Origin: Bacillota bacterium
GTDB taxonomy: Bacteria; Bacillota; Sulfobacillia; Symbiobacteriales; ZC4RG38
Assembly: GCA_021890795.1 (NCBI GenBank)
Contig: JAKKUO010000006.1
Span: forward strand, 1-64,000
Direction: 5' to 3'
Length of the DNA: 64,000 bases
Part shown: positions 1 to 64,000 of the stretch, piece after piece
How positions within the stretch are numbered: position 1 is the stretch's first letter
Layout of the letters: each line of letters begins with the position of its first letter
The notes under the pieces: model-generated
Told to the model about the DNA's origin: nothing
The model's input: the letters and a program-made list of their open reading frames with translations, nothing else
Databases searched by the model: none
Position numbers and translations under genes: made by a program

Positions 1-168
1 CCATACCAGGGCCAGGGCCGGGACCAGGGCCAGGAGGGCCCAGGGCGCGGCGAACGCCAGGGCCAGGGGCAGGGTGAGCCCCAGGGGCAGGGGTGGAGCC
101 GCCCCCGGGGCCGGAGGGGCCGCGGGCCCCGGCGCCAACAGCCAGGCAGCGTCAAAGGCCACGGGCAT
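1..168 (-). CDS. N-terminal fragment of a second BatA/VWA-type membrane protein (partial)
   Basis: Reading leftward from an ATG at 168 gives an open frame to the window edge that begins MPVAFDAAW and continues with a proline-rich stretch and a hydrophobic run (LPLALAFAAPWALLALVPAL). The start overlaps the 3' end of the BatA-like gene by 17 bases, which is the tight coupling seen through the rest of this operon. A second membrane-anchored von Willebrand A or aerotolerance-type protein commonly follows BatA in MoxR operons, and the hydrophobic N-terminus fits, but only 56 codons are visible. The function is inferred from position only. Confidence 0.6.
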   Translation of the reverse strand, partial: MPVAFDAAWLLAPGPAAPPAPGAAPPLPLGLTLPLALAFAAPWALLALVPALALVW

Positions 169-2167
169 CGACCCACCACTCCGCAAAGGAGAGGATCAGG
201 GCCGCGGCGACCAGCCACGGCCAAAGGGGCCGGGGCGAGGCCGCCGGCCGGGCCCCGGCGATTTCGTCGGGCAGGGGGACCGCCGCCGGGGCGATCCGGG
301 ACTCCCCGGGGAGGTAGCCGCCCACCGGGACGAGGCTGACGACCTGCTGGCCCCCTGCCCGGACCTGAACCAGCCGGTGGAGCCCGGGCATCCGGGGCGT
401 GAGGGGCGCCGGCGGCCAGGGCGGGGCGAGGTCCTGCCGCCGCCCCTCGGGGTCCTCCAGGTAGAGGGCCTCGGCCAGGGGCAGGGGCGGCAGGGGGACC
501 GACACCCCGGGCCGCAGGTCTCCGGCGAGGACCGGGGGCCGGGGTACGAGCCAGTCGATCAGGTTGGCCATCAGCACCGGAAAGGCCGGCCGCAGGGGGA
601 GGTCCGAGTCCTGGAGGGCAAAGGCCAGGACCGCCCGCCGGCCGCCCCTGTCCTCCTGGACGGCCAGGAGAGGATGCTGGGCGGCCCCCTCCCCGCCCGC
701 CGCCGGGGACCCGCCACTCGGTCCGCCCGGGGAAGCCCCGCCGGGGCTGGGCCCCGTCGGGAGGGCCGTGCCGGGCCCCAGGCCGCCCGCGGGCGCCGCG
801 CTCCCGGCCGCCGGAGCCACCACCAGGGGCTGCCAGCCCTCGCCCAGGGCCAGCGCCTGGGCCCGGGCCACGTGCACCTCGGACCAGTCCACGTGCCGGA
901 GCACCGGGTGCCCCTCCGCCCCGGGCACCGGAGCCAGGGGACCCGGCAAGAAGCTCCCAACTGCGGGGGGCAGCACACCCGGCCCGCCGGACCCCGCCCC
1001 CTCCGGCGGCCCCACCACCAGGACGCTCCCTGCCGGCCAGGCTTCGGGCCGCCAGCCGGCGAAGATGGTCAGGTCAAAGCCCCCCCGGGCCACGCCGGCG
1101 TAGTCCTCCGGCGGCACCCGGTAGACCTCCACGCCCCCGTGGGCCAGGAGGACTTGCTCCAGGAACCCGCCCCCCTCCGCCGCGACCAAGAGCACCCGGG
1201 GCCGGTCCCCGGCGGAGGGCACCGCGACCGCGCTGTCGTCGTGGGCCAGGGCGTTCTCCCCGGGGTCCAGCCCCGTGAGCTCGGCGCGGAAAGCCTCCGC
1301 CGGGGGCAGGTCCGGCCAGGTCAGGTAGGCCGTCTCCCCGGGCTCCACCGCAAAGGGCTGGCTCCCCAGGGGCGCCGGCCCGCCGGGGCCAAGGCCCACC
1401 AGGGCAACCCGGCCGGCCACCGGCCGGTCCCCGAGGTTCACCACCCCTACCTGGGCCACCAGCCGCCCGTCGCTCTCCCCGAGCTGGAGGCCGGTGAGGG
1501 CGACGTTCCGGCCGTGGCTCCCCACCGTCACCTGCCGGAGGCGGACCCCCGGGGGCGGGGCAAAGTCCGGGGGGAGCGACAGCCCCCCGTCGGTGACCAG
1601 CACCCACTCCGCGGCCTCCTCCCCGGTGACCGCGGCGGCCACGGCCAGGGCCGCCTCCAGGTCGGCCTCGCCGTACTCCGGCTCCTGGCCGGCGAGGGCC
1701 TCGGCCACCGGCCGGGTCCCGGTGGCCCCCGCCACCAGCACCTGGGGCTCGCTGTCCATCCGAATCACCGTCAGCCGGTCCCGGGGGCCCAGGTCCGCCG
1801 CCATCTCCCGGACAGCCGCGACGGCGGCAGCGAACCGGGTCGGGTCCACATCCGTGGCCCGCATGCTCCCCGAGGCGTCGAGGAGCACCACCCGGTGCAG
1901 GCCCCCGCCCAGGCCGCCCCCGGCCCAGAGGGGCCGGGCCGCGGCCAGGGTGAGGAGCAGGGCGAGGGCTAGCTGCAGCCAGAGGATGAGCCGCGGCCGG
2001 AGCCGCTGCCAGGGGGCGTTGGCAGCCTGGTCCGGGGGCGCCGGCGGCCAGAGGAGGAGGCTGGAGACCCGCCGCCGGGGCCGCCGGCGGCGGAGGAGGT
2101 AAAGGAGCAGAATCGCCGGCAAGGTGAGCCCCAGGGCCAGGGCCCCGGGGGCCTCCCACAGGGGCAC
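152..2167 (-). CDS. BatA-like membrane protein with von Willebrand factor A domain
   Basis: The 671-residue protein starts with GTG after an AAGGAGGG ribosome site. The N-terminus is a BatA-type module: a membrane helix (ALALGLTLPAILLLYLL), an arginine-rich cytoplasmic stretch, a conserved SSLLLWP-like segment and a second helix (LILWLQLALALLLTLAAARP). A VWA domain follows with a MIDAS-like motif VVLLDASGSM and the later LVTDGG element. A long Pro/Gly-rich linker lies near residues 440-490, and the last helix is WPWLVAAALILSFAEW. The family couples to MoxR ATPases, and the VWA domain binds a metal-dependent protein partner. It sits 22 bases after the DUF58 gene, in line with a MoxR-DUF58-BatA complex. 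The substrate is not known. Confidence 0.85.
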   Translation of the reverse strand: MPLWEAPGALALGLTLPAILLLYLLRRRRPRRRVSSLLLWPPAPPDQAANAPWQRLRPRLILWLQLALALLLTLAAARPLWAGGGLGGGLHRVVLLDASGSMRATDVDPTRFAAAVAAVREMAADLGPRDRLTVIRMDSEPQVLVAGATGTRPVAEALAGQEPEYGEADLEAALAVAAAVTGEEAAEWVLVTDGGLSLPPDFAPPPGVRLRQVTVGSHGRNVALTGLQLGESDGRLVAQVGVVNLGDRPVAGRVALVGLGPGGPAPLGSQPFAVEPGETAYLTWPDLPPAEAFRAELTGLDPGENALAHDDSAVAVPSAGDRPRVLLVAAEGGGFLEQVLLAHGGVEVYRVPPEDYAGVARGGFDLTIFAGWRPEAWPAGSVLVVGPPEGAGSGGPGVLPPAVGSFLPGPLAPVPGAEGHPVLRHVDWSEVHVARAQALALGEGWQPLVVAPAAGSAAPAGGLGPGTALPTGPSPGGASPGGPSGGSPAAGGEGAAQHPLLAVQEDRGGRRAVLAFALQDSDLPLRPAFPVLMANLIDWLVPRPPVLAGDLRPGVSVPLPPLPLAEALYLEDPEGRRQDLAPPWPPAPLTPRMPGLHRLVQVRAGGQQVVSLVPVGGYLPGESRIAPAAVPLPDEIAGARPAASPRPLWPWLVAAALILSFAEWWVDARGL

Positions 2168-2189
2168 CGGTCAGACCCTCCTTCCGCAC

Positions 2190-3125
2190 CTATCCGTGGA
2201 CCGTCAGCAGCCCGGCCCGGGGCAGGTCCCGAAGCACCGCCCCGGGCACGGGCACGCCCGTGCTGAGGGCCACATGCCGCACCCCCCGGCGGTGGCACTC
2301 CCCCCGCACCGCCTCCAGGAAGGCCGCCAGCCGCTCCCGGTAGGCCTCCAGCCCCCGGGGGCTCCAGACCGCCTCCCGGCAGAGGCCGGTCTCCGCATCC
2401 TCCAATTCCAGTTCCCCGGCCAGGGGCGGCTCCCACTCCTCCGGCGCCAGGGGCTGGATGACCGCGGGGTCAAAGCCCCGGGCCCCCAGGGCCCCGAGGG
2501 CCGCCACCGCCTGGGGCCAGTCGGGGGTCAGGAGGTCGCTCAGGAGCACCGCCGGCCCGGAGGGAAGGGGCAGCCCCCGGAGCCTGGCCAGGGCCTCCCC
2601 CAGCCGCACCTCCCCCGCCGGGGGCGGCACCGCCCCGAGGCGGGCAAAGAGGGCCCCGAGGCCCTCCCGGCCCGCGGCCGGGGGCAAGAGCCGGGGGCCG
2701 CCGGGCTCCAGGAGCACCACCACCGCCGTCGCCTGGTGCTGGAGGACGCCGATCTGGGCCAGGGCCGCGGCCACCGCCAGGGACCAGCGCCCCTTGTGCC
2801 CCGGGCCCTCGCCCAAGTCCATGGAGCCGCTCCGGTCCAGGATCAGCACCACCGCCTGCTCCCGGTCCTCGGCAAACTGCCGGGTCAGAAGCCGCCGGTG
2901 CCGGGCGTAGGCCCGCCAGTCCACCAGCCGGGGGTCGTCCCCGGGGGCGTAGGGGCGGTGGTCGAGGAACTCCAGCCCCCGGCCCTTCTGCCGGGACCGG
3001 TCCGGTCCCGCCCAGCGGCCGGCCGCGGGCTGCCGGAGGGCAAACCGCAGCCGGGTGAGGGCCAGGGCGAAGCCCTCGTCCCAGCCCGGGAAAGAGGCGG
3101 AGGCCGGGCCCGGGGCGGGGGTCAC
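2190..3125 (-). CDS. DUF58 domain protein (MoxR partner)
   Basis: This 311-residue protein was assigned a GTG start at 3125 that overlaps the moxR stop (GTGA), implying translational coupling. It contains the DUF58 hallmark region RSRQKGRGLEFLDHRPY followed by PGDDPRLVDWRAYARHRRLLTRQ and then a VWA-like fold with LILDRSGSM. DUF58 proteins are regularly encoded next to MoxR ATPases and act as adaptor or effector partners. The same reading frame stays open upstream, through moxR, into the preceding membrane-protein gene. The part overlapping moxR has no protein-like character, so the GTG start is preferred. Confidence in family is high; cellular role is unknown. Confidence 0.85.
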   Translation of the reverse strand: MTPAPGPASASFPGWDEGFALALTRLRFALRQPAAGRWAGPDRSRQKGRGLEFLDHRPYAPGDDPRLVDWRAYARHRRLLTRQFAEDREQAVVLILDRSGSMDLGEGPGHKGRWSLAVAAALAQIGVLQHQATAVVVLLEPGGPRLLPPAAGREGLGALFARLGAVPPPAGEVRLGEALARLRGLPLPSGPAVLLSDLLTPDWPQAVAALGALGARGFDPAVIQPLAPEEWEPPLAGELELEDAETGLCREAVWSPRGLEAYRERLAAFLEAVRGECHRRGVRHVALSTGVPVPGAVLRDLPRAGLLTVHG

Positions 3126-4168
3126 GCCCGCACCGGCGGCCGCACCGCCGCCAGCACCGCCCGGACCAGGTCTTCGGGGCCGATCCCCTCCGCCCGGGCC
3201 TCGAAGTTCACCGCCACCCGGTGCCGGAGGGCTGGGAGGGCGACGGCCTCGATGTCCCCGAAGGAGACCCCCCACCGGCCGGCCCGGAGAGCCCGGACCT
3301 TGGCCCCCAGGACCAGGGCCTGGAGCCCCCGGGGGCTGGCACCGTACCGGGCGTAGCGGCGGACCTCCTCCACCGGGGAGCGGTCCGGGTGGGTCGCGGC
3401 CACCAGCCGGACCGCGTACTGGAGGACCGGCGGCGCCACCACCACCTGCCGGACCAGTTCCGCCGCGGCCAGGAGGTCCCCGGCCTCCAGTACCCGGGGC
3501 ACCGGCGGTTCCTCGCCGCCGGTGGTCCGCAGGGCGATCTCCGCCAGTTCCTCCTCGGTGGGAAAGGGGACCAGGACCTTGTAGAAGAAGCGGTCCAGCT
3601 GGGCCTCGGGCAGGGGGTAGGTTCCCTCCTGCTCCAGGGGGTTCTGGGTGGCCAGGACAAAGAAGGGCCGGGGCAGGGGATGGGAGACCCCCGCCACCGT
3701 CACCGCCCGCTCCTGCATCGCCTCCAGGAGGGCGCTCTGGGTCCTGGGGGTCGCCCGGTTGATCTCGTCGGCCAGGAGGAGGTTGGTGAAGATGGGGCCG
3801 GGGTCGAACCGGAGGCCGCCGCCCTGGGGGTCGAGGATCTGGCTGCCGGTGATGTCCCCGGGCATCAGGTCCGGGGTGAACTGCACCCGGCCGAAGCCCA
3901 GGCCGGTGGCCTGGGCGAGGGTCTTCACCAGCAGGGTCTTGCCGAGCCCCGGCACCCCCTCCAGGAGCACGTGGCCCCCGGCCAGGAGCGCTTCCACCAC
4001 CTGCTCCACCACCTCGGCCTGGCCGACGATTCGGGTCCTGAGGGCCCGGTCCAGGGCCGCCAGCCGCTCCCGCAGGGCAGCGGCGGCCTCCGCCAGGGCC
4101 TCGGTATCCGGAGTTCCGGCCGAGGTTTTCGCCAGGCTCGGGGCCGGGGTTTGGGCCGGAGTCTCCAC
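3122..4168 (-). CDS. MoxR family AAA+ ATPase
   Basis: This 348-residue protein starts with GTG at 4168. It shows a Walker A motif (GVPGLGKTLLVKT), Walker B (LLLADEINRA), the MoxR-typical TPRTQSALLEAMQE segment, sensor 1 (VLATQNPLEQEGTYPLPEAQ) and an arginine-rich C-terminal lid ending at a GTGA overlap with the DUF58 gene. The first 20 residues are a Pro/Thr/Ala-rich tail. MoxR proteins are chaperone-like ATPases that work with VWA-domain proteins, and all expected partners follow in the same operon. The beginning of the gene lies inside the open frame of the preceding membrane-protein gene, which has no stop codon of its own here. Confidence 0.93.
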   Translation of the reverse strand: METPAQTPAPSLAKTSAGTPDTEALAEAAAALRERLAALDRALRTRIVGQAEVVEQVVEALLAGGHVLLEGVPGLGKTLLVKTLAQATGLGFGRVQFTPDLMPGDITGSQILDPQGGGLRFDPGPIFTNLLLADEINRATPRTQSALLEAMQERAVTVAGVSHPLPRPFFVLATQNPLEQEGTYPLPEAQLDRFFYKVLVPFPTEEELAEIALRTTGGEEPPVPRVLEAGDLLAAAELVRQVVVAPPVLQYAVRLVAATHPDRSPVEEVRRYARYGASPRGLQALVLGAKVRALRAGRWGVSFGDIEAVALPALRHRVAVNFEARAEGIGPEDLVRAVLAAVRPPVRA

Positions 4169-5294
4169 TCTCCTCCCCGGCGGGGGACTCCTCCGCCGGG
4201 CCGCCGGGCCCTTCGGCCCCCTCGCCGCCTTCCTCCGGGCCGGCGGCCAGCTCCCGGGCCGCCTCCCGGAAGGCGGCGGCCAGGTCCGGCACCCCCCGGC
4301 TCTCGTTGGCCGCGGCCTGGAGGGCCAGGGCCAGCTCCTGCCGCTCCTCGGCCGGGGCCACTGCAGCCTCCAGGGCCAGTTCCGCCACCGCCGCCCGCAC
4401 CGCCGCGGGATCCCGGGCCGCCAGGGCCTGGGCCACCGCTGCCAGCCGGGGCTGGCCGGCCCAGGCCTGGGCCAGCCGGCTCAGGGTCTGGGCCCGGGCC
4501 ACGTCCTCCGGGGAGGGCAGCCGGGCCAGTTCCTCCCGGGCCGCGGCCACCGCCCTGGCAGCCTCGGCCGCCCCCTCGGCCCGGTCCAGTTGCCTCAAAA
4601 GCTCATCCAGCCGGGCCCGCACCGCCTCCGCAAGGGGGACGGCCTCCGGGGGCAGGGCCCCTTCCCACGGGGCGGCCAGGGCCGCCACCTCCGCCCGGGC
4701 CCGGGTCACCGCCTCCCGCTCCCGGGCCCGGGCCTGGGCCCGCTCCGCGGCCGGGTTGGGCAGCAGGGGCAGGACCAGCAGCGCCGCGGCCAGGATCCCC
4801 ACCCCACGCCAGCGGCGCCAGGAGGGCACCACCGGGTAGTCCCGGGGATCGAGGCGGGCCAGGGCTGCCAGGGCCTCCCGCTCCAGCAGGGGAGCCGCCG
4901 GGTGGCGAGCAGTCAGGGCGTACCAGGCGGAAGTGACCCGCTCCTCGAGCCCCAAGCCGTCCACCGCCAGGGCCACCTCCCCAGGCCCCGACGGCCGGCG
5001 GAGCCAGACCGCCGCCGCCCCGGCGAACCCGGCCAGGAAGGCGGCCGCCGCCAGGACCAGGGGATGGAGGAGCCAGGACCACCCCGCCCCTCCGGCCGCC
5101 CAGCCCACCGTCCGGTAGGCCAGGAGCGGCAGGAAGGCGCTGGCCAGACCCCAGGTGAGGGATGCCCGGAGCCCCTCGGCCAGCCACCGGCCCCGGACCC
5201 GCCGGGCAAAGGGGCGGAGGGCCGCATCCAGCCGGGCCCCGGGGCTTTGCTCCCCTTGCCGCACGGCTCGGCCGCTGCCCTCTCCTCGCCTCAC
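4167..5294 (-). CDS. Membrane protein with long coiled-coil domain; frame has no stop before the DUF58 gene
   Basis: Translation from GTG at 5294 gives two N-terminal hydrophobic segments (LTWGLASAFLPLLAY; LVLAAAAFLAGFAGAAAVW), a third near residue 165 (GILAAALLVLPLLP) and then about 180 residues of Ala/Glu/Arg-rich helical sequence before a Gly/Glu/Pro tail. This resembles DUF4175-like proteins found in MoxR operons, but I am not certain of the family. The frame does not terminate: it continues through moxR in another phase and rejoins the DUF58 frame, ending at 2190 (1034 codons in all). The 3' limit given here is simply where moxR begins. A true fusion, a frameshift in life, or a one-base sequence error are all possible. 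Confidence 0.6.
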
Positions 5295-5364
5295 GGCCTG
5301 GCCGCCGCCCTGCCCCCCCTGACGGTTCGGCCGCCGCTCCTCCCCCGCCTCACGGCCCGGCCGG
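5255..5364. repeat. Imperfect 29-30 bp tandem repeat across a stop/start junction
   Basis: Four diverged units recur with the core CACGGCYYGGCCGC at 5262, 5292, 5321 (GACGG variant) and 5351. The array spans the junction between the ABC permease stop (5350) and the start of the coiled-coil membrane protein (5294). On the minus strand each core reads GGCCGTG(A/C)GG, so the permease stop TGA and the downstream GTG start fall in equivalent positions of different repeat units. Confidence 0.65.
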
Positions 5365-6462
5365 CACCCGGGGCCGGCGCCGGAGCCAGGCCCGCAGGTT
5401 GCCGCTCCCTCCCAGCCGCCAGGCGGCCCCCGCGACGGCCACCCCAGCGGTGCCGAGGCTGATGAGCAGGTGCTGGACCCAGGGCGCGAGGGCGGTCACC
5501 ACCCGGAGTTCCCCGCCAGGCGTCAGGGTGACATAGGTCTGCCGGAGGGGCAGAACCCCGCTGCCCCGGCTGCCGGAGAAGCCTGAGATGACCGACACCG
5601 GCCCGTAGGTGTACACCGTGGTGGCAGGCATCCCACCGGGGACGGCCTGCACAGTTACGGCGCCGCCGCTCATCGGCCCAATCCCGAGCATGGCCCTGAG
5701 CAGATCCCCCAGCAGGGGCAGCCCCTCGCCTTCCGGCCCCTGGAAGGCCGAGTCCAGAGCCACCAGGGGGCTTGCGCTCAGGTACCACGGCAGCGGCCCG
5801 CCCTGGGGCCGGGTCCCGAAGGGGTCCCGCTCCTGTGCCAGTGACCGTTGCACCTCGCCCACAATCGGCAAGCCGAACAGGACGAAGAGCACCACCAGGT
5901 AGCTGACCAGGGTGGCCACCTGGGTGCGGCGGAAGAGGGCGGAGAAGAAGAGCCCCACCGCGGCGAAGGCCACCGCGGAGGTGGCAGCAAGCAGGACGGC
6001 CGTCACCACGTAGGAGACCGGTACGCCGCCGAAGAGGTAGACCAGCGCGTAGGCGGGGATGGTGGCCAGGAGCAGGTAGAGGACGTAGACCACCGAGGAG
6101 AGGAGCTTGCCCAGGGCGATCCCCAGGGGGGAGGCCCGGGTGACCAGCAGGAGGTCGAGGGTCTTCCGCTCCCGCTCCCCGGCGATGGCCCCAGTGGTGA
6201 GGGCCGGGGTGATGACCGCGAGGAGGAGGGTCGAGCCGACGACCAGCGCGGTGAAGAGCCAGAGGCCCACCTGGACGCTCAGGGCGCCGAAGAACCGGGT
6301 GACAACCCAGAGGACCCCCGAGATCCCTCCGGCGACCGCCAGCAGGTAGAGGGTGAGGAGGGCCGCCGGCCGCACCCCCCGGCTCCGGGCCCGGAGTTCC
6401 TTGGCCAGCATCGGCCGGACGCCGCTCAGCAGGTCTTCCCACCACACCTTCAGCCCCCTCAT
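5350..6462 (-). CDS. ABC-2 type transporter permease
   Basis: This 370-residue integral membrane protein begins MRGLKVWWEDLL, and about six hydrophobic helices are visible. After the first helix comes the ABC-2 permease signature GAIAGERERKTLDLLLVT, the cytoplasmic coupling element that contacts the ATPase. A long, probably extracytoplasmic loop near residues 215-320 precedes the last helix. The ATG at 6462 follows GGAGGAGG with 7-nt spacing. An equally good start lies at 6516, where ATGA overlaps the ATPase stop, and would add an 18-residue leader MRVPEGGGIRRVPGGGRI. The gene pairs with the ATPase immediately upstream; the substrate is unknown. Confidence 0.88.
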   Translation of the reverse strand: MRGLKVWWEDLLSGVRPMLAKELRARSRGVRPAALLTLYLLAVAGGISGVLWVVTRFFGALSVQVGLWLFTALVVGSTLLLAVITPALTTGAIAGERERKTLDLLLVTRASPLGIALGKLLSSVVYVLYLLLATIPAYALVYLFGGVPVSYVVTAVLLAATSAVAFAAVGLFFSALFRRTQVATLVSYLVVLFVLFGLPIVGEVQRSLAQERDPFGTRPQGGPLPWYLSASPLVALDSAFQGPEGEGLPLLGDLLRAMLGIGPMSGGAVTVQAVPGGMPATTVYTYGPVSVISGFSGSRGSGVLPLRQTYVTLTPGGELRVVTALAPWVQHLLISLGTAGVAVAGAAWRLGGSGNLRAWLRRRPRVPAGP

Positions 6463-6516
6463 GATGCGGCCTCCTCCGGGAACCCTCCTGATGCCGCCTC
6501 CTTCGGGGACCCTCAT
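6463..6516. repeat. 2 x 27 bp tandem repeat duplicating a ribosome binding site and start region
   Basis: On the minus strand two 27-bp units follow each other, beginning ATGAGGGTCCCCGAAGGAGG and AGGAGGGTTCCCGGAGGAGG, and are followed by a third partial start ATGAGGGGGCTG. Each unit carries a GGAGG site 7 nt before an ATG or ATG-like triplet. The permease therefore has two credible starts (6516 and 6462) generated by duplication. Confidence 0.75.
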
Positions 6517-7439
6517 GGCGCCACCTCCTCCCGGGAGATCTGGAGGAACAGGTCCTCCAGATCCCCCGCCTGCCGAGAGAAGTGGACCACCGGCAGCCCG
6601 TCCCGGACCAGGTGGGCCAGGACCGCCGCTGCGCCTCCCGGATCCCCGGTGAAGCCGAACTCGACCCGGTCCTCCTCCACCAGGACGCCGGTCACCCCGG
6701 GGCAGCCCTCGAGGAGGGCGCCGGCCCGCTCCGGATCCCGCAGGACCCGGACCACATAGGTGGCCGTCTGGGCCTCGGCCAGGATGGCCTCCACCGGGCC
6801 GGCCCGGACCACCCGCCCGGCCCGGACGATCCCCACGTGGGTGCAAAGGTCCGCCAGTTCCCGGAGGATGTGGGAGGAGATGACGACGGTCTTGCCCATC
6901 CGCCCCAGCTCCCGGAGAAGTTCCCGCATCTCCACCCGGGCCACCGGGTCGAGGCCCGAGGCCGGCTCGTCCAGGAGAAGCACCTGGGGATCGTGGATCA
7001 GGGCCCGGGCGAGGCAGAGCCGCTGCTGCATCCCCCGGCTCAGGCTGTCGACAAAGGCGTCCCGCTTGTCAGCCAGCCCCACCAGTTCCAGCAGGTCGTC
7101 CCGGAGCCGGCGGGCCGCCGCCCCCCGGATGCCCATGGTCCCAGCGTAGAACTCCAGGTACTCCCCGACCCGGAGGTCGTCGTAGACCCCGAAGAAGTCG
7201 GGCATGTAGCCGATGATCTGCCGCACCTCCCGGCGGTGGCGGACCACGTCGTACCCGCCGATCTCCGCTGCACCGCCGTCGGGGAGGAGCAGGGTGGCCA
7301 GGATCCGGAGGGTGGTGGTCTTCCCGGCGCCGTTCTGGCCGATGAAGCCGAAGACCGCCCCCCGGGGGACTGCAAAGGTCATCCCGTCCAGGGCCCGGAG
7401 CCGGCCGTAGCGTTTTGTGAGCCCCTCCACCCGGATCAC
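6513..7439 (-). CDS. ABC transporter ATP-binding protein (ABC-2 exporter type)
   Basis: This 308-residue ATPase starts at GTG 7439, overlapping the previous stop by 3 bases. Walker A is GQNGAGKTT, the Q-loop region is IGYMPDFFGVYDDL, the signature is LSRGMQQR, Walker B is VLLLDEPASGLD and the H-loop is SSH. The C-terminal 90 residues form the regulatory tail usual for CcmA/NatA-type ATPases. It ends in an ATGA overlap with an alternative start of the permease. It should energise the adjacent ABC-2 permease; the cargo may relate to the cell-envelope role of the MoxR/VWA genes downstream, which is inference. Confidence 0.93.
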   Translation of the reverse strand: MIRVEGLTKRYGRLRALDGMTFAVPRGAVFGFIGQNGAGKTTTLRILATLLLPDGGAAEIGGYDVVRHRREVRQIIGYMPDFFGVYDDLRVGEYLEFYAGTMGIRGAAARRLRDDLLELVGLADKRDAFVDSLSRGMQQRLCLARALIHDPQVLLLDEPASGLDPVARVEMRELLRELGRMGKTVVISSHILRELADLCTHVGIVRAGRVVRAGPVEAILAEAQTATYVVRVLRDPERAGALLEGCPGVTGVLVEEDRVEFGFTGDPGGAAAVLAHLVRDGLPVVHFSRQAGDLEDLFLQISREEVAP

Positions 7440-10063
7440 CCGTCCACCCTCCCCTCGAAGGTCACCTCGGGTACCTCAAACTGCACCTTCCGCCCGTCCT
7501 GGGCGCTGACCTGCACCCGCACCTCGCCGCCGGGGCCCAGGTACCGGCCCGCCGGCTCGATCCGGGCCACTTCCTGGCCCCCCGGCAGGGGGTCCCAGGT
7601 GCCGGTCTCCCAGTTGTAGATGCGGAAGATCCCCTCCGGCGCCGGCATCTGGGGCGGACCGCCGGAGCCGGCCGCCCCGGAGCCGGGGGCCCCCGGGGCG
7701 TCCGCAATCAGCGCGGTGGTCACCTCCAGGACCTCCACCCTGGCCTCCTCCGGCAGCGGCGGAAAGGAGGCAAAGGTCATGTACCCCTCGTCGAACTCGA
7801 CCCACGGCCCGGTCGACCCCTGCAGGACACTCCACTCGTGGCTGGAGCTCTCCACCATGGCCACGACGGCCAGTTCCGGCGGCAGCCGGAAGGGCCCCGG
7901 CGGCAGGCGCAGGGTAAGGCGCTGCTCCACCAAGCTGAGGGCGTGGAGGCGCCGGCCCGGCACCCCGGCCGCCACCCACTCCGCCCCGACGGGATCCCGG
8001 GTGAAAGCCAGAAAGGTGAGGGACAGTTTCCTGGAGCCCGGACCGGGGACCGTCAACTCGATGAGCCGCTGCAGCATCTCCACCCGGCGACCGGTCTCCG
8101 CATCCCGGGGCGGCAACTCGTACGGTTCCCACGGAGAGAGCCCCCCGGCCGCCGGGCCGCCGCCCGCCTGGCGCGGCCGGCCGTACATCCGGGTTGTGAT
8201 GGGCGGACCATGATCAAACGGGTCCTGGGAGGCGATGGGGATCCGCACCTCCCGGCTGGCCCCCGGCGGCAGGTCCCCTAGCCGGGCCACCTCGGCGCCC
8301 AGCAGCACCGCCGCGTCTTCCAGGTGCCAGCCGGTCTCGTTGGTCACCGTACCGACCACCGCGTTGCCCTCGACCCGCAGGTCCGCCGCGATCCGGCCGG
8401 CGCCGCCCTCGAGCCCACGGCGCACAGCCACCGAGCGCACCTGCCACTGGCCGGTGCGGGAGGTCACCGTGGTCTCCCGACCAGTCACCACCTGGTAAGG
8501 GGGCTCCTGGAGAGCGCCCGGGTCGAGAGCAGCCGCGAGCACCCCCGGCTGCGGACCGGGCTCCGAGAGTTCCATCACCCGCACCGGCAGCGGTTCCGGC
8601 AGCCGGACCACCAGTTCATCCCGGCTGGGGGCGAAGAAACCCGCAGCCATGGCCTGCTCCCCGCCGCCCCGGCCGTCGAGGGTGATGTGGCTGACCAGGT
8701 GGACCAGCAGGTCCCGGCCCTGCACCTTCACCCCGACCACGTACAGCCCCAGGCCGGTGGCCAGGGCCAAGGCCGGCACCACCGCCCAGACCCACACCTG
8801 CCGCCGCAGCCGGGCCAGGAGGCCGTGGGCCAGCGGCCCGGCCAGCAGGGCGAAGCCGCCCAGGACCAGGGCCACCGTCTGCCAGCCCGGGATGGCCTCC
8901 GGAGAGACAAACCCGGCCAGTTGGGCCAGCGTCCACAACCACTCCCCCTTTTGCCGCCCCTGGGCGAACACGGCCCAGCCGTGCACACCCTGGTCCGGCT
9001 CCTCCCACAGGGAAAGGACCGGGCTCAGCAGGGCGCGCACGAGGGCCGTCCGGCCCGGCCAGTCGGCCAGGGGGGCCAGAGCCAGGTCGGCCGCCACCAC
9101 CGTGACAGACCCCAGTCCGAGCCTCCCCCGCCAGACCAGGGGCGCCTCCGGGCTGCCCGCCAGGACCGCCCCGCCCTCAGGCCGGAGCCGGGCCACCGGG
9201 GTCGGGGTGGGAGGCGGAGCTTCTCCGGCCCCGGCCCACCGGGCCAGGGGGGTGAGGTCGGCCCCGGTGGCCGCGGCCTCCACCCGGAGGGGCAGGGCGT
9301 CCCCCACCAGAGCCGCCAGGTCCTCGGCCAGGGTCGGTCCGCCGGAGAGGAACAGCGCGCCGCCTCCCTTCACCCACTGGGCGATGGCCTGACGCTGGGC
9401 GGCCGTCAACTCCGCAGCCCGGCCGCCCTGAATGACCAGGGCCTGGAAGGCCTCGAGCCGGTCGCCGGTATCGGGGATGGTCTCCGGGCTGAGTTCCGCC
9501 GCCGGCACCGGGACCGGCAGGCCCTGCCGGTTGAGGGTCAGACCCCGGAAGGCCTGAACCAGCCCCGGCTCCCGGGAGAGCACCCCGATCATCGGGACGG
9601 ACCCGTCCCGGCGGGACGGGAGCCGGAGCGGCTGGCTGGCCAGCAGCCGGTCACCCGCGGTGAGCCGGACCTCCAGCTCCTCGGCCCCGGGCGCCCACAG
9701 GCCGGTCAGGGGGACCCAGAGGGTGAGGTCCTTCTCCACCCCCGCGGGCAGGGCCACCTCAGTGCCGTAACTGCCCCGGGGTACCCGGACCGGCTGGCTG
9801 CCGGAGGCTGTCGACAATCCCACAGCCCAGACCTCGGCCCGGACCGTGAGGTCCTCGGCGCCGCCCCGGAGCCGGATCCGGACCGGCGCCCAGGAGCCCA
9901 GTTTGACCTCCCCGCCCCAGCCCGCCTCTGCGGCCAGAATCTCCGGCTCGCCGGCGGCCAGAGCCCCGGGCGTCCAGAGGCATGCGGCCACCGGCAGCAG
10001 GATCGACACAACAAGACAGGCCAGGAGTCCTCTCCGGGCCCCCTGCATCGACATCGGCGGCAT
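7436..10063 (-). CDS. Large exported/membrane protein of unknown function, first gene of the MoxR/ABC operon
   Basis: This 875-residue protein starts MPPMSMQGARRG after GGAGGAGG, with a signal peptide (LLACLVVSILLPVAACLW...ALAA). Residues about 30-400 are predicted extracytoplasmic beta-rich sequence with a glutamine-amidotransferase-like ALVIQGGRAAELTAAQR and WVKGGGALFLSGG segment. Two membrane helices follow near residues 400-450 (VALVLGGFALLAGPLAHGLL; VWAVVPALALATGLGLYVVG), then a second large extracytoplasmic half. This layout resembles envelope proteins with a ThuA/GATase-like fold seen beside ABC-2 and VWA operons. I cannot name the family with confidence. The gene heads a seven-gene overlapping operon, and its stop overlaps the ATPase start. 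Confidence 0.75.
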   Translation of the reverse strand: MPPMSMQGARRGLLACLVVSILLPVAACLWTPGALAAGEPEILAAEAGWGGEVKLGSWAPVRIRLRGGAEDLTVRAEVWAVGLSTASGSQPVRVPRGSYGTEVALPAGVEKDLTLWVPLTGLWAPGAEELEVRLTAGDRLLASQPLRLPSRRDGSVPMIGVLSREPGLVQAFRGLTLNRQGLPVPVPAAELSPETIPDTGDRLEAFQALVIQGGRAAELTAAQRQAIAQWVKGGGALFLSGGPTLAEDLAALVGDALPLRVEAAATGADLTPLARWAGAGEAPPPTPTPVARLRPEGGAVLAGSPEAPLVWRGRLGLGSVTVVAADLALAPLADWPGRTALVRALLSPVLSLWEEPDQGVHGWAVFAQGRQKGEWLWTLAQLAGFVSPEAIPGWQTVALVLGGFALLAGPLAHGLLARLRRQVWVWAVVPALALATGLGLYVVGVKVQGRDLLVHLVSHITLDGRGGGEQAMAAGFFAPSRDELVVRLPEPLPVRVMELSEPGPQPGVLAAALDPGALQEPPYQVVTGRETTVTSRTGQWQVRSVAVRRGLEGGAGRIAADLRVEGNAVVGTVTNETGWHLEDAAVLLGAEVARLGDLPPGASREVRIPIASQDPFDHGPPITTRMYGRPRQAGGGPAAGGLSPWEPYELPPRDAETGRRVEMLQRLIELTVPGPGSRKLSLTFLAFTRDPVGAEWVAAGVPGRRLHALSLVEQRLTLRLPPGPFRLPPELAVVAMVESSSHEWSVLQGSTGPWVEFDEGYMTFASFPPLPEEARVEVLEVTTALIADAPGAPGSGAAGSGGPPQMPAPEGIFRIYNWETGTWDPLPGGQEVARIEPAGRYLGPGGEVRVQVSAQDGRKVQFEVPEVTFEGRVDG

Positions 10064-10498
10064 AACCTCCTCCGATCGCGGGATCCCGCCGGCTGGTTAC
10101 TCGTAAAGTTAGAACGCCCGAACCCGCCCTCCGGTCCTCCGGCGGCGAACCCGAGGCGGACCCGGCGGCACTGGCGGGCACGCACCGGCCCCACGGGCAC
10201 CGGCGAGAGACGCGCTAGCAAGACCGCCGGGCCGGAACCCTCTCCCCAGGCTACCCGTTGCCAGGACCGGGGAGAGGATTTTAAACTAAATGTTAGCAGC
10301 GTGGTATTTTTGTTATTTTTCGCTTATTCATGGCCTTGACCGGGCTGACAGGGGCCGCCGCCGGCGTGAAGCGGCACCTGCAGCCGCAGGGACGGGGCAG
10401 CACGGACCGCAAGCCAGGCGGGAGCCGATCCCGGAACCCAGGCTGCCGGCGGCTCCCGCCGGACCGCTGCAGTCAACAGGAGTGAGGAGGAACCCCGT
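10064..10498. other. 435-bp divergent intergenic region with an AT-rich island
   Basis: No gene is visible. The stretch 10275-10330 is markedly AT-rich (TTTTAAACTAAATGTTAGC, then TATTTTTGTTATTTTTCG) in an otherwise about 70% GC region and is the likely site of divergent promoters for the envelope operon (left) and the EAL gene (right). No unambiguous -35/-10 pair could be assigned. The EAL gene has a good ribosome site GAGGAGG at its end. Confidence 0.4.
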
Positions 10499-11248
10499 TT
10501 GTCCGCGGCAGGCACCACCAGTATCGCCGCCATCATCCGCCAGAACCGGCTGAGGGTGCTCCTGCAGCCGGTGGTAGACCTGGTCGGGCGGACCGTCTAC
10601 GGTTACGAAGCCCTCTGCCGGGGGCCGGGAGGGACGGAACTGGAATCGCCCCTCGCGCTCTTTTCGGCCGCGGAGGCCGCAGGGCTGCTGCCGGAACTCG
10701 ACGAGCAGGCGCTGCGCAACGCCCTCCGGGTCCTCCCCTCCCTCCCCGCCGGCACCTACCTCTTTGTCAACGTCGACCCCCGCACCCTGGTCCGGAAACC
10801 CGACCTGGTCCTGCGGGCCCTGGAAGAGCAGCCCTGCCGCGGCCGCCTGGTCGTCGAGGTGACCGAGCACGGCGAGGCAGGGCTGGGCTGGCAGGAGGGG
10901 CCCCTGGAGCGGCTCCGGCGCCTGGTGGAGCGGATCGCACTGGACGATGTGGGCAACCGCCATGCCGAACTCTACTCCCTGGTGGCGGTCCGCCCTACCT
11001 ACGTCAAGATGGACCGCTCCCTGGTCCAGGGGGTGAGCCAGGACCGGCGGAAAGCCACCCTGCTCCGGGCCCTGGTCTGCTTAGGACAGAAGATGGGGTT
11101 CATCCCCGTGGCGGAAGGCGTGGAGGCCGGCCCGGACCTTCAGGCCATCCTGCACCTCGGCTTCCGCCACGCCCAGGGCTTCGTCCTCGGCCAGCCGTCG
11201 CCCTACCCCGCCCCCCTCGCCCCGGAGGTCCTGACCGCCCTGGGGTAG
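10499..11248 (+). CDS. EAL-domain cyclic-di-GMP phosphodiesterase, stand-alone
   Basis: This 249-residue cytoplasmic protein starts at TTG 10499 after GAGGAGG and consists of little more than an EAL domain. Visible catalytic elements are YEALCRG (the EAL motif), the Asn of FVNVDP, VVEVTE, LDDVG in place of the usual DDFG, YVKMDRSL (catalytic Lys), VAEGVE and HAQGF. All metal-binding residues therefore appear present, though loop 6 reads DDVGNRHAE rather than DDFGxG, which can weaken dimer-dependent activity. There is no sensory domain. It lies between the envelope operon and sigK, convergent with the latter. An exact inverted repeat GGCCGCCGCGGCGGCC at 11254-11269 follows its stop. Confidence 0.88.
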   Translation: MSAAGTTSIAAIIRQNRLRVLLQPVVDLVGRTVYGYEALCRGPGGTELESPLALFSAAEAAGLLPELDEQALRNALRVLPSLPAGTYLFVNVDPRTLVRKPDLVLRALEEQPCRGRLVVEVTEHGEAGLGWQEGPLERLRRLVERIALDDVGNRHAELYSLVAVRPTYVKMDRSLVQGVSQDRRKATLLRALVCLGQKMGFIPVAEGVEAGPDLQAILHLGFRHAQGFVLGQPSPYPAPLAPEVLTALG

Positions 11249-11294
11249 CGGGCGGCCGCCGCGGCGGCCAGGGGCCCGAGCGCCGGATCTCCTG

Positions 11295-12152
11295 TTAGGT
11301 TTCGCCCCCACGGGGCGGCTCCGGCCCGGCCTCTCTCGGCCTGGCGGCCCCGGGAGCCGTCCCTCTCCCCGCTGCCTCGGGAGGCCGGGCCCCCTCCTCG
11401 CCCCGGGCCGCCTCCGACCGGGATGGCTTGCCGGCCTGCTCTCGCCGCTGTCGCTGCTCCTCCATCAGCTCCCGGCAGAGCTTGAGGACCGCTTTTTTCT
11501 CGATGCGGCTGACATAGGACCGGGAGATCCCGAGCATCCGGGCGATCTCCCGCTGGGTCTTCCGGGGGCCGCCGGCGATGCCGTACCGAAGCTCGAGCAC
11601 CTGGCGCTCCTTTCCCCCGAGGCGCTTCAGCTTCTCCCGAAGCAGCCCCTCCTCCAGCCGCCGGCCGACCAGTTCCGGGACCACATCGGGGTCGGAGCCG
11701 AGGACATCGATCAGGGTGATCTCATTTCCCTCCCGGTCCACCCCGATGGGGTCGTAGAGGGAGACTTCCCCCCGGGTGCGCTTCAGGGACCGGAGGTGCA
11801 TCAGGATCTCGTTTTCGATGCACCGGGCGGCGTAGGTGGCCAGTCGGGTGCCCTTGTCCGGTTTGAAGGTGGCGATGGCTTTGATCAGCCCCACGGTGCC
11901 GATGGAGATGAGGTCGTCGGTCTCCTCGCCGGTATTGTCAAATTTTTTCACAATATGTGCAACTAGACGCAAATTTCGCTCAATAAGGACACTTCTGGCC
12001 TCGGGATCCCCCTTTTGCAGGCGGGTCAGGTAATGGTCCTCCTCCTCCGGCGAGAGAGGCTGGGGAAAGGTGCTGGAGTTGGAGACGTAGCCGGCCATCA
12101 GCATCAGGCTGCGGATCAGCAGTTCGGCCACCTGTCCGAGGAATCCCAGCAT
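11295..12152 (-). CDS. sigK: Sporulation sigma factor SigK (pro-sigma-K)
   Basis: This 285-residue protein starts at ATG 12152 behind GGGAGGTG. The N-terminus MLGFLGQVAELLIRSLMLMA is the hydrophobic pro-sequence removed by SpoIVFB in Bacillus, followed by the SigK-typical STFPQPLSPEEE. Region 2 carries NLRLVAHIVKKF and DLISIGTVGLIKAI, then LATYAARCIENEILMHLR. Region 4 carries RKTQREIARMLGISRSYVSRIEKKA. The gene is uninterrupted, so no skin-type element splits it. It carries an unusual C-terminal extension of about 55 residues rich in Glu/Arg/Gly/Pro. A weak sigma-E-like -10 (CATAGACT, 12204-12197 on the minus strand) lies upstream. SigK directs late mother-cell transcription during sporulation. 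Confidence 0.93.
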   Translation of the reverse strand: MLGFLGQVAELLIRSLMLMAGYVSNSSTFPQPLSPEEEDHYLTRLQKGDPEARSVLIERNLRLVAHIVKKFDNTGEETDDLISIGTVGLIKAIATFKPDKGTRLATYAARCIENEILMHLRSLKRTRGEVSLYDPIGVDREGNEITLIDVLGSDPDVVPELVGRRLEEGLLREKLKRLGGKERQVLELRYGIAGGPRKTQREIARMLGISRSYVSRIEKKAVLKLCRELMEEQRQRREQAGKPSRSEAARGEEGARPPEAAGRGTAPGAARPREAGPEPPRGGET

Positions 12153-12294
12153 CGGTGGCACCTCCCTCGGTCGCACTCCGGACGCTACGTGGCACAAGTC
12201 TATGGGAGGGCCCAAGCCTCTGTGCCAGTCCGGAGGGGACCGGGGCAGGAAACCCCTCGAAGTTCGCGGAGGTAGGCCGAGGTCCGGGCGGCAG

Positions 12295-12303
12295 TGGTAT
12301 ACT
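12295..12303 (+). promoter_or_regulatory. Extended -10 promoter for a leaderless transcript
   Basis: TGGTATACT is a TGn-extended -10 element whose last base lies 6 bases before the ATG at 12310. Transcription would start at or within a base or two of the start codon, and no Shine-Dalgarno sequence fits between. No -35 hexamer is evident 17 bp upstream, which extended -10 promoters tolerate. Confidence 0.65.
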
Positions 12304-12309
12304 GAAGCC

Positions 12310-13602
12310 ATGAGCGCTCCAGACGTGGTCGTGATCGGTGGCGGCCCCGCCGGGCTGATGGCGTGTGTCGCTGCAGCCCGGGCCGGGGCCCGGGTGCTCC
12401 TGTTGGAAAAAGGGCCCCGCCTGGCCAGGAAACTGATCGTCTCCGGCGGGGGCCGGTGCAACCTCACCAACCGGAAGCCCGTCCAGGAACTCATCCAGCA
12501 CATCCCCGGCAACGGCCGGTTCCTGATTCGGGCGCTGCAGGAGTTTGGCAGCGAAGAGATCATCGCCTTCTTCGAAGGGCTGGGGGTCCGGCTGAAAGAG
12601 GAGGACAACGGCCGGATCTTCCCGGTGAGCGACCGGGCGGCGACCGTCGCCGAAGCCCTCATCCGGCACGTGCGGGAACTGGGGGTGACCATCCGGCTGA
12701 ACACGCCGGTGGCCCGGCTCACCTACGCCAACGGCCGGTGCACCGGCTGCATCCTGGCTTCGGGGGAGGCGGTCCCCGCCCGGGCGGTGGTGGTGGCCGT
12801 AGGCGGCTGCGCCGCTCCGGAGACCGGATCCACCGGCGACGGATACGCCTGGGCCCGGGACGCCGGCCACACCATCACCCCCCTCTACCCCGCGGAGGTG
12901 CCCCTCACCGCTGACGAGCCCTGGGTGCGGGAGCGGACCCTCCAGGGCCTCGCCCTCCGGGATGTCGCCCTCACCCTGTGGGACCCCCGGGGGAAGCGGA
13001 TCACCACCCAACGGGGGGACGCTCTCTTCACCCACTTCGGCCTGTCCGGGCCGGCGGCCCTCCGGATCAGCCACTACGTGTCGGTCACCCGGCTGAAGCT
13101 CGGCGACGTGCCCCTCACCCTCACCATCGACCTCCTGCCCGACTGGAGCCCGGAGCGGGCCGGCCGGGAGATCCAGGGGTTGGCGGCTGCCGAGCCCCGG
13201 CGCCTGGTGAAAAACGCCCTCCGCCCCCTCCTGCCGGACCGGATGATCCCGCTCCTGTTGACCCGGGCGGGGGTTCCGCCGGAGGTGACCGGGTCCCACT
13301 TCTCCCGGGCCCAGTGCGAGGCCCTGGTCCGGGCGGTCAAGGCCTTCCCGGTGACCATTACCGGCACCCTCTCCCTGCGGAAGGCCTTTGTCACCGGCGG
13401 CGGGGTGAGCGTCAAGGAGATCGACCCCCGCACCATGGCCTCCCGACTGGTTCGGGGCCTCTTCTTCGCCGGCGAGGTGATGGACGTCCACGGCCACACC
13501 GGCGGGTACAACATCACCATCGCCTTCTCCACCGGGTACGTGGCCGGACGGTCCGCGGCCGCCCTGGCCTTGGAAGAGAGGGAAAAAGGAGAAAACCAGT
13601 AG
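12310..13602 (+). CDS. BaiN/HI0933-family FAD-dependent oxidoreductase
   Basis: This 430-residue flavoprotein has an N-terminal dinucleotide-binding motif VVVIGGGPAGLMACVAAARAG, the family signature LIVSGGGRCNLTN, a middle domain including APETGSTGDGY, and C-terminal FVTGGGVSVKEIDPRTM and GLFFAGEVMDVHG followed by GGYNI. These are the hallmarks of the HI0933/YtfP/BaiN family, which reduces unsaturated substrates or acts on unknown cytoplasmic substrates. It ends with EEREKGENQ. The gene stands alone, divergent from sigK, and is probably expressed as a leaderless mRNA from the extended -10 at 12295-12303. Confidence 0.9.
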   Translation: MSAPDVVVIGGGPAGLMACVAAARAGARVLLLEKGPRLARKLIVSGGGRCNLTNRKPVQELIQHIPGNGRFLIRALQEFGSEEIIAFFEGLGVRLKEEDNGRIFPVSDRAATVAEALIRHVRELGVTIRLNTPVARLTYANGRCTGCILASGEAVPARAVVVAVGGCAAPETGSTGDGYAWARDAGHTITPLYPAEVPLTADEPWVRERTLQGLALRDVALTLWDPRGKRITTQRGDALFTHFGLSGPAALRISHYVSVTRLKLGDVPLTLTIDLLPDWSPERAGREIQGLAAAEPRRLVKNALRPLLPDRMIPLLLTRAGVPPEVTGSHFSRAQCEALVRAVKAFPVTITGTLSLRKAFVTGGGVSVKEIDPRTMASRLVRGLFFAGEVMDVHGHTGGYNITIAFSTGYVAGRSAAALALEEREKGENQ

Positions 13603-13619
13603 CCCTCCGGGCTGCGTAT

Positions 13620-13676
13620 CGATACCGTCCCATTTGTCAGGGCCGCCTGGCCATCCCAGGCGGCCCTGATGTATCG
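13620..13676 (+). terminator. Long inverted repeat after the flavoprotein gene (possible terminator)
   Basis: A 13-bp perfect stem CAGGGCCGCCTGG / CCAGGCGGCCCTG (13638-13650 and 13656-13668, loop CCATC) is flanked by an outer arm CGATAC / GTATCG (13620-13625, 13671-13676). It lies 18 bases after the stop at 13602. There is no T-run, so it may act as an mRNA 3' stabiliser or a weak terminator. Confidence 0.45.
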
Positions 13677-13855
13677 GTGGCAAACCTTTGGGAAACCTTG
13701 TTGGATACGGAACTCGGCAAGGAACCCCCACCCCGGCAGGAAATGGGCCGGTCGCGGCCAAGTAAACAGAAAAAGGGTGTGCACAGGTTCGCCCTAAAGC
13801 CCACATGGCCGGTGCACCCACATGAGGAAACCCCACACGGCGGGAGCGATCGCCT

Positions 13856-14746
13856 TTGCATCAGCAGCGGACCCGAACCCTCCTGGCTACCCTGATCGGG
13901 ACAGTCGCCGCAGCGTCCGCAGCGGCGATCTTACTGATCGCCCCGACACCGGCGGCTGCGGCCGAGCCCATCCGCACCTACCTCAACGGGCGGGAACTCA
14001 CCTTCGACGTACCGCCCCAGGTGGAGAACGGCCGGGCCCTGGTGCCGGTCCGGGGACTCTTGCAACCCATGGGGGCCACCGTCTCCTGGGATGACCGGAC
14101 CCGGACCGTCGCCGCGACCCTGGGGGACCGGAGCATCCGGCTGCGCATCGACGACCGGGTGGCTTACGTGGATGGGCAGCCGGTCGTGCTGGACACCGCT
14201 CCCCGAATCCGGTCCGGCCGGACCCTGGTACCCCTCCGGTTTGTCAGCGAGGGGCTGGGAGCGTGGGTGAACTGGGACCCGGAACTGCGGGCCATCGCGA
14301 TCGATACCCGGACCCCGGTATCCCGGTCGGGCAGTGCGGCGGTCCTGGCCCGGAGCTCCTGGCCGGGCTTCCGGATGGCTGAGATCGCCCGGAGCCTGGT
14401 GGGAAAGCCCTACGCCTGGGGTGGCACCACCCCCGCCGGGTTTGACTGCAGCGGCTTCACCCTCTACGTGGCCCGCCAGGTGGGGGTGGAACTGCCCAGG
14501 ACCTCCCAGGACCAGTTCACCGTCGGCACCCCCGTCCGGGTCGAGGACCTGCTGCCCGGGGACCTGGTCTTCTACAGCACCTATGCCCCAGGCCCGACCC
14601 ACGTGGGGATCTATATCGGCGAGGGTCAGTTCGTCAGCGCCCTGAACGAGTCCACCGGCGTCGCGATCACCGAGATGGATGCCCCCTGGTGGCGCGGCCG
14701 CTACGTCGGTGCCCGCCGCGTGGTGAGTCTGTCCGCCGCGCCGTGA
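13856..14746 (+). CDS. Secreted NlpC/P60 cell-wall peptidase with copper-amine-oxidase-N-like domain
   Basis: This 296-residue exported protein must start after an in-frame stop at 13823-13825, and TTG 13856 (after GGGAG) is the only reasonable start. A signal peptide (LLATLIGTVAAASAAAILLI...AAAA) precedes two copies of a stalk-like repeat of the copper amine oxidase N-terminal domain (NGRALVPVRGLLQPMGATVSW; SGRTLVPLRFVSEGLGAWVNW). The C-terminal NlpC/P60 domain has the nucleophile in FDCSGFT and the histidine in THVGIYIG. It should cleave peptide bonds in peptidoglycan stems outside the membrane. It is a single gene followed by a strong terminator. Confidence 0.92.
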   Translation: MHQQRTRTLLATLIGTVAAASAAAILLIAPTPAAAAEPIRTYLNGRELTFDVPPQVENGRALVPVRGLLQPMGATVSWDDRTRTVAATLGDRSIRLRIDDRVAYVDGQPVVLDTAPRIRSGRTLVPLRFVSEGLGAWVNWDPELRAIAIDTRTPVSRSGSAAVLARSSWPGFRMAEIARSLVGKPYAWGGTTPAGFDCSGFTLYVARQVGVELPRTSQDQFTVGTPVRVEDLLPGDLVFYSTYAPGPTHVGIYIGEGQFVSALNESTGVAITEMDAPWWRGRYVGARRVVSLSAAP

Positions 14747-14822
14747 GCCGGCCCGCCGCGCCCACCGCCTCCTCTCCCCCGGAGGGGGTCGCCTCCGGAG
14801 GGGACCGATGGACCCGTACCGC

Positions 14823-14864
14823 TGCCCCGGCAGGACGCCACCTGCCGGGGCAACTTCTCTTTTA
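14823..14864 (+). terminator. Rho-independent terminator after the NlpC/P60 gene
   Basis: A perfect 12-bp stem TGCCCCGGCAGG / CCTGCCGGGGCA (14823-14834 and 14841-14852) with a 6-base loop is followed by the pyrimidine-rich tail ACTTCTCTTTTA. Confidence 0.85.
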
Positions 14865-14961
14865 GGGTATCCTACGGCAAAGCGGCCTCTTGTGGGCCAC
14901 AGGGTCCCACGGGCCCCACGATCCCAAGGATCCACAGGAGGCGACAGGGAGGGACGGGGAC

Positions 14962-15684
14962 GTGTACCTGCAGGTGGTCGGCCGGGTTGTGATCGCCTTT
15001 GCCCTGCTGTATGCCCTGGCACGGCTCTCCGGCAAGAAGCAGATCTCCCAGCTGACCTTTTTTGACTTTGTCACCGCCATTGCGGTGGGGGACCTGGCAG
15101 CCGGCCACCTGGCGGACCCCGGCAAGCCCCTGGGCCCCTTTGTGGTGGGGCTCCTCACCTGGTTCGGGCTCACCCTGGGCCTGGACCTGTTGGTCCTCAA
15201 GTCCCGGCGGATCGCCAAGGTGCTGGAGGGAGAGCCGACCCTGCTGATCCACAAGGGGCAGATCCTCGAGGACAAGCTCTCCGGCACCCTGCTTCGGGTC
15301 GATCACCTCATGGAGATGCTCCGATCCAAGGGGTTCTTCGACCCCCGTGAGGTGGAGTACGCAATCCTGGAGACCGACGGCAACCTCTCGGTCCTGCCCC
15401 GGAGCGACGCCCGGCCCCTGCGCACCGGGGACTTCGGCCTCGCCCCGCCGGGGAGCGGCGTCTGGGCCGAGGTGATCCTGGAGGGGCGGATCCAGGCCGA
15501 AAACCTCGCCCGGTTTGGCCGGGACACAGCCTGGCTCCGGGACCAGCTCGCGGCCCGGGGGATCTCGGACCTCCGGGAGGTCTTCTACTGTAGCATGAAC
15601 GACCGGGGCGAACTGTACGTCGACCGCTACCGGGACCGGGTGGAGAAGGTGGTAGACATCAGCGACTACCCGGGACCGGGGTGA
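14962..15684 (+). CDS. DUF421 family membrane protein
   Basis: This 240-residue protein starts at GTG 14962 after GGGAGGGACG. The longer in-frame start at 14890 would add a hydrophilic tail not expected in the family. Three N-terminal membrane segments (VVIAFALLYALARLSG; FFDFVTAIAVGDLAAGHL; VVGLLTWFGLTLGLDLLVL) are followed by the DUF421/YetF cytoplasmic beta domain, with the conserved GKKQISQLTFFDFV and GFFDPREVEYAILETDGNLSVL elements. YetF-like proteins are common in spore formers, and some are sporulation-related; the exact role is unknown. Its 3' end overlaps, tail to tail, the last 26 bases of the nuclease-like gene on the other strand. Confidence 0.88.
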   Translation: MYLQVVGRVVIAFALLYALARLSGKKQISQLTFFDFVTAIAVGDLAAGHLADPGKPLGPFVVGLLTWFGLTLGLDLLVLKSRRIAKVLEGEPTLLIHKGQILEDKLSGTLLRVDHLMEMLRSKGFFDPREVEYAILETDGNLSVLPRSDARPLRTGDFGLAPPGSGVWAEVILEGRIQAENLARFGRDTAWLRDQLAARGISDLREVFYCSMNDRGELYVDRYRDRVEKVVDISDYPGPG

Positions 15685-16300
15685 GCCGGGTACCGTCCGG
15701 CTGCAGCCGCACCGTCACCAGCACCGGCAGGTGGTCCGAGGCCAGGGTGGCGGGCACATCGGCTGCCACCGGGACGACGTCCGGGCTGGCAAAGACGTAG
15801 TCGATGCGCTCGTACGGGTCGCCCGCGGAGTAGGTGAAGGCCTCGCCCAGCCCCCGGGCCGCCGGTATGTCCCGGAGCCCGGCGGCGAGCACCCGTGCGA
15901 TGGCCGGCTCGCCGGGCCGGGCGTTGAAGTCCCCGGCGATGACCGTCCGGGGGCGGCGGTTCCAAAAGTCCACCAACTCCGCCGCCTCCCGGGCCCGATC
16001 GGCATCAAACCCCGCGTAGGCGGACAGGTGGGTGCTAATGAACAGCAGGTCCCCGGCTTCGGTCTCGATCCAGGCCCAGACCAGCCCCCGGGGGAAATCG
16101 CTCGCCCCCCGGGCGTACGGGTACGTCCCCCACTCGGCCACCGGGTATCGGCTGAGGATGACGTTCCCCCACAGGGGGCCGTTCATCGGGCCGTAGACCA
16201 GGTGGTAGCCGGGGAAGCGCCGGCGGAGCCAGGCCACCAGGTCCACCCCGCCGCTCAGGTTCCAGCCCCGGTTCACCTCCTGCAGGGCCAGAGGCCCGGG
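15659..16300 (-). pseudogene. Endonuclease/exonuclease/phosphatase domain, probably broken C-terminal half of a membrane nuclease
   Basis: About 214 codons encode the C-terminal part of an EEP (DNase I-like) fold: LALQEVNRGW (catalytic Glu), FISTHLSAY, VIAGDFNARPGEP, RIDYVFAS and ASDHLPVLVTV (catalytic Asp-His pair). The first strand of the fold, which normally supplies the conserved Asn (YNIxxG-like), is missing. Upstream the coding signal switches to another phase, where a multi-helix membrane domain ends at 16273 just as this one begins. The arrangement suggests one ancestral membrane-anchored EEP gene (CWH43-C/YafD-like layout) that suffered a deletion of about 40 codons with a frameshift. 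No start codon with a ribosome site was found. Confidence 0.6.
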
Positions 16301-17088
16301 CCGGAGAGCCGCTCCCCGGCGAGGGCGAGGCCCACCCCCAGGGCAGCAAAGCCGATCCGCAGGGGCCGGGACCGGAGGGGCGTCAGGGCTCCCAGGAGCC
16401 CTGACGCCAGCCCGGCCTGGACAAAGAGGGCTGCGGCGGCCAGCTCCCAGTCCCCGAAGATCTCGATGCGCCCCAGGTTGGCCAGCCAGGTGAGTTGCAG
16501 AAAGAGGTAGGGGCCGGTCAGAGCGGCGCCCAGGGCTGCGCTGGCCTCTTCCCCTCCTGCCGGCGCCCCCTTTTCCCGATCCGGCCCCCGGTGGAGTTGC
16601 CACAGGCAGAGGAGGAAGGCGCCCACCAGGAGCACGGCGGCCGCCCGGGCACCGGGGCTCCGGAGGTAGGGCAGGTCGAGGCCCCCCAGGGCGGTCTGGC
16701 CCGCCACCTGGGCCATCAGCCCCAGGAGGATCCCCGGCACCGCCGCCCCCAGGGCCCGCCGGCGGACCAGTTCCTGGAGGAAGGCCGGCCACCACCAGAG
16801 CCAGGCGATCCAGGCCGTAAAGGCCAGGGCCGGGGTCCAAACCGGGCCAAACCGCACCGGCCGGAGGACCGTGAGGAGCCCGAAGAGGAGGCCGAACCGC
16901 CAGGCCGGCCGGGCGCCCCCCGCCAGCCGGGCCGGCACCCACGCCAGGAGCCCCGGGAGGTAGAGCCCCAAGGCCCAGAGGGCCATCCGGGTTGCCGGCT
17001 GGTCCTCCGCGACGTTCCAGACCACCATCGTGAGGAAGAGCCGCAGCCCCTGGATGCCCAGCCAGACCCCCGCTGCCCCGGCCAGCAC
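16273..17088 (-). CDS. Multi-pass membrane protein, probably the N-terminal half of a broken membrane nuclease
   Basis: This 271-residue protein starts at GTG 17088 with no strong ribosome site. About eight hydrophobic helices are visible (for example ALWALGLYLPGLLAWVPA, WTPALAFTAWIAWLWWW, AAVLLVGAFLLCLWQL, LAAAALFVQAGLASGLLGAL). It terminates within GPGLWPCRR, exactly where the adjacent frame begins GPLALQEVNRGW of the nuclease domain, so it is probably the membrane domain of the same ancestral gene. Family not recognised. Whether the truncated membrane part is still functional cannot be told. Confidence 0.55.
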   Translation of the reverse strand: MLAGAAGVWLGIQGLRLFLTMVVWNVAEDQPATRMALWALGLYLPGLLAWVPARLAGGARPAWRFGLLFGLLTVLRPVRFGPVWTPALAFTAWIAWLWWWPAFLQELVRRRALGAAVPGILLGLMAQVAGQTALGGLDLPYLRSPGARAAAVLLVGAFLLCLWQLHRGPDREKGAPAGGEEASAALGAALTGPYLFLQLTWLANLGRIEIFGDWELAAAALFVQAGLASGLLGALTPLRSRPLRIGFAALGVGLALAGERLSGPGLWPCRR

Positions 17089-17144
17089 CGCCGGAAGTGC
17101 CCCAGAAGCCCCTCCCCCGCCCCGGGACGGGCTTCCCGCCCGCT

Positions 17145-17210
17145 CCCGGGAGCCCCAGGGCCTTCGGGCCGCCCCTTCCGGTCAGTCCCAGAGCCTTCGG
17201 GCCGCCCGGC
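17145..17210. repeat. 2 x 33 bp tandem repeat
   Basis: Two 33-bp units (17145-17177 and 17178-17210) share CCTTCGGGCCGCCC at the same phase. They lie between the membrane-protein start (17088) and the SDR stop (17235), at a gene border like the other short tandem repeats of this window. Confidence 0.55.
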
Positions 17211-17234
17211 AGGATCCTTCGCCGCCGCCACGGC

Positions 17235-18110
17235 TCACACCCCCCGGGGGCCGCCGGCTGGCGGCCGGGTCCCGTTCGGAGACCCGGGGCCTTCGGCCCC
17301 CGGGGGCGACCGGAAGGGCGACAGCGGGGGCTGGAGGAGGGGCTTCCCGAGGGAGAGGCCGCCGTCCTGAACCAGAACCTCTCCGGTGATGTACCCGGCG
17401 TAGGGAGAGAGAAGGAACGCGGCGACCCGGGCCACCTCTTCCGGCGTACCGAACCGGCCCGCGGGCACCTCCCCCAGCAGCCGCTGCCGGGTCGCCTCCT
17501 CCGGCCAGAGCTGGGCCGCGGCCCCGGTGCCGTCCACCACCCCCGGCGCCAGGGCGTTGACCCGGATCCCGTACCGGGCCCACTCCACCGCCAGGGTCCG
17601 GGTGAGGGCCACCACCCCTGCCTTGGCCGCCGCGGAGTGGACCACCCCGGGACCGCCGGTCCAGGCGTAGGTCGCGACGATGTTCAGGATGTTCCCCCGC
17701 TGACCGGTGTGGATCCAGTGGCGGCCCACCGCCCGGCTCATGTAAAAGGTGCCGTTCAGGACGATGCCCACTACGGCGTTCCAGCCGTTGATCGAAAGCT
17801 CCTCCGCGGGGACCACGAAGTTGCCCGCAGCGTTGTTGACCAGGTGATCGATGCGTCCAAAGCGCTCCAGGGCCGCCCGGACGGTCCGGTCCACATCCTC
17901 GGGGTTGCGGACGTCCATCGGCACCGCCAGGGCCTCGCCTCCGGCGGCTTCGATCTCCCGCACCACCCGGCCCAGGTTCTCCTGCTTCCGGCTGGCCACC
18001 ACCACCCGGGCCCCAAGCCGGGCGAGTTCCAGGGCCATGGCCCGGCCGAGCCCCGTGCCGCCGCCGGTGATCAGCGCCACCTGGCCGGCAAAGGTTCCCT
18101 CCGGCAGCAT
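17235..18110 (-). CDS. Short-chain dehydrogenase/reductase (FabG/2,4-dienoyl-CoA reductase-like)
   Basis: This 291-residue protein starts at ATG 18110 behind GGGAGGGG. The Rossmann motif is ITGGGTGLGRA, followed by the NNAAG motif (LVNNAAGNF) and an active-site region VATYAWTGGPGVVHSAAAKAGV. Here Lys is retained but the usual Tyr is replaced in the YxxxK position (HSAAAK), and VATYAW supplies a nearby Tyr. This pattern matches the SDR subgroup of 2,4-dienoyl-CoA reductases (FadH/DecR-like), where the catalytic layout differs. The C-terminus continues about 30 Pro/Gly/Arg-rich residues past the usual DGGLSLG end, into a GC-rich spacer. Its promoter carries a palindrome that could be an operator. 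Confidence 0.83.
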   Translation of the reverse strand: MLPEGTFAGQVALITGGGTGLGRAMALELARLGARVVVASRKQENLGRVVREIEAAGGEALAVPMDVRNPEDVDRTVRAALERFGRIDHLVNNAAGNFVVPAEELSINGWNAVVGIVLNGTFYMSRAVGRHWIHTGQRGNILNIVATYAWTGGPGVVHSAAAKAGVVALTRTLAVEWARYGIRVNALAPGVVDGTGAAAQLWPEEATRQRLLGEVPAGRFGTPEEVARVAAFLLSPYAGYITGEVLVQDGGLSLGKPLLQPPLSPFRSPPGAEGPGSPNGTRPPAGGPRGV

Positions 18111-18131
18111 CGGCTCCCCTCCCATTCGAAA

Positions 18132-18150
18132 TGATCGATCAATTGTACCA
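18132..18150 (-). promoter_or_regulatory. Extended -10 promoter with overlapping palindromic operator for the SDR gene
   Basis: On the minus strand TGGTACAAT (18150-18142) is a TGn-extended -10. Immediately downstream, over the expected transcription start, lies the perfect 10-bp palindrome TGATCGATCA (18132-18141). A repressor bound there would block initiation. The protein family that binds is not known from the sequence. Confidence 0.55.
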
Positions 18151-18165
18151 TTCGCCGCCAGCCCC

Positions 18166-18296
18166 AAGGTTCCTCGGGGGCAGCCGGATTCTGGCCAGCC
18201 AGATGCCGGCCAGCCGGCGCCTCTCAGGACCCATCGGTTCCCGTACCGCTTGGTCAGGTCCCGGGTAACCAGGTTGCCGGTGGCCCGCGGGCGTGG
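18166..18296. other. Spacer with a possible relic of an ABC ATPase N-terminus
   Basis: No intact gene. On the minus strand around 18280-18224 one frame reads LVTRDLTKRYGNRWVLRG, which closely resembles the first 20 residues of many ABC ATPases (xDLTKRYGxxxVLxG). The similarity stops there, with no Walker A. It may be chance or a decayed gene fragment. Confidence 0.25.
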
Positions 18297-18336
18297 AAAA
18301 GGCCCCGGGGCCGGGAGAGCTGCCCCGGCCCCGGGG
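18297..18336 (-). terminator. Rho-independent terminator of the 18344-19204 gene
   Basis: Reading leftward, a stem of about 13 bp (CCCCGGGGCCGGG / CCCGGCCCCGGGG, arms at 18323-18336 and 18303-18315) is followed within two bases by TTTT. It starts 8 bases after the stop codon. Confidence 0.85.
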
Positions 18337-18343
18337 TCCGAAA

Positions 18344-19204
18344 CTAGAGGTCGTCGTCGTCCCACCCCGCGGACCCGTCCTCCGGCAGGGGCGGCGGTGC
18401 GCCGGCGTCGGGGGGCGCAGCAAGGGCCGGCACCTGCGGTCCCGGCTGCGGATCCGCCCCGGCGAGCCAGTCCCCGGGGAGCAGGTCCGGGGGAACCAGC
18501 TCCTGTCCCGGCGGAATCAGCAGGCCGTTCTTCTCCGCTTCCACCCGGATCTTATCCCGGGCCTTGACCAGGCACCGCTGCACCTCCCGGCTCAGCCGCG
18601 CATCCGGGGGCAGTCCGGCCCAGACGCCCCGGGTCCCCGGCATCAGGGGGCCGTAGGCGGCCCGGGCCTTGCGGGTACCGCCCACCCCCGGGGCCCGGCC
18701 CAACCGGACCAGCATCTGGCGCCGGGCCCGGGCCGCCTTATCCGACCGGCCCATAGCCCGGCGGCAGGTGTTCAGAAGCTGCAAGAGGGAGCGGGGCTCG
18801 GCCAACTCCGGGTGCCGCAGCACCGCATCCCGGACCCCCAGCACCAGCCGGGCCGCGCGCACCGCAGCCCGGAAGGTCGGTTCCTCCGCCGGCTTGATCT
18901 TCAGCCGCCCGGTGCGCTCCAGGGTTTCGGCCAGGCCGGCGGTGCTGAGGGGAACCCGCCGGACCACCTTGCGGCGCCCCCGGCACTGGACCTTGAGGGT
19001 AGCATGGGCCGGCCGCCCCGCGGCATCCCGCTCCAGGGTACACTCGAGAATGCGCAGGTCGTACCAGTCCACCCCGCCCAGTTTCTCCAGGATGTCGTTG
19101 GCCGCTTCCAGTAACTCTTCTGCCGCCGCTTCCTGAAACTCAGAGGCCGCCAGGAGACTCTCGTCTCCCGGCAGGGGGAGATCGACGGGGCCCGGTAGTT
19201 CCAT
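18344..19204 (-). CDS. Conserved hypothetical protein
   Basis: This 286-residue protein starts at ATG 19204 behind GGGAGGT with 7-8 nt spacing, and its own terminator follows. It has no signal peptide or membrane helix. The N-terminal third (EFQEAAAEELLEAANDILEKLGGVDWYDLRILECTLERD) looks alpha/beta with amphipathic helices. The middle is basic (RRAMGRSDKAARARRQMLVRLGRAP), and the C-terminus is Pro/Gly-rich ending in GSAGWDDDDL. I do not recognise a family. The coding frame is clean, has a good ribosome site and the expected codon bias, so it is a real gene. A basic middle and acidic tail could suggest nucleic-acid or protein binding, but this is speculation. Confidence 0.7.
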   Translation of the reverse strand: MELPGPVDLPLPGDESLLAASEFQEAAAEELLEAANDILEKLGGVDWYDLRILECTLERDAAGRPAHATLKVQCRGRRKVVRRVPLSTAGLAETLERTGRLKIKPAEEPTFRAAVRAARLVLGVRDAVLRHPELAEPRSLLQLLNTCRRAMGRSDKAARARRQMLVRLGRAPGVGGTRKARAAYGPLMPGTRGVWAGLPPDARLSREVQRCLVKARDKIRVEAEKNGLLIPPGQELVPPDLLPGDWLAGADPQPGPQVPALAAPPDAGAPPPLPEDGSAGWDDDDL

Positions 19205-19269
19205 GGTGCGGACCTCCCTTGCGAGAGGGCTCCCTCCCATGGTATGCCCCCGCGGGGTGAGTGGGCCGG

Positions 19270-19303
19270 AAAAAACCAGGCGGCCGCACCGAGGTGCGGC
19301 CGC
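19270..19303 (-). terminator. Rho-independent terminator of the 19320-19730 gene
   Basis: Reading leftward, GCGGCCGCACC / GGTGCGGCCGC (11-bp stem, arms 19293-19303 and 19280-19290) is followed by CTGG and then six T residues (19275-19270). Confidence 0.88.
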
Positions 19304-19319
19304 GGTCCGTGGCAGGGCG

Positions 19320-19730
19320 TCATGGCTCACCCGGGGCCAAAGGGCTGCCGGAACTCCCCCCTGACCCTCCGGGGTCGAGGCGGAGCCACTCGGCCAGCTC
19401 CCGGTACCGGGCGGCGAATGCCGGCGTGCCAGCGCTCCGGGCCAGGGCTTCCATCCGCGCCTCAAACTCCCGGAACCGGGGGCAGGAAGCGAGGGCGCGG
19501 CCGTACCGGCTGGCAAAGCGCTCGATGGCCCCAGCCTGGTAGCCCCGTTCCGCCCAGAAGCGCTTCAGGTGGGCTTCCACGCTGTCCACCTGGTCCGGAA
19601 GGGCGGCGGCAAAGGCCCGCAGGTCTGGATCCGGGTGGTCCCCGAGGCAGACCTTCACCAGCGGCGCCACGGCCCGCCGGTGTAGCTCCCGCAACTGGCG
19701 CAGGTCCGTCTCCCGATCCCCCAGGTTCAT
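19320..19730 (-). CDS. Small hypothetical helical protein
   Basis: This 136-residue protein is taken to start at ATG 19730 (MNLGDRETDLRQL). The longer in-frame start at 19811 would add a low-complexity tail. Most of the sequence is predicted helical (RQLRELHRRAVAPLVKVCLG; DQVDSVEAHLKRFWAERGYQ; ERFASRYGRALASCPRFREFEARMEAL), with a Gly/Ser/Pro tail. No membrane segment or signal peptide. It is followed by a strong terminator and preceded by the CheX-EAL gene 120 bases upstream, so it may be co-transcribed with it. No family recognised. Confidence 0.6.
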   Translation of the reverse strand: MNLGDRETDLRQLRELHRRAVAPLVKVCLGDHPDPDLRAFAAALPDQVDSVEAHLKRFWAERGYQAGAIERFASRYGRALASCPRFREFEARMEALARSAGTPAFAARYRELAEWLRLDPGGSGGSSGSPLAPGEP

Positions 19731-19850
19731 CTTCCCACCACCACCTGCCAGTCTGCCCGGTTGGGCCCGGTCCCAATCCCGGTACCCGTCCCGGGGCCTC
19801 CAACCCCTCATCCCCGGGGTTACCTCCGGGTGAGCCGGGGTCTGCTGCCC

Positions 19851-21095
19851 TCACCCCAGTCTGGCCAGGGCCTCCAGCACCTCCACGCCCACCGTCAGCG
19901 GAGGCCGGAGGGAGGGTCGGCCCACGAGGTAGCCCTGGACAAAGTCGACCCCTGCCCGGCGCGCGGCCCGGAGGTCCTCCACCGTCTCGATCCCCTCGGC
20001 CACCACCACGGCCCCCACCCGGTGGGCGGCGGCCACCAGCCCCTCGACCAGGGCGAGGCGCCACCCGCCCCGGTCCATCCCCGCGGTCAGGGCCCGGTCG
20101 AGTTTGACCATGTCCGGCCGAACCGCCAGCAGGGCCTGGAGTCCCGAATCCCCGGCGCCGAGGTCGTCCAGGGCCACCCGGCCCCCTGCGGCCCGGTAGC
20201 GCTCCAGGGCGCTCAGGAAGTCCAGGTCCCGGTTCAGAACCGTCCGTTCCGTTACCTCCAACACAACCCGCCGGACCCAGGAGCCATCCTCCGCCAAGAG
20301 CCCCGTCAGGGGACAGCGGTCGTCCAGGAGGGGAACCCGGGCGTCGATGTTGAGGGAGAGTTCCATCCCCTGCTCCAGCACCCACCGGCCAGACCGGAGG
20401 GCCGTCTTCCGGGCGGCCCGCTCCAGGGCCGGCAGGATGCCGGCGGCTTCGGCGGCCCGAAAGAGCTCGTCCGGCTGCTCCAACGGCCCCTCTGGCCCCC
20501 GGAGCAGCGCCTCGTAACCGACGATGCGGCCGGTGCGCAGGTCCATCACCGGCTGCAGCACGGCCCGGAGCCGGGAATGGTTGAGGATCTCCGCCACCTC
20601 CACCAGCCGCTGCCCCTGAAGGCTGGCCACGGAGGTGGAGGCATCCCGGAGGTGGAAGCGAAGGGTGATGGAGTGGCTTCCCGAACGGAGGCTGACCACC
20701 CGAAACAGGGCCGGTTGGGCCAGGAACTCCTCCCCCGGGCTGAGGGGCTGCGGCACCGTGACCGTCAGGGAATAGCCGGCGCTAGCCAGCCGGGAAGCGC
20801 CTCCCGAGGCGATGAGATTCGCCAGCTCCGCCACCACGCTCCGGCTCAGGCCGGGAACCGTCTCCGCCGAGGGACCGAGGGCTCTGCGGGCAAAGCTGGC
20901 CGCAGTGGCCTGGTCCACCGTCAGGAGCAGAAGCCCCCCGACGGAGCCCACCAGGGCTACGAGGGCACTCACCCCCTGGGGGGCGGTCCGGGTGTGGTCG
21001 AGCCCCGCCGGCTCCGCCCGGGCCGGCTTGCCGCCCCACTGTTCCATCGCCTTCATCGCAGCCGCGACGAAGGCCTCGTAAACTTCCGTTTCCAT
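19851..21095 (-). CDS. CheX-like phosphatase domain fused to an EAL c-di-GMP phosphodiesterase
   Basis: The protein has 414 residues. Residues 1-160 resemble the CheX/CheC fold: GVSALVALVGSVGGLLLLTV, then the phosphatase-like helix SVVAELANLIAS, which has the S-x3-E-x2-N pattern known from CheC/CheX, with a proline 22 residues later (VTVPQP). Residues about 175-414 form a complete EAL domain: YEALLRG, LSLNIDAR, VVLEVTER, ALDDLGAGDSG, DMVKLDRAL, VVAEGIE and VQGYLVG, so it should hydrolyse c-di-GMP. The combination suggests a link between response-regulator phosphorylation (chemotaxis) and c-di-GMP turnover. No chemotaxis genes are nearby. Start ATG 21095 has a weak ribosome site (CGGGGGAA). 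Confidence 0.82.
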   Translation of the reverse strand: METEVYEAFVAAAMKAMEQWGGKPARAEPAGLDHTRTAPQGVSALVALVGSVGGLLLLTVDQATAASFARRALGPSAETVPGLSRSVVAELANLIASGGASRLASAGYSLTVTVPQPLSPGEEFLAQPALFRVVSLRSGSHSITLRFHLRDASTSVASLQGQRLVEVAEILNHSRLRAVLQPVMDLRTGRIVGYEALLRGPEGPLEQPDELFRAAEAAGILPALERAARKTALRSGRWVLEQGMELSLNIDARVPLLDDRCPLTGLLAEDGSWVRRVVLEVTERTVLNRDLDFLSALERYRAAGGRVALDDLGAGDSGLQALLAVRPDMVKLDRALTAGMDRGGWRLALVEGLVAAAHRVGAVVVAEGIETVEDLRAARRAGVDFVQGYLVGRPSLRPPLTVGVEVLEALARLG

Positions 21096-21376
21096 AGAAG
21101 TTCCCCCGATGAACCTTGTTAAATATCGCTATTTCGTCGCCCGTGGCTGGTCCTTCCTGCCGGGGCCTTCCCGCCCGGCTCCCGGCTTCACTCCCCTTCC
21201 CTGGGAGGGCTGGCAGGAACCCATCCCAGGACGCTCGAACGATGATTCGAGGAGTCCGGCCCGGCCCTCACCGGTGTGCCCGCGCCGGCCAGCCCCCGGA
21301 ACCCGGGTCCCGGGGCGACCGGAGCGGGACCGGAGGGCGGGTTCGGCCACGACAGCCGGGAAGGGAGGAAATCCCC
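21096..21376. other. Divergent intergenic region between CheX-EAL and SDR genes
   Basis: No gene is seen in these 281 bases. An AT-rich patch (TTGTTAAATATCGCTATTTCG, about 21116-21136) next to the CheX-EAL start is a likely promoter zone, with TATTTA on the minus strand as a possible -10. A clear -35 could not be assigned. Confidence 0.35.
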
Positions 21377-22168
21377 ATGGATCTGGGGCTCCACGGCAAG
21401 GTCGCCCTGGTCACCGCGTCGAGCAAGGGGCTCGGCCGGGGGGTAGCGGAGGCCCTGGCCCAAGAGGGAGCGGACCTGATCCTCTGCGCCCGGGACGAGG
21501 CTGCGCTCAAGGAGACCGCTGCAGCCATCTCGGCCGCCACTGGCCGGCAGGTGCTGGCCGTCAAGGCGGACGTCAGCCGTCCGGAAGAGATCGAGCGGCT
21601 GGTCGCGGCCGGGCAGGAGCGCTTTGGCCACATCGACATCCTGGTGGCCAACGCCGGCGGCCCCCGGCCGGGGAAGTTCCTGGAACTCAGCGACGCGGAC
21701 TGGCAGGCGGCCTTCGAACTCACCCTCATGAGCGCGGTGCGCCTCACCCGGGCGGTGCTGCCGGGGATGCTCGCCCGGCGCTGGGGCCGGATCCTGTACA
21801 TCACCTCCAGCTCCGTCAAGCAGCCGATCCCGAACCTGCTCCTCTCCAACAGCCTCCGGGCCGCGGTGACGGGTATGGCCAAGACTCTCTCCGCGGAGGT
21901 GGCCGGCCACGGGGTGACGGTCAACTGCCTCGCCCCCGGCCGGATCGACACCGACCGGGTCCGGTTCCTCGACGCCGAGACCGCCCGGCAGCGGGGCATC
22001 ACCGCGGAGGAGGTCCGGCGGGAGCAGGAGGCCCGGATCCCCGCGGGGCGGTACGGCGACCCCCTGGAGTTCGGTCGGGCCGCGGCGTTCCTCTGCTCCG
22101 AAGCGGCGGGCTACATCACCGGCGTCACCCTGCAGGTGGACGGCGGCTTGATCAATACCCTTTGGTAA
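21377..22168 (+). CDS. SDR-fold protein, BKR-like with altered catalytic tetrad
   Basis: This 263-residue protein starts at ATG 21377 behind AGGGAGGAA (7-nt spacing). The cofactor motif is VTASSKGLGRG (Ala-Ser-Ser in place of Gly-rich TGxxxGxG), and NAGG is present. The active-site region reads ITSSSVKQPIPNLLLSNSLRAAV: the usual YxxxK is replaced by SNSLR. This is the pattern of the beta-ketoacyl-ACP-reductase-like SDR subgroup (cd05344 type), known to deviate from the classic NAD motif and tetrad. The C-terminus is the usual VDGG. Activity and substrate are uncertain. The 3' end overlaps the PBP gene on the other strand by 17 bases. Confidence 0.85.
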   Translation: MDLGLHGKVALVTASSKGLGRGVAEALAQEGADLILCARDEAALKETAAAISAATGRQVLAVKADVSRPEEIERLVAAGQERFGHIDILVANAGGPRPGKFLELSDADWQAAFELTLMSAVRLTRAVLPGMLARRWGRILYITSSSVKQPIPNLLLSNSLRAAVTGMAKTLSAEVAGHGVTVNCLAPGRIDTDRVRFLDAETARQRGITAEEVRREQEARIPAGRYGDPLEFGRAAAFLCSEAAGYITGVTLQVDGGLINTLW

Positions 22169-23828
22169 GTCCCGAATCCGGAAGGGCCAGAATCCCTTCG
22201 GCGATCGCCCGGAAGATCGGGGCCGCGGCCTCGCCGCCGGCCCCGCCTTCTTCTACAAGGACGGCGATCACGTACCGGGGCTGGTAGAGGGGCACCCAGC
22301 CCACAAACCAGGCGTGGACAACGTCGCCGGCGGCCTCGGCGGAGCCGGTCTTACCGGCACTGCCCCACCCCGGAACCCAGGCCTTCTGGCCGGTGCCCAC
22401 CCCGCCGGGCTGGGTCACCCCCTGGAGGATGGCCTGCATGGTCCGGGCCACCTCCGGCGAGACCGCCGCCTGGCCCGCCCCCCGGGGGAACTCCTCGGCG
22501 GTCTTCCCGGCCGGGGTGGTCAGCCGGTCCACCACCCGCACCGGGGGGAGACGGCCGTCGGTGGCCAGAGCCGCGTAGGCCCGGGCGACCTGTAAGGGGG
22601 TCGCCCCGAAGGCCCCCTGGCCGAAGGCGAACATGGCCACCTCCCCGTCCCAGCGAAGCTCGGGCAGCACCCCTTGCTCTTCCTCGGGAAGCCCGATGCC
22701 CGTCGGGGCCCCGAGGCCAAACCGCCGGGCCGCGGCCAGGAGCCGCTCCCGGCCCAGGACCTGGTAGCCCAGGTGGATGAAGACGATGTTGCAGGACCGG
22801 TGGAGCGCCTCCGCGAGGGTGATCCGGCCGTGGCCGCCGGGCACCGGCTCCCGGAAGGTCTGGTCGCCGATGGTGTAGTGGCCGGGGCAGTCGAAGACGG
22901 TGTCGGGGGTGACCAGCCCCTCCTCCAGGGCCGCGGCGGCGACCAGGGCCTTGAAGACCGAGCCTGGCGGGTAGGCCACCAGGGCCCGGTTGATGAGTTG
23001 CCCCCCGTCCCCCTCCCCCGGGGGCGGCCCGACCCGGGGGTCAAACTGGGGCCGGGAGGCCAGGGCCAGGACCTCCCCGCTGTGGGGCTCGAGGACCACC
23101 ACCGCCGCCCTCGCTCCCCAGGCGGCGGCGTCCAGGGCTGCCTCCACCACCGCCTGGAACCGGCTGTCCAGGGTGAGGTACAGGTCCCACGGCGGCTTTT
23201 CCGGGGTTACGGTCACCGAGCGGAGCCCCAGGCCCTGCAGCGGGGCGCCGCGGCCGGTGCCGTAGGCGGCGAGGTGGAGACCGCCGCTCCCCTTCAGTTC
23301 GGCGTCAAAGGCCGCCTCCAGTCCCTGGACCCCTCCGTTCAGGTTCACGTAGCCCACCAGGTGCCGGGCGAGGGCCCGGGGGCCGTACCGCTCGGGCTGG
23401 TCGACCACCGCGACCCCCGGCAGGCCAAGATCCGCAACCCGCCGGGCTTCTGCGGCAGTGAGGCCCCGGACCAGCCAGGTGGGCGACGCCCCCGCAGCCC
23501 GGAGCATCTGGCTCAGCCGGGCCGGAGGCATGCCCAGGGCGGCAGCGAGCCGGGCCTCTGCCGCCGTGCCGGCCCCGGCGACCCCGGTTCGGAAATGGGC
23601 CGGGAAGAGGGCAACGCCCCACGCCGGCTGGGGATCGGTGAGGGGCACCCCGTGCCGGTCCCGGATCCACCCCCGGGTCTGAAGAGGCAGCGTGAGCGCG
23701 TGCTGGTGCACCGCCCGCACCAGGGGCGCCACCCCGGACTGCCAATACCAGACCCGCCAGCCCAGGAGGGACCACAAGAACGAGAACGCGGCCAGCACCC
23801 AGGGGATCCGTCGCCGGAGCCTTGCCAT
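22152..23828 (-). CDS. Class B penicillin-binding protein (transpeptidase)
   Basis: This 558-residue protein starts at ATG 23828. An N-terminal anchor helix (IPWVLAAFSFLWSLLGWRVWYW) is followed by a PBP dimerisation-like domain (GWIRDRHGVPLTDPQPAWGVALFP) and a transpeptidase domain with SxxK (YPPGSVFKAL), SxN (HRSCN) and KTG (AGKTGSAE). It crosslinks peptidoglycan outside the membrane. At 558 residues it resembles SpoVD/PbpA-type enzymes more than long FtsI, and no PASTA domain is present. Its ribosome site (GGGGGTG) lies within a stable hairpin at 23836-23868, downstream of the YfkAB gene, which may limit translation. Confidence 0.9.
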   Translation of the reverse strand: MARLRRRIPWVLAAFSFLWSLLGWRVWYWQSGVAPLVRAVHQHALTLPLQTRGWIRDRHGVPLTDPQPAWGVALFPAHFRTGVAGAGTAAEARLAAALGMPPARLSQMLRAAGASPTWLVRGLTAAEARRVADLGLPGVAVVDQPERYGPRALARHLVGYVNLNGGVQGLEAAFDAELKGSGGLHLAAYGTGRGAPLQGLGLRSVTVTPEKPPWDLYLTLDSRFQAVVEAALDAAAWGARAAVVVLEPHSGEVLALASRPQFDPRVGPPPGEGDGGQLINRALVAYPPGSVFKALVAAAALEEGLVTPDTVFDCPGHYTIGDQTFREPVPGGHGRITLAEALHRSCNIVFIHLGYQVLGRERLLAAARRFGLGAPTGIGLPEEEQGVLPELRWDGEVAMFAFGQGAFGATPLQVARAYAALATDGRLPPVRVVDRLTTPAGKTAEEFPRGAGQAAVSPEVARTMQAILQGVTQPGGVGTGQKAWVPGWGSAGKTGSAEAAGDVVHAWFVGWVPLYQPRYVIAVLVEEGGAGGEAAAPIFRAIAEGILALPDSGLTKGY

Positions 23829-23835
23829 AACCTGA

Positions 23836-23868
23836 CACCCCCGCCGGTAATCTCTCCCGGCGGGGGTG
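23836..23868 (-). promoter_or_regulatory. Hairpin covering the PBP ribosome binding site
   Basis: Minus-strand stem CACCCCCGCCGG / CCGGCGGGGGTG (12 bp, 9-base loop GAGAGATTA). The 3' arm contains GGGGGTG, the only Shine-Dalgarno-like sequence before the PBP start at 23828. There is no T-run, so it is more likely a translational or processing element than a terminator for yfkAB. Confidence 0.5.
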
Positions 23869-23910
23869 CCCGTATGCGCACAGGGGGGCCGGCCCGGGGC
23901 CCTTGCCGCT

Positions 23911-25005
23911 CTACCGCTGGGCGGGGGCGGGGTCGTCCAGGATCGCCCGGCGGGTGGTGAAGTCCACCCCGGGGTAGTACATCTGGGCGACGAGGAGGTT
24001 GGGGCCCAGGCAGGCCGCCTCCGGACAGCAGCACTTGAGGGGCCGGTAAGCGGGGTGCTCCTGCCAGGCGGCAAAGCAAGCCACCAGGTCCGCCCCTTCC
24101 CGAATGTTCCCCAGGGGCGGAATGTCGGCAAAGTCCGTCACCCGGACAGCCCCGGTGATCCCGTCGATGTTGAGCCGGTTCCGGCCGTCGGGGTCGTTGC
24201 GGATGGTGACGCCCGGGGCTTCCCGCACCCGGCGCCACAAGGCCCGGTGCCGGGGATCCGGGCTGCACGGGAAGAAGGGGAAGGTACCGAAGAGGACCCA
24301 CAGGTTCGGGTCCCGCTCCTCCAGGAACCGCTCAATCCCCTCGGCCATGGTCTCCAGGTCCAGCACCGGCAAGGACGCCCCCCAGTCCGCCTGGTACCGG
24401 GGGTGGATCTCGTGCCGGCGGCACCCCACCGCGGCCAGCAGCCGGTTGAACTGCCCCAGAGCCGGCAGGGTCTCGTGGGTCATCATGCTCTCGGCGCTGA
24501 CGAACCATCCCCGGGCCGCCAGGGCCTCGGCGTTCCGGAGGATCCGGTGGTAGTACCGCTCCGCCGCAGCCATGGGCACCCGGGCGATCCGGGCGAAGTC
24601 CCCGGGGTCCCGGTAGTTCCAGGTGATGTGCAGGACGTCCACCAGCCCTTCCAGGGGCAGGTAACGCTCCAGTTCGAAGGTGAGGTTGGTGTTGAACTGG
24701 GTCTGCAGCCCCCGGTCCTTCGCGTAGCGCAGAATCGGCACCGCCCAGTCCTCGATGAGATCCCGGCGGATGGAAGGCTCGCCGCCGGTCAGGCTGAGGG
24801 TGGTGAGGGTGGGCACCCGATCCAGCACCCGGATGATCTCCTCCGGCGGGATCCGCTCGGGCTCCCGGGTCACCAGCTGCTCCCCCACCGCGCAGTGGAT
24901 GCACCGCAGGTTGCACAGGCCGGTGACGGTGATCTCCACGCTGGTCAGGACGGGCACGTCGGGCTGCTGGCGCCCGACCAGGGGCTCCCACAGGTCAAGC
25001 AACAT
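23911..25005 (-). CDS. yfkAB: Radical SAM/CxCxxxxC motif protein YfkAB
   Basis: This 364-residue protein starts at ATG 25005 after GGAGGGAAGAGG. The radical SAM 4Fe-4S motif is CNLRCIHC (CxxxCxxC), followed by the GGE motif (LTGGEPSIR). The C-terminal cluster motif is KCCCPEAACLGPN, which matches the CxCxxxxC pattern that names the YfkAB family in Bacillus. The protein is cytoplasmic and binds at least one SAM-cleaving cluster; the reaction is unknown in the family. It follows ytxJ by 73 bases and precedes the PBP gene. Confidence 0.9.
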   Translation of the reverse strand: MLLDLWEPLVGRQQPDVPVLTSVEITVTGLCNLRCIHCAVGEQLVTREPERIPPEEIIRVLDRVPTLTTLSLTGGEPSIRRDLIEDWAVPILRYAKDRGLQTQFNTNLTFELERYLPLEGLVDVLHITWNYRDPGDFARIARVPMAAAERYYHRILRNAEALAARGWFVSAESMMTHETLPALGQFNRLLAAVGCRRHEIHPRYQADWGASLPVLDLETMAEGIERFLEERDPNLWVLFGTFPFFPCSPDPRHRALWRRVREAPGVTIRNDPDGRNRLNIDGITGAVRVTDFADIPPLGNIREGADLVACFAAWQEHPAYRPLKCCCPEAACLGPNLLVAQMYYPGVDFTTRRAILDDPAPAQR

Positions 25006-25042
25006 CCTCTTCCCTCCGGTCGATCTCCTTCAGGGTTCTGGA

Positions 25043-25078
25043 GTGGGATGTAAGGTGGGATGTAGGGTGGGTCGTTGC
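25043..25078. repeat. 3 x 12 bp tandem repeat next to the ytxJ stop
   Basis: Units GTGGGATGTAAG, GTGGGATGTAGG and GTGGGTCGTTGC run from 25043 to 25078, ending exactly at the stop codon of ytxJ (25079). Confidence 0.7.
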
Positions 25079-25441
25079 CTACGGGCCGGCCCCGTGGCGC
25101 AGGGCCGCCCTGCGCAGGGCATCCCGGGTGATGGCGTGGTGAGAGGCGTGCCAGAGGGGCCGGCCATCGTGGAAGAGGATCGCCTGGGGCGAGGCGTGGG
25201 CCACCCCCAGCCGCTCCGCCAGGGCCAGGGAGAGGGTGCGCTCCTCCCGCACCCGCACCAGGGCGTGGGCCACCCCCGGGGCCGGGTCGGCCAGATAGGC
25301 CTGCCACTCCCGGTGGGCCCGATGGCTGATGGGACAGGTGGTGGAATGCTTGAAGAGAAAGACCGGTTGACGGGCTGACAGGGCCAGGATCCGGTCCACA
25401 TCCGCCGGGGTCAAGACCCGGATCACCTCGGCCCGGGCCAT
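25079..25441 (-). CDS. ytxJ: YtxJ, monothiol bacilliredoxin family
   Basis: This 120-residue thioredoxin-fold protein starts at ATG 25441 (MARAEVIRVLT) after GGGAGGGGA. The motif FKHSTTCPISHRA contains the single redox cysteine of the YtxJ/bacilliredoxin family, and the cis-Pro region is SPQAILF. Family members reduce or de-bacillithiolate protein thiols in the cytoplasm of bacillithiol producers. Downstream is yfkAB, upstream mltG; whether they are co-transcribed is unclear. Confidence 0.9.
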   Translation of the reverse strand: MARAEVIRVLTPADVDRILALSARQPVFLFKHSTTCPISHRAHREWQAYLADPAPGVAHALVRVREERTLSLALAERLGVAHASPQAILFHDGRPLWHASHHAITRDALRRAALRHGAGP

Positions 25442-25512
25442 TCTCTCCCCTCCCTCCGGGTCGGACGGCGCCACAACGTGCCACCCGGGTCTCCACCCCC
25501 GGGCGGCAAGGC

Positions 25513-26598
25513 TCAGGAGCCCCCACCGTCGCCCTGGGGCTCTCCCCCGGCGCCGGCCTGGGCCTCCCGGGCGATCCGCTCCCGCTCCGCCTCCGCCATG
25601 GCCTGGCGGTGCTCCTCCAGGGTACGGCTGAACCGGTGCCGGCCGCTGCCGTCCCCCCGGGCCACAAAGTAGAGGTAGTCGTGCTCCGCGGGAAATAGCA
25701 CCGCCCGGATCGAGTCCTCGCCGGGATTGCAGATGGGCCCCGGGGGCAGCCCTGGGTAGCGATAGGTGTTATAGGGGTCGTCCACCTGGAGGTCGGACAA
25801 GGTCAGGTCCTCATCGGGAGGTTTCTTCAGGGCATATCGTACCGTGGGGTCCGCGTCCAGCTTCATCCCCAGCCGGAGCCGGTTGAGGTAGACCCCGGCG
25901 ATGACCGGCCGCTCCTCCGGCACCCGGGCCTCCTCCTCCACGATGGAGGCGAGGGTGACCACCTGGTGGACGGTCAGTCCCAGTTCCCGGGCCCGCTGCT
26001 CGTACTCCGGGGTCCAGACCTGCCGGAACCGGTCGACCATCATCTCCACCAGCTCCGCCCCGGTCACCCCCCGGCGGTACCGGTAGGTGGCGGGGAAAAG
26101 GTAGCCCTCCAGCCGGACCCGCACCGGCGCATCCCGGGGCACCCAGGCATCTGCGGCGGTGCTGGCCGCCACCGCGGCCAGGAACTCCTCGGGGTCCACC
26201 ACCCCCGCTTCGCCCAGCCGCTGGGCCACCTCCGCCACCGTCAGCCCCTCGGGGATGGTGATCGTCCGCTCCACCACCTCGCCCCGGACCAGCTGATCCA
26301 GGATCTGCTCCGCCGACATGCCGGGGCTGAGCTCGTACTCGCCGGATTGGATCCGCCCGTCCACTCCCCGGAACCGGGCATAGAACCGAAAGACCAGGGG
26401 GTCCCGGATGAGCCCTGCGCCGTGGAGCAGCTCGGCCACTTCCCGGGTGGTGGCCCCCGGCGGGATCACCACCGTCCGGAGGATCCCTTGGCTCGGCCCG
26501 GCCGGGGCCAGCCGGCTTCGGGCCCATCCGTAGCCGAAGCCCGCGGCAAGGGCCCCGGCTACCCCCAGTGCGACCAAACCGACCAGTAACCGTCTCAC
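25513..26598 (-). CDS. mltG: Endolytic murein transglycosylase MltG
   Basis: This 361-residue protein starts at GTG 26598 after AGGAGGGCC. A single N-terminal anchor helix (LLVGLVALGVAGALAAGFGYGW) precedes a LysM-like region (TIPEGLTVAEVAQRLGEAG) and the YceG/MltG catalytic domain: LEGYLFPATY, LASIVEEEA (catalytic Glu), GVYLNRL, MKLDADPTVRYAL, YNTY and PGLPPGPICNPG. It cleaves nascent glycan strands at the membrane and sets their length. The C-terminus carries a Gly-rich tail. It lies directly after the terminator of the DUF1292 gene, so its expression may depend on read-through. Confidence 0.95.
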   Translation of the reverse strand: MRRLLVGLVALGVAGALAAGFGYGWARSRLAPAGPSQGILRTVVIPPGATTREVAELLHGAGLIRDPLVFRFYARFRGVDGRIQSGEYELSPGMSAEQILDQLVRGEVVERTITIPEGLTVAEVAQRLGEAGVVDPEEFLAAVAASTAADAWVPRDAPVRVRLEGYLFPATYRYRRGVTGAELVEMMVDRFRQVWTPEYEQRARELGLTVHQVVTLASIVEEEARVPEERPVIAGVYLNRLRLGMKLDADPTVRYALKKPPDEDLTLSDLQVDDPYNTYRYPGLPPGPICNPGEDSIRAVLFPAEHDYLYFVARGDGSGRHRFSRTLEEHRQAMAEAERERIAREAQAGAGGEPQGDGGGS

Positions 26599-26613
26599 GC
26601 TGGCCCTCCTGCG

Positions 26614-26637
26614 AAAAAAGGAGCCCGGGCGGGCTCC
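26614..26637 (-). terminator. Rho-independent terminator between DUF1292 gene and mltG
   Basis: Reading leftward, GGAGCCCG / CGGGCTCC (8-bp stem, 2-base gap) is followed directly by TTTTTT (26619-26614). It sits 15 bases upstream of the mltG start, so read-through or an unseen promoter is needed for mltG. Confidence 0.87.
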
Positions 26638-26656
26638 TGGAGCAGTCTACCGGCGC

Positions 26657-27007
26657 TCAGACATCCTCGTCATCGTCGCCGGCCAACTCCTCAAACTCTT
26701 CTTCATCGAGGAGTTCTTCCCAGGCGTCGGCAACCCGTTCGAACTCCTCTTCGTCCTCGATCTCCACCAGGACTTCCTCGCCGTTCTCGTCCTCGTCAAT
26801 CCGCAGGATGACCGCCGCCTCCTCCTCCTCGTTGGCCGCATCCATCGGGAGGAGGATGGCGTAGTCCTTGTCGTCCACCTTGAGAACCTGAATGATGGTG
26901 AACTGGTGCTCCTTGCCCTCTTCGTCGGTCAGGACGATGACCTCGTCCTGGTGCTCGTGACCGTGCTCGTGGTCATGGTTGTGATTCTGCCCCTCGTGGC
27001 CGGCCAC
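26657..27007 (-). CDS. DUF1292 (YrzB-like) acidic protein
   Basis: This 116-residue protein starts at GTG 27007 behind GAGGTGG. The N-terminus is a His/Asp/Glu-rich stretch (HNHDHEHGHEHQD) that could bind metal. The DUF1292 core follows (VIVLTDEEGKEHQFTIIQVLKVDDKDYAILLP, then EAAVILRIDED), and the tail is highly acidic. DUF1292 genes in Bacillota sit next to the ruvX (yrrK) gene, and here the rhomboid-RuvX gene lies just upstream, which supports the assignment. It has its own strong promoter. Confidence 0.9.
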   Translation of the reverse strand: MAGHEGQNHNHDHEHGHEHQDEVIVLTDEEGKEHQFTIIQVLKVDDKDYAILLPMDAANEEEEAAVILRIDEDENGEEVLVEIEDEEEFERVADAWEELLDEEEFEELAGDDDEDV

Positions 27008-27038
27008 TGGGTACCACCTCGATTCACAAGATGTTTCT

Positions 27039-27067
27039 ATTCTACCGGAGCCACCTGCCAGTGTCAA
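27039..27067 (-). promoter_or_regulatory. Consensus sigma-A promoter of the DUF1292 gene
   Basis: On the minus strand TTGACA (27067-27062), a 17-bp spacer and TAGAAT (27044-27039) form a near-perfect vegetative promoter. The start codon lies about 32 bases beyond the -10 element. Confidence 0.9.
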
Positions 27068-27119
27068 ACCAGGTGGGATCCGGTAACCAGGGATGCACCC
27101 CAGGGCGGCTGCGCCGCAG

Positions 27120-28280
27120 TCAGGGCTGCGGCTCCTCCCGCTCCCGGCGGCGGGCCGCCTGGTGGTCCAGGAACGACTGCAGGATGAGCTGGGCCGCCAG
27201 CCGGTCGATCACCTGCCGCCGCCGGGCCCGGCTGAGGTCCGCCTCCAGCAAGGCCCGCTCGGCCTGCATGGTGGTCAGCCGCTCGTCCCACAGCGTGACC
27301 GGCAGCCCCAGCCGGGCCTCCACCTCCCGGGCAAACGCCCGAACCGCCTCAGCCCGGGGACCTTCGGTGCCGTTCATGTTCCGGGGGAGTCCCACCACCA
27401 GCCGGGTGACGCCGTACTGACCGCAGATGGCCTCCAGCCGGGCCAGGTCCTTGTCCAGGCTCTCCCGCCGGATAACCGTCACCCCCTGGGCGGTCCACCC
27501 CAGGGGATCGCTCACCGCCACCCCGATGGTCCGGTCTCCCACGTCCAGCCCGGCGATCCGTCCGGACTCTGCCACATCGACCCCTCCGTACCCGGTCGGG
27601 ACCTCCCGCCCACCTCCGCTCCGGTCCTCCTGCCCGGGCGCCAGGATCCGCACCAGCGCCATGCCGGCGAGGAACCCGCCGATGTGGGCCCACCAGGCCA
27701 CCCCCTGGGCCCCCATGCCGACCAGGCCGCCCCAGAGCTGGAGCAGGAACCAGAAGCCGAGGGCTCCCCAGGCCGGGAGCCGGAGCAGGGGCAGGAAGAC
27801 CCCCACCGGCACCAGGGCGAGGACCCGGGCCCCGGGGTAAGTGACCAGGTAGCCCCCGAGGACCGCGGCCACCGCGCCGCTGGCGCCGATGGTCGGCACC
27901 GTGGAGAAGGGGTTGGCCAGCACGTGGGCCAGGTTGGCCACCAGGCCGCCCAGGAGGTAGAAGGCCAGGTAGCGGCCTGGACCCAGGGCCGCCTCCACCG
28001 CGTCCCCAAAGATCCAAAGGTAGAGCATGTTGCCCAGGAGGTGAAGCCAGCCGCCGTGGAGGAAGGTGGCGGAGATCAGGGTGCCCAGGGGAAGAAACCT
28101 CGCCCGGACGAGATGCCCCAGGTCAAAGATCTCCGCCGGCCGCACCGCCAGAGCCAGCACCACCTCCGGGCTCCCGGGGGTGCCGATCTCCCAAAGGAAG
28201 ATCCCGACCGCTGCCCCGATGATACCCAGGTTGACCCAGGCCGTCTGCCGGGTGCGCACCGAGTCCCGGAGCGGAATCAA
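27120..28280 (-). CDS. Rhomboid-family membrane protease fused in frame to RuvX (YqgF) resolvase
   Basis: An uninterrupted 386-codon frame runs from TTG 28280. Residues 1-225 are a rhomboid: six hydrophobic helices, HGGWLHLLGNMLYLWIFG, TIGASGAVAAV (catalytic Ser) and WWAHIGGFLAG (catalytic His). After a short linker (GGGREVPTGYGGVDVAESG), residues about 236-386 are RuvX: RIAGLDVGDRTIGVAVSDP, LVVGLPRNMNGTEGP, LWDERLTTMQAERAL and DRLAAQLILQSFLD. RuvX is an RNase H-fold putative Holliday junction or pre-16S rRNA nuclease. An internal GTG at 27575 preceded by GGAGGGG could allow RuvX (151 residues) to be made separately. No stop separates the two parts. Confidence 0.85.
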   Translation of the reverse strand: MIPLRDSVRTRQTAWVNLGIIGAAVGIFLWEIGTPGSPEVVLALAVRPAEIFDLGHLVRARFLPLGTLISATFLHGGWLHLLGNMLYLWIFGDAVEAALGPGRYLAFYLLGGLVANLAHVLANPFSTVPTIGASGAVAAVLGGYLVTYPGARVLALVPVGVFLPLLRLPAWGALGFWFLLQLWGGLVGMGAQGVAWWAHIGGFLAGMALVRILAPGQEDRSGGGREVPTGYGGVDVAESGRIAGLDVGDRTIGVAVSDPLGWTAQGVTVIRRESLDKDLARLEAICGQYGVTRLVVGLPRNMNGTEGPRAEAVRAFAREVEARLGLPVTLWDERLTTMQAERALLEADLSRARRRQVIDRLAAQLILQSFLDHQAARRREREEPQP

Positions 28281-28638
28281 CGCAGACCGACCCCCCGTAG
28301 CTTACCATGAACTGCCGCCCCCGGCAACCCGGCGGCGACAGGGGTGGCGGTGACCTTTTTAGTCTCCCCCGGAAAGCCCCCGGCCGATGAGCACCCGGTC
28401 GGTCTGGGGGCTGCTCTGACCTGCCACACCCCGTCGCCGCCCGGTGCGCACGACTTCAGGGTACCCTTCGGATAGCGCCCCGTGGTTTTCCGCCGCAGCC
28501 GGTGACCCGCGGCCGATTGAGGCGGAGGGGCTCCCGGCCGGCAGGACTCCCGCCCGGGGCTGAAGAACGCAGTTGACCAGGGGCAGCAGATCTCAGGCAA
28601 GCCGCTTGGCCGGAGGAGCCTGCGGAGGTGGGTTCGGC
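28281..28638. other. 358-bp divergent intergenic region
   Basis: No gene recognised between the rhomboid-RuvX gene (left) and the two-component system (right). A TTGACC at 28573-28578 lacks a partner -10 at normal spacing. Only the response regulator ribosome site (GGAGGT at 28624-28629) is clear. Confidence 0.4.
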
Positions 28639-29340
28639 ATGTCCGCGCGCCAGGTGCTGGTCATCGACGACGAGGAGAACATCCGGGAACTCTGCCGGCT
28701 CTACCTGGAGCAGGAAGGCTATCAGGTGCTGGAGGCGGCCGACGGGCTGGAGGGGCTCGAGAAGGCCCGGCAGCACCGGCCTTCCCTGGTGATCCTCGAC
28801 CTGATGCTGCCGGGCCGTTCGGGGCTGGAGGTGGTCCGGGACCTGGTCGCCCTGGACATCCCGGTGATCATGCTCACCGCCCGGACCGACGAGGTCGATC
28901 GGATCCTGGGGCTGGAGCTGGGGGCGGACGATTACGTCACCAAGCCCTTCAGCCCCCGGGAGCTGGTCGCCCGGGTGAAGGCGGTGCTGCGCCGGACCGA
29001 GCGCGCCCAGGCGCCCCCCCGGCCGGAGCGGCTCGAGTTCCCCGATTTCACCATCGACCTGGCGGCCCGGGTGCTGGAGGTCCGGGGCCAGGTGGTGGAC
29101 TGCCCGCCCAAGGAGTTTGACCTCCTCGCCACCCTGGCCCAGAACCCCCACCGGGTCTTCTCCCGGGAGCAACTGCTGGAGAAGGTCTGGGACTACCGCT
29201 ACTACGGCGATCTGCGCACCGTGGACGTCCACATCCAAAGGGTGCGGAAGAAGATCGAGCCCAATCCCGAGGAGCCTCGGTACATCAAGACGGTCTGGGG
29301 CGTGGGGTACCGGTTTGAGCCCGGCACGCCCCGCAGTTGA
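28639..29340 (+). CDS. OmpR/PhoB-family response regulator
   Basis: This 233-residue protein starts at ATG 28639 behind GGAGGTGGG. The receiver domain has the acidic pocket IDDEEN, phosphoacceptor Asp54 (LVILDLMLPG), Thr in MLTART and Lys in VTKPFSP. The C-terminal winged helix (FDLLATLAQNPHRVFSREQLLEKVWDY; TVDVHIQRVRKKIE; TVWGVGYRF) binds DNA. It is followed at once by its sensor kinase gene. The signal and regulon are not visible from the sequence. Confidence 0.95.
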   Translation: MSARQVLVIDDEENIRELCRLYLEQEGYQVLEAADGLEGLEKARQHRPSLVILDLMLPGRSGLEVVRDLVALDIPVIMLTARTDEVDRILGLELGADDYVTKPFSPRELVARVKAVLRRTERAQAPPRPERLEFPDFTIDLAARVLEVRGQVVDCPPKEFDLLATLAQNPHRVFSREQLLEKVWDYRYYGDLRTVDVHIQRVRKKIEPNPEEPRYIKTVWGVGYRFEPGTPRS

Positions 29341-29353
29341 GGAGCGGACCCCC

Positions 29354-30784
29354 TTGAAGCTGAGTACCCGGTTGCTCCTGGGCCAGGTCCTGGTGCTGGC
29401 ACTGGTGGGCGGGGCCCTGGCGGTGGTCCTGCCCCGGGTGGTCGCCCGGTCGATGCTGCAGGCCAGCGCCCGGCTCCTGGCCCAGCAGGCGGAGAACGCG
29501 GCCCAGCAGATCGCTCTGCGCTCCCTCGGGGGACGGCTCGTGCTCCAGTCCTCCGCCTACACCCTGGGGGCGGCGTACGCGGTGATGGACACCACCGGTC
29601 GGATTGTGGCCGCCGGTCCCCTGCCCTTCCTGGTAGAACTGGTGGGCCTGCCCGCCCCTCAGGAACTGGAGGGGCTCGCCCGGTCCGCCCTGGCCCAGGG
29701 CACGGCCCATGCGATCTTTGCATACCAGGACACCACCCTGGTGGCCGGCGCTGCACCCATCCGGGACCGGGGTCAGGCAGTGGGCGTGATCCTGTTCTTC
29801 CAGGAGGCCCAGGATCTCGATCCGGCCATTCGGGAGCTGACCTGGAGCCTCTTCCGGTGGACCCTGGTGGGGCTGATCGCCGCGGTGGTCCTGGCCGGCC
29901 TCCTGGGCCGGGACATCGTCGCGCGGCTCGCCGAACTGCGGGCCGCGGCGGCCGGGCTGGCGGAGGGCGACCTCTCCCGGCGGGTGCCGGAGACCGGCCG
30001 GGATGAGCTGGCGGACCTGGCCCGGTCCTTCAACCACATGGCCGCCCGGCTGGAGCAGCTGGTGGCCGGCCTCCGGCAGTCCGAGGAGCTGCGCCGGCAG
30101 ATGATGGCCACCATCGCCCACGAACTCCGGACCCCGGTCACCTCCATCCGGGGGTTTGCCGAAGCCCTGCAGGACGGGCTGGTGCCCCCGGAGCGGCAGC
30201 CCCATTACGTCGGCATCATCGCCGGCGAGGCTGCCCGGCTCAGCCGGCTGATCCAGGATCTCTTCGATCTGGCCAAACTGGAGGCTGGACAGGTGGAGTT
30301 CCGGATGCAGCCCCTCTCGGCCCGCCAGTGGGTGGAGCGCTTTGCCCGGGCCACCCGCCCCCGGGTGGAAGCGGCAGGGCTGCGGCTGGAGGTCACGCTC
30401 CCTCCGCCGGAAGCCGAGCTGTGGATCACCGGCGACCAGGACCGGCTGGACCAGGTGCTCCACAACCTGGTGGAGAACGGCATCCGCTACTCCCCGCCGG
30501 GGGGGACGATCCGGCTGGAACTTGTCCCCCGGCCGGAGGTCGGCGCGGTGGAGGTGGCCGTGGCCGACGACGGGCCCGGCATTCCGCCGGAAGAGCAGGA
30601 CCGGATCTGGGAGCGGTTCTACCAGGGCAAGGATCGGAAGGGCCGGGGCGGCGGGGCCGGCCTGGGTCTGGCTATCGTCCGGTCCATCGTCGAGGCCCAC
30701 GGCGGGCGGGTCGGAGTCGAGAGCGCCCCGGGCCGGGGGGCCCGGTTCTGGTTCACGTTGCCCCTGGCCGGCCGAAGCGGGTAG
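29354..30784 (+). CDS. Sensor histidine kinase
   Basis: This 476-residue protein starts at TTG 29354 with GAGGAG 9 nt upstream. Helix 1 (LLLGQVLVLALVGGALAVVLP) and helix 2 (WTLVGLIAAVVLAGLLG, about residues 175-192) flank an extracytoplasmic sensor of about 140 residues. A HAMP segment (LRAAAAGLAEGDLSRRVPETG) precedes the HisKA motif with His256 (IAHELRTPVTS). The ATPase domain has N-box HNLVENGIRYSP, G1 VADDGPGIPP, F-box IWERFYQG and G2 GAGLGLAIV. It pairs with the upstream regulator and should phosphorylate its Asp54. Confidence 0.95.
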   Translation: MKLSTRLLLGQVLVLALVGGALAVVLPRVVARSMLQASARLLAQQAENAAQQIALRSLGGRLVLQSSAYTLGAAYAVMDTTGRIVAAGPLPFLVELVGLPAPQELEGLARSALAQGTAHAIFAYQDTTLVAGAAPIRDRGQAVGVILFFQEAQDLDPAIRELTWSLFRWTLVGLIAAVVLAGLLGRDIVARLAELRAAAAGLAEGDLSRRVPETGRDELADLARSFNHMAARLEQLVAGLRQSEELRRQMMATIAHELRTPVTSIRGFAEALQDGLVPPERQPHYVGIIAGEAARLSRLIQDLFDLAKLEAGQVEFRMQPLSARQWVERFARATRPRVEAAGLRLEVTLPPPEAELWITGDQDRLDQVLHNLVENGIRYSPPGGTIRLELVPRPEVGAVEVAVADDGPGIPPEEQDRIWERFYQGKDRKGRGGGAGLGLAIVRSIVEAHGGRVGVESAPGRGARFWFTLPLAGRSG

Positions 30785-30803
30785 CAGCGAAGGAGGTCCC
30801 GTT

Positions 30804-31577
30804 GTGGCAGCAACCCTGACGTTCCTGGGCACCGGCGACGCCATGGGGGTGCCCCGGGTCTACTGCGACTGCCCGGTCTGCACCGAGGCCCGGACCAGCG
30901 GGCGGAACCGCCGCCGTCGGCCCAGCGCCCTGGTCCGGGACGGCGGGGGGTGCCTCCTCATCGACTGCGGCCCGGACTGGCGGCTGCAGATGGAATCCGT
31001 CGGGCTCCGGGCTGTCGATGCGGTCCTGGTCACCCACCCCCATCACGACCACATCGGCGGCCTGCCGGAGCTGGCCGACGCGGTCCGCTGGACCGGCCGG
31101 CCGGTGCCGGTGGCGGCGGCGCCCCGGGTGCTGGCGGAGATCCAGGCCCGCTACCCCTGGATCGGCCAGTACCTGGTCTTCACCCCCCTCATCGGGCCGG
31201 CGGAGTTCCTCGGCTTCCGGGTCACGGCCTGGGAGGTGAACCACGGCCACAACGGCCGGAGCTACGGCCTCCGGCTGGAACGGCCGGGGTTTGCCTGGGC
31301 CTACGTCCCCGACAGCATCCACCTCAGCCCGGCGGAGCGGGAGCCCCTGCGGGGGCTGGACCTTCTGGTCCTGGGCACCGCGTACTACCGGGAGGAGGCC
31401 CCGGTGGCCACCCGCTCCCTCTACGACATGGTGGAGGCCCTGGCGCTCCTCGCCGAGGTCCGCCCCCGGCGGGCGATCTTCACCCACCTCTCCCACGGGG
31501 TCGACCTGCGGGAGCCCTACCCGCTGCCTCCGGAGGTGACCCTGGCGGAGGACGGGATGACCGTCCCGCTGGCGTAA
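30804..31577 (+). CDS. Metallo-beta-lactamase fold hydrolase, PhnP-like
   Basis: This 257-residue protein starts at GTG 30804 after AGGAGGT. It begins LTFLGTGDAMGVP and has the structural zinc motif CDCPVCTEA known from PhnP-type cyclic phosphodiesterases, the active-site motif THPHHDHIGG, a later His (WEVNHGHNG) and the terminal THLSHG. The family hydrolyses cyclic phosphate esters of nucleosides or ribose; the natural substrate here is not known. It is 19 bases after the kinase gene and probably co-transcribed with the two-component system. Confidence 0.88.
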   Translation: MAATLTFLGTGDAMGVPRVYCDCPVCTEARTSGRNRRRRPSALVRDGGGCLLIDCGPDWRLQMESVGLRAVDAVLVTHPHHDHIGGLPELADAVRWTGRPVPVAAAPRVLAEIQARYPWIGQYLVFTPLIGPAEFLGFRVTAWEVNHGHNGRSYGLRLERPGFAWAYVPDSIHLSPAEREPLRGLDLLVLGTAYYREEAPVATRSLYDMVEALALLAEVRPRRAIFTHLSHGVDLREPYPLPPEVTLAEDGMTVPLA

Positions 31578-31592
31578 GGCGGCTCAGGGCAT

Positions 31593-31653
31593 GCCCCCTG
31601 GCATTGTGGGGGCGCCCCCTGGCGATGCGGGGGTGCCCCCCGGAGATGGGACC
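31593..31653. repeat. 3 x 21 bp tandem repeat, each unit self-complementary
   Basis: Units GCCCCCTGGCATTGTGGGGGC (31593-31613), GCCCCCTGGCGATGCGGGGG(T) (31614-31634) and a diverged third (from 31635) lie between the MBL stop (31577) and the protease ribosome site (GAGGAGG). Each of the first two could fold as a CCCCC/GGGGG hairpin. Confidence 0.75.
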
Positions 31654-31664
31654 GTGAGGAGGCG

Positions 31665-32897
31665 ATGGCCGTGTCCGCCCCATCCCGCTGGATCCTCCTG
31701 GCGACGGCCCTGGCGGCGGCCCTGGTGCTGTCCCTGGTCCTGGTGGGGGCCCTGGCGGGCCCCGGCTGGACCCCGGCGGCGGAGCGGTACTTTGACCCCG
31801 ACTTCCTCAGCCGGGCCCGGGCCTACAACCGGACCCGCTACCTGCTCTTCGCCCTGGGCCAGGCCCTGACCGTGGGGACCCTCGCCCTGGGGGTGGCCCG
31901 GGGCTGGCACCGGCAGGTTGCCGACTTCATCACGGGACTGGTGGGACCGCGGCCCCTCCTGGCTGTCGCCCTGTTCACGGCCCTTCTCTTCCTCGCCCTG
32001 AGGGCGGCCGGCCTGCCTATGGGCCTTGTCCGGCTGGCTCTGGACCATCGGTACGGCCTCAGCAGCCAGCCCCTGGGGCTCTGGCTCTCGGACTGGCTGA
32101 AGGGGCTGGCGGTGGAAGTAGCGGTCCTGATCCCCCTGGCGACCGGCCTCTTCTGGCTCATCCGGCGCTGGCCCCAGGGCTGGTGGCTCCCTGCCGCGGG
32201 CGGCCTAGCCCTCTACCTGATCGCGGCGAGCTACCTCGGGCCGGTGGTCGTCGACCCTCTCTTCCACCGGTTCACCCCCCTTCGGGACCCGGCCCTCGCC
32301 GGGGAGGTCCGGGACCTGGCCCGCCGGGCCGGGGTGGCCGCGGACGAGGTGCTGGTGATGGACGCCAGCCGCCGCACCCACCGGGTGAACGCCTATTTCG
32401 CCGGGGTGGGGCGGACCCGGCGGATCGTCCTGTACGACACCCTCCTCAGCCGCTACGACCGCCGGCAGGTGCTGCTGGTGCTGGCCCACGAACTGGGCCA
32501 CTGGCGGCTGGGGCACATCCGCCGGGGGCTCGGGCTGGGGGTCCTGGGGGGCGCCGCGGGCCTGTGGCTGGCCCAGCGGCTCCTGACCGGCGCCGGCCCC
32601 CGGCCTGGCGACCCCTCCCAGGTAGCGGTGCTGACTCTCTTCTTCTTGCTGGCCTCCCTCGCCGCCCTCCCGGTGCAGAACCTGGTCAGCCGGGCCTTTG
32701 AACGGGAAGCGGATCGGTTCGCCCTCGCCCTTACCGGCGACCCCGCCGGGATGGCCGCCCTGGAAGAGCGCCTCGGCCGGGACAACCTGGCCGACGTCGA
32801 CCCTCACCCCCTGGTCCGGGCGGTGCTCTTCACCCATCCCCCGGTGGTGGAGCGGATGGAGGCTGCCCTGGGCGGCCCCGGAAGGGCCGGGCCGTGA
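31665..32897 (+). CDS. M48 family metalloprotease, Ste24/CAAX prenyl protease-like
   Basis: This 410-residue membrane protease starts at ATG 31665 after GAGGAGG. About six hydrophobic segments surround the catalytic site: HExxH in LVLAHELGHWRLGH and the second zinc ligand in FEREADRFAL. The N-terminal third (RARAYNRTRYLLFALGQ; LDHRYGLSSQPLGLWLSDWLKG) is typical of the Ste24p-type peptidase_M48_N domain. In bacteria such enzymes degrade or process membrane proteins. No neighbour suggests a substrate. Confidence 0.9.
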   Translation: MAVSAPSRWILLATALAAALVLSLVLVGALAGPGWTPAAERYFDPDFLSRARAYNRTRYLLFALGQALTVGTLALGVARGWHRQVADFITGLVGPRPLLAVALFTALLFLALRAAGLPMGLVRLALDHRYGLSSQPLGLWLSDWLKGLAVEVAVLIPLATGLFWLIRRWPQGWWLPAAGGLALYLIAASYLGPVVVDPLFHRFTPLRDPALAGEVRDLARRAGVAADEVLVMDASRRTHRVNAYFAGVGRTRRIVLYDTLLSRYDRRQVLLVLAHELGHWRLGHIRRGLGLGVLGGAAGLWLAQRLLTGAGPRPGDPSQVAVLTLFFLLASLAALPVQNLVSRAFEREADRFALALTGDPAGMAALEERLGRDNLADVDPHPLVRAVLFTHPPVVERMEAALGGPGRAGP

Positions 32898-32952
32898 AGG
32901 GCGGGCCGGAGGAGGGCCGCGATCTGCATGTGGGAGGGCCGTGGCCCGCATG

Positions 32953-32961
32953 TGGTATAAT
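32953..32961 (+). promoter_or_regulatory. Extended -10 promoter of manA
   Basis: TGGTATAAT combines the TGn extension with a consensus TATAAT. No -35 is evident. The start codon lies about 43 bases downstream. Confidence 0.75.
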
Positions 32962-33003
32962 TTTGTGGCCAGAACTGTGTACGATGCGAGGCGATGCCCA
33001 CCG

Positions 33004-33972
33004 ATGTCCACGCCCCTCTATCCTCTGCGCGTCACCCCTGTGTTCAAGGAGCGGGTCTGGGGCGGCCGGCGCCTCAGCCGCTGGTTCCCGGACCTGCCCC
33101 CGGGCCGGATCGGCGAGGCCTGGGTGCTGAGTGACCATCCCCAGGGCCGCACCCCGGTGGCCAGCGGCCCCCTGGCCGGGCGCACCCTCGGGGAGCTCCG
33201 GGCCGCCTTCGGAGCGGATCTCCTCGGCACCCGGGGCATGGCCGCCGGCCCGGACCGGTTCCCCCTCCTCTTCAAGCTCCTGGACTGCGAAGAGGACCTC
33301 TCGGTCCAGGTCCACCCGCCGGACGACTACCCGGGGCTGCCCCCCGGGGAGCTGGGGAAGACCGAGATGTGGGTGGTACTGGACGCCCGGCCCGGCGCCC
33401 GGGTGATCCACGGCCTGAAGCCAGGCACCACCCGGGAGGACTTCGCGGCCGCGGTGCGGGAGGGCCGGACCCTCTCGGTGCTCCGGGAGGTACCGGCCCA
33501 GCCCGGCGACGTGATCTACGTCCCCGCGGGGACCGTCCACGCCCTGGGTGCGGGGCTGGTAGTGGCGGAGATCCAGCAGAGTTCCGACACCACCTACCGG
33601 GTCTACGACTACGACCGGCTGGGCCTCGACGGCAAGCCCAGGGAGCTGCACATCGAGGACGCCCTCCGGGTGACCTCCTGCGGCGACCCGCCGGCTCCCG
33701 GCCGGGTGCCGGTCCTGCCCCCGGGCACCTGGGGCGAGATCTGCCGCTCGCCGTACTTTGTGGTGGAGCACGGCCGCTGCGAGGGCGAGTGGGAGCAGGA
33801 ATCCTCCCAGGAGACCTTCCATGCGCTGCTGGTCACCGAGGGAAGCGGTGCCGTGGTCTGGGAGGGCGGCGAGGTGCCCCTGGAGCCCGGCGCGGCGGTG
33901 CTGATCCCGGCAGCCCTGGGGCGTTACCGGCTGCGGGGGCAGTTCGAGGCCCTGCGGGTCTACCTGCCCTGA
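33004..33972 (+). CDS. manA: Class I mannose-6-phosphate isomerase
   Basis: This 322-residue cupin-fold enzyme interconverts mannose-6-phosphate and fructose-6-phosphate. The zinc ligands are recognisable in LSVQVHPPDDY (Gln, His), GKTEMWVVLD (Glu) and AGTVHALGAG (His), and the short length matches the Bacillus ManA/Pmi type. A cupin-like C-terminal domain contains a second beta-barrel (FHALLVTEGSGAVVW). It stands alone with an extended -10 promoter and a strong terminator, near a locus of mannoside phosphorylase-family genes, for which it could provide the last step into glycolysis. Confidence 0.93.
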   Translation: MSTPLYPLRVTPVFKERVWGGRRLSRWFPDLPPGRIGEAWVLSDHPQGRTPVASGPLAGRTLGELRAAFGADLLGTRGMAAGPDRFPLLFKLLDCEEDLSVQVHPPDDYPGLPPGELGKTEMWVVLDARPGARVIHGLKPGTTREDFAAAVREGRTLSVLREVPAQPGDVIYVPAGTVHALGAGLVVAEIQQSSDTTYRVYDYDRLGLDGKPRELHIEDALRVTSCGDPPAPGRVPVLPPGTWGEICRSPYFVVEHGRCEGEWEQESSQETFHALLVTEGSGAVVWEGGEVPLEPGAAVLIPAALGRYRLRGQFEALRVYLP

Positions 33973-33993
33973 GGCTGCGGGTCTGAACAGAAG

Positions 33994-34034
33994 AACCCAC
34001 CGGCGCATCACCCTGCGCCGGTGGGTTGCTTTTT
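33994..34034 (+). terminator. Rho-independent terminator of manA
   Basis: Perfect 14-bp stem AACCCACCGGCGCA / TGCGCCGGTGGGTT (33994-34007, 34014-34027), loop TCACCC, tail GCTTTTT. It may also serve the convergent MFS gene in reverse, though with a weaker tail. Confidence 0.92.
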
Positions 34035-34040
34035 CCTGCC

Positions 34041-35270
34041 TTACCGCCGCGGCCCCCTGAGCCGTACCAGCGCCCCAAGGCCCAGGGGCCAGACCTGCCC
34101 GCCGCCCGAGCGCATCAGGAGCCAGGCCAGAGGGAAGGGCAACCCCAGGAAGGGCAACAGCCATCGGAGGAAGAGCACCTGCCCCTCCCCCGCGCCCCGG
34201 ACCAGGGCGAGAAAGCCCAGGAGCGCCACCACCCGGCCGAGGTTGAGGGGAATCTCCCGGGCGGCGATCATCTCCACCCGCAGGTCCTCGGAACCCATGG
34301 CCCGGCGGATGATGGAAAAGCTGGCGGTGGAGAAGGAGGTGAGCCAGACCGGGTTGACCACCGCTTGCAGGACGCCGTAGGCCAGGAGCACCGGCCAGGA
34401 GACCCCGAAGGCCAACACCCCGGTGGCGGCGGCCATCCCCACCGCGCCCAGGCGGAAGCTCTTCTCCCGGTTGCCGGGGTGCATCAGCCGGCTGGCGACC
34501 CAGTACGAGGCCAGCCCCAGGGCGCCCGTCAGGAAGGTGAACTGACCGACCCGGGCCTCGCCGCCGGTGGTGAGGTAGACCAGCAGGTTGATCGCGAAGG
34601 AGGTGATGCCGTCCCGCAGTCCGAGGACGCTGTGGGCCAGCAGCAGCCGCCGCCAGTCCGGATCCCGGCCGGGCAGCACCGCCCCGAGCCGGAAGGGGGC
34701 TGGCGGCCGGGACGGCGTGAGCCCCAGGCTGAGGGCCGCGGAGGCGGCGAAGAGCACGAAGCTGAGGACGAAGATGACCCGGTACCCGGTAAGCCCGGGC
34801 AGGGCGCTCAGCATCCACCCCGCGAGGAGGGGGGTGACCAGGGTCGCCAGGGAGGTGACCAGGCCGCTCTGATTGAAGTACAGCTCCCGCTTCTCCTCCG
34901 GGATCACGTCGTAGACCAGGACGTGGCTGGCCATGGCCCAGGCCCCCAAGGCCAGGCCCATCCAGGCGCCCAGGGCCTCCAGGTGGAGAGCCGCCCGCTC
35001 CCGGAGGAGAAGGAGCGCCAGGTAGAACCCCGCGTGGAGGCCGGTTCCGATCTGATAGGTCAGCACCGCGCCCCGGGTCTTGATCAGCCAGCCCAAGGCT
35101 GGCGCGGCCGCCAGCAGGGCCAGGAACTGCCATAATGCATAAGTGGCCGGCGTCTCCAGCCCCGGCCGCAGCCGAAACAGGTAGACGCCGGTGAAGAGCC
35201 CCGAGAGGCCGTTGGCCAGGGCAAAGAGCCCGCCCACGGCCACCAACCGCCGCATGGCAGAGGGGATCAT
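34041..35270 (-). CDS. Major facilitator superfamily transporter
   Basis: This 409-residue protein has about 12 hydrophobic helices (for example VAVGGLFALANGLSGLFTGVY and LAHSVLGLRDGITSFAINLLVY) and a conserved mid-protein cytoplasmic region (VLYDVIPEEKRELYFNQSG; LTPSRPPAPFRLG). It resembles the YxiO/UMF-like or YqgE-type MFS proteins of Bacillota, without a recognisable drug or sugar signature. The start could be ATG 35270 or 35255 (MRRLVAVGG); neither has a strong ribosome site. It is convergent with manA. Its position next to GH130 genes makes sugar export or import possible but unproven. Confidence 0.82.
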   Translation of the reverse strand: MIPSAMRRLVAVGGLFALANGLSGLFTGVYLFRLRPGLETPATYALWQFLALLAAAPALGWLIKTRGAVLTYQIGTGLHAGFYLALLLLRERAALHLEALGAWMGLALGAWAMASHVLVYDVIPEEKRELYFNQSGLVTSLATLVTPLLAGWMLSALPGLTGYRVIFVLSFVLFAASAALSLGLTPSRPPAPFRLGAVLPGRDPDWRRLLLAHSVLGLRDGITSFAINLLVYLTTGGEARVGQFTFLTGALGLASYWVASRLMHPGNREKSFRLGAVGMAAATGVLAFGVSWPVLLAYGVLQAVVNPVWLTSFSTASFSIIRRAMGSEDLRVEMIAAREIPLNLGRVVALLGFLALVRGAGEGQVLFLRWLLPFLGLPFPLAWLLMRSGGGQVWPLGLGALVRLRGPRR

Positions 35271-35402
35271 GTCACTGCCTGACTCCTTGTGCGTCGACCG
35301 GGACCGGCGCCCGCGCCGCGGCCGCCGCAGTGGCCGGTCTGCCGGCGTCAGCGCCGCCCGCCGCCGGGGGCCGGCGCACTCCGGCCCCCGGCCGCCCCGG
35401 CG

Positions 35403-36299
35403 TCAGAAGCGGATGTCGCTCAGCCGCATCCCGGCCACACCGATCACGGTGTCCGCGGCGCCGTAGTAGACGTACAGGTCGTCGCCCTTGATCGCGTGGC
35501 CATTGGAGAATACGACATTCGGCACCCAGCCCCTCCGTTCCCACTCCAACTCCGGCTCCAGGATCGGCTCGGCCTGCCGGGCCAGCACCTTCGTCGGGTC
35601 CTCCAGGTCCAGAAGCGCGGCCCCGAGCCGGTAGGAGTTGTCCCGGGTGTGGGCTGCGTGGTAGATGAGGAACCACCCCTGGGGGGTCTTGATCGGCGGC
35701 CCGGCAATCCCCACCCGGGCGTCCTGCCAGGTTCCCGGAATCGGCGAGAGGATCTTGGTGTGCCCGTACCAGGTCTTCAGGTCGTCGGAGAATGCGACCC
35801 AGATGTCCGGGTACCGCCGGTGGAGGAGCACCCATCGGCCGCCGATCGGCTCGGGGAACAGGGCGGCGTTCTTGTTCGGCTCGTCCAGCACCACCCCGTG
35901 CCGCTCCCAGGTGATGAGGTTCTTCGAGGTGGCCCGGCAGATCCGCCAGTCCCCCTCGAACCGTCCGCCAAAGCCGGTGTAGGTCAGGTGGTAGGTGTCG
36001 CCGATCTTCACCAGCCGGCCGTCTTCAGGCCCCCGCAGCTCCTGGGGCACCGCGCCCGGCCCCATCACCGGCTGGTCCAGCTTCATGAAGTGGATCCCGT
36101 CGGTGCTCACCGCATAGCCGATGGAGTTCCTGTACGGGCCGTACCGGGCGTGGCAGCCGATGTCCGTAGCCCGGTAGAGGAGGTGAAAGAGCCCGTTGTC
36201 GTAGATCGCGGCCGGGTTGAAAACCGCCGCCCGCTCCCAGGGGCGGGAGGGGTCCGGGGTGAGGATCGGCCGGTCGCTGAGTCGCTCCAGTTTGATCAT
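35403..36299 (-). CDS. GH130 family glycosidase/phosphorylase (mannoside phosphorylase-like), copy 1
   Basis: This 298-residue five-bladed beta-propeller enzyme starts at ATG 36299 in an ATGA overlap with copy 2. It shows RLSDRPILTPDPSRPWERAAVFNPAAIYDNGLFHLLYRA, the GPEDGRLVKIGDTYHLTYTGF motif (GH130 catalytic region), PGTWQDARVGIAGPPIKT and LDLEDPTKVLARQAEPILEPELEWE. GH130 enzymes phosphorolyse beta-mannosidic bonds and release mannose-1-phosphate; some members are hydrolases or act on mannosyl-glucose or N-glycan cores. Cytoplasmic, no signal peptide. Expressed together with copy 2. Confidence 0.9.
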   Translation of the reverse strand: MIKLERLSDRPILTPDPSRPWERAAVFNPAAIYDNGLFHLLYRATDIGCHARYGPYRNSIGYAVSTDGIHFMKLDQPVMGPGAVPQELRGPEDGRLVKIGDTYHLTYTGFGGRFEGDWRICRATSKNLITWERHGVVLDEPNKNAALFPEPIGGRWVLLHRRYPDIWVAFSDDLKTWYGHTKILSPIPGTWQDARVGIAGPPIKTPQGWFLIYHAAHTRDNSYRLGAALLDLEDPTKVLARQAEPILEPELEWERRGWVPNVVFSNGHAIKGDDLYVYYGAADTVIGVAGMRLSDIRF

Positions 36300-37231
36300 C
36301 GACCAGAAGCCTCCCGGGTGAGGTAATGGAGAAGGATCGAGCGGTCCACCGCCGCCACCCCCAGGGTGGCGTCCCCCGCCCCGTAGTAGACGAAGAAGGC
36401 GCCGTCGATCTCCACCGAACCGCAGGAGAAGACCACGTTGGGCACCAGCCCTGCCCGCTCCCACTCCAGCTCCGGCTCCAGGATCGGGTAGGGGTACCGG
36501 GCCAGCACCTTCGTCGGGTCCTCCAGGTCCAGGAGTGCCACCCCCAGCCGGTAGACGTGCTGGTCGTCCACGGCATGGTAGAAGAGGACCCAGCCGGCCT
36601 CGGTCTTGTGGGGCGGCCCGGCGATGCCGATCTTCTTGCTCTCCCAGGTCCCCGGCCGGGTGGTCATCAGGATCCGGTGGTCGGTCCAGTGCTCCAGGTC
36701 CGTGGAGAAGCCGATCCAGATGTGGGGCATCCGGCGGTGGAGCAGCACATACCGGCCGCCGATGCGCTCGGGGAAGAGGGCGGCGTCCTTGTTGGTCTCG
36801 TCCAGCAGGACCCGGTGCCCCTGCCAGTCCACCAGGTTCTTCGACCAGCAGATGGCCGGGCGGTAGTCCTCCCAGGTGCGGCCGCCGAAGGCGGTGTAGA
36901 TCATGTAGTAGGTGTCGTCGATCTTGGTGATCCGGGGGTCCTCCACCCCCCAGGCTTCCTGGGGGCCGACCCCGGTCAGCACCGGCTGGTCGAACCGGGC
37001 AAAGTGCACCCCGTCGGTGCTGATCGCGTAGCCGATGGAGGAGACGAACTTGTGGGCCGGGTCCGGCCGCTCGGTGTCCAGACGGAACCGGTTGTTGGAC
37101 GCCCGGTAGAAGAGGTGCACGAGGCCGTTCTCGTAGATCGCGCCGGCGTTGAAGACCGCCTCGCGCTCCCACTCGTGCTCCCAGATGGGCCCCAGGATCG
37201 GGGTGTCGGAGAGGCGCGTCAGCCGCAGCAT
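36296..37231 (-). CDS. GH130 family glycosidase/phosphorylase (mannoside phosphorylase-like), copy 2
   Basis: This 311-residue paralogue of the adjacent gene starts at ATG 37231 behind GAGGAGGAAA. Key regions are EREAVFNAGAIYENGLVHLFYRAS, WGVEDPRITKIDDTYYMIYTAF (the GVEDPR form of the catalytic loop, closer to classical GH130), GTWESKKIGIAGPPHKT and ALLDLEDPTKVLARYPYPILEPELEWE. Two GH130 enzymes often have different chain-length or linkage preference within one mannan or mannoside pathway. Their tight coupling points to equimolar production. Linkage specificity cannot be told from the sequence. Confidence 0.9.
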   Translation of the reverse strand: MLRLTRLSDTPILGPIWEHEWEREAVFNAGAIYENGLVHLFYRASNNRFRLDTERPDPAHKFVSSIGYAISTDGVHFARFDQPVLTGVGPQEAWGVEDPRITKIDDTYYMIYTAFGGRTWEDYRPAICWSKNLVDWQGHRVLLDETNKDAALFPERIGGRYVLLHRRMPHIWIGFSTDLEHWTDHRILMTTRPGTWESKKIGIAGPPHKTEAGWVLFYHAVDDQHVYRLGVALLDLEDPTKVLARYPYPILEPELEWERAGLVPNVVFSCGSVEIDGAFFVYYGAGDATLGVAAVDRSILLHYLTREASGR

Positions 37232-37396
37232 GGGTTTCCTCCTCAGTACCAGAGAGTGGGCTCGGCCGGGGGCTTGGTCCGAGAAGCCAACGGCCGGGAC
37301 CGTCCGGCGGCAGGGCCCGCCGGGCGGTCCCGGCCGAGGCCTGTCAAGGGCCGTTGATTCCGAGGCTGTGCAGGGCGCTTCGAACGGAAGGGCCGA

Positions 37397-38551
37397 TCAG
37401 ACGAGCCGCACCGCCCGGGTCGCCGCGTCGTGGGCGATGCGCAGGCTGGCGAGGATCGCCTCCGGGGTCACCGCGGGCTGGTAGCCCGGGTCCCGGACCG
37501 CCCGGGCGAAGTCCGCGGCGCCGGCCTGGATGGCCCGGCCGTAGACCACCATCTTCTCCTCCCGGCAGGCGAGGGTGAGCCGCACCCGGTGGGTGACCTC
37601 CCGGTCCATCCACCGGCCCTGGCACCGCCGGGCCTCGCCCTCGTAACCGTCCAGGAAGGCCAGGGTCGCCTGTACCGGTGCCCGGCGCCCCGAGCCCATC
37701 TCCAGGGCCGGCCGGGCGGCCACCTCTTCGAGCCGGGCGAGGCCTTCTCTGTCCACCGCCCCCTCCAGGGTGAGGGCGAGGGGCATCCAGCCGTGGACGG
37801 TGATGTCCCCCAGGTCGCAGGCCAGCCGGAACTCGGTCCGCTCCACCCGGTACGGCCGGTCAAAGCTGTGGTAGAAGACCGCCGGGATCGAACCGTACCG
37901 GGTCACCGCCAGCACCCGGTCCAGGTTCCCGCGGGGCGGCCGGGCCCAGACCTGGCTGTAGGTCCACTCCCCCTGGGCCCCGGAGAGGACCCCGGCGATG
38001 TCGAAGAAGTGGACCCCGTGCTCCACGAAGATGCCGCCGCTCACCTGGAGGTCCCAGAACCAGTGGTCCGGGGGAAGCGGCTCGTCAGTCGCGCAGTTCT
38101 CCAGAGTCATCTCCCGGAGTTCGCCCAGGACGCCGGACTGGAGCAGCTCCCGGGCCAGGCGGTAGATGGGGTTGAACCGGAGGACATAGTTAGTCCCCAC
38201 CCGGAGCCCTCGCTCCCGGGCGAGGCGCATCACCGCCTCCGCCTCCTCCGGGGTGAGGGCGAAGGGCTTCTCCACCCAGACGTGCCGGCCGGCCTCCAGG
38301 GCCCGGAGCGCCGCCGGCCCGTGGTGCGCGGGCGGGGTGGCGAGGTAGACCACGTCCACCTCCGGCACCGCCAGGAGGTCCTCATAGGTCTCGCAGAACT
38401 TGGCCCCATAGGCCTCCGCCGCCGCCCGGGCCCGGGCCGGGTCGGCGTCCTGAACCGCCACCACCCGGACCTCCGGCATCTCCCGGAAGGCCGACATGGC
38501 GAAGGCGCCGAAGCCGCCGGCTCCCACCACACCAATCCCTACGGGCTGCAT
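37397..38551 (-). CDS. Gfo/Idh/MocA family oxidoreductase
   Basis: This protein has 384 residues from ATG 38551. The N-terminal Rossmann motif is GIGVVGAGGFGAFAMSAFREM, the family motif EKPFALTPEEAE carries the catalytic Lys, and the C-terminal alpha/beta domain includes GGIFVEHGVHFFD. It should be an NAD(P)-dependent sugar or inositol dehydrogenase or isomerase. Alternative starts are GTG 38557 (overlapping the lipoprotein stop as GTGA) and ATG 38569. It follows the lipoprotein and transporter genes directly and is thus part of the sugar operon. Confidence 0.88.
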   Translation of the reverse strand: MQPVGIGVVGAGGFGAFAMSAFREMPEVRVVAVQDADPARARAAAEAYGAKFCETYEDLLAVPEVDVVYLATPPAHHGPAALRALEAGRHVWVEKPFALTPEEAEAVMRLARERGLRVGTNYVLRFNPIYRLARELLQSGVLGELREMTLENCATDEPLPPDHWFWDLQVSGGIFVEHGVHFFDIAGVLSGAQGEWTYSQVWARPPRGNLDRVLAVTRYGSIPAVFYHSFDRPYRVERTEFRLACDLGDITVHGWMPLALTLEGAVDREGLARLEEVAARPALEMGSGRRAPVQATLAFLDGYEGEARRCQGRWMDREVTHRVRLTLACREEKMVVYGRAIQAGAADFARAVRDPGYQPAVTPEAILASLRIAHDAATRAVRLV

Positions 38552-38553
38552 CG

Positions 38554-41121
38554 TCACGACTCCCTCCATTCGGTCCGTGCTGCGTCCCAGTGGCGTATCA
38601 GCTCCAGCCGGCGGCCGTCGGGCCCCACCAGCACCTTCCGCTGCCGGGCGGGGACGAGCCAGACCGCGTCCACCACCGACGCCCGCTGCGGGTCGAGGCC
38701 CGCGCCCGTAAGCCGCAGGGTATAGGTCCCCGGCTCGAGGCGCAGGGGAAGCCCCGTCACCCGGTCGAGCCAGAGGTAGTCCCGGTCCGGGCTCACCGCC
38801 TCGGCCACCGTGATCGGCTCGGCCACCGGCGTCCCGTCAGGTGCCAATACCTCGATGGTCACCGCTACGTCCATCGGCCCCTGGCCGCCCCGCTCCCCGG
38901 CTGCCCGGGCGGCCGGCGGCTCGGCATGGAAGACCAGCGGGGCGAGATTCTCCGCGGCGTCGGGGTCCAGGCCCGTCCAGTCCTGGAAGCCCCCGCCGGT
39001 GGTGCCCCGGCCGATCTCCATCCCCACCCGGCGGCCCGGCTCCGGCCTCAGGCCCCCCAGGGCCGCCAGAGGCAGGGCTGCCTCATAGACGTACCCGCCC
39101 TGGGTCTCGGCAAAGGCCAGGGAGGCACCGGGGAGGAACGCCCCGCCCCGCCAGTCCCAGACCTCGGGCCCCTGGGGGGTCTGGGCCAGGGTGAGCTTCA
39201 CGTCCACCCGGCTCTTGTCCCCCCGGGTGTCCAGGTAGATCCAGAGGGCATCCCCCCGCCAGACCGAGGGGCCGAAGTTCTCCTGCCGGTGCTCCGGGTC
39301 CCGGACCTCCGCGCCGATGTAGAGGTACTGGTCATCCCAGAGCACCCGGAAGGCAAAGCTCTCCTTCTCTGGCCCGAGCCAGGTGGCCCCGCCCCGGAGG
39401 AGCTGGTCCGGGCGATTCACCTCCAGCCGGGGGGCCCGGGTCCAGGCCGGCTCGTCCAGCCGGCCGTCCACCGCCACCTCGCCCTCCCGCCGGACCGCGG
39501 GGATCTCCCGGGCCGCCTCCGGCGCCGGGGCGGCCTGCCGGAGGTGGGAGAGGTACAGGTGGTACTCCCCGGCCTCGGTCACCGTCACCGGCACCGCCAC
39601 CGCATCCCCGGGGGCCAGGGCGTAGTACCGGCCGCTGGAGAAGTTGGCCTCGCCGGTCCACTCCCGCCGGCCGTAGACCGGCTTCCCCGCCACCGGGTTG
39701 CCGCTCTCCGCCTCCACCAGCGGGGCCGGGGACCGGCTCTCCTCCTTGTAGAAGAGGTACGGCGCGGCTACCGGGTCCCGGGTCAGGGGAATGAGGGCCA
39801 GGAGGGCCTCGATGGTCGACTCCGCACCGGCGTTGCGATTCACCAGGAAGGGGTTGGCGCCGCCGATGCCGTCAAAACACCGGCCGGTCTCCGGGTCGTA
39901 CATCGCCACCCCGGCGATGTTGTTGCCGAAAAACCACGACCCGGCCAGGCCCGCGTACTTGGCGTACTTCTCCTCCCCGGTGGCCCGGTAGAGCTCATAA
40001 AAGCCCCCGGCCACCATGCTGGCGCCGTAGGCGATCTGCCCCTGCCGGCGGATGCTCACCGCCATCTCGTTCACCAGGTCGGTGACCAGGAAGAAGGTGA
40101 AGAGGGAGTCGGCCGTAAACCGGGCCGCCTCCACCCAGTCCCGCCGGCCCAGCACCCGGCCGGCCCGGGCCAGGGCCGCCACCTGGTGGCTGCCCCAGGC
40201 GTGCCAGAGCGCGGTGGAGCCCGCGTTGCTCGGCTGCGCGCCGAAGGGGTAGTCCTTAAAGCTGCCCAGCTGGTAGGCGGCCACCGCCTCCCCCAGCATC
40301 TCCATCAGCCGCCGGGTCTCCGGGTTGGGGTCGGCCTCGTAGTAGGCCGCCAGCCCCAGGAGGGCGAGGGAGGTGAGGTCCGAGCCGCCGCCCAGGAGCC
40401 ACCCCGGCACCCGCACCCCGTGGAGTTCGTCCCAGCGGCCGTAGGTGTGGAGCTGCCGGGCCAGGGCCGCCTCTCCCTTCTTGTACGCCGCCTGGAGCAC
40501 CTCGGCGTACTTCGGGTCCACCTCCCGGAAGACCCGGTAGCCCTCCGCCAGGGCCCACTGCCCCCGGGCGGCCCACCAGCTCCAGCTCTTGTAGCTGGTG
40601 GCCCCGGTCCGGTTGACGGTCCCCTGCCGGTCGGTGACAAAGTTGTAGTACTCGCCGTCCTCGGCCTGCATGTACCGGACGAAGTTCAGGAGCCGCCGGG
40701 CCTGCCGGAGGGCCAGCCGGTCCCCGGTGGCCCGGAAGTACTCCAGGTAGACGATCGCGGCCCGGGCTGCATCGTCCACGCAAGCGATGCCCTCGCCCGC
40801 GGCGTCCACCCACTCGTAGTTCGGCGCCTCGGAGTAGATGTGGACGAGGGCCATCTCCTCCCACCCGTCCACTTCCATGGGCTCCACCAGGAAGTTCAGG
40901 TGGGTGAGGTTGATCAGCCCCTCCCGCATGGGCCGCTCCCGGGCCGCCGGACCCCAGGGGGGCTCGCCGCCCCGCCCGGCTCCGGGGGCCCCGGGGGTGC
41001 ACCCGGCGGCCGCGGCGGTCATCGCCAGGGCCAGCACCAGGGCCAGCCACCGGCGGCCGGCCCGGCCCGCTCCAACCCCTTTCCGCCCCGGTCCGGGTCC
41101 GCTTTCGCACAGGCTCTTCAT
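38554..41121 (-). CDS. Large lipoprotein with six-hairpin-glycosidase-like and CBM9-like domains
   Basis: This 855-residue protein starts at ATG 41121 behind GGGAGGGCGG. The signal peptide ends in a lipobox (AMTAAAAGCTPG), so it is anchored outside the membrane. Residues about 60-450 are alpha-helical with repeated aromatic helices (GEGIACVDDAARAAIVYLEYF; SYKSWSWWAARGQWALAEGYR; STALWHAWGSHQVAALARAG), the look of an (alpha/alpha)6 barrel. Around 530-760 a CBM9/DOMON-like carbohydrate-binding module is recognisable (EVAVDGRLDEPAWTRAPRLEV; FAFRVLWDDQYLYIGAEVRDPEH; WIYLDTRGD). It may bind or cleave oligosaccharides at the cell surface before ABC uptake. Enzyme family not assigned. Confidence 0.75.
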   Translation of the reverse strand: MKSLCESGPGPGRKGVGAGRAGRRWLALVLALAMTAAAAGCTPGAPGAGRGGEPPWGPAARERPMREGLINLTHLNFLVEPMEVDGWEEMALVHIYSEAPNYEWVDAAGEGIACVDDAARAAIVYLEYFRATGDRLALRQARRLLNFVRYMQAEDGEYYNFVTDRQGTVNRTGATSYKSWSWWAARGQWALAEGYRVFREVDPKYAEVLQAAYKKGEAALARQLHTYGRWDELHGVRVPGWLLGGGSDLTSLALLGLAAYYEADPNPETRRLMEMLGEAVAAYQLGSFKDYPFGAQPSNAGSTALWHAWGSHQVAALARAGRVLGRRDWVEAARFTADSLFTFFLVTDLVNEMAVSIRRQGQIAYGASMVAGGFYELYRATGEEKYAKYAGLAGSWFFGNNIAGVAMYDPETGRCFDGIGGANPFLVNRNAGAESTIEALLALIPLTRDPVAAPYLFYKEESRSPAPLVEAESGNPVAGKPVYGRREWTGEANFSSGRYYALAPGDAVAVPVTVTEAGEYHLYLSHLRQAAPAPEAAREIPAVRREGEVAVDGRLDEPAWTRAPRLEVNRPDQLLRGGATWLGPEKESFAFRVLWDDQYLYIGAEVRDPEHRQENFGPSVWRGDALWIYLDTRGDKSRVDVKLTLAQTPQGPEVWDWRGGAFLPGASLAFAETQGGYVYEAALPLAALGGLRPEPGRRVGMEIGRGTTGGGFQDWTGLDPDAAENLAPLVFHAEPPAARAAGERGGQGPMDVAVTIEVLAPDGTPVAEPITVAEAVSPDRDYLWLDRVTGLPLRLEPGTYTLRLTGAGLDPQRASVVDAVWLVPARQRKVLVGPDGRRLELIRHWDAARTEWRES

Positions 41122-41196
41122 ACCGCCGCCCTCCCCGGCGTCCGGCCCCGAGGGTGGCTGGGTCCCCAGGCTCCCGTAGGCAGCGAGCCCCACAGC

Positions 41197-42045
41197 CTAG
41201 CCCTTGGTGGCACCGATGTTGATCCCTTCGATGAAGTACTTCTGCGCAGCGAAGAAGAGGCCGACGATGGGCAGGGCCATCAGCACGCTCATGGCCATCA
41301 TGTAGTTCCACATGGGCGCTTCCTTGGAGAGGGTGGCCTCAAAGAACTTGAGGCCGAGGACCATGGGGTACTTCTCCATGGTGTTGAGGTAGATGAGGGG
41401 CGCCTGCAGGTTGTTCCAGTTCCCCTGGAAGCTGAGAACCGCAATGGCCAAAAGCGCCGGCCGGATCATCGGCAGCATGATGTGCCAGTAGATCTGCACC
41501 ACGTTGGCCCCGTCCATGATGGCCGCTTCCTCGATGGACTTGGGGATGGTGAGGAAGAACTGGCGCATCATGAAGATGTAGGCCGGGCCCCAGGCGAACC
41601 ACGCGCCCAGCACCAGGGGGTCGAAGGTGTCCACCAGCCCCAGCCGCCGCCAGATGAGGAAGCTGGGGATCAGGGTGACCACCCCGGGGAGCATCATGGT
41701 AGCCAGCAGGATAACGAAGAGGACGTCCCGCCCCCGGAAGTCGAACCGGGCAAAGCCGTAGGCCACCAGGGAGGTGGTGATGAGCTCCGCGGTCACCGCC
41801 AGGGCGGTGATGAAGATGGTGTTGAAGAGGAACCGGCCGAAAGGCAGGATCTTCCAGGCGTCGATGTAGTTCCGCCACATGGGCGGCCGGGGGATCCACT
41901 CTGGCGGGTAGGAAAAGAGCGCGTCGGGGCCCTTCAGGGAGGTGGAGACCATCCAGAAGAGGGGCACCACCACCACCGCCGCCCCCATGGTGAGGCAGGC
42001 GTAGACCAGCGCGCTCTTGAGGATCCGGCGCACCGTCAGGCCCAT
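41197..42045 (-). CDS. Sugar ABC transporter permease, MalG type
   Basis: This 282-residue protein has six membrane helices and the EAA loop EEAAIMDGANVVQIYWHIMLP that docks to the ATPase. It ends GINIGATKG, as usual for the CUT1 family. The start lies 4 bases after the stop of the MalF-type gene. No ATPase gene is present in the locus, so a shared MsmX-type ATPase encoded elsewhere is expected. Confidence 0.93.
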   Translation of the reverse strand: MGLTVRRILKSALVYACLTMGAAVVVVPLFWMVSTSLKGPDALFSYPPEWIPRPPMWRNYIDAWKILPFGRFLFNTIFITALAVTAELITTSLVAYGFARFDFRGRDVLFVILLATMMLPGVVTLIPSFLIWRRLGLVDTFDPLVLGAWFAWGPAYIFMMRQFFLTIPKSIEEAAIMDGANVVQIYWHIMLPMIRPALLAIAVLSFQGNWNNLQAPLIYLNTMEKYPMVLGLKFFEATLSKEAPMWNYMMAMSVLMALPIVGLFFAAQKYFIEGINIGATKG

Positions 42046-42049
42046 CCCG

Positions 42050-43060
42050 CTACCTCCTCTTCTGCCGCACTTCGACCTCGTAGTAGACCCAGGCCTCGGA
42101 CCAGCGCAGGACCAACAGGGTGAGGATCAGGATGAGCACCATCAGGAACCAGGCGATGGCGGAGGCGTACCCCATCTTGTACTGGGTGAAGCCCTGCTGG
42201 TAGATGTACACGTTGAGGAAAGTGCCGGCGCCGCTGGGGGTGGTGATGAAGAGAGGCGCGGTGAAGTTCTGGAGGGCCCCGATGATGCCCATGATCATCA
42301 CGTAGAGAAGGCTGGGGCTGATCATCGGCAGGGTGATCTTGAAAAAGCGGGTCCAGGGCCCGGCGCCGTCCACCGTGGCCGCCTCCAGGAGTTCCTTCGG
42401 AACGTTCTTGAGCGCCGCCAGCAGGATGACGGTGTTGGCCCCGAAGATGCCCCAGAAGGACATGATCACAAAGGAAGGCAGGACCAGCCTTTCGTCCGCG
42501 AACCACATGAGGGGCTCCATGTCCAGCAGCCGGTAGATGGGGCTGAGGAGGGTGTTAATGAGCCCCTTGCTGGCGAACATCCACCGCCAGAGGAGGGCCG
42601 TGGCCGCCGCGGGCAGCACCGACGGCAGGTAGTAGAGGGTCCGCCAGAAGCCCACCGCCTTCACGTCCTGGGCCAGCAGCACCGCGGTGGCCAGGGCCCC
42701 GGCCATGCCCAGGGGCACGCTGATGAAGGCGTAGAGCACCGTCAGCTTCACCGACGGCCAGAACCGGGGATCCTCAAAGAACATGTACTTAAAGTTCTCC
42801 AGGCCGACCCACTTCGGTGGCTGGAGGACGTCGTACTCGGTGAACGCCAGGTACAGGGAATACGCAAAGGGATATGCATTCCAAATCAGGAATCCCAGGA
42901 GCCAGGGCAGGATGAGGGCGTACCCCGCAGCGGCTTCCCGGCGCACCTTCAACCGGCGCAGCACCGCGTAGGTCGCCAGCATCAGCCCGATCATCGCTGC
43001 CCCCACCAGGAGCCAGTGGGACAGCGTGGAAAGGTACCACTCAGCGTGCCATTCAGCCAC
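42050..43060 (-). CDS. Sugar ABC transporter permease, MalF type
   Basis: This 336-residue protein starts at GTG 43060 behind GGGGAGG (an upstream GTG at 43075 is less well placed). It has an extra N-terminal helix ([18 protein letters not shown]), then six transport helices with the EAA loop [26 protein letters not shown]1 family. It forms the heterodimeric channel with the MalG-type protein next to it and follows the binding-protein gene after an intercistronic hairpin. Confidence 0.93.
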
Positions 43061-43088
43061 AGGCCTCCCCCTCACCTCGTGCAGGACA

Positions 43089-43121
43089 AGGGCCGGCCCC
43101 TGATGCCAGGCGGCCGGCCCT
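43089..43121 (-). promoter_or_regulatory. Intercistronic hairpin between binding-protein and permease genes
   Basis: A 10-bp stem AGGGCCGGCC / GGCCGGCCCT (43112-43121, 43089-43098) with a 13-base loop lies 22 bases after the binding-protein stop. Such structures lower downstream expression or protect the upstream mRNA so that binding protein is made in excess over permease. Confidence 0.6.
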
Positions 43122-43142
43122 GGTCATACCTCTCCCGTCCGG

Positions 43143-44438
43143 TCAGGGCAGGAGCTCTTCCAGCTTCGGCCGGGCGGCCCGGGCCAGCTCCGCGGCGCTA
43201 CCCTTCTTGCTGAAGAGCGGATCCTGCACCTGCTCCCAGAAGATGGTATCCCATTCAGGCTGCCGGGGGATCACCCGGAAGGCCCGCATCTCCTGGGTGG
43301 CCTTGATGATGGTGTCCGCGCTCTTCTCCTTCCGGGGCTCGGACTTCACCAGGTGCTCCTTGGTGGCCAGGGACTTCCGCGGGGCGACGATCTTCCAGTT
43401 GTGGATGCCCTCGGTCAGCTCGACCAGCGCCTCGTAGGCGATGTCCGGGTGCTTGGTCTGGGAGGAGATGACCGTCGACGCCGTCCAGGCGAAGGTGGTC
43501 CGGTTCTTGGGCCCCTTGGGCACCAGGACGGTGCCGACGTCGAGCCCCTCGACCCGGTCCAGGTCGTCCGCCGCGCCGCCGAAGAACATCGCCAGCTTGC
43601 CCTTCTTGAAGAGCTCGGCGAAGCCCTCCTCGTTGATCACCGCCAGCGGCGGGGCGACCTCCTCGTTGTAGATGATGCTGTTATAGAACTCCAGCGCCTG
43701 AATCGCCTCGGGGCTGTCGATGGGCGAGGACTTCAGGTCCGGGCTGATGACCTCGCCGCCTGCCTGCCAGATGAACATCTGCACCGGCGGCCAGCCGTTG
43801 AAGGCGACGCCGTAGATGCCCTTCTCCTTGTTGGTCAGCTTCTTGGCGGTCTCCCGGAAGGTCTGCCAATCCCAGTCGTCGGTGGGCTCAGGCACCCCGG
43901 CCTCCTTGAAGAGGGCCTTGTTGTAATAGACGATCACCGGCTGGGCAATCCAGGGCAGACCGTAGACCCGGCCCTGATACTTGGCGGACTCGAGGATCTC
44001 CGGGAAGTAGTCGTCCAGGTTGGCCGCCGGACGGGTGTCCTGGGCCAGCCGGTCGGTGATGTCCAGGAGCGCCCCCCGGGCCGCATAGGACGCGATGTAC
44101 TCCTGGGAGAGCCAGAAGAGGTCCGGCGCGGTGTTGCCGGCGATCATGGTCTGCAGCTTGGTGTAGTAGTCGGCGGGGATCGGCTCCGAGACGATCTCGA
44201 ACGTAGTGGACTTGGCGTTGATCTCGTCGATGACCGCCTGGAGCTCCTTCGCCTCCTCGGCGCCGGCCCAGGTGGCGAGGCGGATCTTCACCTTCTCCTG
44301 GGTCTGCTGCGTGCCACCGGACTGCTGGCCCGACGTGCCGCTCTGACCGCCGGTATCGCCGCTCTTGCCGCCGCAGGCGGCCAGAACCAGGGCGAGGGCC
44401 GTCAGCCACACCGTCAGGATGAGCTTCGCCCGTTTCAC
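43143..44438 (-). CDS. Sugar ABC transporter substrate-binding lipoprotein (1)
   Basis: This 431-residue protein has a signal peptide ending in a lipobox ([10 protein letters not shown]) and a Ser/Gly/Gln linker. It then has a CUT1 solute-binding fold ([69 protein letters not shown]). It starts at GTG 44438, overlapping the LacI stop by 4 bases. It would capture the sugar outside the membrane for the two permeases downstream. Ligand inferred to be a mannose-containing oligosaccharide from context only. Confidence 0.93.
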
Positions 44439-45529
44439 TGCGACTTCCCCTCCGTTTGCTGGGATGTATGGTCTGCGCGGCCGGCCGCCCCCATGGAGTC
44501 AGACTGGGGGTCAGACCGGGAAGCGCCGAGATCGGTGGAGCCCCGGACCACCAGGGCCACGTGCATGGTGATGGTGACCGGCAACAGCTCCCGCTCCCGG
44601 ATGCGATCCAGGAGCCGCCGGGCCGCCAGCCGCCCCATCTCCACCTTGTCCACCCGGACGGTGGTGAGTCCCGGCCCGGCCCGGGCGGCCAGGGCAATGT
44701 CGTCAAAACCGGCCAGCCCCAGGTCTTCCGGCACCCGGAGTCCTCGCGCCCGGGCGATGGCGAGAATCTGCAGGGCGGTCAGGTCGTTGCCGGCCACGAC
44801 AGCCATGGGCAACTCCGCGGTGGTGAGGAGTTCTTCCATCACCCCGGGGGCGTCGAGCCACCCCCGGCCTACCTCCGCATACCGGACCGCCACCGGCCGG
44901 CCCGCGGCCCGGACGGCCCGCTCGAACCCCTCCCGCCGGGCAGCAAAACTCGGATCCTGAAAAGTCTCACAGATGTAAACGACCGTTCGGTAGCCTGCCG
45001 CCAGGACGTGGGCGGTCACCTCTTCGGCTCCCCCCACGTTGTCGGAGACGACGGAGTCCACGCCCCGGACCTGCCGGTCCACCACCACCACCGGCAGGCC
45101 CTTCCCGGCCGCTTCCCGGGCCAGCTCCTCCGGGGTGTCCGCTCCCATGAGGATCAGGGCATCGCACCGGTCCCGGAACGGCTCCAGCCAGCCCGGCCCC
45201 TCTGCCGGGTCGTAGGTGACAAGGGAGAGATCGTGCCCTTCGGCCCGGAGCACCTCCTCCACCCCCAGGAGCACCTGGCCGTAGAAGGAGCCGCCCACGG
45301 GCTCCGGGTCGTACGCCTCGATGCGCCGGGGAATGGCGACGGCCACCCGACAGCCCGCCCGACCACCCCCGGCCTCCCGGCCCTCCTCCAATTGGCGCAC
45401 CGCTTCCCAGACCCGCCGAGCCAGTTCCGGCGACACCCCGCCCTGCTGGTTGAGCACCCGGGAGACCGTGGCTGGGGAGACCCCCGCCAGCCTGGCCACC
45501 TGTCGGGTTGTCCAACGCTTCACGGACAT
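44435..45529 (-). CDS. LacI family transcriptional regulator
   Basis: The protein has 364 residues. The N-terminal helix-turn-helix and hinge read [21 protein letters not shown], followed by a periplasmic-binding-protein-like effector domain ([73 protein letters not shown]). A third-codon GTG at 45523 is better spaced from GAGGAGG than the ATG at 45529. It leads the transporter operon and probably binds the palindrome GAAACGATTATGTTTC found just downstream of its own promoter and of the second transporter promoter. Confidence 0.93.
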
Positions 45530-45640
45530 GCCTCCTCGCAGGAGAGATTCCTGCCGGGCACCGGGGTGGGATGAAGCCGCCGGGAACCGGATGGCAACTG
45601 CCCGGGTCCGACCGGATACGCACCACGGGCAGGAAGCTTA

Positions 45641-45656
45641 GAAACATAATCGTTTC
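45641..45656 (-). promoter_or_regulatory. Probable LacI operator, site 1
   Basis: The sequence GAAACGATTATGTTTC (minus strand) is a near-palindrome with GAAAC/GTTTC arms. It lies about 20 bases downstream of the -10 element of promoter 1, in the untranslated leader of the lacI-type gene. An identical 16-mer occurs at 49021-49036. Confidence 0.75.
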
Positions 45657-45675
45657 TCGTCGTTTCGCCAATGAA

Positions 45676-45705
45676 ACAGTACCACGCACCAGCGGAAACC
45701 GTCAA
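45676..45705 (-). promoter_or_regulatory. Promoter of the lacI-transporter operon
   Basis: Minus strand: TTGACG (45705-45700), 18-bp spacer ending in TGG, TACTGT (45681-45676). The same elements and spacing recur at 49056-49085. Confidence 0.75.
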
Positions 45706-45860
45706 CAGGGCTAAGGAAGGCATCTTCAGCTACTTGCAATCCCATCATCTTGTTTCAGATGGTTTCCAGCGCAGGGACACCAGCGCCACATGGTGGGCCC
45801 CGTGTGAAGCCGCCACCCGGCAGTGGTTCGCCCAGCAGTAGAAAGCGAACAAGAAGGGGT

Positions 45861-46694
45861 TTAGCGGAAGATGTACTGGAAACCGGAGAAGAAACGCCGG
45901 CTGAAGATCAGAAACACGATGACAATCGGCAGGGTCAGCAGCACGCTGGCGGCACAGAGCGGCCCGGGATAGGTGCCGTACGGCCCTTTCATGGTGGTCA
46001 ACAGCACGTTGAGGGTCATGAGGTGATGGCTCTTGACAGCGACCAAATCCCAGAGCAGCTCCGTCCAGCGCTCCATAAAGACCACCAGGCCCAGCACCGT
46101 GGTCAGGGTGCTGCTCATGGGCAACAAAATCCGGGTTAGCACCGTCCATTCCCCGGCGCCGTCGACCCGGGCCGCATCCAGCAGGTCCTGGGGTACGCTC
46201 TGGAAGAAGGTGGCGTACATGAAGATGACCCAAACGCTGACAGCCTTGGGAAGGATCATCGCCAGATATGTATCGTACAGGCCGAGAAAGCGGACGATCA
46301 GGAAGGTCGGGATGATCAGGATGATCGACGGATAAAACATGTGAAAGAGCAGGAAGGACTGGATCCAGCGCGCCCCCTTGAAACGTACCCGTGCCAGCGC
46401 ATACCCAGTCATAGCGCCGAAGACCAGCACGGCCAGGGTATCCGCTGCGCTGACCAGAAAACTGTTGAATAGGGCACGCAGCCACGGCCGGGCCAGCGCC
46501 GTGTCGCCGCCGGTCAAGAGCCACACGTACGAACGCAGGGTGAACTTACTCGGCCAAATGACCCGTTCAACCTCATTCCAGGGCGCCAGGGATTGCAACA
46601 CCATGTAGAGATAGGGGAACAAGGCCGGGATGACCGCCAGGGTAGCCGCCAGGTAGAGCGCCGCTATCTTCAGTTGCCTATGCTTCGTAACCAT
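45861..46694 (-). CDS. Sugar ABC transporter permease, MalG type (second system)
   Basis: This 277-residue protein has six helices and the EAA loop QDLLDAARVDGAGEWTVLTRILLP; it ends RRFFSGFQYIFR. It is the last gene of the second transporter operon and overlaps the preceding permease by 17 bases. The DNA here is visibly less GC-rich than the rest of the window (many runs such as GATGATCAGGATGATCG), pointing to a different history from operon 1. Confidence 0.93.
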   Translation of the reverse strand: MVTKHRQLKIAALYLAATLAVIPALFPYLYMVLQSLAPWNEVERVIWPSKFTLRSYVWLLTGGDTALARPWLRALFNSFLVSAADTLAVLVFGAMTGYALARVRFKGARWIQSFLLFHMFYPSIILIIPTFLIVRFLGLYDTYLAMILPKAVSVWVIFMYATFFQSVPQDLLDAARVDGAGEWTVLTRILLPMSSTLTTVLGLVVFMERWTELLWDLVAVKSHHLMTLNVLLTTMKGPYGTYPGPLCAASVLLTLPIVIVFLIFSRRFFSGFQYIFR

Positions 46695-47565
46695 GTGCCC
46701 GCCCCCACCGCTGCATGATCCAGCGCACCACCGCTACACCCACAAAGGTGCACACGGCGTTCAAGAGCGCGACCGCCGAGGCATATCCGGCCCGGAAGTT
46801 GGCGAAGGCCTGATGGTAAATCTCCAGGTGCCAGGTGTGCGTGGCCAGGTTCGGGCCACCCCGGGTCAAGACATACGGCTCGGTGAAGATACCGAACATG
46901 AGACCAACAGCCAGTACCACCACCGTGAAGGTGGCAGGATACAGGTTGGGCCAGGTGATGCGCCAGAAGCGGGTCCAGGGGCCGGCGCCATCGATGGCCG
47001 CCGCTTCATACAAGTCCCGGGGAATCGACCGCAGGGCGGCCAGGTAAATGAGGGCGTAGTAACCGGCGAACTTCCACGCAATCAACGCGACAATGATGGC
47101 CGTGGCCCAACCCGGACTCTCGAGCCATGGCGGCCGGAACCCGAAGGTCCTGACGAGCCACAGGTTGAGGGGGCCGTTGACGGCGATCAACCCCTCCGCC
47201 ACCAGCGACGTGGCCACACCGCTAGCCAGGTAGGGCAGGAAGAAGAGAACCGTATACCAGTGCGCCCCCCAGGGCAGGGAGTTCACCAGCAGTGCAATAC
47301 TTACGGCCAGAACGAGCACCACCGGCAAGAAGAACAGCAGGAACTTGTAGCTGTTGATGAAAGCGGCCCACACCCGGGGACTGCCCAGGGCTTCCATCAG
47401 GTTTTTCAGGCCCACCCAAGTGCGTCTGGGCGAGATCAGATTCCATTCCATGCCGGCCAGCCATAACGCCCAGACGATGGGCACCAGAAAAAAGACCACC
47501 GTGTAGACGAGGTAAGGGGAGGCCAGAAGCCATCCCCTTACCTCGTAATACCGCCGGGCAACCAT
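46678..47565 (-). CDS. Sugar ABC transporter permease, MalF type (second system)
   Basis: This 295-residue protein has six helices with the EAA loop [24 protein letters not shown]. The ATG at 47565 overlaps the stop of the binding-protein gene (TAATG), so the two are translationally coupled. Together with the next gene it forms the channel of a second CUT1 sugar importer. Composition is lower in GC than the neighbours outside this operon. Confidence 0.93.
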   Translation of the reverse strand: MVARRYYEVRGWLLASPYLVYTVVFFLVPIVWALWLAGMEWNLISPRRTWVGLKNLMEALGSPRVWAAFINSYKFLLFFLPVVLVLAVSIALLVNSLPWGAHWYTVLFFLPYLASGVATSLVAEGLIAVNGPLNLWLVRTFGFRPPWLESPGWATAIIVALIAWKFAGYYALIYLAALRSIPRDLYEAAAIDGAGPWTRFWRITWPNLYPATFTVVVLAVGLMFGIFTEPYVLTRGGPNLATHTWHLEIYHQAFANFRAGYASAVALLNAVCTFVGVAVVRWIMQRWGRAHGYEA

Positions 47566-48896
47566 TACCGGAGCACCTCCGCCCAGGCGGCGACCAGGTC
47601 ATCGAACGCCTGCTCCGGTGTCTTCTGCCCGGTGATCACCGGCACCATCAGGGTCTCGCCCAAGCGGGTGTGCAGCTCCACAAACTTCTCATGCTTGATC
47701 GGCGGCACACCGGTGGGAACCGCCTCGGCATAGCGGGCCAGGGCGGGGTTCTCCTTCAGGTAGGGCTCGAATTCGGGGTTGGTGGTCAGATCGCCCCGGG
47801 CCGGCGGCAGACCGGTCATCTCGAGCCACTGCCGGTCGTGCTTGGGGTCAGAGAGCACCCACTTGATAAACTCCCAGGCGGCCTGCTGCTCGGCCTCGGA
47901 GGCATGCTTGTAGATCACCACACCCTTGGCGTCCGCAAAGGTCTTGGGAGCCTTGTCCGACGGGAAGCCATCGGGCACCGGCGGCGGGGTGAAGACCACA
48001 TTCTCGCCGACCTTCAGCTCCGGATACTTCTCCTTCCAGTAGGGGAGTGCCCACGGGCCCACCACATCCCAGACCGCCAGCCCCTGCTCAAAGGCGTCTT
48101 CGGCGTTGGTGAGCACGTAACCCCGCTGGTTCATCTCCTGCAGGAACCGCATCACCTTCATGACGGCGTCCCGGTCGGCGGTGACCTCGGTACCGGTCAG
48201 GAACGGAGCGCCATCGCTGGCCGCGTAATACAGGATGAAGAAGTCGAACCAGCGCTCCCACCAGGAGTTGGGATCCAACAGGAGCTTGCGGGTCAGCACA
48301 TACTTGTCCGGGTACTTCGCCTTCAGCTTTTCGCCCAGGGCCAGGATCTCCCCGTAGGTGCGTGGGGGCTCGGCATAACCCAGTTCCTTGAGAATGTCCA
48401 TCCGCCAGGCAAAGAGCATGGCGTTGGAGTAGAGCGGCAGGATGTATTGGTGGCCGTCCGGGTACTTCCAGTCGGCCACGATCGCCTCGGCCTTGCGGGC
48501 CTGAATCAGTTCATCGTACCCGGGCAGGGTGTCCAGGGGAACAACCGCCTCGCTGTTGACGAGCTGTGCCCCGAAGCCGACGAAGATGTTCTCGGAGGCG
48601 GTCAGCTTCGAACCACTGGAGAGGGCGGTGAGAATGCCGGCTTCCGAAGAGGGGGACTCTGGGATCGGGGCCACCTCAATCTGGACGTTAGGGTGGCTCT
48701 GCATGTACTCTTCAGCCATTGTCCGCCAAAACTTCTCCTGGGTGGGGTTGGGAGCGGACCAGAAGACGATGCTCACCTTGTCACCCTGCCCCGACGCCGC
48801 CCCACCCTCCTGCTTGGACCCACCGCAGCCACTCAGGACCAGAGCCAACAACACCACTACTGACAGACAGCTTCGAATTATGCGTCCATTGAACAC
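47565..48896 (-). CDS. Sugar ABC transporter substrate-binding lipoprotein (2)
   Basis: This 443-residue protein starts at GTG 48896 after GAGGTG. The signal peptide ends in a lipobox (LLALVLSGCGG). The mature part is a CUT1 solute-binding protein (VSIVFWSAPNPTQEKFWRTMAEEY; LYSNAMLFAWRMDILKELGY; KGVVIYKHASEAEQQAAWEFIKW). It is only distantly like binding protein 1, so ligand preference may differ. It is first in an operon whose promoter and operator duplicate those of the LacI operon. Confidence 0.93.
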   Translation of the reverse strand: MFNGRIIRSCLSVVVLLALVLSGCGGSKQEGGAASGQGDKVSIVFWSAPNPTQEKFWRTMAEEYMQSHPNVQIEVAPIPESPSSEAGILTALSSGSKLTASENIFVGFGAQLVNSEAVVPLDTLPGYDELIQARKAEAIVADWKYPDGHQYILPLYSNAMLFAWRMDILKELGYAEPPRTYGEILALGEKLKAKYPDKYVLTRKLLLDPNSWWERWFDFFILYYAASDGAPFLTGTEVTADRDAVMKVMRFLQEMNQRGYVLTNAEDAFEQGLAVWDVVGPWALPYWKEKYPELKVGENVVFTPPPVPDGFPSDKAPKTFADAKGVVIYKHASEAEQQAAWEFIKWVLSDPKHDRQWLEMTGLPPARGDLTTNPEFEPYLKENPALARYAEAVPTGVPPIKHEKFVELHTRLGETLMVPVITGQKTPEQAFDDLVAAWAEVLR

Positions 48897-49020
48897 GCCC
48901 TGTCACCTCTTCCCGTGGTGTCGGATGGGTGTACGCAAACCGGGGGTCCCGGTTGCATCCAATTGAGGGCCACGGCAACGGCGCGGTTTCCACCGGGCGC
49001 GGATTTCGGACAACACGTCT

Positions 49021-49036
49021 GAAACATAATCGTTTC
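49021..49036 (-). promoter_or_regulatory. Probable LacI operator, site 2
   Basis: Identical 16-base near-palindrome GAAACGATTATGTTTC (minus strand) at the same distance from the -10 of promoter 2 as site 1 is from promoter 1. Confidence 0.75.
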
Positions 49037-49055
49037 TGGACTTTTCTCCAATGAA

Positions 49056-49085
49056 ACAGTACCACGCTCCCTGGAGAAACGTCAA
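49056..49085 (-). promoter_or_regulatory. Promoter of the second sugar transporter operon
   Basis: Minus strand: TTGACG (49085-49080), 18-bp spacer ending TGG, TACTGT (49061-49056). The intergenic region 48897-49239 otherwise contains the duplicate of the 45640-45775 block and no gene. Confidence 0.75.
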
Positions 49086-49239
49086 CGGGGCTTATGAAAC
49101 CATCTTCGGTCGTTTGCACTCCCACCATCTTGTTTCAGACTGTTTCAAGTGCAAGGACACCCGCAGGAGCCAGGAGACGGAAACAACAAAGCGGCCGCCG
49201 CCATGAGGGCGACGGCCGCCGGACGTCGGGCCCAAAGGG

Positions 49240-50976
49240 TCAGGTCAGCCCCAGCCGCCGGAGGGCGTCTTCCCGCACCCGGGCGAGGAGCGCCTCCGCC
49301 TCCGCTCCGTCCCGGCCCACCACGGAGAAGTAGACCTTCAGCTTCGGCTCGGTCCCCGACGGGCGGACCATGACGAAGCCGCCGTCGGCAAACCGGTAGT
49401 GGAGGACGTTGGCCCGGCCGAGGGTGAGGGGATAGCGCCGGCCGGTCCCGCACTCCACCCCCTCGCCCAGGAGGTAGTCGTCCCGGTAGGCGACAGGGAT
49501 GCCTCCGAAGGCCTCCGGAGGATCCCGGCGCAGGGAATCGACCAGGGCCTGGATCCGCTCCTGCCCCTCCTTGCCGGGCAGGGTGACGTTGTGGAGCCCC
49601 TCCCGGAAGTGGCCGTACCGGTCCCAGATGGCCTCCAGGGCCTCGTAGAGGGTCCGGCCCCGGGCCTTGTGGTAGGCGGTGGCCTCGGCCACCAGTACCG
49701 CGGCCATCACCGCGTCCTTGTCCCGGACAAAGGTGGCCGCGAGGTACCCGTAGCTCTCCTCGAAGCCGAAGAGGAAGGTGTGGGAGCCGGTCTCCTCAAA
49801 CTCCCGGATCTTGTCGCCGATGAACTTGAAGCCCACGTGGGTCTGCATCAGCTCGACGCCGTAGTCCCGGCAGAGGGGCGCCACCAGGTTGGTGGAGGCG
49901 ATGCTCTTCAGGATTACCCCGTTGGCCGGCAGGGTGCCCGCGGCCTTCCGGCTCTGGAGGATGAAGTCTGCGAGGAGCACGCCGATCTGGTTGCCGGTCA
50001 GCAGCCGGTACCGCCCCTCCCGGTCCCGGGCCATCACCCCGAGCCGGTCGGCGTCGGGGTCGGTGGCCAGGATCACGTCGGGCTGCTCGGTCTGGGCCAG
50101 CCGCAGGGCCAGGTCAAAGACCTCGGCCTCCTCGGGGTTGGGGGTGCGGACCGTGGGGAAGTTCCCGTCGGGCGCTTCCTGCTCCCGCACCACCGTGACC
50201 GGGTAGCCTGCGGCGGTGAGCACCGACCGGACCGGGAGGTTGCCGCTGCCGTGGAGCGGCGTGTAGAGGATCTTGCACGCGGCCCGTTCCTCCGGCCGGG
50301 TGGTGATCAGGGAGAGGAGCCGGTTCCGGTAAGCCTCGTCCACCGCCGGGGGCACCGGAAGCAGGAGACCCTTGGCCCGGGCCTCGGCCTCCGGCATCGT
50401 CCGGATGGCGGTGACGTCCCCGTGGGACCGGATCCGCTCCTGGATCGCCGCCGCGCGGTCCGGCGGGATCTGGCCGCCGTCCTCCCAGTAGACCTTGTAG
50501 CCGTTGTACGCCGGCGGGTTGTGGCTCGCCGTGATGACGATGCCGGCGATCGTACCCAGCTCCCGCACCGCGAAGGAGAGCATCGGCGTGGGCCGAAGGC
50601 TCTCCCACAGGTAAGCGCGGATGCCGTTGGCCGCCAGGGTGAGGGCCGCCTCCAGGGCGAACTCCGGGGAGCACCGCCGGGAGTCGTGGGCGATCACCAC
50701 CCCCCGCTCTTTGGCCCCGGGACCGAAGGTGGCGATGTAATCCGCCAGCCCCTGGGTAGCCTGCCGGACGGTGTACCGGTTCATCCGGTTGGTGCCGGCG
50801 CCAATGAGCCCCCGGAGGCCGCCGGTGCCGAACTCCAGGTCCTTGTAGAACCGGTCCTCAATCTCCTTCTCATCGCCGGCGATGGCCGCCAGCTCCGCCC
50901 GGGTCTCCGGGTCGAACCCGGGGTGCTGGGACCAGAGGCGGTAAAGCTGCTGCACACGCTCCTGCACCGACGCCAT
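49240..50976 (-). CDS. Phosphoglucomutase/phosphomannomutase family protein
   Basis: This 578-residue enzyme starts at ATG 50976 after GGAGGTGGGAGG. Alpha-D-phosphohexomutase motifs are present: the phosphoserine loop TASHNPPAYNGYKVY, the metal site ATDPDADRLGV, the sugar-recognition loop GFEESYGYLA and the phosphate-binding MVRPSGTEPKLKVY. The length matches PgcA-type enzymes of Bacillota. It interconverts hexose-1- and hexose-6-phosphates in the cytoplasm and could convert mannose-1-phosphate from GH130 enzymes into the ManA substrate. Its leader (about 65 nt) contains a hairpin GGCCTCCC/GGGAGGCC at 51008-51032. Confidence 0.93.
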   Translation of the reverse strand: MASVQERVQQLYRLWSQHPGFDPETRAELAAIAGDEKEIEDRFYKDLEFGTGGLRGLIGAGTNRMNRYTVRQATQGLADYIATFGPGAKERGVVIAHDSRRCSPEFALEAALTLAANGIRAYLWESLRPTPMLSFAVRELGTIAGIVITASHNPPAYNGYKVYWEDGGQIPPDRAAAIQERIRSHGDVTAIRTMPEAEARAKGLLLPVPPAVDEAYRNRLLSLITTRPEERAACKILYTPLHGSGNLPVRSVLTAAGYPVTVVREQEAPDGNFPTVRTPNPEEAEVFDLALRLAQTEQPDVILATDPDADRLGVMARDREGRYRLLTGNQIGVLLADFILQSRKAAGTLPANGVILKSIASTNLVAPLCRDYGVELMQTHVGFKFIGDKIREFEETGSHTFLFGFEESYGYLAATFVRDKDAVMAAVLVAEATAYHKARGRTLYEALEAIWDRYGHFREGLHNVTLPGKEGQERIQALVDSLRRDPPEAFGGIPVAYRDDYLLGEGVECGTGRRYPLTLGRANVLHYRFADGGFVMVRPSGTEPKLKVYFSVVGRDGAEAEALLARVREDALRRLGLT

Positions 50977-51048
50977 CCTCCCACCTCCCGCATCCGCTTG
51001 CCGAAGTGGCCTCCCAAAGCCCGCGGGAGGCCAGCGTCCCAGCACACA

Positions 51049-51078
51049 ATCGTATCCCAGGACAACCAATATCGTCAA
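51049..51078 (-). promoter_or_regulatory. Promoter of the phosphohexomutase gene
   Basis: Minus strand: TTGACG (51078-51073), 18-bp spacer, TACGAT (51054-51049), about 70 bases before the start codon. Confidence 0.7.
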
Positions 51079-51157
51079 ACACCGGCGGATGGGAGACTGG
51101 GGCATGGGGGACGGGGGATAGGGGCGGGGTCCCCTCTGCCGGGGCCCCCGCTGCATG

Positions 51158-51193
51158 GGAAACAGGGCAGCGCGCCTGCGCTGCCCTGTTTCC
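51158..51193 (-). terminator. 16-bp perfect hairpin after the S-layer-type gene
   Basis: GGAAACAGGGCAGCGC / GCGCTGCCCTGTTTCC with a 4-base loop lies about 57 bases beyond the stop at 51250. No T-run follows, but the stem itself is very stable, so it likely terminates transcription or protects the 3' end. Confidence 0.6.
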
Positions 51194-51249
51194 GCCCGCT
51201 CCTTCCCCGTGCGGCTCCTGCTTCCCGGTGCGGCCCTCGGCCGCCCCGG

Positions 51250-53721
51250 TTACTTCCACGGGGTCCCCGCAGCCGGGTACGCAGCCACCGCGTACAGGAT
51301 CTGCGCGGCCTCCGCCCGGGTGATGGGGTCCTGGGGCCGGAAGGCCCCCTGTCCATCGATCACCTTCAGGCCGGCGAGGAGGGCCACTGCGTTCCGGTAC
51401 CGGGGGCCGATGGCCTGCGCGTCGGTGAAGGACATGGAGATGCTGGCCTCCATCCGGGCGATGGCCCCGTACCCCATGGCCCGGACCGCCCAGAGGGCGA
51501 ACTCCTCCCGGGTGACGGCCCGGTCCGGCTCGAAAGCCTCCCCGATCTCCTCCTTCACCAGGATGCCGGCCCGGAGGGCGGCCTCCGCGTACCGAGCCTG
51601 GAGCTGGAGCGAAGGGGAGAGGGCCCCGTCGCCGGCGCTGAACTCCTGGAAGGAGTACTGGCCCCGTGGCGGCGTGAAGGGCTGGAGCCCTCGGGCCAGC
51701 ACCAGCCACTGGGCCGCCTCGGCCCGGCTGACCGGCCGGTCGGGGTGGAACTTGCCGTCCGCCTCTACCTCCAGGACGCCCTGGAGGAGTAGGAGTTCGA
51801 TCTCCTTCTGGGCGGGGTGGCCGACCACGTCCTCCGGTTCCAGCACCCGGTGACTCGCCGAGCGGCCGCGGGTGTCCACCAGTTCCCCGGTGAAGGCGTC
51901 GACGGCTTCGGCGAACCCAACGGGAGCCGCCAGTGCGTAGACCAGCCTGGCCGGGGGCTTGGCGTTCTCTCCCTCCCCCTTGCCCAGGCCGACCGGCGGG
52001 AGCCACGGGGGTTCCACGGCCCACCGGAGTTCCAGCTCAGTCTGGCTGAGCAGTTTCTCCAGGGCCGCCTCGGCGCTGATGACCTCCTCGGGCGGGGGCA
52101 GCTCCGCGGCCTCCGGCAGGTCTGCGTAGTAGCCCCAGAAGGAGGTCACCTTGCCGTTCCAGGGATCGACCTGGATCTGAACGACCCGCCCGTGCACCGG
52201 AATGCCGCGGTGGAGCAGGACGTAGGAGAACTCGTACCCGTCGCAGACCGGCCGCAGGGACTCCTCCCCCTCCGCCGGGCCGGGCATCCGGCACCACCGG
52301 GTTTCGTTGACGGCGGGCAGCTCCCGGAGGTGGGGAACCAGGTCAGGGCGGAACTGGCGCAGGAAAGCATCGGCCGCCGCCCGGGCCTTCGCCAGGTCCA
52401 CTGCGGGCGGGATCTGCTCCCAGTTCTCCGGCCGGCGGGTCCAGCTGCTCATCTGGTGCACCACGCCCCGGACCGCGTCGACGGTGACGTCGTAGTACCA
52501 CTCGCCCTCCTTGGGCTCCCGGCCCGGGGGGGCCCAGGCGAAGTGGTAGTACTTGCTCGGAACCGGCTCGGAGTTCTCCTGGTAGTTCATGTGGGTCGGC
52601 TCCGCGGTCGTCCCCGCGACGGACTTGGCGAGAGCCAGGGCCTGCTCCTGGGTGAGGGGCTTCGCCGGCGGGCGGTAAGGCTGGGCCGGAGTCAAGGACC
52701 GCAGGTCCTCCCACCCGACGGGCGTGAACGGCCGGCCCATGGCGTCCCGGACCTCCCCGGTGGTGGCGTCTACCTGGGGCAGCCCTACGACCGGGGCGTA
52801 GACCAGCTTCCACACTTCCTTCTGAGTCGCCGGGTCCCAGAAGGGCCGGTAGACCAACCCCAGCCGGACCGCAGCCTGGAAAGCGTCCATCGCCCGGGCG
52901 GCGTCTACCGTTTGCTCCGGCGGGACAAAGGCCGTCTCCCGGTCCCAGGTGAGCTGGTACTGGGTCAGTTCCCCGGTCCGGGCGTCGATGCTGATGGTGA
53001 TGGCCTGGTCGGGCACCGGATAGCCCGCCGCCATCCGCCGCCAGGAGAAGGCATGGACTGGCGCCGTCCTCGGGCCGAAGTAGCCCAGGGAGCCCCGGTC
53101 ATCGAGCCGGACCTCCGGCAGGTAGGGCGCAGCCAACTTCCGGAGCCACTCCTCCGCCCGCTGCAGCGCCTCCCGGCGGGTGTAGGTGAGGGCACGAGCC
53201 TCGTCCCCGCCCGACCGCTCAAAGAAGTACCGCCGGATCTCGCCGGTGGTCGCGTCCACCACCACGGAGTAATTGACCCGGGGCTCCTCGTCGGGCTTGC
53301 TGCTCCACGTCAGGTTCCACTCCGGCCGGCTGCCGAGGTCCGCGGGCTGCCAGAGGTGCACCTCAGGCTCCCCGAGTTCCGCCGGAATTGGCAGGAGCTC
53401 CCGGGCCCGGGCCACGGCCTGATCCCGGCTGACGGCCACCTGACCCAGCCGGGGGCTCCCCTCCTTCTCCAGGGCCGGCTCCGGCACCGCCGGTACCGTC
53501 GCCGGCGCGTCCGGTGGGGCCGGCGCGGCCGGTGCGGACACCGGGGCGTCCGGGTCGCCCTTCTCGGCCTCTTGCGCCGGGGCGGGGGCCGCCTCCGCCG
53601 GATCGGTCTCCGCCAGGGCCGGCGCCGCCGGGAGCAGGAGACTCAAGGTCAGGGCTCCGGCAAGAGCGGCCCGGACGGTGCGGGACCAGCCTGGCTTCCT
53701 GTGGGGCCAGCGCGGCTCCAT
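51250..53721 (-). CDS. Secreted YcdB/YcdC-domain protein with three S-layer homology domains
   Basis: This 823-residue protein starts at ATG 53721 with GGAGGCGAG upstream. A signal peptide (LAGALTLSLLLPAAPALA) is followed by an Ala/Pro/Glu-rich linker. Several repeated PepSY-like modules come next (VVDATTGEIRRYFFE; ISIDARTGELTQYQL; VDATTGEVRDAMG; IQVDPWNGKVTSFWG; VDAFTGELVDTRG), as in YcdB/YcdC proteins. The C-terminus has three SLH repeats (LLLQGVLEVEADGKFHPDRPVSRAEAAQWLV; EAFEPDRAVTREEFALWAVRAMG; LKVIDGQGAFRPQDPITRAEAAQIL), which tether it to cell-wall polymers. The function of the YcdB domains is unknown. A decayed paralogue lies directly upstream. Confidence 0.9.
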   Translation of the reverse strand: MEPRWPHRKPGWSRTVRAALAGALTLSLLLPAAPALAETDPAEAAPAPAQEAEKGDPDAPVSAPAAPAPPDAPATVPAVPEPALEKEGSPRLGQVAVSRDQAVARARELLPIPAELGEPEVHLWQPADLGSRPEWNLTWSSKPDEEPRVNYSVVVDATTGEIRRYFFERSGGDEARALTYTRREALQRAEEWLRKLAAPYLPEVRLDDRGSLGYFGPRTAPVHAFSWRRMAAGYPVPDQAITISIDARTGELTQYQLTWDRETAFVPPEQTVDAARAMDAFQAAVRLGLVYRPFWDPATQKEVWKLVYAPVVGLPQVDATTGEVRDAMGRPFTPVGWEDLRSLTPAQPYRPPAKPLTQEQALALAKSVAGTTAEPTHMNYQENSEPVPSKYYHFAWAPPGREPKEGEWYYDVTVDAVRGVVHQMSSWTRRPENWEQIPPAVDLAKARAAADAFLRQFRPDLVPHLRELPAVNETRWCRMPGPAEGEESLRPVCDGYEFSYVLLHRGIPVHGRVVQIQVDPWNGKVTSFWGYYADLPEAAELPPPEEVISAEAALEKLLSQTELELRWAVEPPWLPPVGLGKGEGENAKPPARLVYALAAPVGFAEAVDAFTGELVDTRGRSASHRVLEPEDVVGHPAQKEIELLLLQGVLEVEADGKFHPDRPVSRAEAAQWLVLARGLQPFTPPRGQYSFQEFSAGDGALSPSLQLQARYAEAALRAGILVKEEIGEAFEPDRAVTREEFALWAVRAMGYGAIARMEASISMSFTDAQAIGPRYRNAVALLAGLKVIDGQGAFRPQDPITRAEAAQILYAVAAYPAAGTPWK

Positions 53722-53799
53722 ACGGGTCTCGCCTCCTTTTCGGAATCGTCCGCGATGATTGGACGGCGGCCACCATCGATTGGTTGCACCTTTGGCGCG

Positions 53800-54175
53800 G
53801 GTTGCCGGAGAACAGGGCACCCGGGTCGGCTGTGCACCGCCCCGGTTACCGCCCCCGGCCACGAGAGGCTGTAACGGGCCAGTTCCCCGGTCTGGGCATC
53901 GATGCCGACGGCGATCCGCTGCCGCGGCACGGGGTGGCCCGCCACCACCCGCTGCCAGGCAAAGCCGTGGATCACCGGGGGTCCTCCCCGGACTGCCAGA
54001 GGTTCACCTCGGGCTCCCCGAGCTCCGCCGGAATCGGCAGGAGTTCCCGGGCCCGGGCCACCGCGGCCTCCCGGCTGACGGGTACCTCTCCCAGCCGGGG
54101 GCGGCCCGCTTGCACCGGGGCCGGCTCGGTCTCCGCCCGGGCCGGTTCGGCCTCGCGGATTTGACGCTTGCGACT
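53800..54175 (-). pseudogene. Degenerate remnant of a YcdB/SLH paralogue
   Basis: Two blocks similar to the neighbouring intact gene are found in different frames. One reads RPRLGEVPVSREAAVARARE and LLPIPAELGEPEVNLWQ (against PRLGQVAVSRDQAVARARE and LLPIPAELGEPEVHLWQ). The other reads IHGFAWQRVVAGHPVPRQRI and AVGIDAQTGELARYSLSW (against VHAFSWRRMAAGYPVPDQAI and TISIDARTGELTQYQLTW). About 120 codons between the blocks and everything after them are missing. The remnant therefore underwent internal deletion, frameshift and 3' loss after duplication. Confidence 0.8.
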
Positions 54176-54219
54176 TCCGGTGGGTTGCACCCCGGCGGCG
54201 CACCCCAGCGGCGGCAAGC

Positions 54220-54256
54220 AAGAACAAACAAGGCCGGGCCACGCCTGCCCGGCCTT
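54220..54256 (-). terminator. Rho-independent terminator of the Nudix/PEP-utilizer operon
   Basis: Reading leftward, AAGGCCGGGC / GCCCGGCCTT (10 bp, 7-base loop, arms 54247-54256 and 54230-54239) is followed by the T-rich GTTTGTTCTTGC. It starts 20 bases after the Nudix stop. Confidence 0.8.
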
Positions 54257-54276
54257 CGTCCTGTCCGGCTGCCGCC

Positions 54277-54780
54277 TCAGCCCCCAAACCGCTCCCGGAT
54301 CCACGCCCGGAGCACCTCCCGCGCCCCGGCAAAGGCGATCTCCGGCCAGGGGAGCTGCCGCCAGTGGAACCACCGGACCTCCAGGCTCTCGGGACTTGCC
54401 TTGAGTTCCCCATCGACGGGCTCCGCCTCGTAGTAAAGCACCAGCACCGGGGAGCGAGTGCCCGCCCGGGCGTCGAGGAGCCGGCCGACCCGGACCGTCA
54501 GCCCCGTCTCCTCCCGGACCTCCCGGATCACCCCTTCCTGTGGGCCCTCAAACTTCTCCAGGTAACCGCCGGGCAGGTCCCAAAGGCCCCGGCCCGGCTC
54601 GATGGCCCGGCGCTGGAGGACCACCTCCTCGCCCCGGAAGACCACCGCGTTGACCGCGGCGGCCATCCCCTCGTAGTGGATGAAGTGGCCCGTCGGGCAC
54701 CCTGGCCGCTCCCGGCCGTCGCCCGAGTCCCGGACCGGCACCAGCGGCCGTCCGCAGAGCGGGCAGAAGCGATAAGACAT
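54277..54780 (-). CDS. Nudix hydrolase with N-terminal zinc ribbon
   Basis: This 167-residue protein starts at ATG 54780, 5 bases after the preceding stop. A zinc-ribbon-like N-terminus (FCPLCGRPL ... PGCPTGHFIHYEG) precedes the Nudix box GYLEKFEGPQEGVIREVREE (with TGL next), which carries the G-x5-E-x7-RE-x2-EE pattern. The architecture is close to NudC or small ADP-ribose/NADH pyrophosphatase-like proteins. It should hydrolyse a nucleoside diphosphate derivative in the cytoplasm. Close coupling to the phosphotransferase-like gene suggests joint expression. Confidence 0.9.
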   Translation of the reverse strand: MSYRFCPLCGRPLVPVRDSGDGRERPGCPTGHFIHYEGMAAAVNAVVFRGEEVVLQRRAIEPGRGLWDLPGGYLEKFEGPQEGVIREVREETGLTVRVGRLLDARAGTRSPVLVLYYEAEPVDGELKASPESLEVRWFHWRQLPWPEIAFAGAREVLRAWIRERFGG

Positions 54781-54785
54781 GGCGG

Positions 54786-57512
54786 CTACCCCCTCGCCCG
54801 GGCGCCGGTCGCCCCGTCCCCGGCGCCCTCCCGGAAAATGAGACCCCGGTCGCCGTCGACCCGGATGCGCTCGCCCTCCCGGAGGACCCGGGTCGCCCCG
54901 GCGGCGTTGACCACCGCTGGGATCCCGTACTCCCGGGCGACGATGGCCCCGTGGGAGAGGAAGCCTCCCACCTCCGTCACCACCGCCGCGGCCCGGAGGA
55001 AGAGGGGCGTCCAGGCCGGGTCGGTGGAGGGGGCTACCAGAACCTCTCCGGGCCCGAGCCGGCTCCCCTCGCCGGGGTGGCGGAGGATCCGGGCCCGGCC
55101 GGAGGCGACCCCCGCCGCCACCCCCAGTCCCGCCAGGACCGCGCCGGCGGGGAGGGCTCCGGTTCCCTGGCCGGCGCCCGCCGGCTCCCCCTGGAGGAGG
55201 GCCGCCGCCCGGGGCTGGGGCCGGTCGTCCAGGATGACATCCGGCGGCTCCAGCCGCTCCAGCTCCGCCAGGAGCCGGCGCCGGTGTTCCAGGATCGCCC
55301 CGAGACCCGCCCCGTCCCACTCCCGGGTGAGAAGGGCGACGATCTCGTTGCCGGTGAGAAGAAAGACCTCCCCGGCCTCCCGAAGGAGCCCCCGGCGGAC
55401 CAGCCGCCGGCCCGCGGCCAGGGCCCACCGGCGCATCGGCCACAGGAGGCGCACCAGGGCCTCCTTCGCACCCTCCCGGAGCCGCATCCCCTGCCGGGCC
55501 TTGGCCAGAAGGAACCGGTAGAAGAGGTACCGGTGGGGCCGCCACAGGAGCCGCCGGGCCACCTCCCGCTCCGCCTGCCGGCGCCGCTCCCGGGCCAGAG
55601 CCCGGGGGTCTTCCGGGATCTCCCCGGCCCGGAGGTGGCTGGCGACCACCTGGAGGATGTAGGTCGGGTCCTCCACCCACCGGGGATTCTGGATCTCCAT
55701 CTCGTAGACCGCCCGGAAGCCGAAATCCCGGAGGAACTGCTCCAGCCGCTCCAGGGTCCGGGTGCCCAGGAGCCGCTCCCGCCAAGCCCGGACGTCCAGG
55801 GGCTCCTCAAGGAAGTAGTCCCGGGCCTGGGGCTCCCGGGCTGCCACCCGGGCGATGGCCACCAGCCGGTAGCCCGGCTCGGCGCTTACCACCCCGCCGC
55901 TGCCGCTGAGGAGGGCCGCGGTGAGGGCCTCCCCCCGGCCGGGGAACTCCCGCTCCAGGAATTCCGCCAGCCGGCCGGACCACTGGCTGTTAACGTTATG
56001 GATCATCGCCTCGGGCAAGAGTTCCCGGCGCCGAGTCTCGAGCTCCCAGAGCTTACGCACCAACTCCCGGTCCTCGAGCCGGTCCAGGTCCTGGGCCGCT
56101 TCGGCCTCCATCCACTCCCGGACCTCCTGGAAGAGCCGGGGCGCCCGGGCCTCGGCCCGGCGCATCGCCCAGCCGAGGCGCATCAACCGCCGGAGCCGCT
56201 CCCGCCCCTTCCCCGGCGGCTCCGGGGGAAGCGAGATGGTGGGCTGGTGGCCCCCCAGGGCCCGGTTGGTCGCCTCGGGCCGGAGGCCGAAGGCATCCCA
56301 CAGGGCCCACTGGATCGCGGAGAGGTTCAGGTACATCCGGCCCTGGTAGAGCCGGGACCAGGTCATGCCCTCGGGCACCGGGTAGCCCCCTGCGGCCAGG
56401 AGGTGCCGGGCCATGATCTCGTGGGTGGCCGCGTTCAGCCACCACCCCAGGGGGCTCTGGACACCGGGGTAGGCGTCCTTGAGATTGGCGTTGGACCAGA
56501 TGAGGGGCTGACCGCTCAGTTCCGGGAAGGTGGGCCAGGGGATCGCGGTCACCGGCCGGGCCTGGGTGAGGACGAACTGGAAGCCGTCCCAGCACCACTC
56601 CACGTCCTGGGGGACGTGGCCGTCCCCCAGGGCGTCCTGGACCCGGAGGACGAGGAGGGCGAGCTTCTCCACCTGGGGCCGCTCCAACACCGGCGCGACC
56701 CGCTCCGCCTCCCCCAGGGGGTCGAGCCGGGTACCGCCCCCCTCCGCGGGCAGCACCCGGTGCCGCTTCTGCCCCCGGGTGACGTCCAGGACCCGGGCGG
56801 GGCTGGTGTTGGTCACCGCGACCACATACTGGTCCACCTCACCGGTGCCCATCACCACCGACTCCCCCAGGCCGAAGCCCGCGGCGATGACCACCCGGTC
56901 CCGGCGGCCAGTGACCGGGTCGGCGCTGAAGGCCACCCCTGAGGCCACCGCCGGGACGAGGGCGCAGACCACCACCGCCAGTGCGGCATCCGCGTCCCGG
57001 ACCCCCAGCCGCCGGCGGTAGGCCAGGGCCTGGGGGGTCCAGAGGGAGGCGTAACAGGCCCGGACTTTCTCCAGCACGTCCGGGAGGCCCCGGACGTTGA
57101 GGAAACTCCGGTGGATCCCGGCGAAAGAGGTCCGGCTGGAGTCCTCGGCGGCCGCGGAGGAGCGGACCGCCAGGGGCGAGCGGTGGATCCCCACCGCCTC
57201 CAGGGCGGCGGCCAGTTCCTCCGCCAGCCCCGGGGGAAGCTCACCCCCGCGGATCGCTGCCTGGAGCCCCTCGAGTTCCGCCACCACCTCCGGGTCCGTC
57301 GCCTGGGTCGCGGTCACCCGGCCCAGGGCCTCGACCCGGGCCACCAGGCCGTTCCGCTCGAGGAAGGCCTGGTAGGCCCCGGCGGCGATGACCACCCCCG
57401 GCGGCACCGGGAAGCCGAAGGCCGCCAGCCGGCCCAGGTTGTACCCCTTCCCTCCGGCCACCTCGGGGCCGGCGGCTGCGGCCTCCTCGTAGGTGAGAAC
57501 CCATCGCTCCAT
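54786..57512 (-). CDS. PEP/pyruvate-binding domain protein, rifampin phosphotransferase-like
   Basis: This 908-residue protein starts at ATG 57512 (MERWVLTYEEA). The N-terminal ATP-grasp domain has VAGGKGYNLGRLAAFGFPVP, RSSAAAEDSSRTSFAG and DVEWCWDGFQFVLTQARPVT. A large helical middle domain (about residues 340-790) and a C-terminal swivelling domain with the catalytic His (TEVGGFLSHGAIVAREYGIP) follow. The PEP-binding TIM barrel of true PEP synthase is absent. This ATP-grasp/helical/His order is that of rifampin phosphotransferases (Rph), which transfer the beta-phosphate of ATP. Whether rifamycins or another substrate is phosphorylated cannot be told. Confidence 0.85.
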   Translation of the reverse strand: MERWVLTYEEAAAAGPEVAGGKGYNLGRLAAFGFPVPPGVVIAAGAYQAFLERNGLVARVEALGRVTATQATDPEVVAELEGLQAAIRGGELPPGLAEELAAALEAVGIHRSPLAVRSSAAAEDSSRTSFAGIHRSFLNVRGLPDVLEKVRACYASLWTPQALAYRRRLGVRDADAALAVVVCALVPAVASGVAFSADPVTGRRDRVVIAAGFGLGESVVMGTGEVDQYVVAVTNTSPARVLDVTRGQKRHRVLPAEGGGTRLDPLGEAERVAPVLERPQVEKLALLVLRVQDALGDGHVPQDVEWCWDGFQFVLTQARPVTAIPWPTFPELSGQPLIWSNANLKDAYPGVQSPLGWWLNAATHEIMARHLLAAGGYPVPEGMTWSRLYQGRMYLNLSAIQWALWDAFGLRPEATNRALGGHQPTISLPPEPPGKGRERLRRLMRLGWAMRRAEARAPRLFQEVREWMEAEAAQDLDRLEDRELVRKLWELETRRRELLPEAMIHNVNSQWSGRLAEFLEREFPGRGEALTAALLSGSGGVVSAEPGYRLVAIARVAAREPQARDYFLEEPLDVRAWRERLLGTRTLERLEQFLRDFGFRAVYEMEIQNPRWVEDPTYILQVVASHLRAGEIPEDPRALARERRRQAEREVARRLLWRPHRYLFYRFLLAKARQGMRLREGAKEALVRLLWPMRRWALAAGRRLVRRGLLREAGEVFLLTGNEIVALLTREWDGAGLGAILEHRRRLLAELERLEPPDVILDDRPQPRAAALLQGEPAGAGQGTGALPAGAVLAGLGVAAGVASGRARILRHPGEGSRLGPGEVLVAPSTDPAWTPLFLRAAAVVTEVGGFLSHGAIVAREYGIPAVVNAAGATRVLREGERIRVDGDRGLIFREGAGDGATGARARG

Positions 57513-57544
57513 CGGCGTACCACCGTCCGGCAAGGGGATTCGGC

Positions 57545-57719
57545 GCTGGCCGGCGGGGGTCCTGTTGCCGGCCAGCCCAGCGGGCCGGGGCCTGTTGGCG
57601 GGCGACCCAGCCCGGAGTTCCGGTTGGCAGGCGCCGCCGAGCACCCCGGCCGGCGCCGCCCCCGGAGCGCGCCGCCCCCGATGCGCGGCGCCCTCGCCGG
57701 GCACCGGCCCCCGATGCAC
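57545..57719. repeat. Degenerate approx. 30 bp repeats in the spacer between pyrF and the phosphotransferase-like gene
   Basis: No gene lies in 57513-57749. Blocks of about 30-34 bp recur imperfectly: GTCCTGTTGCCGG..CCCAGC, GGCCTGTTGGCGGG..CCCAGC and GTTCCGGTTGGCAGG (57565-57630), then CCGCCCCCGATGCGCGGCGCC and CCGGCCCCCGATGCACGGCGCC (57671-57726). Confidence 0.5.
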
Positions 57720-57746
57720 GGCGCCCCGGGGTCTCCCCGGGGCGCC
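57720..57746 (-). terminator. Hairpin directly after pyrF
   Basis: Perfect 12-bp stem GGCGCCCCGGGG / CCCCGGGGCGCC with a 3-base loop, beginning 3 bases after the pyrF stop. No T-run; probable 3' end of the lspA-rluD-pyrF transcript. Confidence 0.55.
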
Positions 57747-57749
57747 AGG

Positions 57750-58724
57750 TCAGGTGCCAAAGCCCTTTCCCGCCCGGGCCAGGGCGGCCCGGAGTTCGGT
57801 GTTCATCTGCTGAGCGGCGGCGGCGATCCGGTCCCGGGCCTCGGCCTCCGTCACCCCGGGGTCTTCGTACGCGTAGATGACGCTCCGGGAGGCGCTCACC
57901 AGGACCCCCTGCCCGCCGGGCAGGAAGGCACCGACCACGTCCGCCGCGGTCCCCCCCTGGGCGCCGTAGCCCGGCACCAGGAAGAAACTCCGGGGCAGCC
58001 ACTCCCGGAGGGCCGTCAGGTCCTCGGGATAGGTGGCCCCGACCACCGCACCCAGCCCGCTCAGCCCCCGCTGCCCGACCAGCCGCCGGCCCAGGTGTCC
58101 CACCAGCTTGGCCACCTGCTGGGCCACGGTCTCCCCGGACAGAAGCGGCTGGTCCTGGATCTCTACGGCGGAGGGGTTGGAGGTCTTCACCAGCACGAAG
58201 AGTCCGGCGTCCCGGGCTGCGGCCCGCCGAACCAGGGGCAGAAGGGAGTCGCTGCCCAGGTAGGGATTGACGGTGAGGGCATCGACCCACCGGTCCGGGT
58301 CCGCCCAGGCCGGCCCGGGGTCCGGCGGGCCGAAGAAAGCGTCTCCGTAGGCCTCGGCGGTGGAGCCGATGTCCCCCCGCTTGGCGTCGCCGATCACCAG
58401 CAGCCCCCGGCTCCGAGCGTGCCGGACCACGGCCCAGAAGGCCTCGACACCCGGAGCACCGTAGGCCTCGAAAAAGGCGGACTGGAGCTTGACCGCCGCC
58501 ACCTGGTCCGCGACCGCGTCCACCACGAGCCGGCCAAACCGCTCCAGGGCCGCGCCCGCGCCCCGCTCGGTCTCACCCCACCGGGCCGCGGCCTCTGCCC
58601 GGATGCACTCCGGCAGCCGGCTGAGCACCGGGTCGATGCCGACGCAGACCGGGCTGCGCAGGGCCTCGATCCGGTTTGCGAGCCGGTCGGCGAAAGGTGC
58701 CGCCGCAGGTGCTCTGGCCGTCAT
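57750..58724 (-). CDS. pyrF: Orotidine 5'-phosphate decarboxylase (type 2)
   Basis: This 324-residue TIM-barrel enzyme starts at ATG 58724 behind GAGGAGG. It contains VCVGIDPVLSRLP, KLQSAFFEAYG, the catalytic DAKRGDIGST and the phosphate-binding PGYGAQGG. This longer form is PyrF type 2, as in actinobacteria and thermophiles. It decarboxylates OMP to UMP, the last step of pyrimidine synthesis. It is the last gene of the lspA-rluD-pyrF operon; the other pyr genes are not in the window. Confidence 0.95.
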   Translation of the reverse strand: MTARAPAAAPFADRLANRIEALRSPVCVGIDPVLSRLPECIRAEAAARWGETERGAGAALERFGRLVVDAVADQVAAVKLQSAFFEAYGAPGVEAFWAVVRHARSRGLLVIGDAKRGDIGSTAEAYGDAFFGPPDPGPAWADPDRWVDALTVNPYLGSDSLLPLVRRAAARDAGLFVLVKTSNPSAVEIQDQPLLSGETVAQQVAKLVGHLGRRLVGQRGLSGLGAVVGATYPEDLTALREWLPRSFFLVPGYGAQGGTAADVVGAFLPGGQGVLVSASRSVIYAYEDPGVTEAEARDRIAAAAQQMNTELRAALARAGKGFGT

Positions 58725-58736
58725 CGGTCCGCCTCC

Positions 58737-59813
58737 TCACTTCCCCTCGGCCCGGAGCCGCTCCAGCGCCCCGGCAAAGTCCGGGGGCAGGGGCGCCTCA
58801 AACTCGAGCCACTGGCCGGTCCGGGGGTGGTAAAAGCCCAACCGGAAGGCGTGGAGGGCCTGGGCCGTCAGGCCCAGGGCCTGCTTCCGGGGGCCGTAGA
58901 CCGGGTCGCCGGCGACGGGGTGGCCGATGTACGCCAGGTGCACCCGGATCTGGTGGGTCCGGCCGGTCTCCAGCCGGCAAAGGAGCAGGCTGAAGCCCCG
59001 GAACCGCTCCAGCACCCGGAAGTGGGTGACCGCTTCCCGGCCGCCCCGGGGGACCACCGCCATCCGCTTCCGGTCCCGGGGGTGCCGGCCAATGGGGGCC
59101 TCCACCCGCCCCGCCTCCACCCCCGGGTCCCCGTGGACCAGGGCGAGGTACTCCCGCCGCGCCACCCGGTCCCGGATCTGGGCCGCGAGGGCCTGCTGGG
59201 CCTGGGGGTGCTTGGCCACCACCAGGAGGCCGGTGGTGTCCTTGTCCAGCCGGTGGACGATCCCCGGCCGCAGGTCCCCGGGCTCGGGGTCGCCGTCGTC
59301 GGGGTCCTCCTCCGGGCCGAGGTCCGGCTCCCGGCCGGGAACGGACCCGGGGGCAGCCGCACCGCCCCCCGCCCCGACGCCGGCCGGCCCCCGGCCGGGG
59401 GCCCCGCTGCCGTCCCCGGCGCCTTCCCCGCCGGCTTCAGGGCCGAACCGGAGCCGGCCCAGGACCGCGTGGACCAGGGTCCCGGTCCAGTGGCCCGCGG
59501 CCGGGTGGACCACCAGGCCCCGGGGCTTATTGATCACCAGGACGTCCTCATCCTCGTAGACCACGTCCAGGGGAATCTCCTCCGGGGTGAGGTCCATGGG
59601 CGGGGGCGGCGGCACCTCGATCTCCACCTCGTCCCCCGGCTCCAGCTTCCAGCCGGCCTTGGCCACCCGACCGCCGACGGTGGCGTGGCCGGCGTCAATG
59701 AGCCGCTGTACCTGGGAACGGCTCAGCCCCAGGTCCGGCTGAGCCGCGAGGAAGACGTCCAGCCGCTGGCCAGCGGCAGCCTCGTCCACCCGATAGCGGA
59801 AGCGCCGGGTCAC
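58737..59813 (-). CDS. rluD: RluA/RluD family 23S rRNA pseudouridine synthase with a Gly-rich insert
   Basis: This protein has 358 residues. An S4 RNA-binding domain (GQRLDVFLAAQPDLGLSRSQVQRLI) precedes the catalytic domain with EDEDVLVINKPRGLVVHPAAGH, GIVHRLDKDTTGLLVVAK (catalytic Asp), LETGRTHQIRVHLAYIGHPV and GDPVYG. Between LGRLRF and GDLRPGIVHRL there is an extra stretch of about 55 residues made of Gly/Pro/Ala/Asp/Glu repeats, absent from typical RluD and RluA proteins. The start overlaps the lspA stop (ATGA-type). It isomerises uridines in 23S rRNA. Confidence 0.92.
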   Translation of the reverse strand: MTRRFRYRVDEAAAGQRLDVFLAAQPDLGLSRSQVQRLIDAGHATVGGRVAKAGWKLEPGDEVEIEVPPPPPMDLTPEEIPLDVVYEDEDVLVINKPRGLVVHPAAGHWTGTLVHAVLGRLRFGPEAGGEGAGDGSGAPGRGPAGVGAGGGAAAPGSVPGREPDLGPEEDPDDGDPEPGDLRPGIVHRLDKDTTGLLVVAKHPQAQQALAAQIRDRVARREYLALVHGDPGVEAGRVEAPIGRHPRDRKRMAVVPRGGREAVTHFRVLERFRGFSLLLCRLETGRTHQIRVHLAYIGHPVAGDPVYGPRKQALGLTAQALHAFRLGFYHPRTGQWLEFEAPLPPDFAGALERLRAEGK

Positions 59814-60295
59814 CGGGACTCACCCCGCCGGCGTTCCTCCAAGAAGCTCACCAGCAGCACCAGCCCCACCCCGGTGACGATGAAGGTGTCCGCCACGTTG
59901 AAAACGGGGAAGTGCCACCGGCCCCAGAAGAAGTCCAGGAAGTCCACAACGGTGCCGTACCGGAGCCGGTCCACCATGTTGCCCGCGGCCCCGCCCATCA
60001 CCATCCCCAGGGCGTAGGGCAGGAGCCCCTGGCGGACCTCCGGCCGCCGGGAGTAGACCAGGATCCCGGCGATTACCGCCAGGGCGGTGGCAACGAAGAA
60101 CCAGCGCCAGTGGGCCAGCATCCCGAAGGCAGCGCCGGGATTGTAGACGTAAGTAATGTGGAAAAAGCCCCGGATGACGGGGATCGACTGGTGCGGCGCC
60201 ATTCGGGACTGGACCAGGTACTTGGTGAAAAGGTCCAGGGCCAGGACGGCGGCGCCGGTGAGGACGGTCCGCAGCAAGACTTCCGCTCCCTCCAT
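59810..60295 (-). CDS. lspA: Signal peptidase II
   Basis: This 161-residue protein has four membrane helices and the two catalytic Asp motifs GNMVDRLRYGTVVDFLDF and FNVADTFIVTG, plus NPGAAFGM. It cleaves lipoprotein signal peptides, for example those of the sugar-binding lipoproteins in this window. Start ATG 60295 lacks a ribosome site; an internal TTG at codon 7 behind GGAGGG is an alternative. It is the first gene of the operon with rluD and pyrF. Confidence 0.95.
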   Translation of the reverse strand: MEGAEVLLRTVLTGAAVLALDLFTKYLVQSRMAPHQSIPVIRGFFHITYVYNPGAAFGMLAHWRWFFVATALAVIAGILVYSRRPEVRQGLLPYALGMVMGGAAGNMVDRLRYGTVVDFLDFFWGRWHFPVFNVADTFIVTGVGLVLLVSFLEERRRGESR

Positions 60296-60332
60296 GTAGC
60301 CGGGCGGCCGCAGAGCGGCCTTGCACTCCCTG

Positions 60333-60362
60333 AGTCTACCATAGGCGGGGAAGGCCGAACAA
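60333..60362 (-). promoter_or_regulatory. Promoter of the lspA-rluD-pyrF operon
   Basis: Minus strand: TTGTTC (60362-60357), 18-bp spacer ending TGG, TAGACT (60338-60333), an extended -10 promoter about 37 bases before the lspA start. Confidence 0.7.
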
Positions 60363-60660
60363 GCAAGGGACCGAAGGCGGTGCCGCCTTCACCGGGATTC
60401 ACCGGAGTTGACCGGAACTCGCGGGGAACCCACCACGACTTCCCGGGGCCCCGGCCGGAACCGCCGGCCCCGTGCCCGGCATCCACTTGATGACGACATC
60501 TACTGTGTGACCGAAAGGTCCGCACCGTCCCTGGCTGGGAGCCGGCTCGTCCAGGCCCTGCCGCCGGGGCGGCACCGGAAGCGGACCGGGCGAGGGCACC
60601 ACATGTCTACCGCTGCTGTCGCAGTTGCGATTGCCGGTCACCGTCCGGAGGGAAAGGAGC
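60363..60660. other. Intergenic spacer between lspA promoter and glycolipid-binding-protein gene
   Basis: About 300 bases without a recognisable gene. Contains several GGCGGTGCC/GGCACC inverted stretches but no clear terminator; the only firm element is GGAGGG at 60648-60653, the ribosome site of the next gene. Confidence 0.35.
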
Positions 60661-61353
60661 ATGGCGGCACGCCCGATATGGCGTCGGGAGGTGCTGTGGA
60701 CCCCGTGGCACCACGGAGGTGCGGAGCACCTCCGGCTGACCGGAGACAGCAAGGGCATTCTGGCCGACGGCTGGGTCATCGGGTGGACCGGCCGGGGCCC
60801 GTACCGGCTCCACTACCAGGTGCGGTGTGACCTGGGGTGGGTGGTCCGAGAGGTCTGGATCGCCCTGGACGGACAGCCGCGGCTGCACCTGGCGGCCGAC
60901 GGCCGGGGCGCCTGGCGGGAATCCGCCGGCAACCCCCGGGAGGACCTGGCCGGCTGCATCGACGTGGACATCTCCGCCACGCCCTTTACCAACTCCTTGC
61001 CAATCCGCCGGCTGAACCTGGCGGAAGGGGAGAGCCAGGAGCTGCAGGTGGTCTACATCGAGGTCCCGGAGTGCACCCTGCGGCCGGTACCCCAGCGCTA
61101 CACCTGCCTGCGGCGCACTCCCGAGGGCGGCGTGTACCGGGGGACCAGGGTCCACCGGCCCGCCGCCAGGGCGCGCAGCGGCCGGGCGGGATCGCACCCG
61201 TCCGGCCGCCTGTTTTGGTGTCCCCGCCCGGATTACTCCCCAGCGAAGCGGCCGGGGTCGTCGGTCTGGAGGGGCTCCCCGGCCTCGTCCACCGCGGCCT
61301 CCACTGGCTCGACGACTCCCGGCTGCTCCAGACTCCGGACCAAGTCGTCGTAG
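60661..61353 (+). CDS. Putative glycolipid-binding family protein, C-terminus probably lost
   Basis: The 230-codon frame starts at ATG 60661 (GGAGGG 8 nt before). Residues 1-155 match the putative glycolipid-binding family (PF06475/DUF1089 type): WRREVLWTPWHHGGAEHLRL, GPYRLHYQVRCDLGWVVREV, DLAGCIDVDISATPFTNSLP and RLNLAEGESQELQVVYIEVP, followed by RPVPQRYTCLR. Family members normally end soon after with a segment like VDYPGLFRR. Here, after PEGGVYRG, the frame runs into Arg/Ser/Pro-rich nonsense, passes through a terminator hairpin and ends inside the yteA gene on the other strand. A deletion or frameshift near 61140 is likely. Confidence 0.7.
   Translation: MAARPIWRREVLWTPWHHGGAEHLRLTGDSKGILADGWVIGWTGRGPYRLHYQVRCDLGWVVREVWIALDGQPRLHLAADGRGAWRESAGNPREDLAGCIDVDISATPFTNSLPIRRLNLAEGESQELQVVYIEVPECTLRPVPQRYTCLRRTPEGGVYRGTRVHRPAARARSGRAGSHPSGRLFWCPRPDYSPAKRPGSSVWRGSPASSTAASTGSTTPGCSRLRTKSS
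61178..61216 (+). terminator. Rho-independent terminator of the glycolipid-binding-protein gene
   Basis: A 13-bp stem GCGGCCGGGCGGG / CCCGTCCGGCCGC (one G-T pair; 61178-61190, 61197-61209) with a 6-base loop is followed by CTGTTTT. The open frame of the gene passes through it, which supports loss of the original stop codon. Confidence 0.8.
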
Positions 61354-61889
61354 GTGACGGCCCCCGGCAGGTCCTGGGGCGTGTCCGAACTGCCGTAGGC
61401 ATAGGCCGCCTGCAGCGCATCCTCGCCGTCGAAGCCGACGAAGGTGCTCCGGTCCCGGAAGGTGCGGCGGAAGGGGGGCGCCAGTACCTCCTCCTCCACC
61501 GGCCGGCGGGAGCCGTCAGGTCGGGCCTCCTGGGCCTCCTTGCAGGCTAGGCACAGGGTAGCCATGGGAAGAGCCTCCAGCCGCTCTTCCGGAATCGGCC
61601 CTCCGCAGGCCTCGCACCGGCCGTACGTTCCGGCGTCGATCCGGGCCAGGGCCCGCTGGATCGCCTCCAGGGTCTGCTCCGCCGCCCACCGGAGGCCCAG
61701 GTCCTTCTCCCGCTCGAACATCTCCGTGCCGGCGTCCGCCGGGTGGTTGTCGTAGAGGGAGAACTCGCCGTAGGCCTCGCTCATGGCCTGGCCGAGCCCC
61801 GTCGCGTTGATCCGGTCGATCTGCTCCCGGTACCGCCGGGCCTCGGCCAGGAGCCGCTCCCGGAAGTGGGCCAGCCGCTTTGCGTCCAC
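61233..61889 (-). CDS. yteA: YteA family sporulation protein, DksA/TraR C4 zinc finger
   Basis: This 218-residue protein starts at GTG 61889 behind GGGGGG. A coiled-coil N-terminus (AHFRERLLAEARRYREQIDRI) is followed by the YteA-typical GEFSLYDNHPADAGTEMFEREKDLGLR. The DksA-like zinc finger is CEACGGPIPEERLEALPMAT with LCLAC next. The C-terminal region contains EEVLAPPFRRTFRD and VGFDGEDALQAAYAYGSSDTPQD, also characteristic of YteA. Family members are linked to sporulation in Bacillota; the exact role is unknown. Confidence 0.9.
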   Translation of the reverse strand: MDAKRLAHFRERLLAEARRYREQIDRINATGLGQAMSEAYGEFSLYDNHPADAGTEMFEREKDLGLRWAAEQTLEAIQRALARIDAGTYGRCEACGGPIPEERLEALPMATLCLACKEAQEARPDGSRRPVEEEVLAPPFRRTFRDRSTFVGFDGEDALQAAYAYGSSDTPQDLPGAVTYDDLVRSLEQPGVVEPVEAAVDEAGEPLQTDDPGRFAGE

Positions 61890-62017
61890 CGAATCCCCCC
61901 TTTGCCCCCGCCCTGCCACGCTCAGCCGGGCCGCCCCGGGGACCCCACCACCGCCGGGGCGGGTTTCGCACTCGCCCGGCCGTTCGCCCCGGCGTGGTGC
62001 GCGATTTTCGGCTGCAC
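61890..62017. other. Short spacer upstream of yteA
   Basis: No gene seen. The yteA ribosome-site-like GGGGGG lies at its right-hand start on the minus strand; no promoter could be assigned. Confidence 0.3.
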
Positions 62018-62101
62018 CGGCCTGCTGCCCGCGGCTCATCTGCAGCCGCCTGCTGCCCGAGGCTCATCCGCAGCGGCCTACTGCCCGAGGTTCAGCTGCA
62101 C
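62018..62101. repeat. 3 x 28 bp tandem repeat containing the stop codon of the DUF5665 gene
   Basis: Three contiguous 28-bp units (62018-62045, 62046-62073, 62074-62101) share CGGCCTGCTGCCCGAGGCTC-like sequence. On the minus strand the first unit carries CAGTAG, the last codon and stop of the DUF5665 gene; in the other two copies the TAG triplet reads CAG. Confidence 0.85.
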
Positions 62102-62371
62102 CAGCCGGACCAATTCCGCCACCCACTGGCCCAGCACCGGCATCTGCTGGACAAACCGGGAGGTGACCAGCCGGAGGACGAGAGCGGCCAGGGCGGTGAA
62201 ACCGAAGGCCATGCCCAGCCCCCGGGCGGACCCGGCGAGGAAGTTGACCCAGACCAGTCGCCAGGGATCCCGGACCAGGGCCACGTACTCCGCCAGGTGG
62301 GCCTTCTCCATCGCCTCGGTCAGCCGGGCCACCTGCTCGGCCAGCCCCGCCTCCGCCTCCCGTTCCGCCAC
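62078..62371 (-). CDS. DUF5665 domain membrane protein
   Basis: This 97-residue protein starts at GTG 62371 behind GGGAGGTG. The family core is EYVALVRDPWRLVWVNFLAG and SARGLGMAFGFTALAALVLR, followed by MPVLGQWVAELVRLVQ. This matches the small DUF5665 proteins of Bacillota, with one or two membrane helices. Function unknown. It follows the methyltransferase gene by 20 bases. Its last codons lie in a three-copy tandem repeat. Confidence 0.87.
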   Translation of the reverse strand: MAEREAEAGLAEQVARLTEAMEKAHLAEYVALVRDPWRLVWVNFLAGSARGLGMAFGFTALAALVLRLVTSRFVQQMPVLGQWVAELVRLVQLNLGQ

Positions 62372-62391
62372 CGGCCGTGCACCTCCCCGCC

Positions 62392-63615
62392 TTAGTCTGC
62401 CCGACGGAGGAGGAGGGTGACCTCGTCCCGGTTGTGAAAGAGCTGGCGGGCCGTGATCAACCAAAGGCCCGCGCCCGCCAGAATGTCCGCGACCCGGCGC
62501 CAGATGGCCGTGGGGGTACCGCCCCCCAGGAGCTTCACCGTCACCAGAGCCCAGCCCCCCGGCACCAGAACCTCCGCCCGGGCGGCCACCGTCCGGGCGG
62601 TCTCCAGGGGGTGCCAGTTGATGTCGCAGGTGAGGAGGTCGAAAGCCACCGGGGGCAGGGGCACCTCGCCGGCCCGGCCCTGGAGGAAGGTCAGCCCCGG
62701 CCGGTCCTGAAGGCGCGGGTCCAGGGGTGCGGGGTCCACTGCGGTCACCCGGAGCCCCCGGTCCAGGAGCACCTGGGTCCAGCCCCCCGGCGCTGCGCCC
62801 AGGTCCAGGGCCCGGTCCCCGGGGCGGGGGCAAAACCCCAGGGGAGCGAAGAGCTCCAGGGCTTCCATCAGCTTGAAGGCCGCCCGGGAGATGACCGCCG
62901 CCCGGGGGTAGTGGATCGCGCCCCCGGGCCAGGGGGAGAGGTTCTCCGCCGGGGTGGAGAGGCCCAGAAAGGCCCGGGGCTCGCCGGCCGCTCCGCACAG
63001 GGTGACCGAAAGCACCCACTCCGGGTCCCGGCTGACCGGGCGGAAGCCCGCCGCCGCCAGCACCGGGTCCAGTGCAGCCTTCACCGCAAAGGCGCTGGGT
63101 CCGCCCCTGAGCCCCAGCCGCCGGACCTGGACCTGGACCGCCGCGCCCGGGGGCAGCAGGGCCGCCCTGCCCCCGGCCAGGAGGTCCCGGGTAGCCTCCA
63201 CCAGGGGCGCCAGGCCCGAAGCGGCGCTCCCGCAGGCGTCGGCCCCGGTCTCTGACCGGAGTTCGGCCCCGGCCTCCGGCCGGAGGTCCGGCAGGGCCAG
63301 GGCCCGGTGGACCGGGTGGAGGTGCCGGAGGAAGACCGGCGGCTGGGCGGCCAGCCCGGCCCGGACCGCCTCCGGGTCCCCCCGGGGCTGGAAAAGGAAG
63401 ACGCCTTCGGCCAGGGGTTCCGCCCGGCCGCCGCCGGCAGCCTGCCGGAGCTCGGCGAGGGCGTGGCGGGCATACTCTGGCTGGGCGGTGGCCACAAAGG
63501 CGACCGGAGACCGGCCGCCGGACATCGGCGAAGACGCCGGCCCAGGCCGGCCGTTACCCGGTACCGGCGAAGCCCCCGACCCAGGCCCCGAAATGGTCTC
63601 GCCCCGCTCAGGCAC
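62392..63615 (-). CDS. FtsJ/RlmM-like rRNA ribose methyltransferase
   Basis: This protein has up to 407 residues. The C-terminal half is an FtsJ-type Rossmann methyltransferase: RAAFKLMEALELF, the SAM site ALDLGAAPGGWTQVLLDRG, VTAVDPAPLD, LTCDINWHPLETA and the catalytic Lys in ALVTVKLLGG (K-D-K-E-like layout). The N-terminal half (FVATAQPEYARHALAELRQA; LQPPVFLRHLHPVHRAL-like) resembles the THUMP-like part of RlmM. It probably methylates a ribose 2'-OH in 23S rRNA. GTG 63615 overlaps the amidohydrolase stop. ATG 63527 (MSGGRSPVAF) is an alternative start, since the first 30 residues are a 13-residue duplication. Confidence 0.82.
   Translation of the reverse strand: MPERGETISGPGSGASPVPGNGRPGPASSPMSGGRSPVAFVATAQPEYARHALAELRQAAGGGRAEPLAEGVFLFQPRGDPEAVRAGLAAQPPVFLRHLHPVHRALALPDLRPEAGAELRSETGADACGSAASGLAPLVEATRDLLAGGRAALLPPGAAVQVQVRRLGLRGGPSAFAVKAALDPVLAAAGFRPVSRDPEWVLSVTLCGAAGEPRAFLGLSTPAENLSPWPGGAIHYPRAAVISRAAFKLMEALELFAPLGFCPRPGDRALDLGAAPGGWTQVLLDRGLRVTAVDPAPLDPRLQDRPGLTFLQGRAGEVPLPPVAFDLLTCDINWHPLETARTVAARAEVLVPGGWALVTVKLLGGGTPTAIWRRVADILAGAGLWLITARQLFHNRDEVTLLLRRAD
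63526..63603. repeat. 2 x 39 bp tandem repeat at the start of the methyltransferase gene
   Basis: Two 39-bp units (63526-63564, 63565-63603) share CGGCGAAG and CCCAGGCC at the same phase. In protein they give two 13-residue Gly/Pro/Ser units ahead of MSGGRSPVAF. Confidence 0.6.
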
Positions 63616-64000
63616 GGTAGGCCACCCGCCCGCCCACCACGGTCATCACCACCCGCAGGTGCAGGAGTTCCTCCGGCGGCACCGTGAAGGGGTCCCGGTC
63701 CACCACCGTCAGGTCCGCGGCCTTCCCCGGCCGCAGGTCCCCTCGGAACTCCTCCTCGAAGGTGGCGAAGGCCGCTCCCCGGGTGTAAAGCTCCAGGGCC
63801 TGGGCCACCGTGAGCCGCTCCCCGGGGAACCAGCCCTCCGGCGGATGGCCCTGCCGGTCCTGGCGGGTGACCGCGGCGTGGATCCCAAGGAAGGGGTTAG
63901 GGGGCTCCACCGGGGCGTCGGAGCCCGCGCAGGCCGGCACGCCGAGCCGCAGGAGCGTGCCCCAGGCGTAGGCGGTGGCCGCCCGCTCCGGCCCCACCCG
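63608..64000 (-). CDS. C-terminal part of an amidohydrolase (YtcJ-like), 5' end outside the window
   Basis: The last 130 residues show RLGVPACAGSDAPVEPPNPFLGIHAAVTRQD (the Asp ligand region of YtcJ-type amidohydrolases) followed by RLTVAQALELYTRGAAFATFEE and DLRPGKAADLTVVDRDPF. These are standard for the metal-dependent amidohydrolase C-terminus. The frame is open at the window edge, so the GTG at 63997 is not the start. Substrate unknown. Confidence 0.88.
   Translation of the reverse strand, partial: RVGPERAATAYAWGTLLRLGVPACAGSDAPVEPPNPFLGIHAAVTRQDRQGHPPEGWFPGERLTVAQALELYTRGAAFATFEEEFRGDLRPGKAADLTVVDRDPFTVPPEELLHLRVVMTVVGGRVAYRA

Follow-up and report, generated by a model that had tools for sequence, protein, structure and literature searches.

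A CheX-EAL fusion gene in the Symbiobacteriales and its possible place between receiver phosphate and c-di-GMP

Known links between phosphorylated receivers and c-di-GMP

Where phosphorelays feed into c-di-GMP, the link is commonly a response regulator with a GGDEF or EAL domain. In the sensor-EAL phosphodiesterases BlrP1, RocR, and Bd1971, an N-terminal regulatory domain of the BLUF, REC, or cyclic-nucleotide-binding type, respectively, precedes one complete EAL domain. A different kind of link is outlined in the passages of a review that deal with PdcA, PdcB, and PdcC of Burkholderia thailandensis (PMC9899790). There, the CheC/CheX phosphatase PdcB removes phosphate from PdcC, an inhibitory receiver protein that is thereby relieved, and the diguanylate cyclase PdcA becomes more active. 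Passages of other articles describe the occurrence of CheX in one protein with MshEN, a c-di-GMP receptor domain (PMC5013675), and the interaction of CheY3 with diguanylate cyclases in Shewanella (PMC7666153). No CheX-EAL fusion is described in the titles, abstracts, and passages searched in the open-licence PubMed Central literature.

The gene considered here lies at 19851..21095 (-) of a 64,000-nucleotide stretch of DNA (the window) and encodes 414 amino acids from an ATG start, as given by the open reading frame list and by orthologues at two further loci, L062 and L031. Like BlrP1, RocR, and Bd1971, all of which are among its PDB sequence or fold matches, its product places a regulatory domain at the N terminus and a single complete EAL domain after it. 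Unlike them, it has no sensor or receiver of its own, and its input domain, CheX, would read a receiver in trans; the EAL domain is here attached to a phosphate-removing type of domain, not to a response regulator. The Pfam CheX match and the motif S-x3-E-x2-N-x21-P are common to the fusion and to the CheC/CheX/FliY CheY-P phosphatases (PDB 1xko, 1squ, 3hzh), and a solved chain of the CheX family gives a profile match over residues 1-126. In contrast to stand-alone CheX, the fusion is joined to EAL, encoded outside the che operon, and divergent, sitting on a long stem.

As presented in the review passages cited above, the Pdc system ties a CheC/CheX-type phosphatase to c-di-GMP turnover via a phosphorylated receiver, as proposed for the fusion, but it does so with three separate proteins and a diguanylate cyclase, whereas the fusion is one protein with a phosphodiesterase-type domain. 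No receiver or cyclase gene adjoins the fusion in a Pdc-like arrangement. In the MshEN proteins, by the passages that mention them, CheX is likewise joined to a c-di-GMP-related domain, but that domain is a receptor and not an enzyme, whereas the partner domain here is EAL, an enzyme type. Because of these analogues (Pdc, MshEN-CheX, and the CheY3-cyclase interaction of Shewanella), the mechanism proposed below appears plausible.

Domain architecture of the fusion protein

The initial annotation, made from the sequence alone, had read the N-terminal domain as CheX-like and placed a full EAL domain after it, and profile searches bear out both assignments. In a Pfam search with the whole frame, CheX (PF13690) matches residues 42-128 (20712-20972, -) at E 7e-9 and 36.1 bits, where the gathering cut-off is 27; the N-terminal 162 residues alone give 38.8 bits (9.8e-10), and a genome-scale Pfam search gives 39.6 bits. 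CheC (PF04509) stays under its Pfam cut-off on the fusion, with 13.9 bits vs 22. The NCBIfam equivalog for Thermotogales CheX, a model of another lineage under which the fusion is not filed, reaches 26.4 of 280 bits over residues 1-116, far under its cut-off. Searched with phmmer against PDB sequences (limit E 10), the N-terminal 162 residues return nine chains at E 1.1e-4 to 0.31, every one of them CheX, CheC, or a chemotaxis protein by name. A profile built from the three orthologues matches ten PDB chains (limit E 1), of which eight are CheX-family chains at 7.7e-9 to 5.3e-5, the best being 3iic over residues 1-126 (7.7e-9); the remaining two are CheC 3qta (0.04) and an unrelated hydrolase (0.77). 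From the Pfam, genome-scale, and PDB sequence matches, the CheX-like domain is assigned to residues 1-148 (20652..21095, -).

The EAL domain (PF00563) occupies residues 171-394 (19914..20585, -) and covers profile positions 8-236 of 236 at E 8e-48, with 163.3 bits against a cut-off of 31.3; the assignment draws also on PDB relatives and Foldseek. Between the two domains lies a variable linker, residues 149-170 (20586..20651, -), which was delimited by comparing the window and L062 proteins and from an AlphaFold2 model. The model (22 rows) sets the linker within one helix, residues 152-172, its confidence being low as far as roughly residue 160. Its pLDDT is mostly at least 90 in the EAL half and mostly below 50 in the CheX half, which was covered by one other row of the alignment; prediction of the CheX half alone, from a single sequence, gave a mean pLDDT of 42. 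All 50 rows shown by Foldseek for the model are EAL proteins. The CheX half could not be modelled usefully by AlphaFold2, and its fold is therefore assigned from the profile matches. A viral-contig scan for further CheX rows yielded none, and the CheX half found no counterpart on plasmids by tblastn at E 0.01.

Orthologues and conservation

The full-length orthologue, L062:5892-7112, encodes 406 amino acids and is found in a closed single-contig genome (G002) of 3,599,694 bases. This genome is presumed to be that of Caldinitratiruptor microaerophilus JCM16183, of which a closed assembly is described in PMC9933637; NCBI taxonomy files Caldinitratiruptor under Symbiobacteriaceae. The L062 and window proteins have the same domain order and are 48% identical overall (396 alignment columns, 309 bits), the identical residues being distributed as 58/148 in CheX, 4/22 in the linker, and 128/227 in EAL. 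The other orthologue, L031:5880-6452, comes from MAG ZC4RG38 and is cut off by a contig end; its frame also appears to shift near residue 160, and the sequence was used uncorrected. Its CheX half is identical to that of the window at 132 of 150 residues. For these two CheX halves, dN/dS is 0.064/0.325 by NG86 and 0.060/0.552 by YN00, which shows that the CheX half is under purifying selection. The fusion is thus conserved in three genomes of one family, near Symbiobacterium.

The assembly of the window genome comprises 103 contigs, and its genus relative L031 has both the contig-end cut and the apparent frame change, features that could indicate an erroneous join of two separate genes during sequencing or assembly. 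This explanation is largely refuted because L062, in a genome closed as one contig, spans both domains in the same order at full length. The whole window frame, moreover, has a gene-like codon-position composition (0.79/0.50/0.88), and we consider an artefact extremely improbable. Chance overlap of two long GC-rich frames, another candidate, is ruled out by L062 and by the codon-position composition. At the level of sequence, the frame is confirmed as a real fusion of CheX and EAL domains, with familiar parts in a new architecture.

The CheX active site and the origin of the fusion

The CheX half carries the active-site motif S86-x3-E90-x2-N93-x21-P115 (20751..20840, -), in agreement with what we take to be the spacing rule for the family, an E-x2-N pair with an upstream Ser or Asp and a downstream Pro. 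The S-x3-E-x2-N helix and trailing proline noticed at first inspection are therefore present. By alignment, all four residues are kept in the three known orthologues (window, L062, and L031), including the E/N pair, whose absence from relatives had been set beforehand as a refuting outcome. Nine consecutive residues, S86 to L94, are identical in all three and constitute the best-kept part of the CheX half. An alignment of six divergent CheX proteins that includes two fusions leaves no column unchanged except G50, G54, E90, N93, and P115, and in PDB searches the E and N of the fusion align with the E and N of solved CheX-family chains. As set out in passages of PMC3035606, the acidic residue of CheX forms a salt bridge with the receiver lysine, and the Asn positions the attacking water. 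Across 55 CheX domains from the fetched loci, Ser is kept in 54, Glu in 55, Asn in 54, and Pro in 55, counts that are not an independent test of the motif, the set having been gathered with a profile that already held it. The sole exception at the active-site Asn is a CheX-like domain at L079 (G008), in which His replaces it.

In a tree of the 55 domains, with bootstrap not settled and a root for drawing only, the three fusions group as one clade (support 100/99), whose stem measures 3.04 changes per column, against a median end branch of 0.22. The clade lies inside a larger group of 47 rows that includes the two stand-alone CheX proteins of the host; a separate group of 8 rows is taken as CheC-like. 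This single long-stemmed clade fits one origin of the fusion before the split of the two genera, after which the CheX half would have diverged strongly with its motif kept. Pfam CheX scores are 36-40 bits for the fusion vs 65.3 and 55.3 for the two other CheX proteins of the host, and 33.0 for the host CheC.

Given so long a stem, the phosphatase function may be lost or changed. The stem, the modest Pfam CheX score, and the poorly conserved linker all favor a reading in which the CheX half does no more than hold the EAL domain as a dimer or localise it, phosphatase activity and receiver binding being lost or irrelevant and the protein an ordinary phosphodiesterase; that CheX proteins form dimers speaks for it as well. 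A mere dimerisation module would, however, have no need for E90, N93, and P115, and the part of the CheX half that is best kept is precisely its catalytic motif. We regard this reading as unlikely. The invariance of the motif in all three orthologues, though so few residues of the CheX half are identical between window and L062, is instead counted in favor of a receiver-docking phosphodiesterase. Most likely, the fusion is a phosphodiesterase that binds a phosphorylated receiver and probably also removes its phosphate.

The EAL domain and the direction of signalling

Nine metal- or substrate-binding positions of the EAL domain, which we assign on the assumption that RocR-type enzymes are the appropriate guide, are all present in the fusion (E195, N249, E280, E283, D310, D311, K331, E367, and Q387). 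They are likewise all kept in L062, the signature of which reads EGL and not EAL, and in 20 of 20 other EAL rows. Nineteen of these rows were drawn by short query patterns, one of which, EGIETVED, spans E367, making the match at that position partly selected; the twentieth is the other EAL protein of the window. For the EAL half, phmmer against PDB finds 46 sequences at E 0.001, the best of which, BlrP1 (2.2e-21), is an active enzyme. Judged by these residues, the EAL active site is complete.

The only other EAL match in the genome, 10499..11248 (+), consists of an EAL domain alone and is identical to the fusion EAL at 96 of 231 residues. Its loop is altered, reading DD-V-G-N-R where DD-x-G-x-G is expected, and the protein may therefore be a paralogue with altered activity. 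In the presumed C. microaerophilus genome, G002, an EAL-type gene at L129:14786-17052 (-) is apparently split over two frames.

With both motifs intact, either end of the fusion could be the output, and the direction might be the reverse of the one proposed here: EAL would be mainly a c-di-GMP sensor and CheX the output, with c-di-GMP binding raising or lowering CheY dephosphorylation. FimX and a LapD-type binding protein, whose EAL domains are degenerate and bind c-di-GMP without turnover, are among the PDB relatives of the fusion EAL. The reported co-occurrence of the receptor domain MshEN with CheX (PMC5013675), and Borrelia phosphodiesterase and PlzA mutants whose swimming is altered in a CheX-like or CheY3-like manner (PMC4013479), point the same way. 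The fusion, however, keeps all nine active-site positions, in contrast to FimX and LapD, and for bulk dephosphorylation the host can draw on CheC and on two CheX genes apart from the fusion. On balance, the reversed direction is improbable.

Distribution of the CheX-EAL pairing

Pfam CheX matches are found in 46 of 61 genomes, comprising the host's own and 60 relatives. All CheX frames of at least 340 amino acids in these 61 genomes were fetched, and EAL occurs in the same frame only in the window and at L062; CheX frames cut by a contig end in G001 and G052 were left out of this judgement. Over 154 genomes of the class, the only sequences to score above 62 bits with a three-row CheX profile were the three from which it was built, at 244-286 bits. 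At the level of the phylum, Bacillota (398 genomes), Pfam CheX is present in 312, and the matches listed contain one frame longer than 340 amino acids, L151, without EAL. A full-length profile run over 398 genomes of the phylum, with at most four candidates per genome scored, gave one full-length match among those listed, the window's own; the other matches listed begin at profile positions of at least 140.

Two further phyla were searched. In Pseudomonadota, the phylum of G538 (a Pseudoxanthomonas), 104 of 398 genomes have CheX, with no frame of at least 340 amino acids among the matches listed. In Chloroflexota, the phylum of G536 (a Thermomicrobiaceae MAG), 400 genomes gave 57 CheX matches in 35 genomes, and the only CheX frame longer than 340 amino acids is a tandem CheX protein without EAL. 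No EAL is present in the same frame as the long CheX frames of L122, L128, L139, L140, L151, and L152, and the Pfam CheX model matches in 4 of 14 control genomes. The CheX-EAL pairing is real and so far lineage-restricted; fusions may yet occur elsewhere in Bacillota or in Pseudomonadota.

Other arrangements of CheX were seen in the course of these searches. L152:1369-2631 (-), from the Chloroflexota genome G1131, encodes two CheX domains in tandem. L151:2-2785 (+), from G074, encodes a protein that resembles a sensor kinase and ends in a CheX domain, the kinase part being named by eye; this reading would place a kinase and a receiver phosphatase in one chain. At L122, from another family of the class (G528), a frame with EAL and a GGDEF-like domain, the latter named by eye, adjoins a stand-alone CheX gene and is convergent with it.

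Signalling setting of the host

The host che operon is located on another contig (C47), where Pfam identifies CheA, CheC, a single-domain receiver (CheY), CheB with a receiver, and CheX, and where CheD and CheR are read from sequence within the operon. A further CheX lies near 8.4 kb of C47, and the fusion, outside the che operon, brings the CheX matches of the host genome to four. Parts for c-di-GMP signalling amount to five GGDEF matches (one weak), two EAL matches, both in the window, and one PilZ match; no GGDEF match is on the fusion's contig. By these matches, the host has the needed players (CheA, CheY, CheB, GGDEF, EAL, and PilZ). The nearest receiver match to the fusion, 28654-28980, is about 7.6 kb off. 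The host has 24 receiver matches, and of nine loci inspected, five have frames of 127-178 amino acids that were read by eye as single-domain receivers; several host receivers could thus be candidates for the partner of the fusion.

Gene order around the fusion is unconserved when the window is compared with L062 (about 6-7 kb on each side) and L031 (5.9 kb upstream) at a protein E of 1e-8: apart from the fusion and its mirror frames, only EAL paralogues match. The neighbourhood was considered as a pointer to the partner and rejected, gene order not being kept in the stretches compared. Immediately upstream of the gene, the segment 21096..21161 (-), which includes an AT-rich stretch, is kept with L031 in the upstream alignment, with about 58 of 66 bases identical by eye. 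Because similarity ends upstream of these approximately 66 bases, the fusion gene seems to carry its own leader. A scan of the fusion locus found no sigma-70-type promoter and no terminator, and the downstream frames 18344-19516 (-) and 19320-19811 (-) have no Pfam match at E 0.01. In G002, two modules, at L129:1614-3614 (-) and L130:2351-4203 (-), have CheY-like, CheX, and FliG-like genes near each other, CheX being identified by profile searches and the CheY-like and FliG-like genes read by eye from translations.

Proposed mechanism and implications

Our preferred reading, in which we place slightly better than even confidence, is that the fusion is a c-di-GMP phosphodiesterase whose CheX domain docks a phosphorylated receiver, with receiver state setting c-di-GMP breakdown and phosphatase activity kept. 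The CheX domain would dock on phosphorylated CheY or another single-domain response regulator, and E90 and N93 would enter the receiver active site, leading to hydrolysis of the aspartyl phosphate. The EAL domain would convert c-di-GMP to pGpG. Docking would alter the EAL dimer via the linker helix, such that the phosphorylation state of the receiver would set the rate of c-di-GMP breakdown, and the same docking event would also lower receiver phosphate. Both catalytic activities are predicted from knowledge of the two families; the coupling, its sign, and the partner receiver are conjectural. The interpretation in the initial annotation is thus supported in part: the domain identities and order, the E/N pair, and the EAL active site bear it out, but CheY as the specific substrate, a tie between the two activities, and a role as a motility switch are at this stage proposals.

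Domains above their cut-offs, both motifs intact, the occurrence of the fusion in three genomes, and purifying selection support this reading. Against it stand the long stem of the fusion CheX clade, the modest CheX score, the lack of a linked receiver gene, the unconserved gene order, and the want of a confident model of the CheX half. The poor conservation of the linker additionally argues against finely tuned rigid coupling.

A stronger form of the proposal, which we advance tentatively and hold to be somewhat doubtful, is that one polypeptide reads the phosphate of a chemotaxis-type receiver via CheX and by the same act switches c-di-GMP breakdown, such that a phosphatase, in place of the response regulator, carries the output enzyme and joins phosphorelay to second-messenger signalling. 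If the coupling is demonstrated, a phosphatase would itself take the role of signal receiver, and the protein of C. microaerophilus, with its two domains and its origin in a cultured thermophile, would allow the link between CheY phosphate and c-di-GMP to be assayed directly in vitro.
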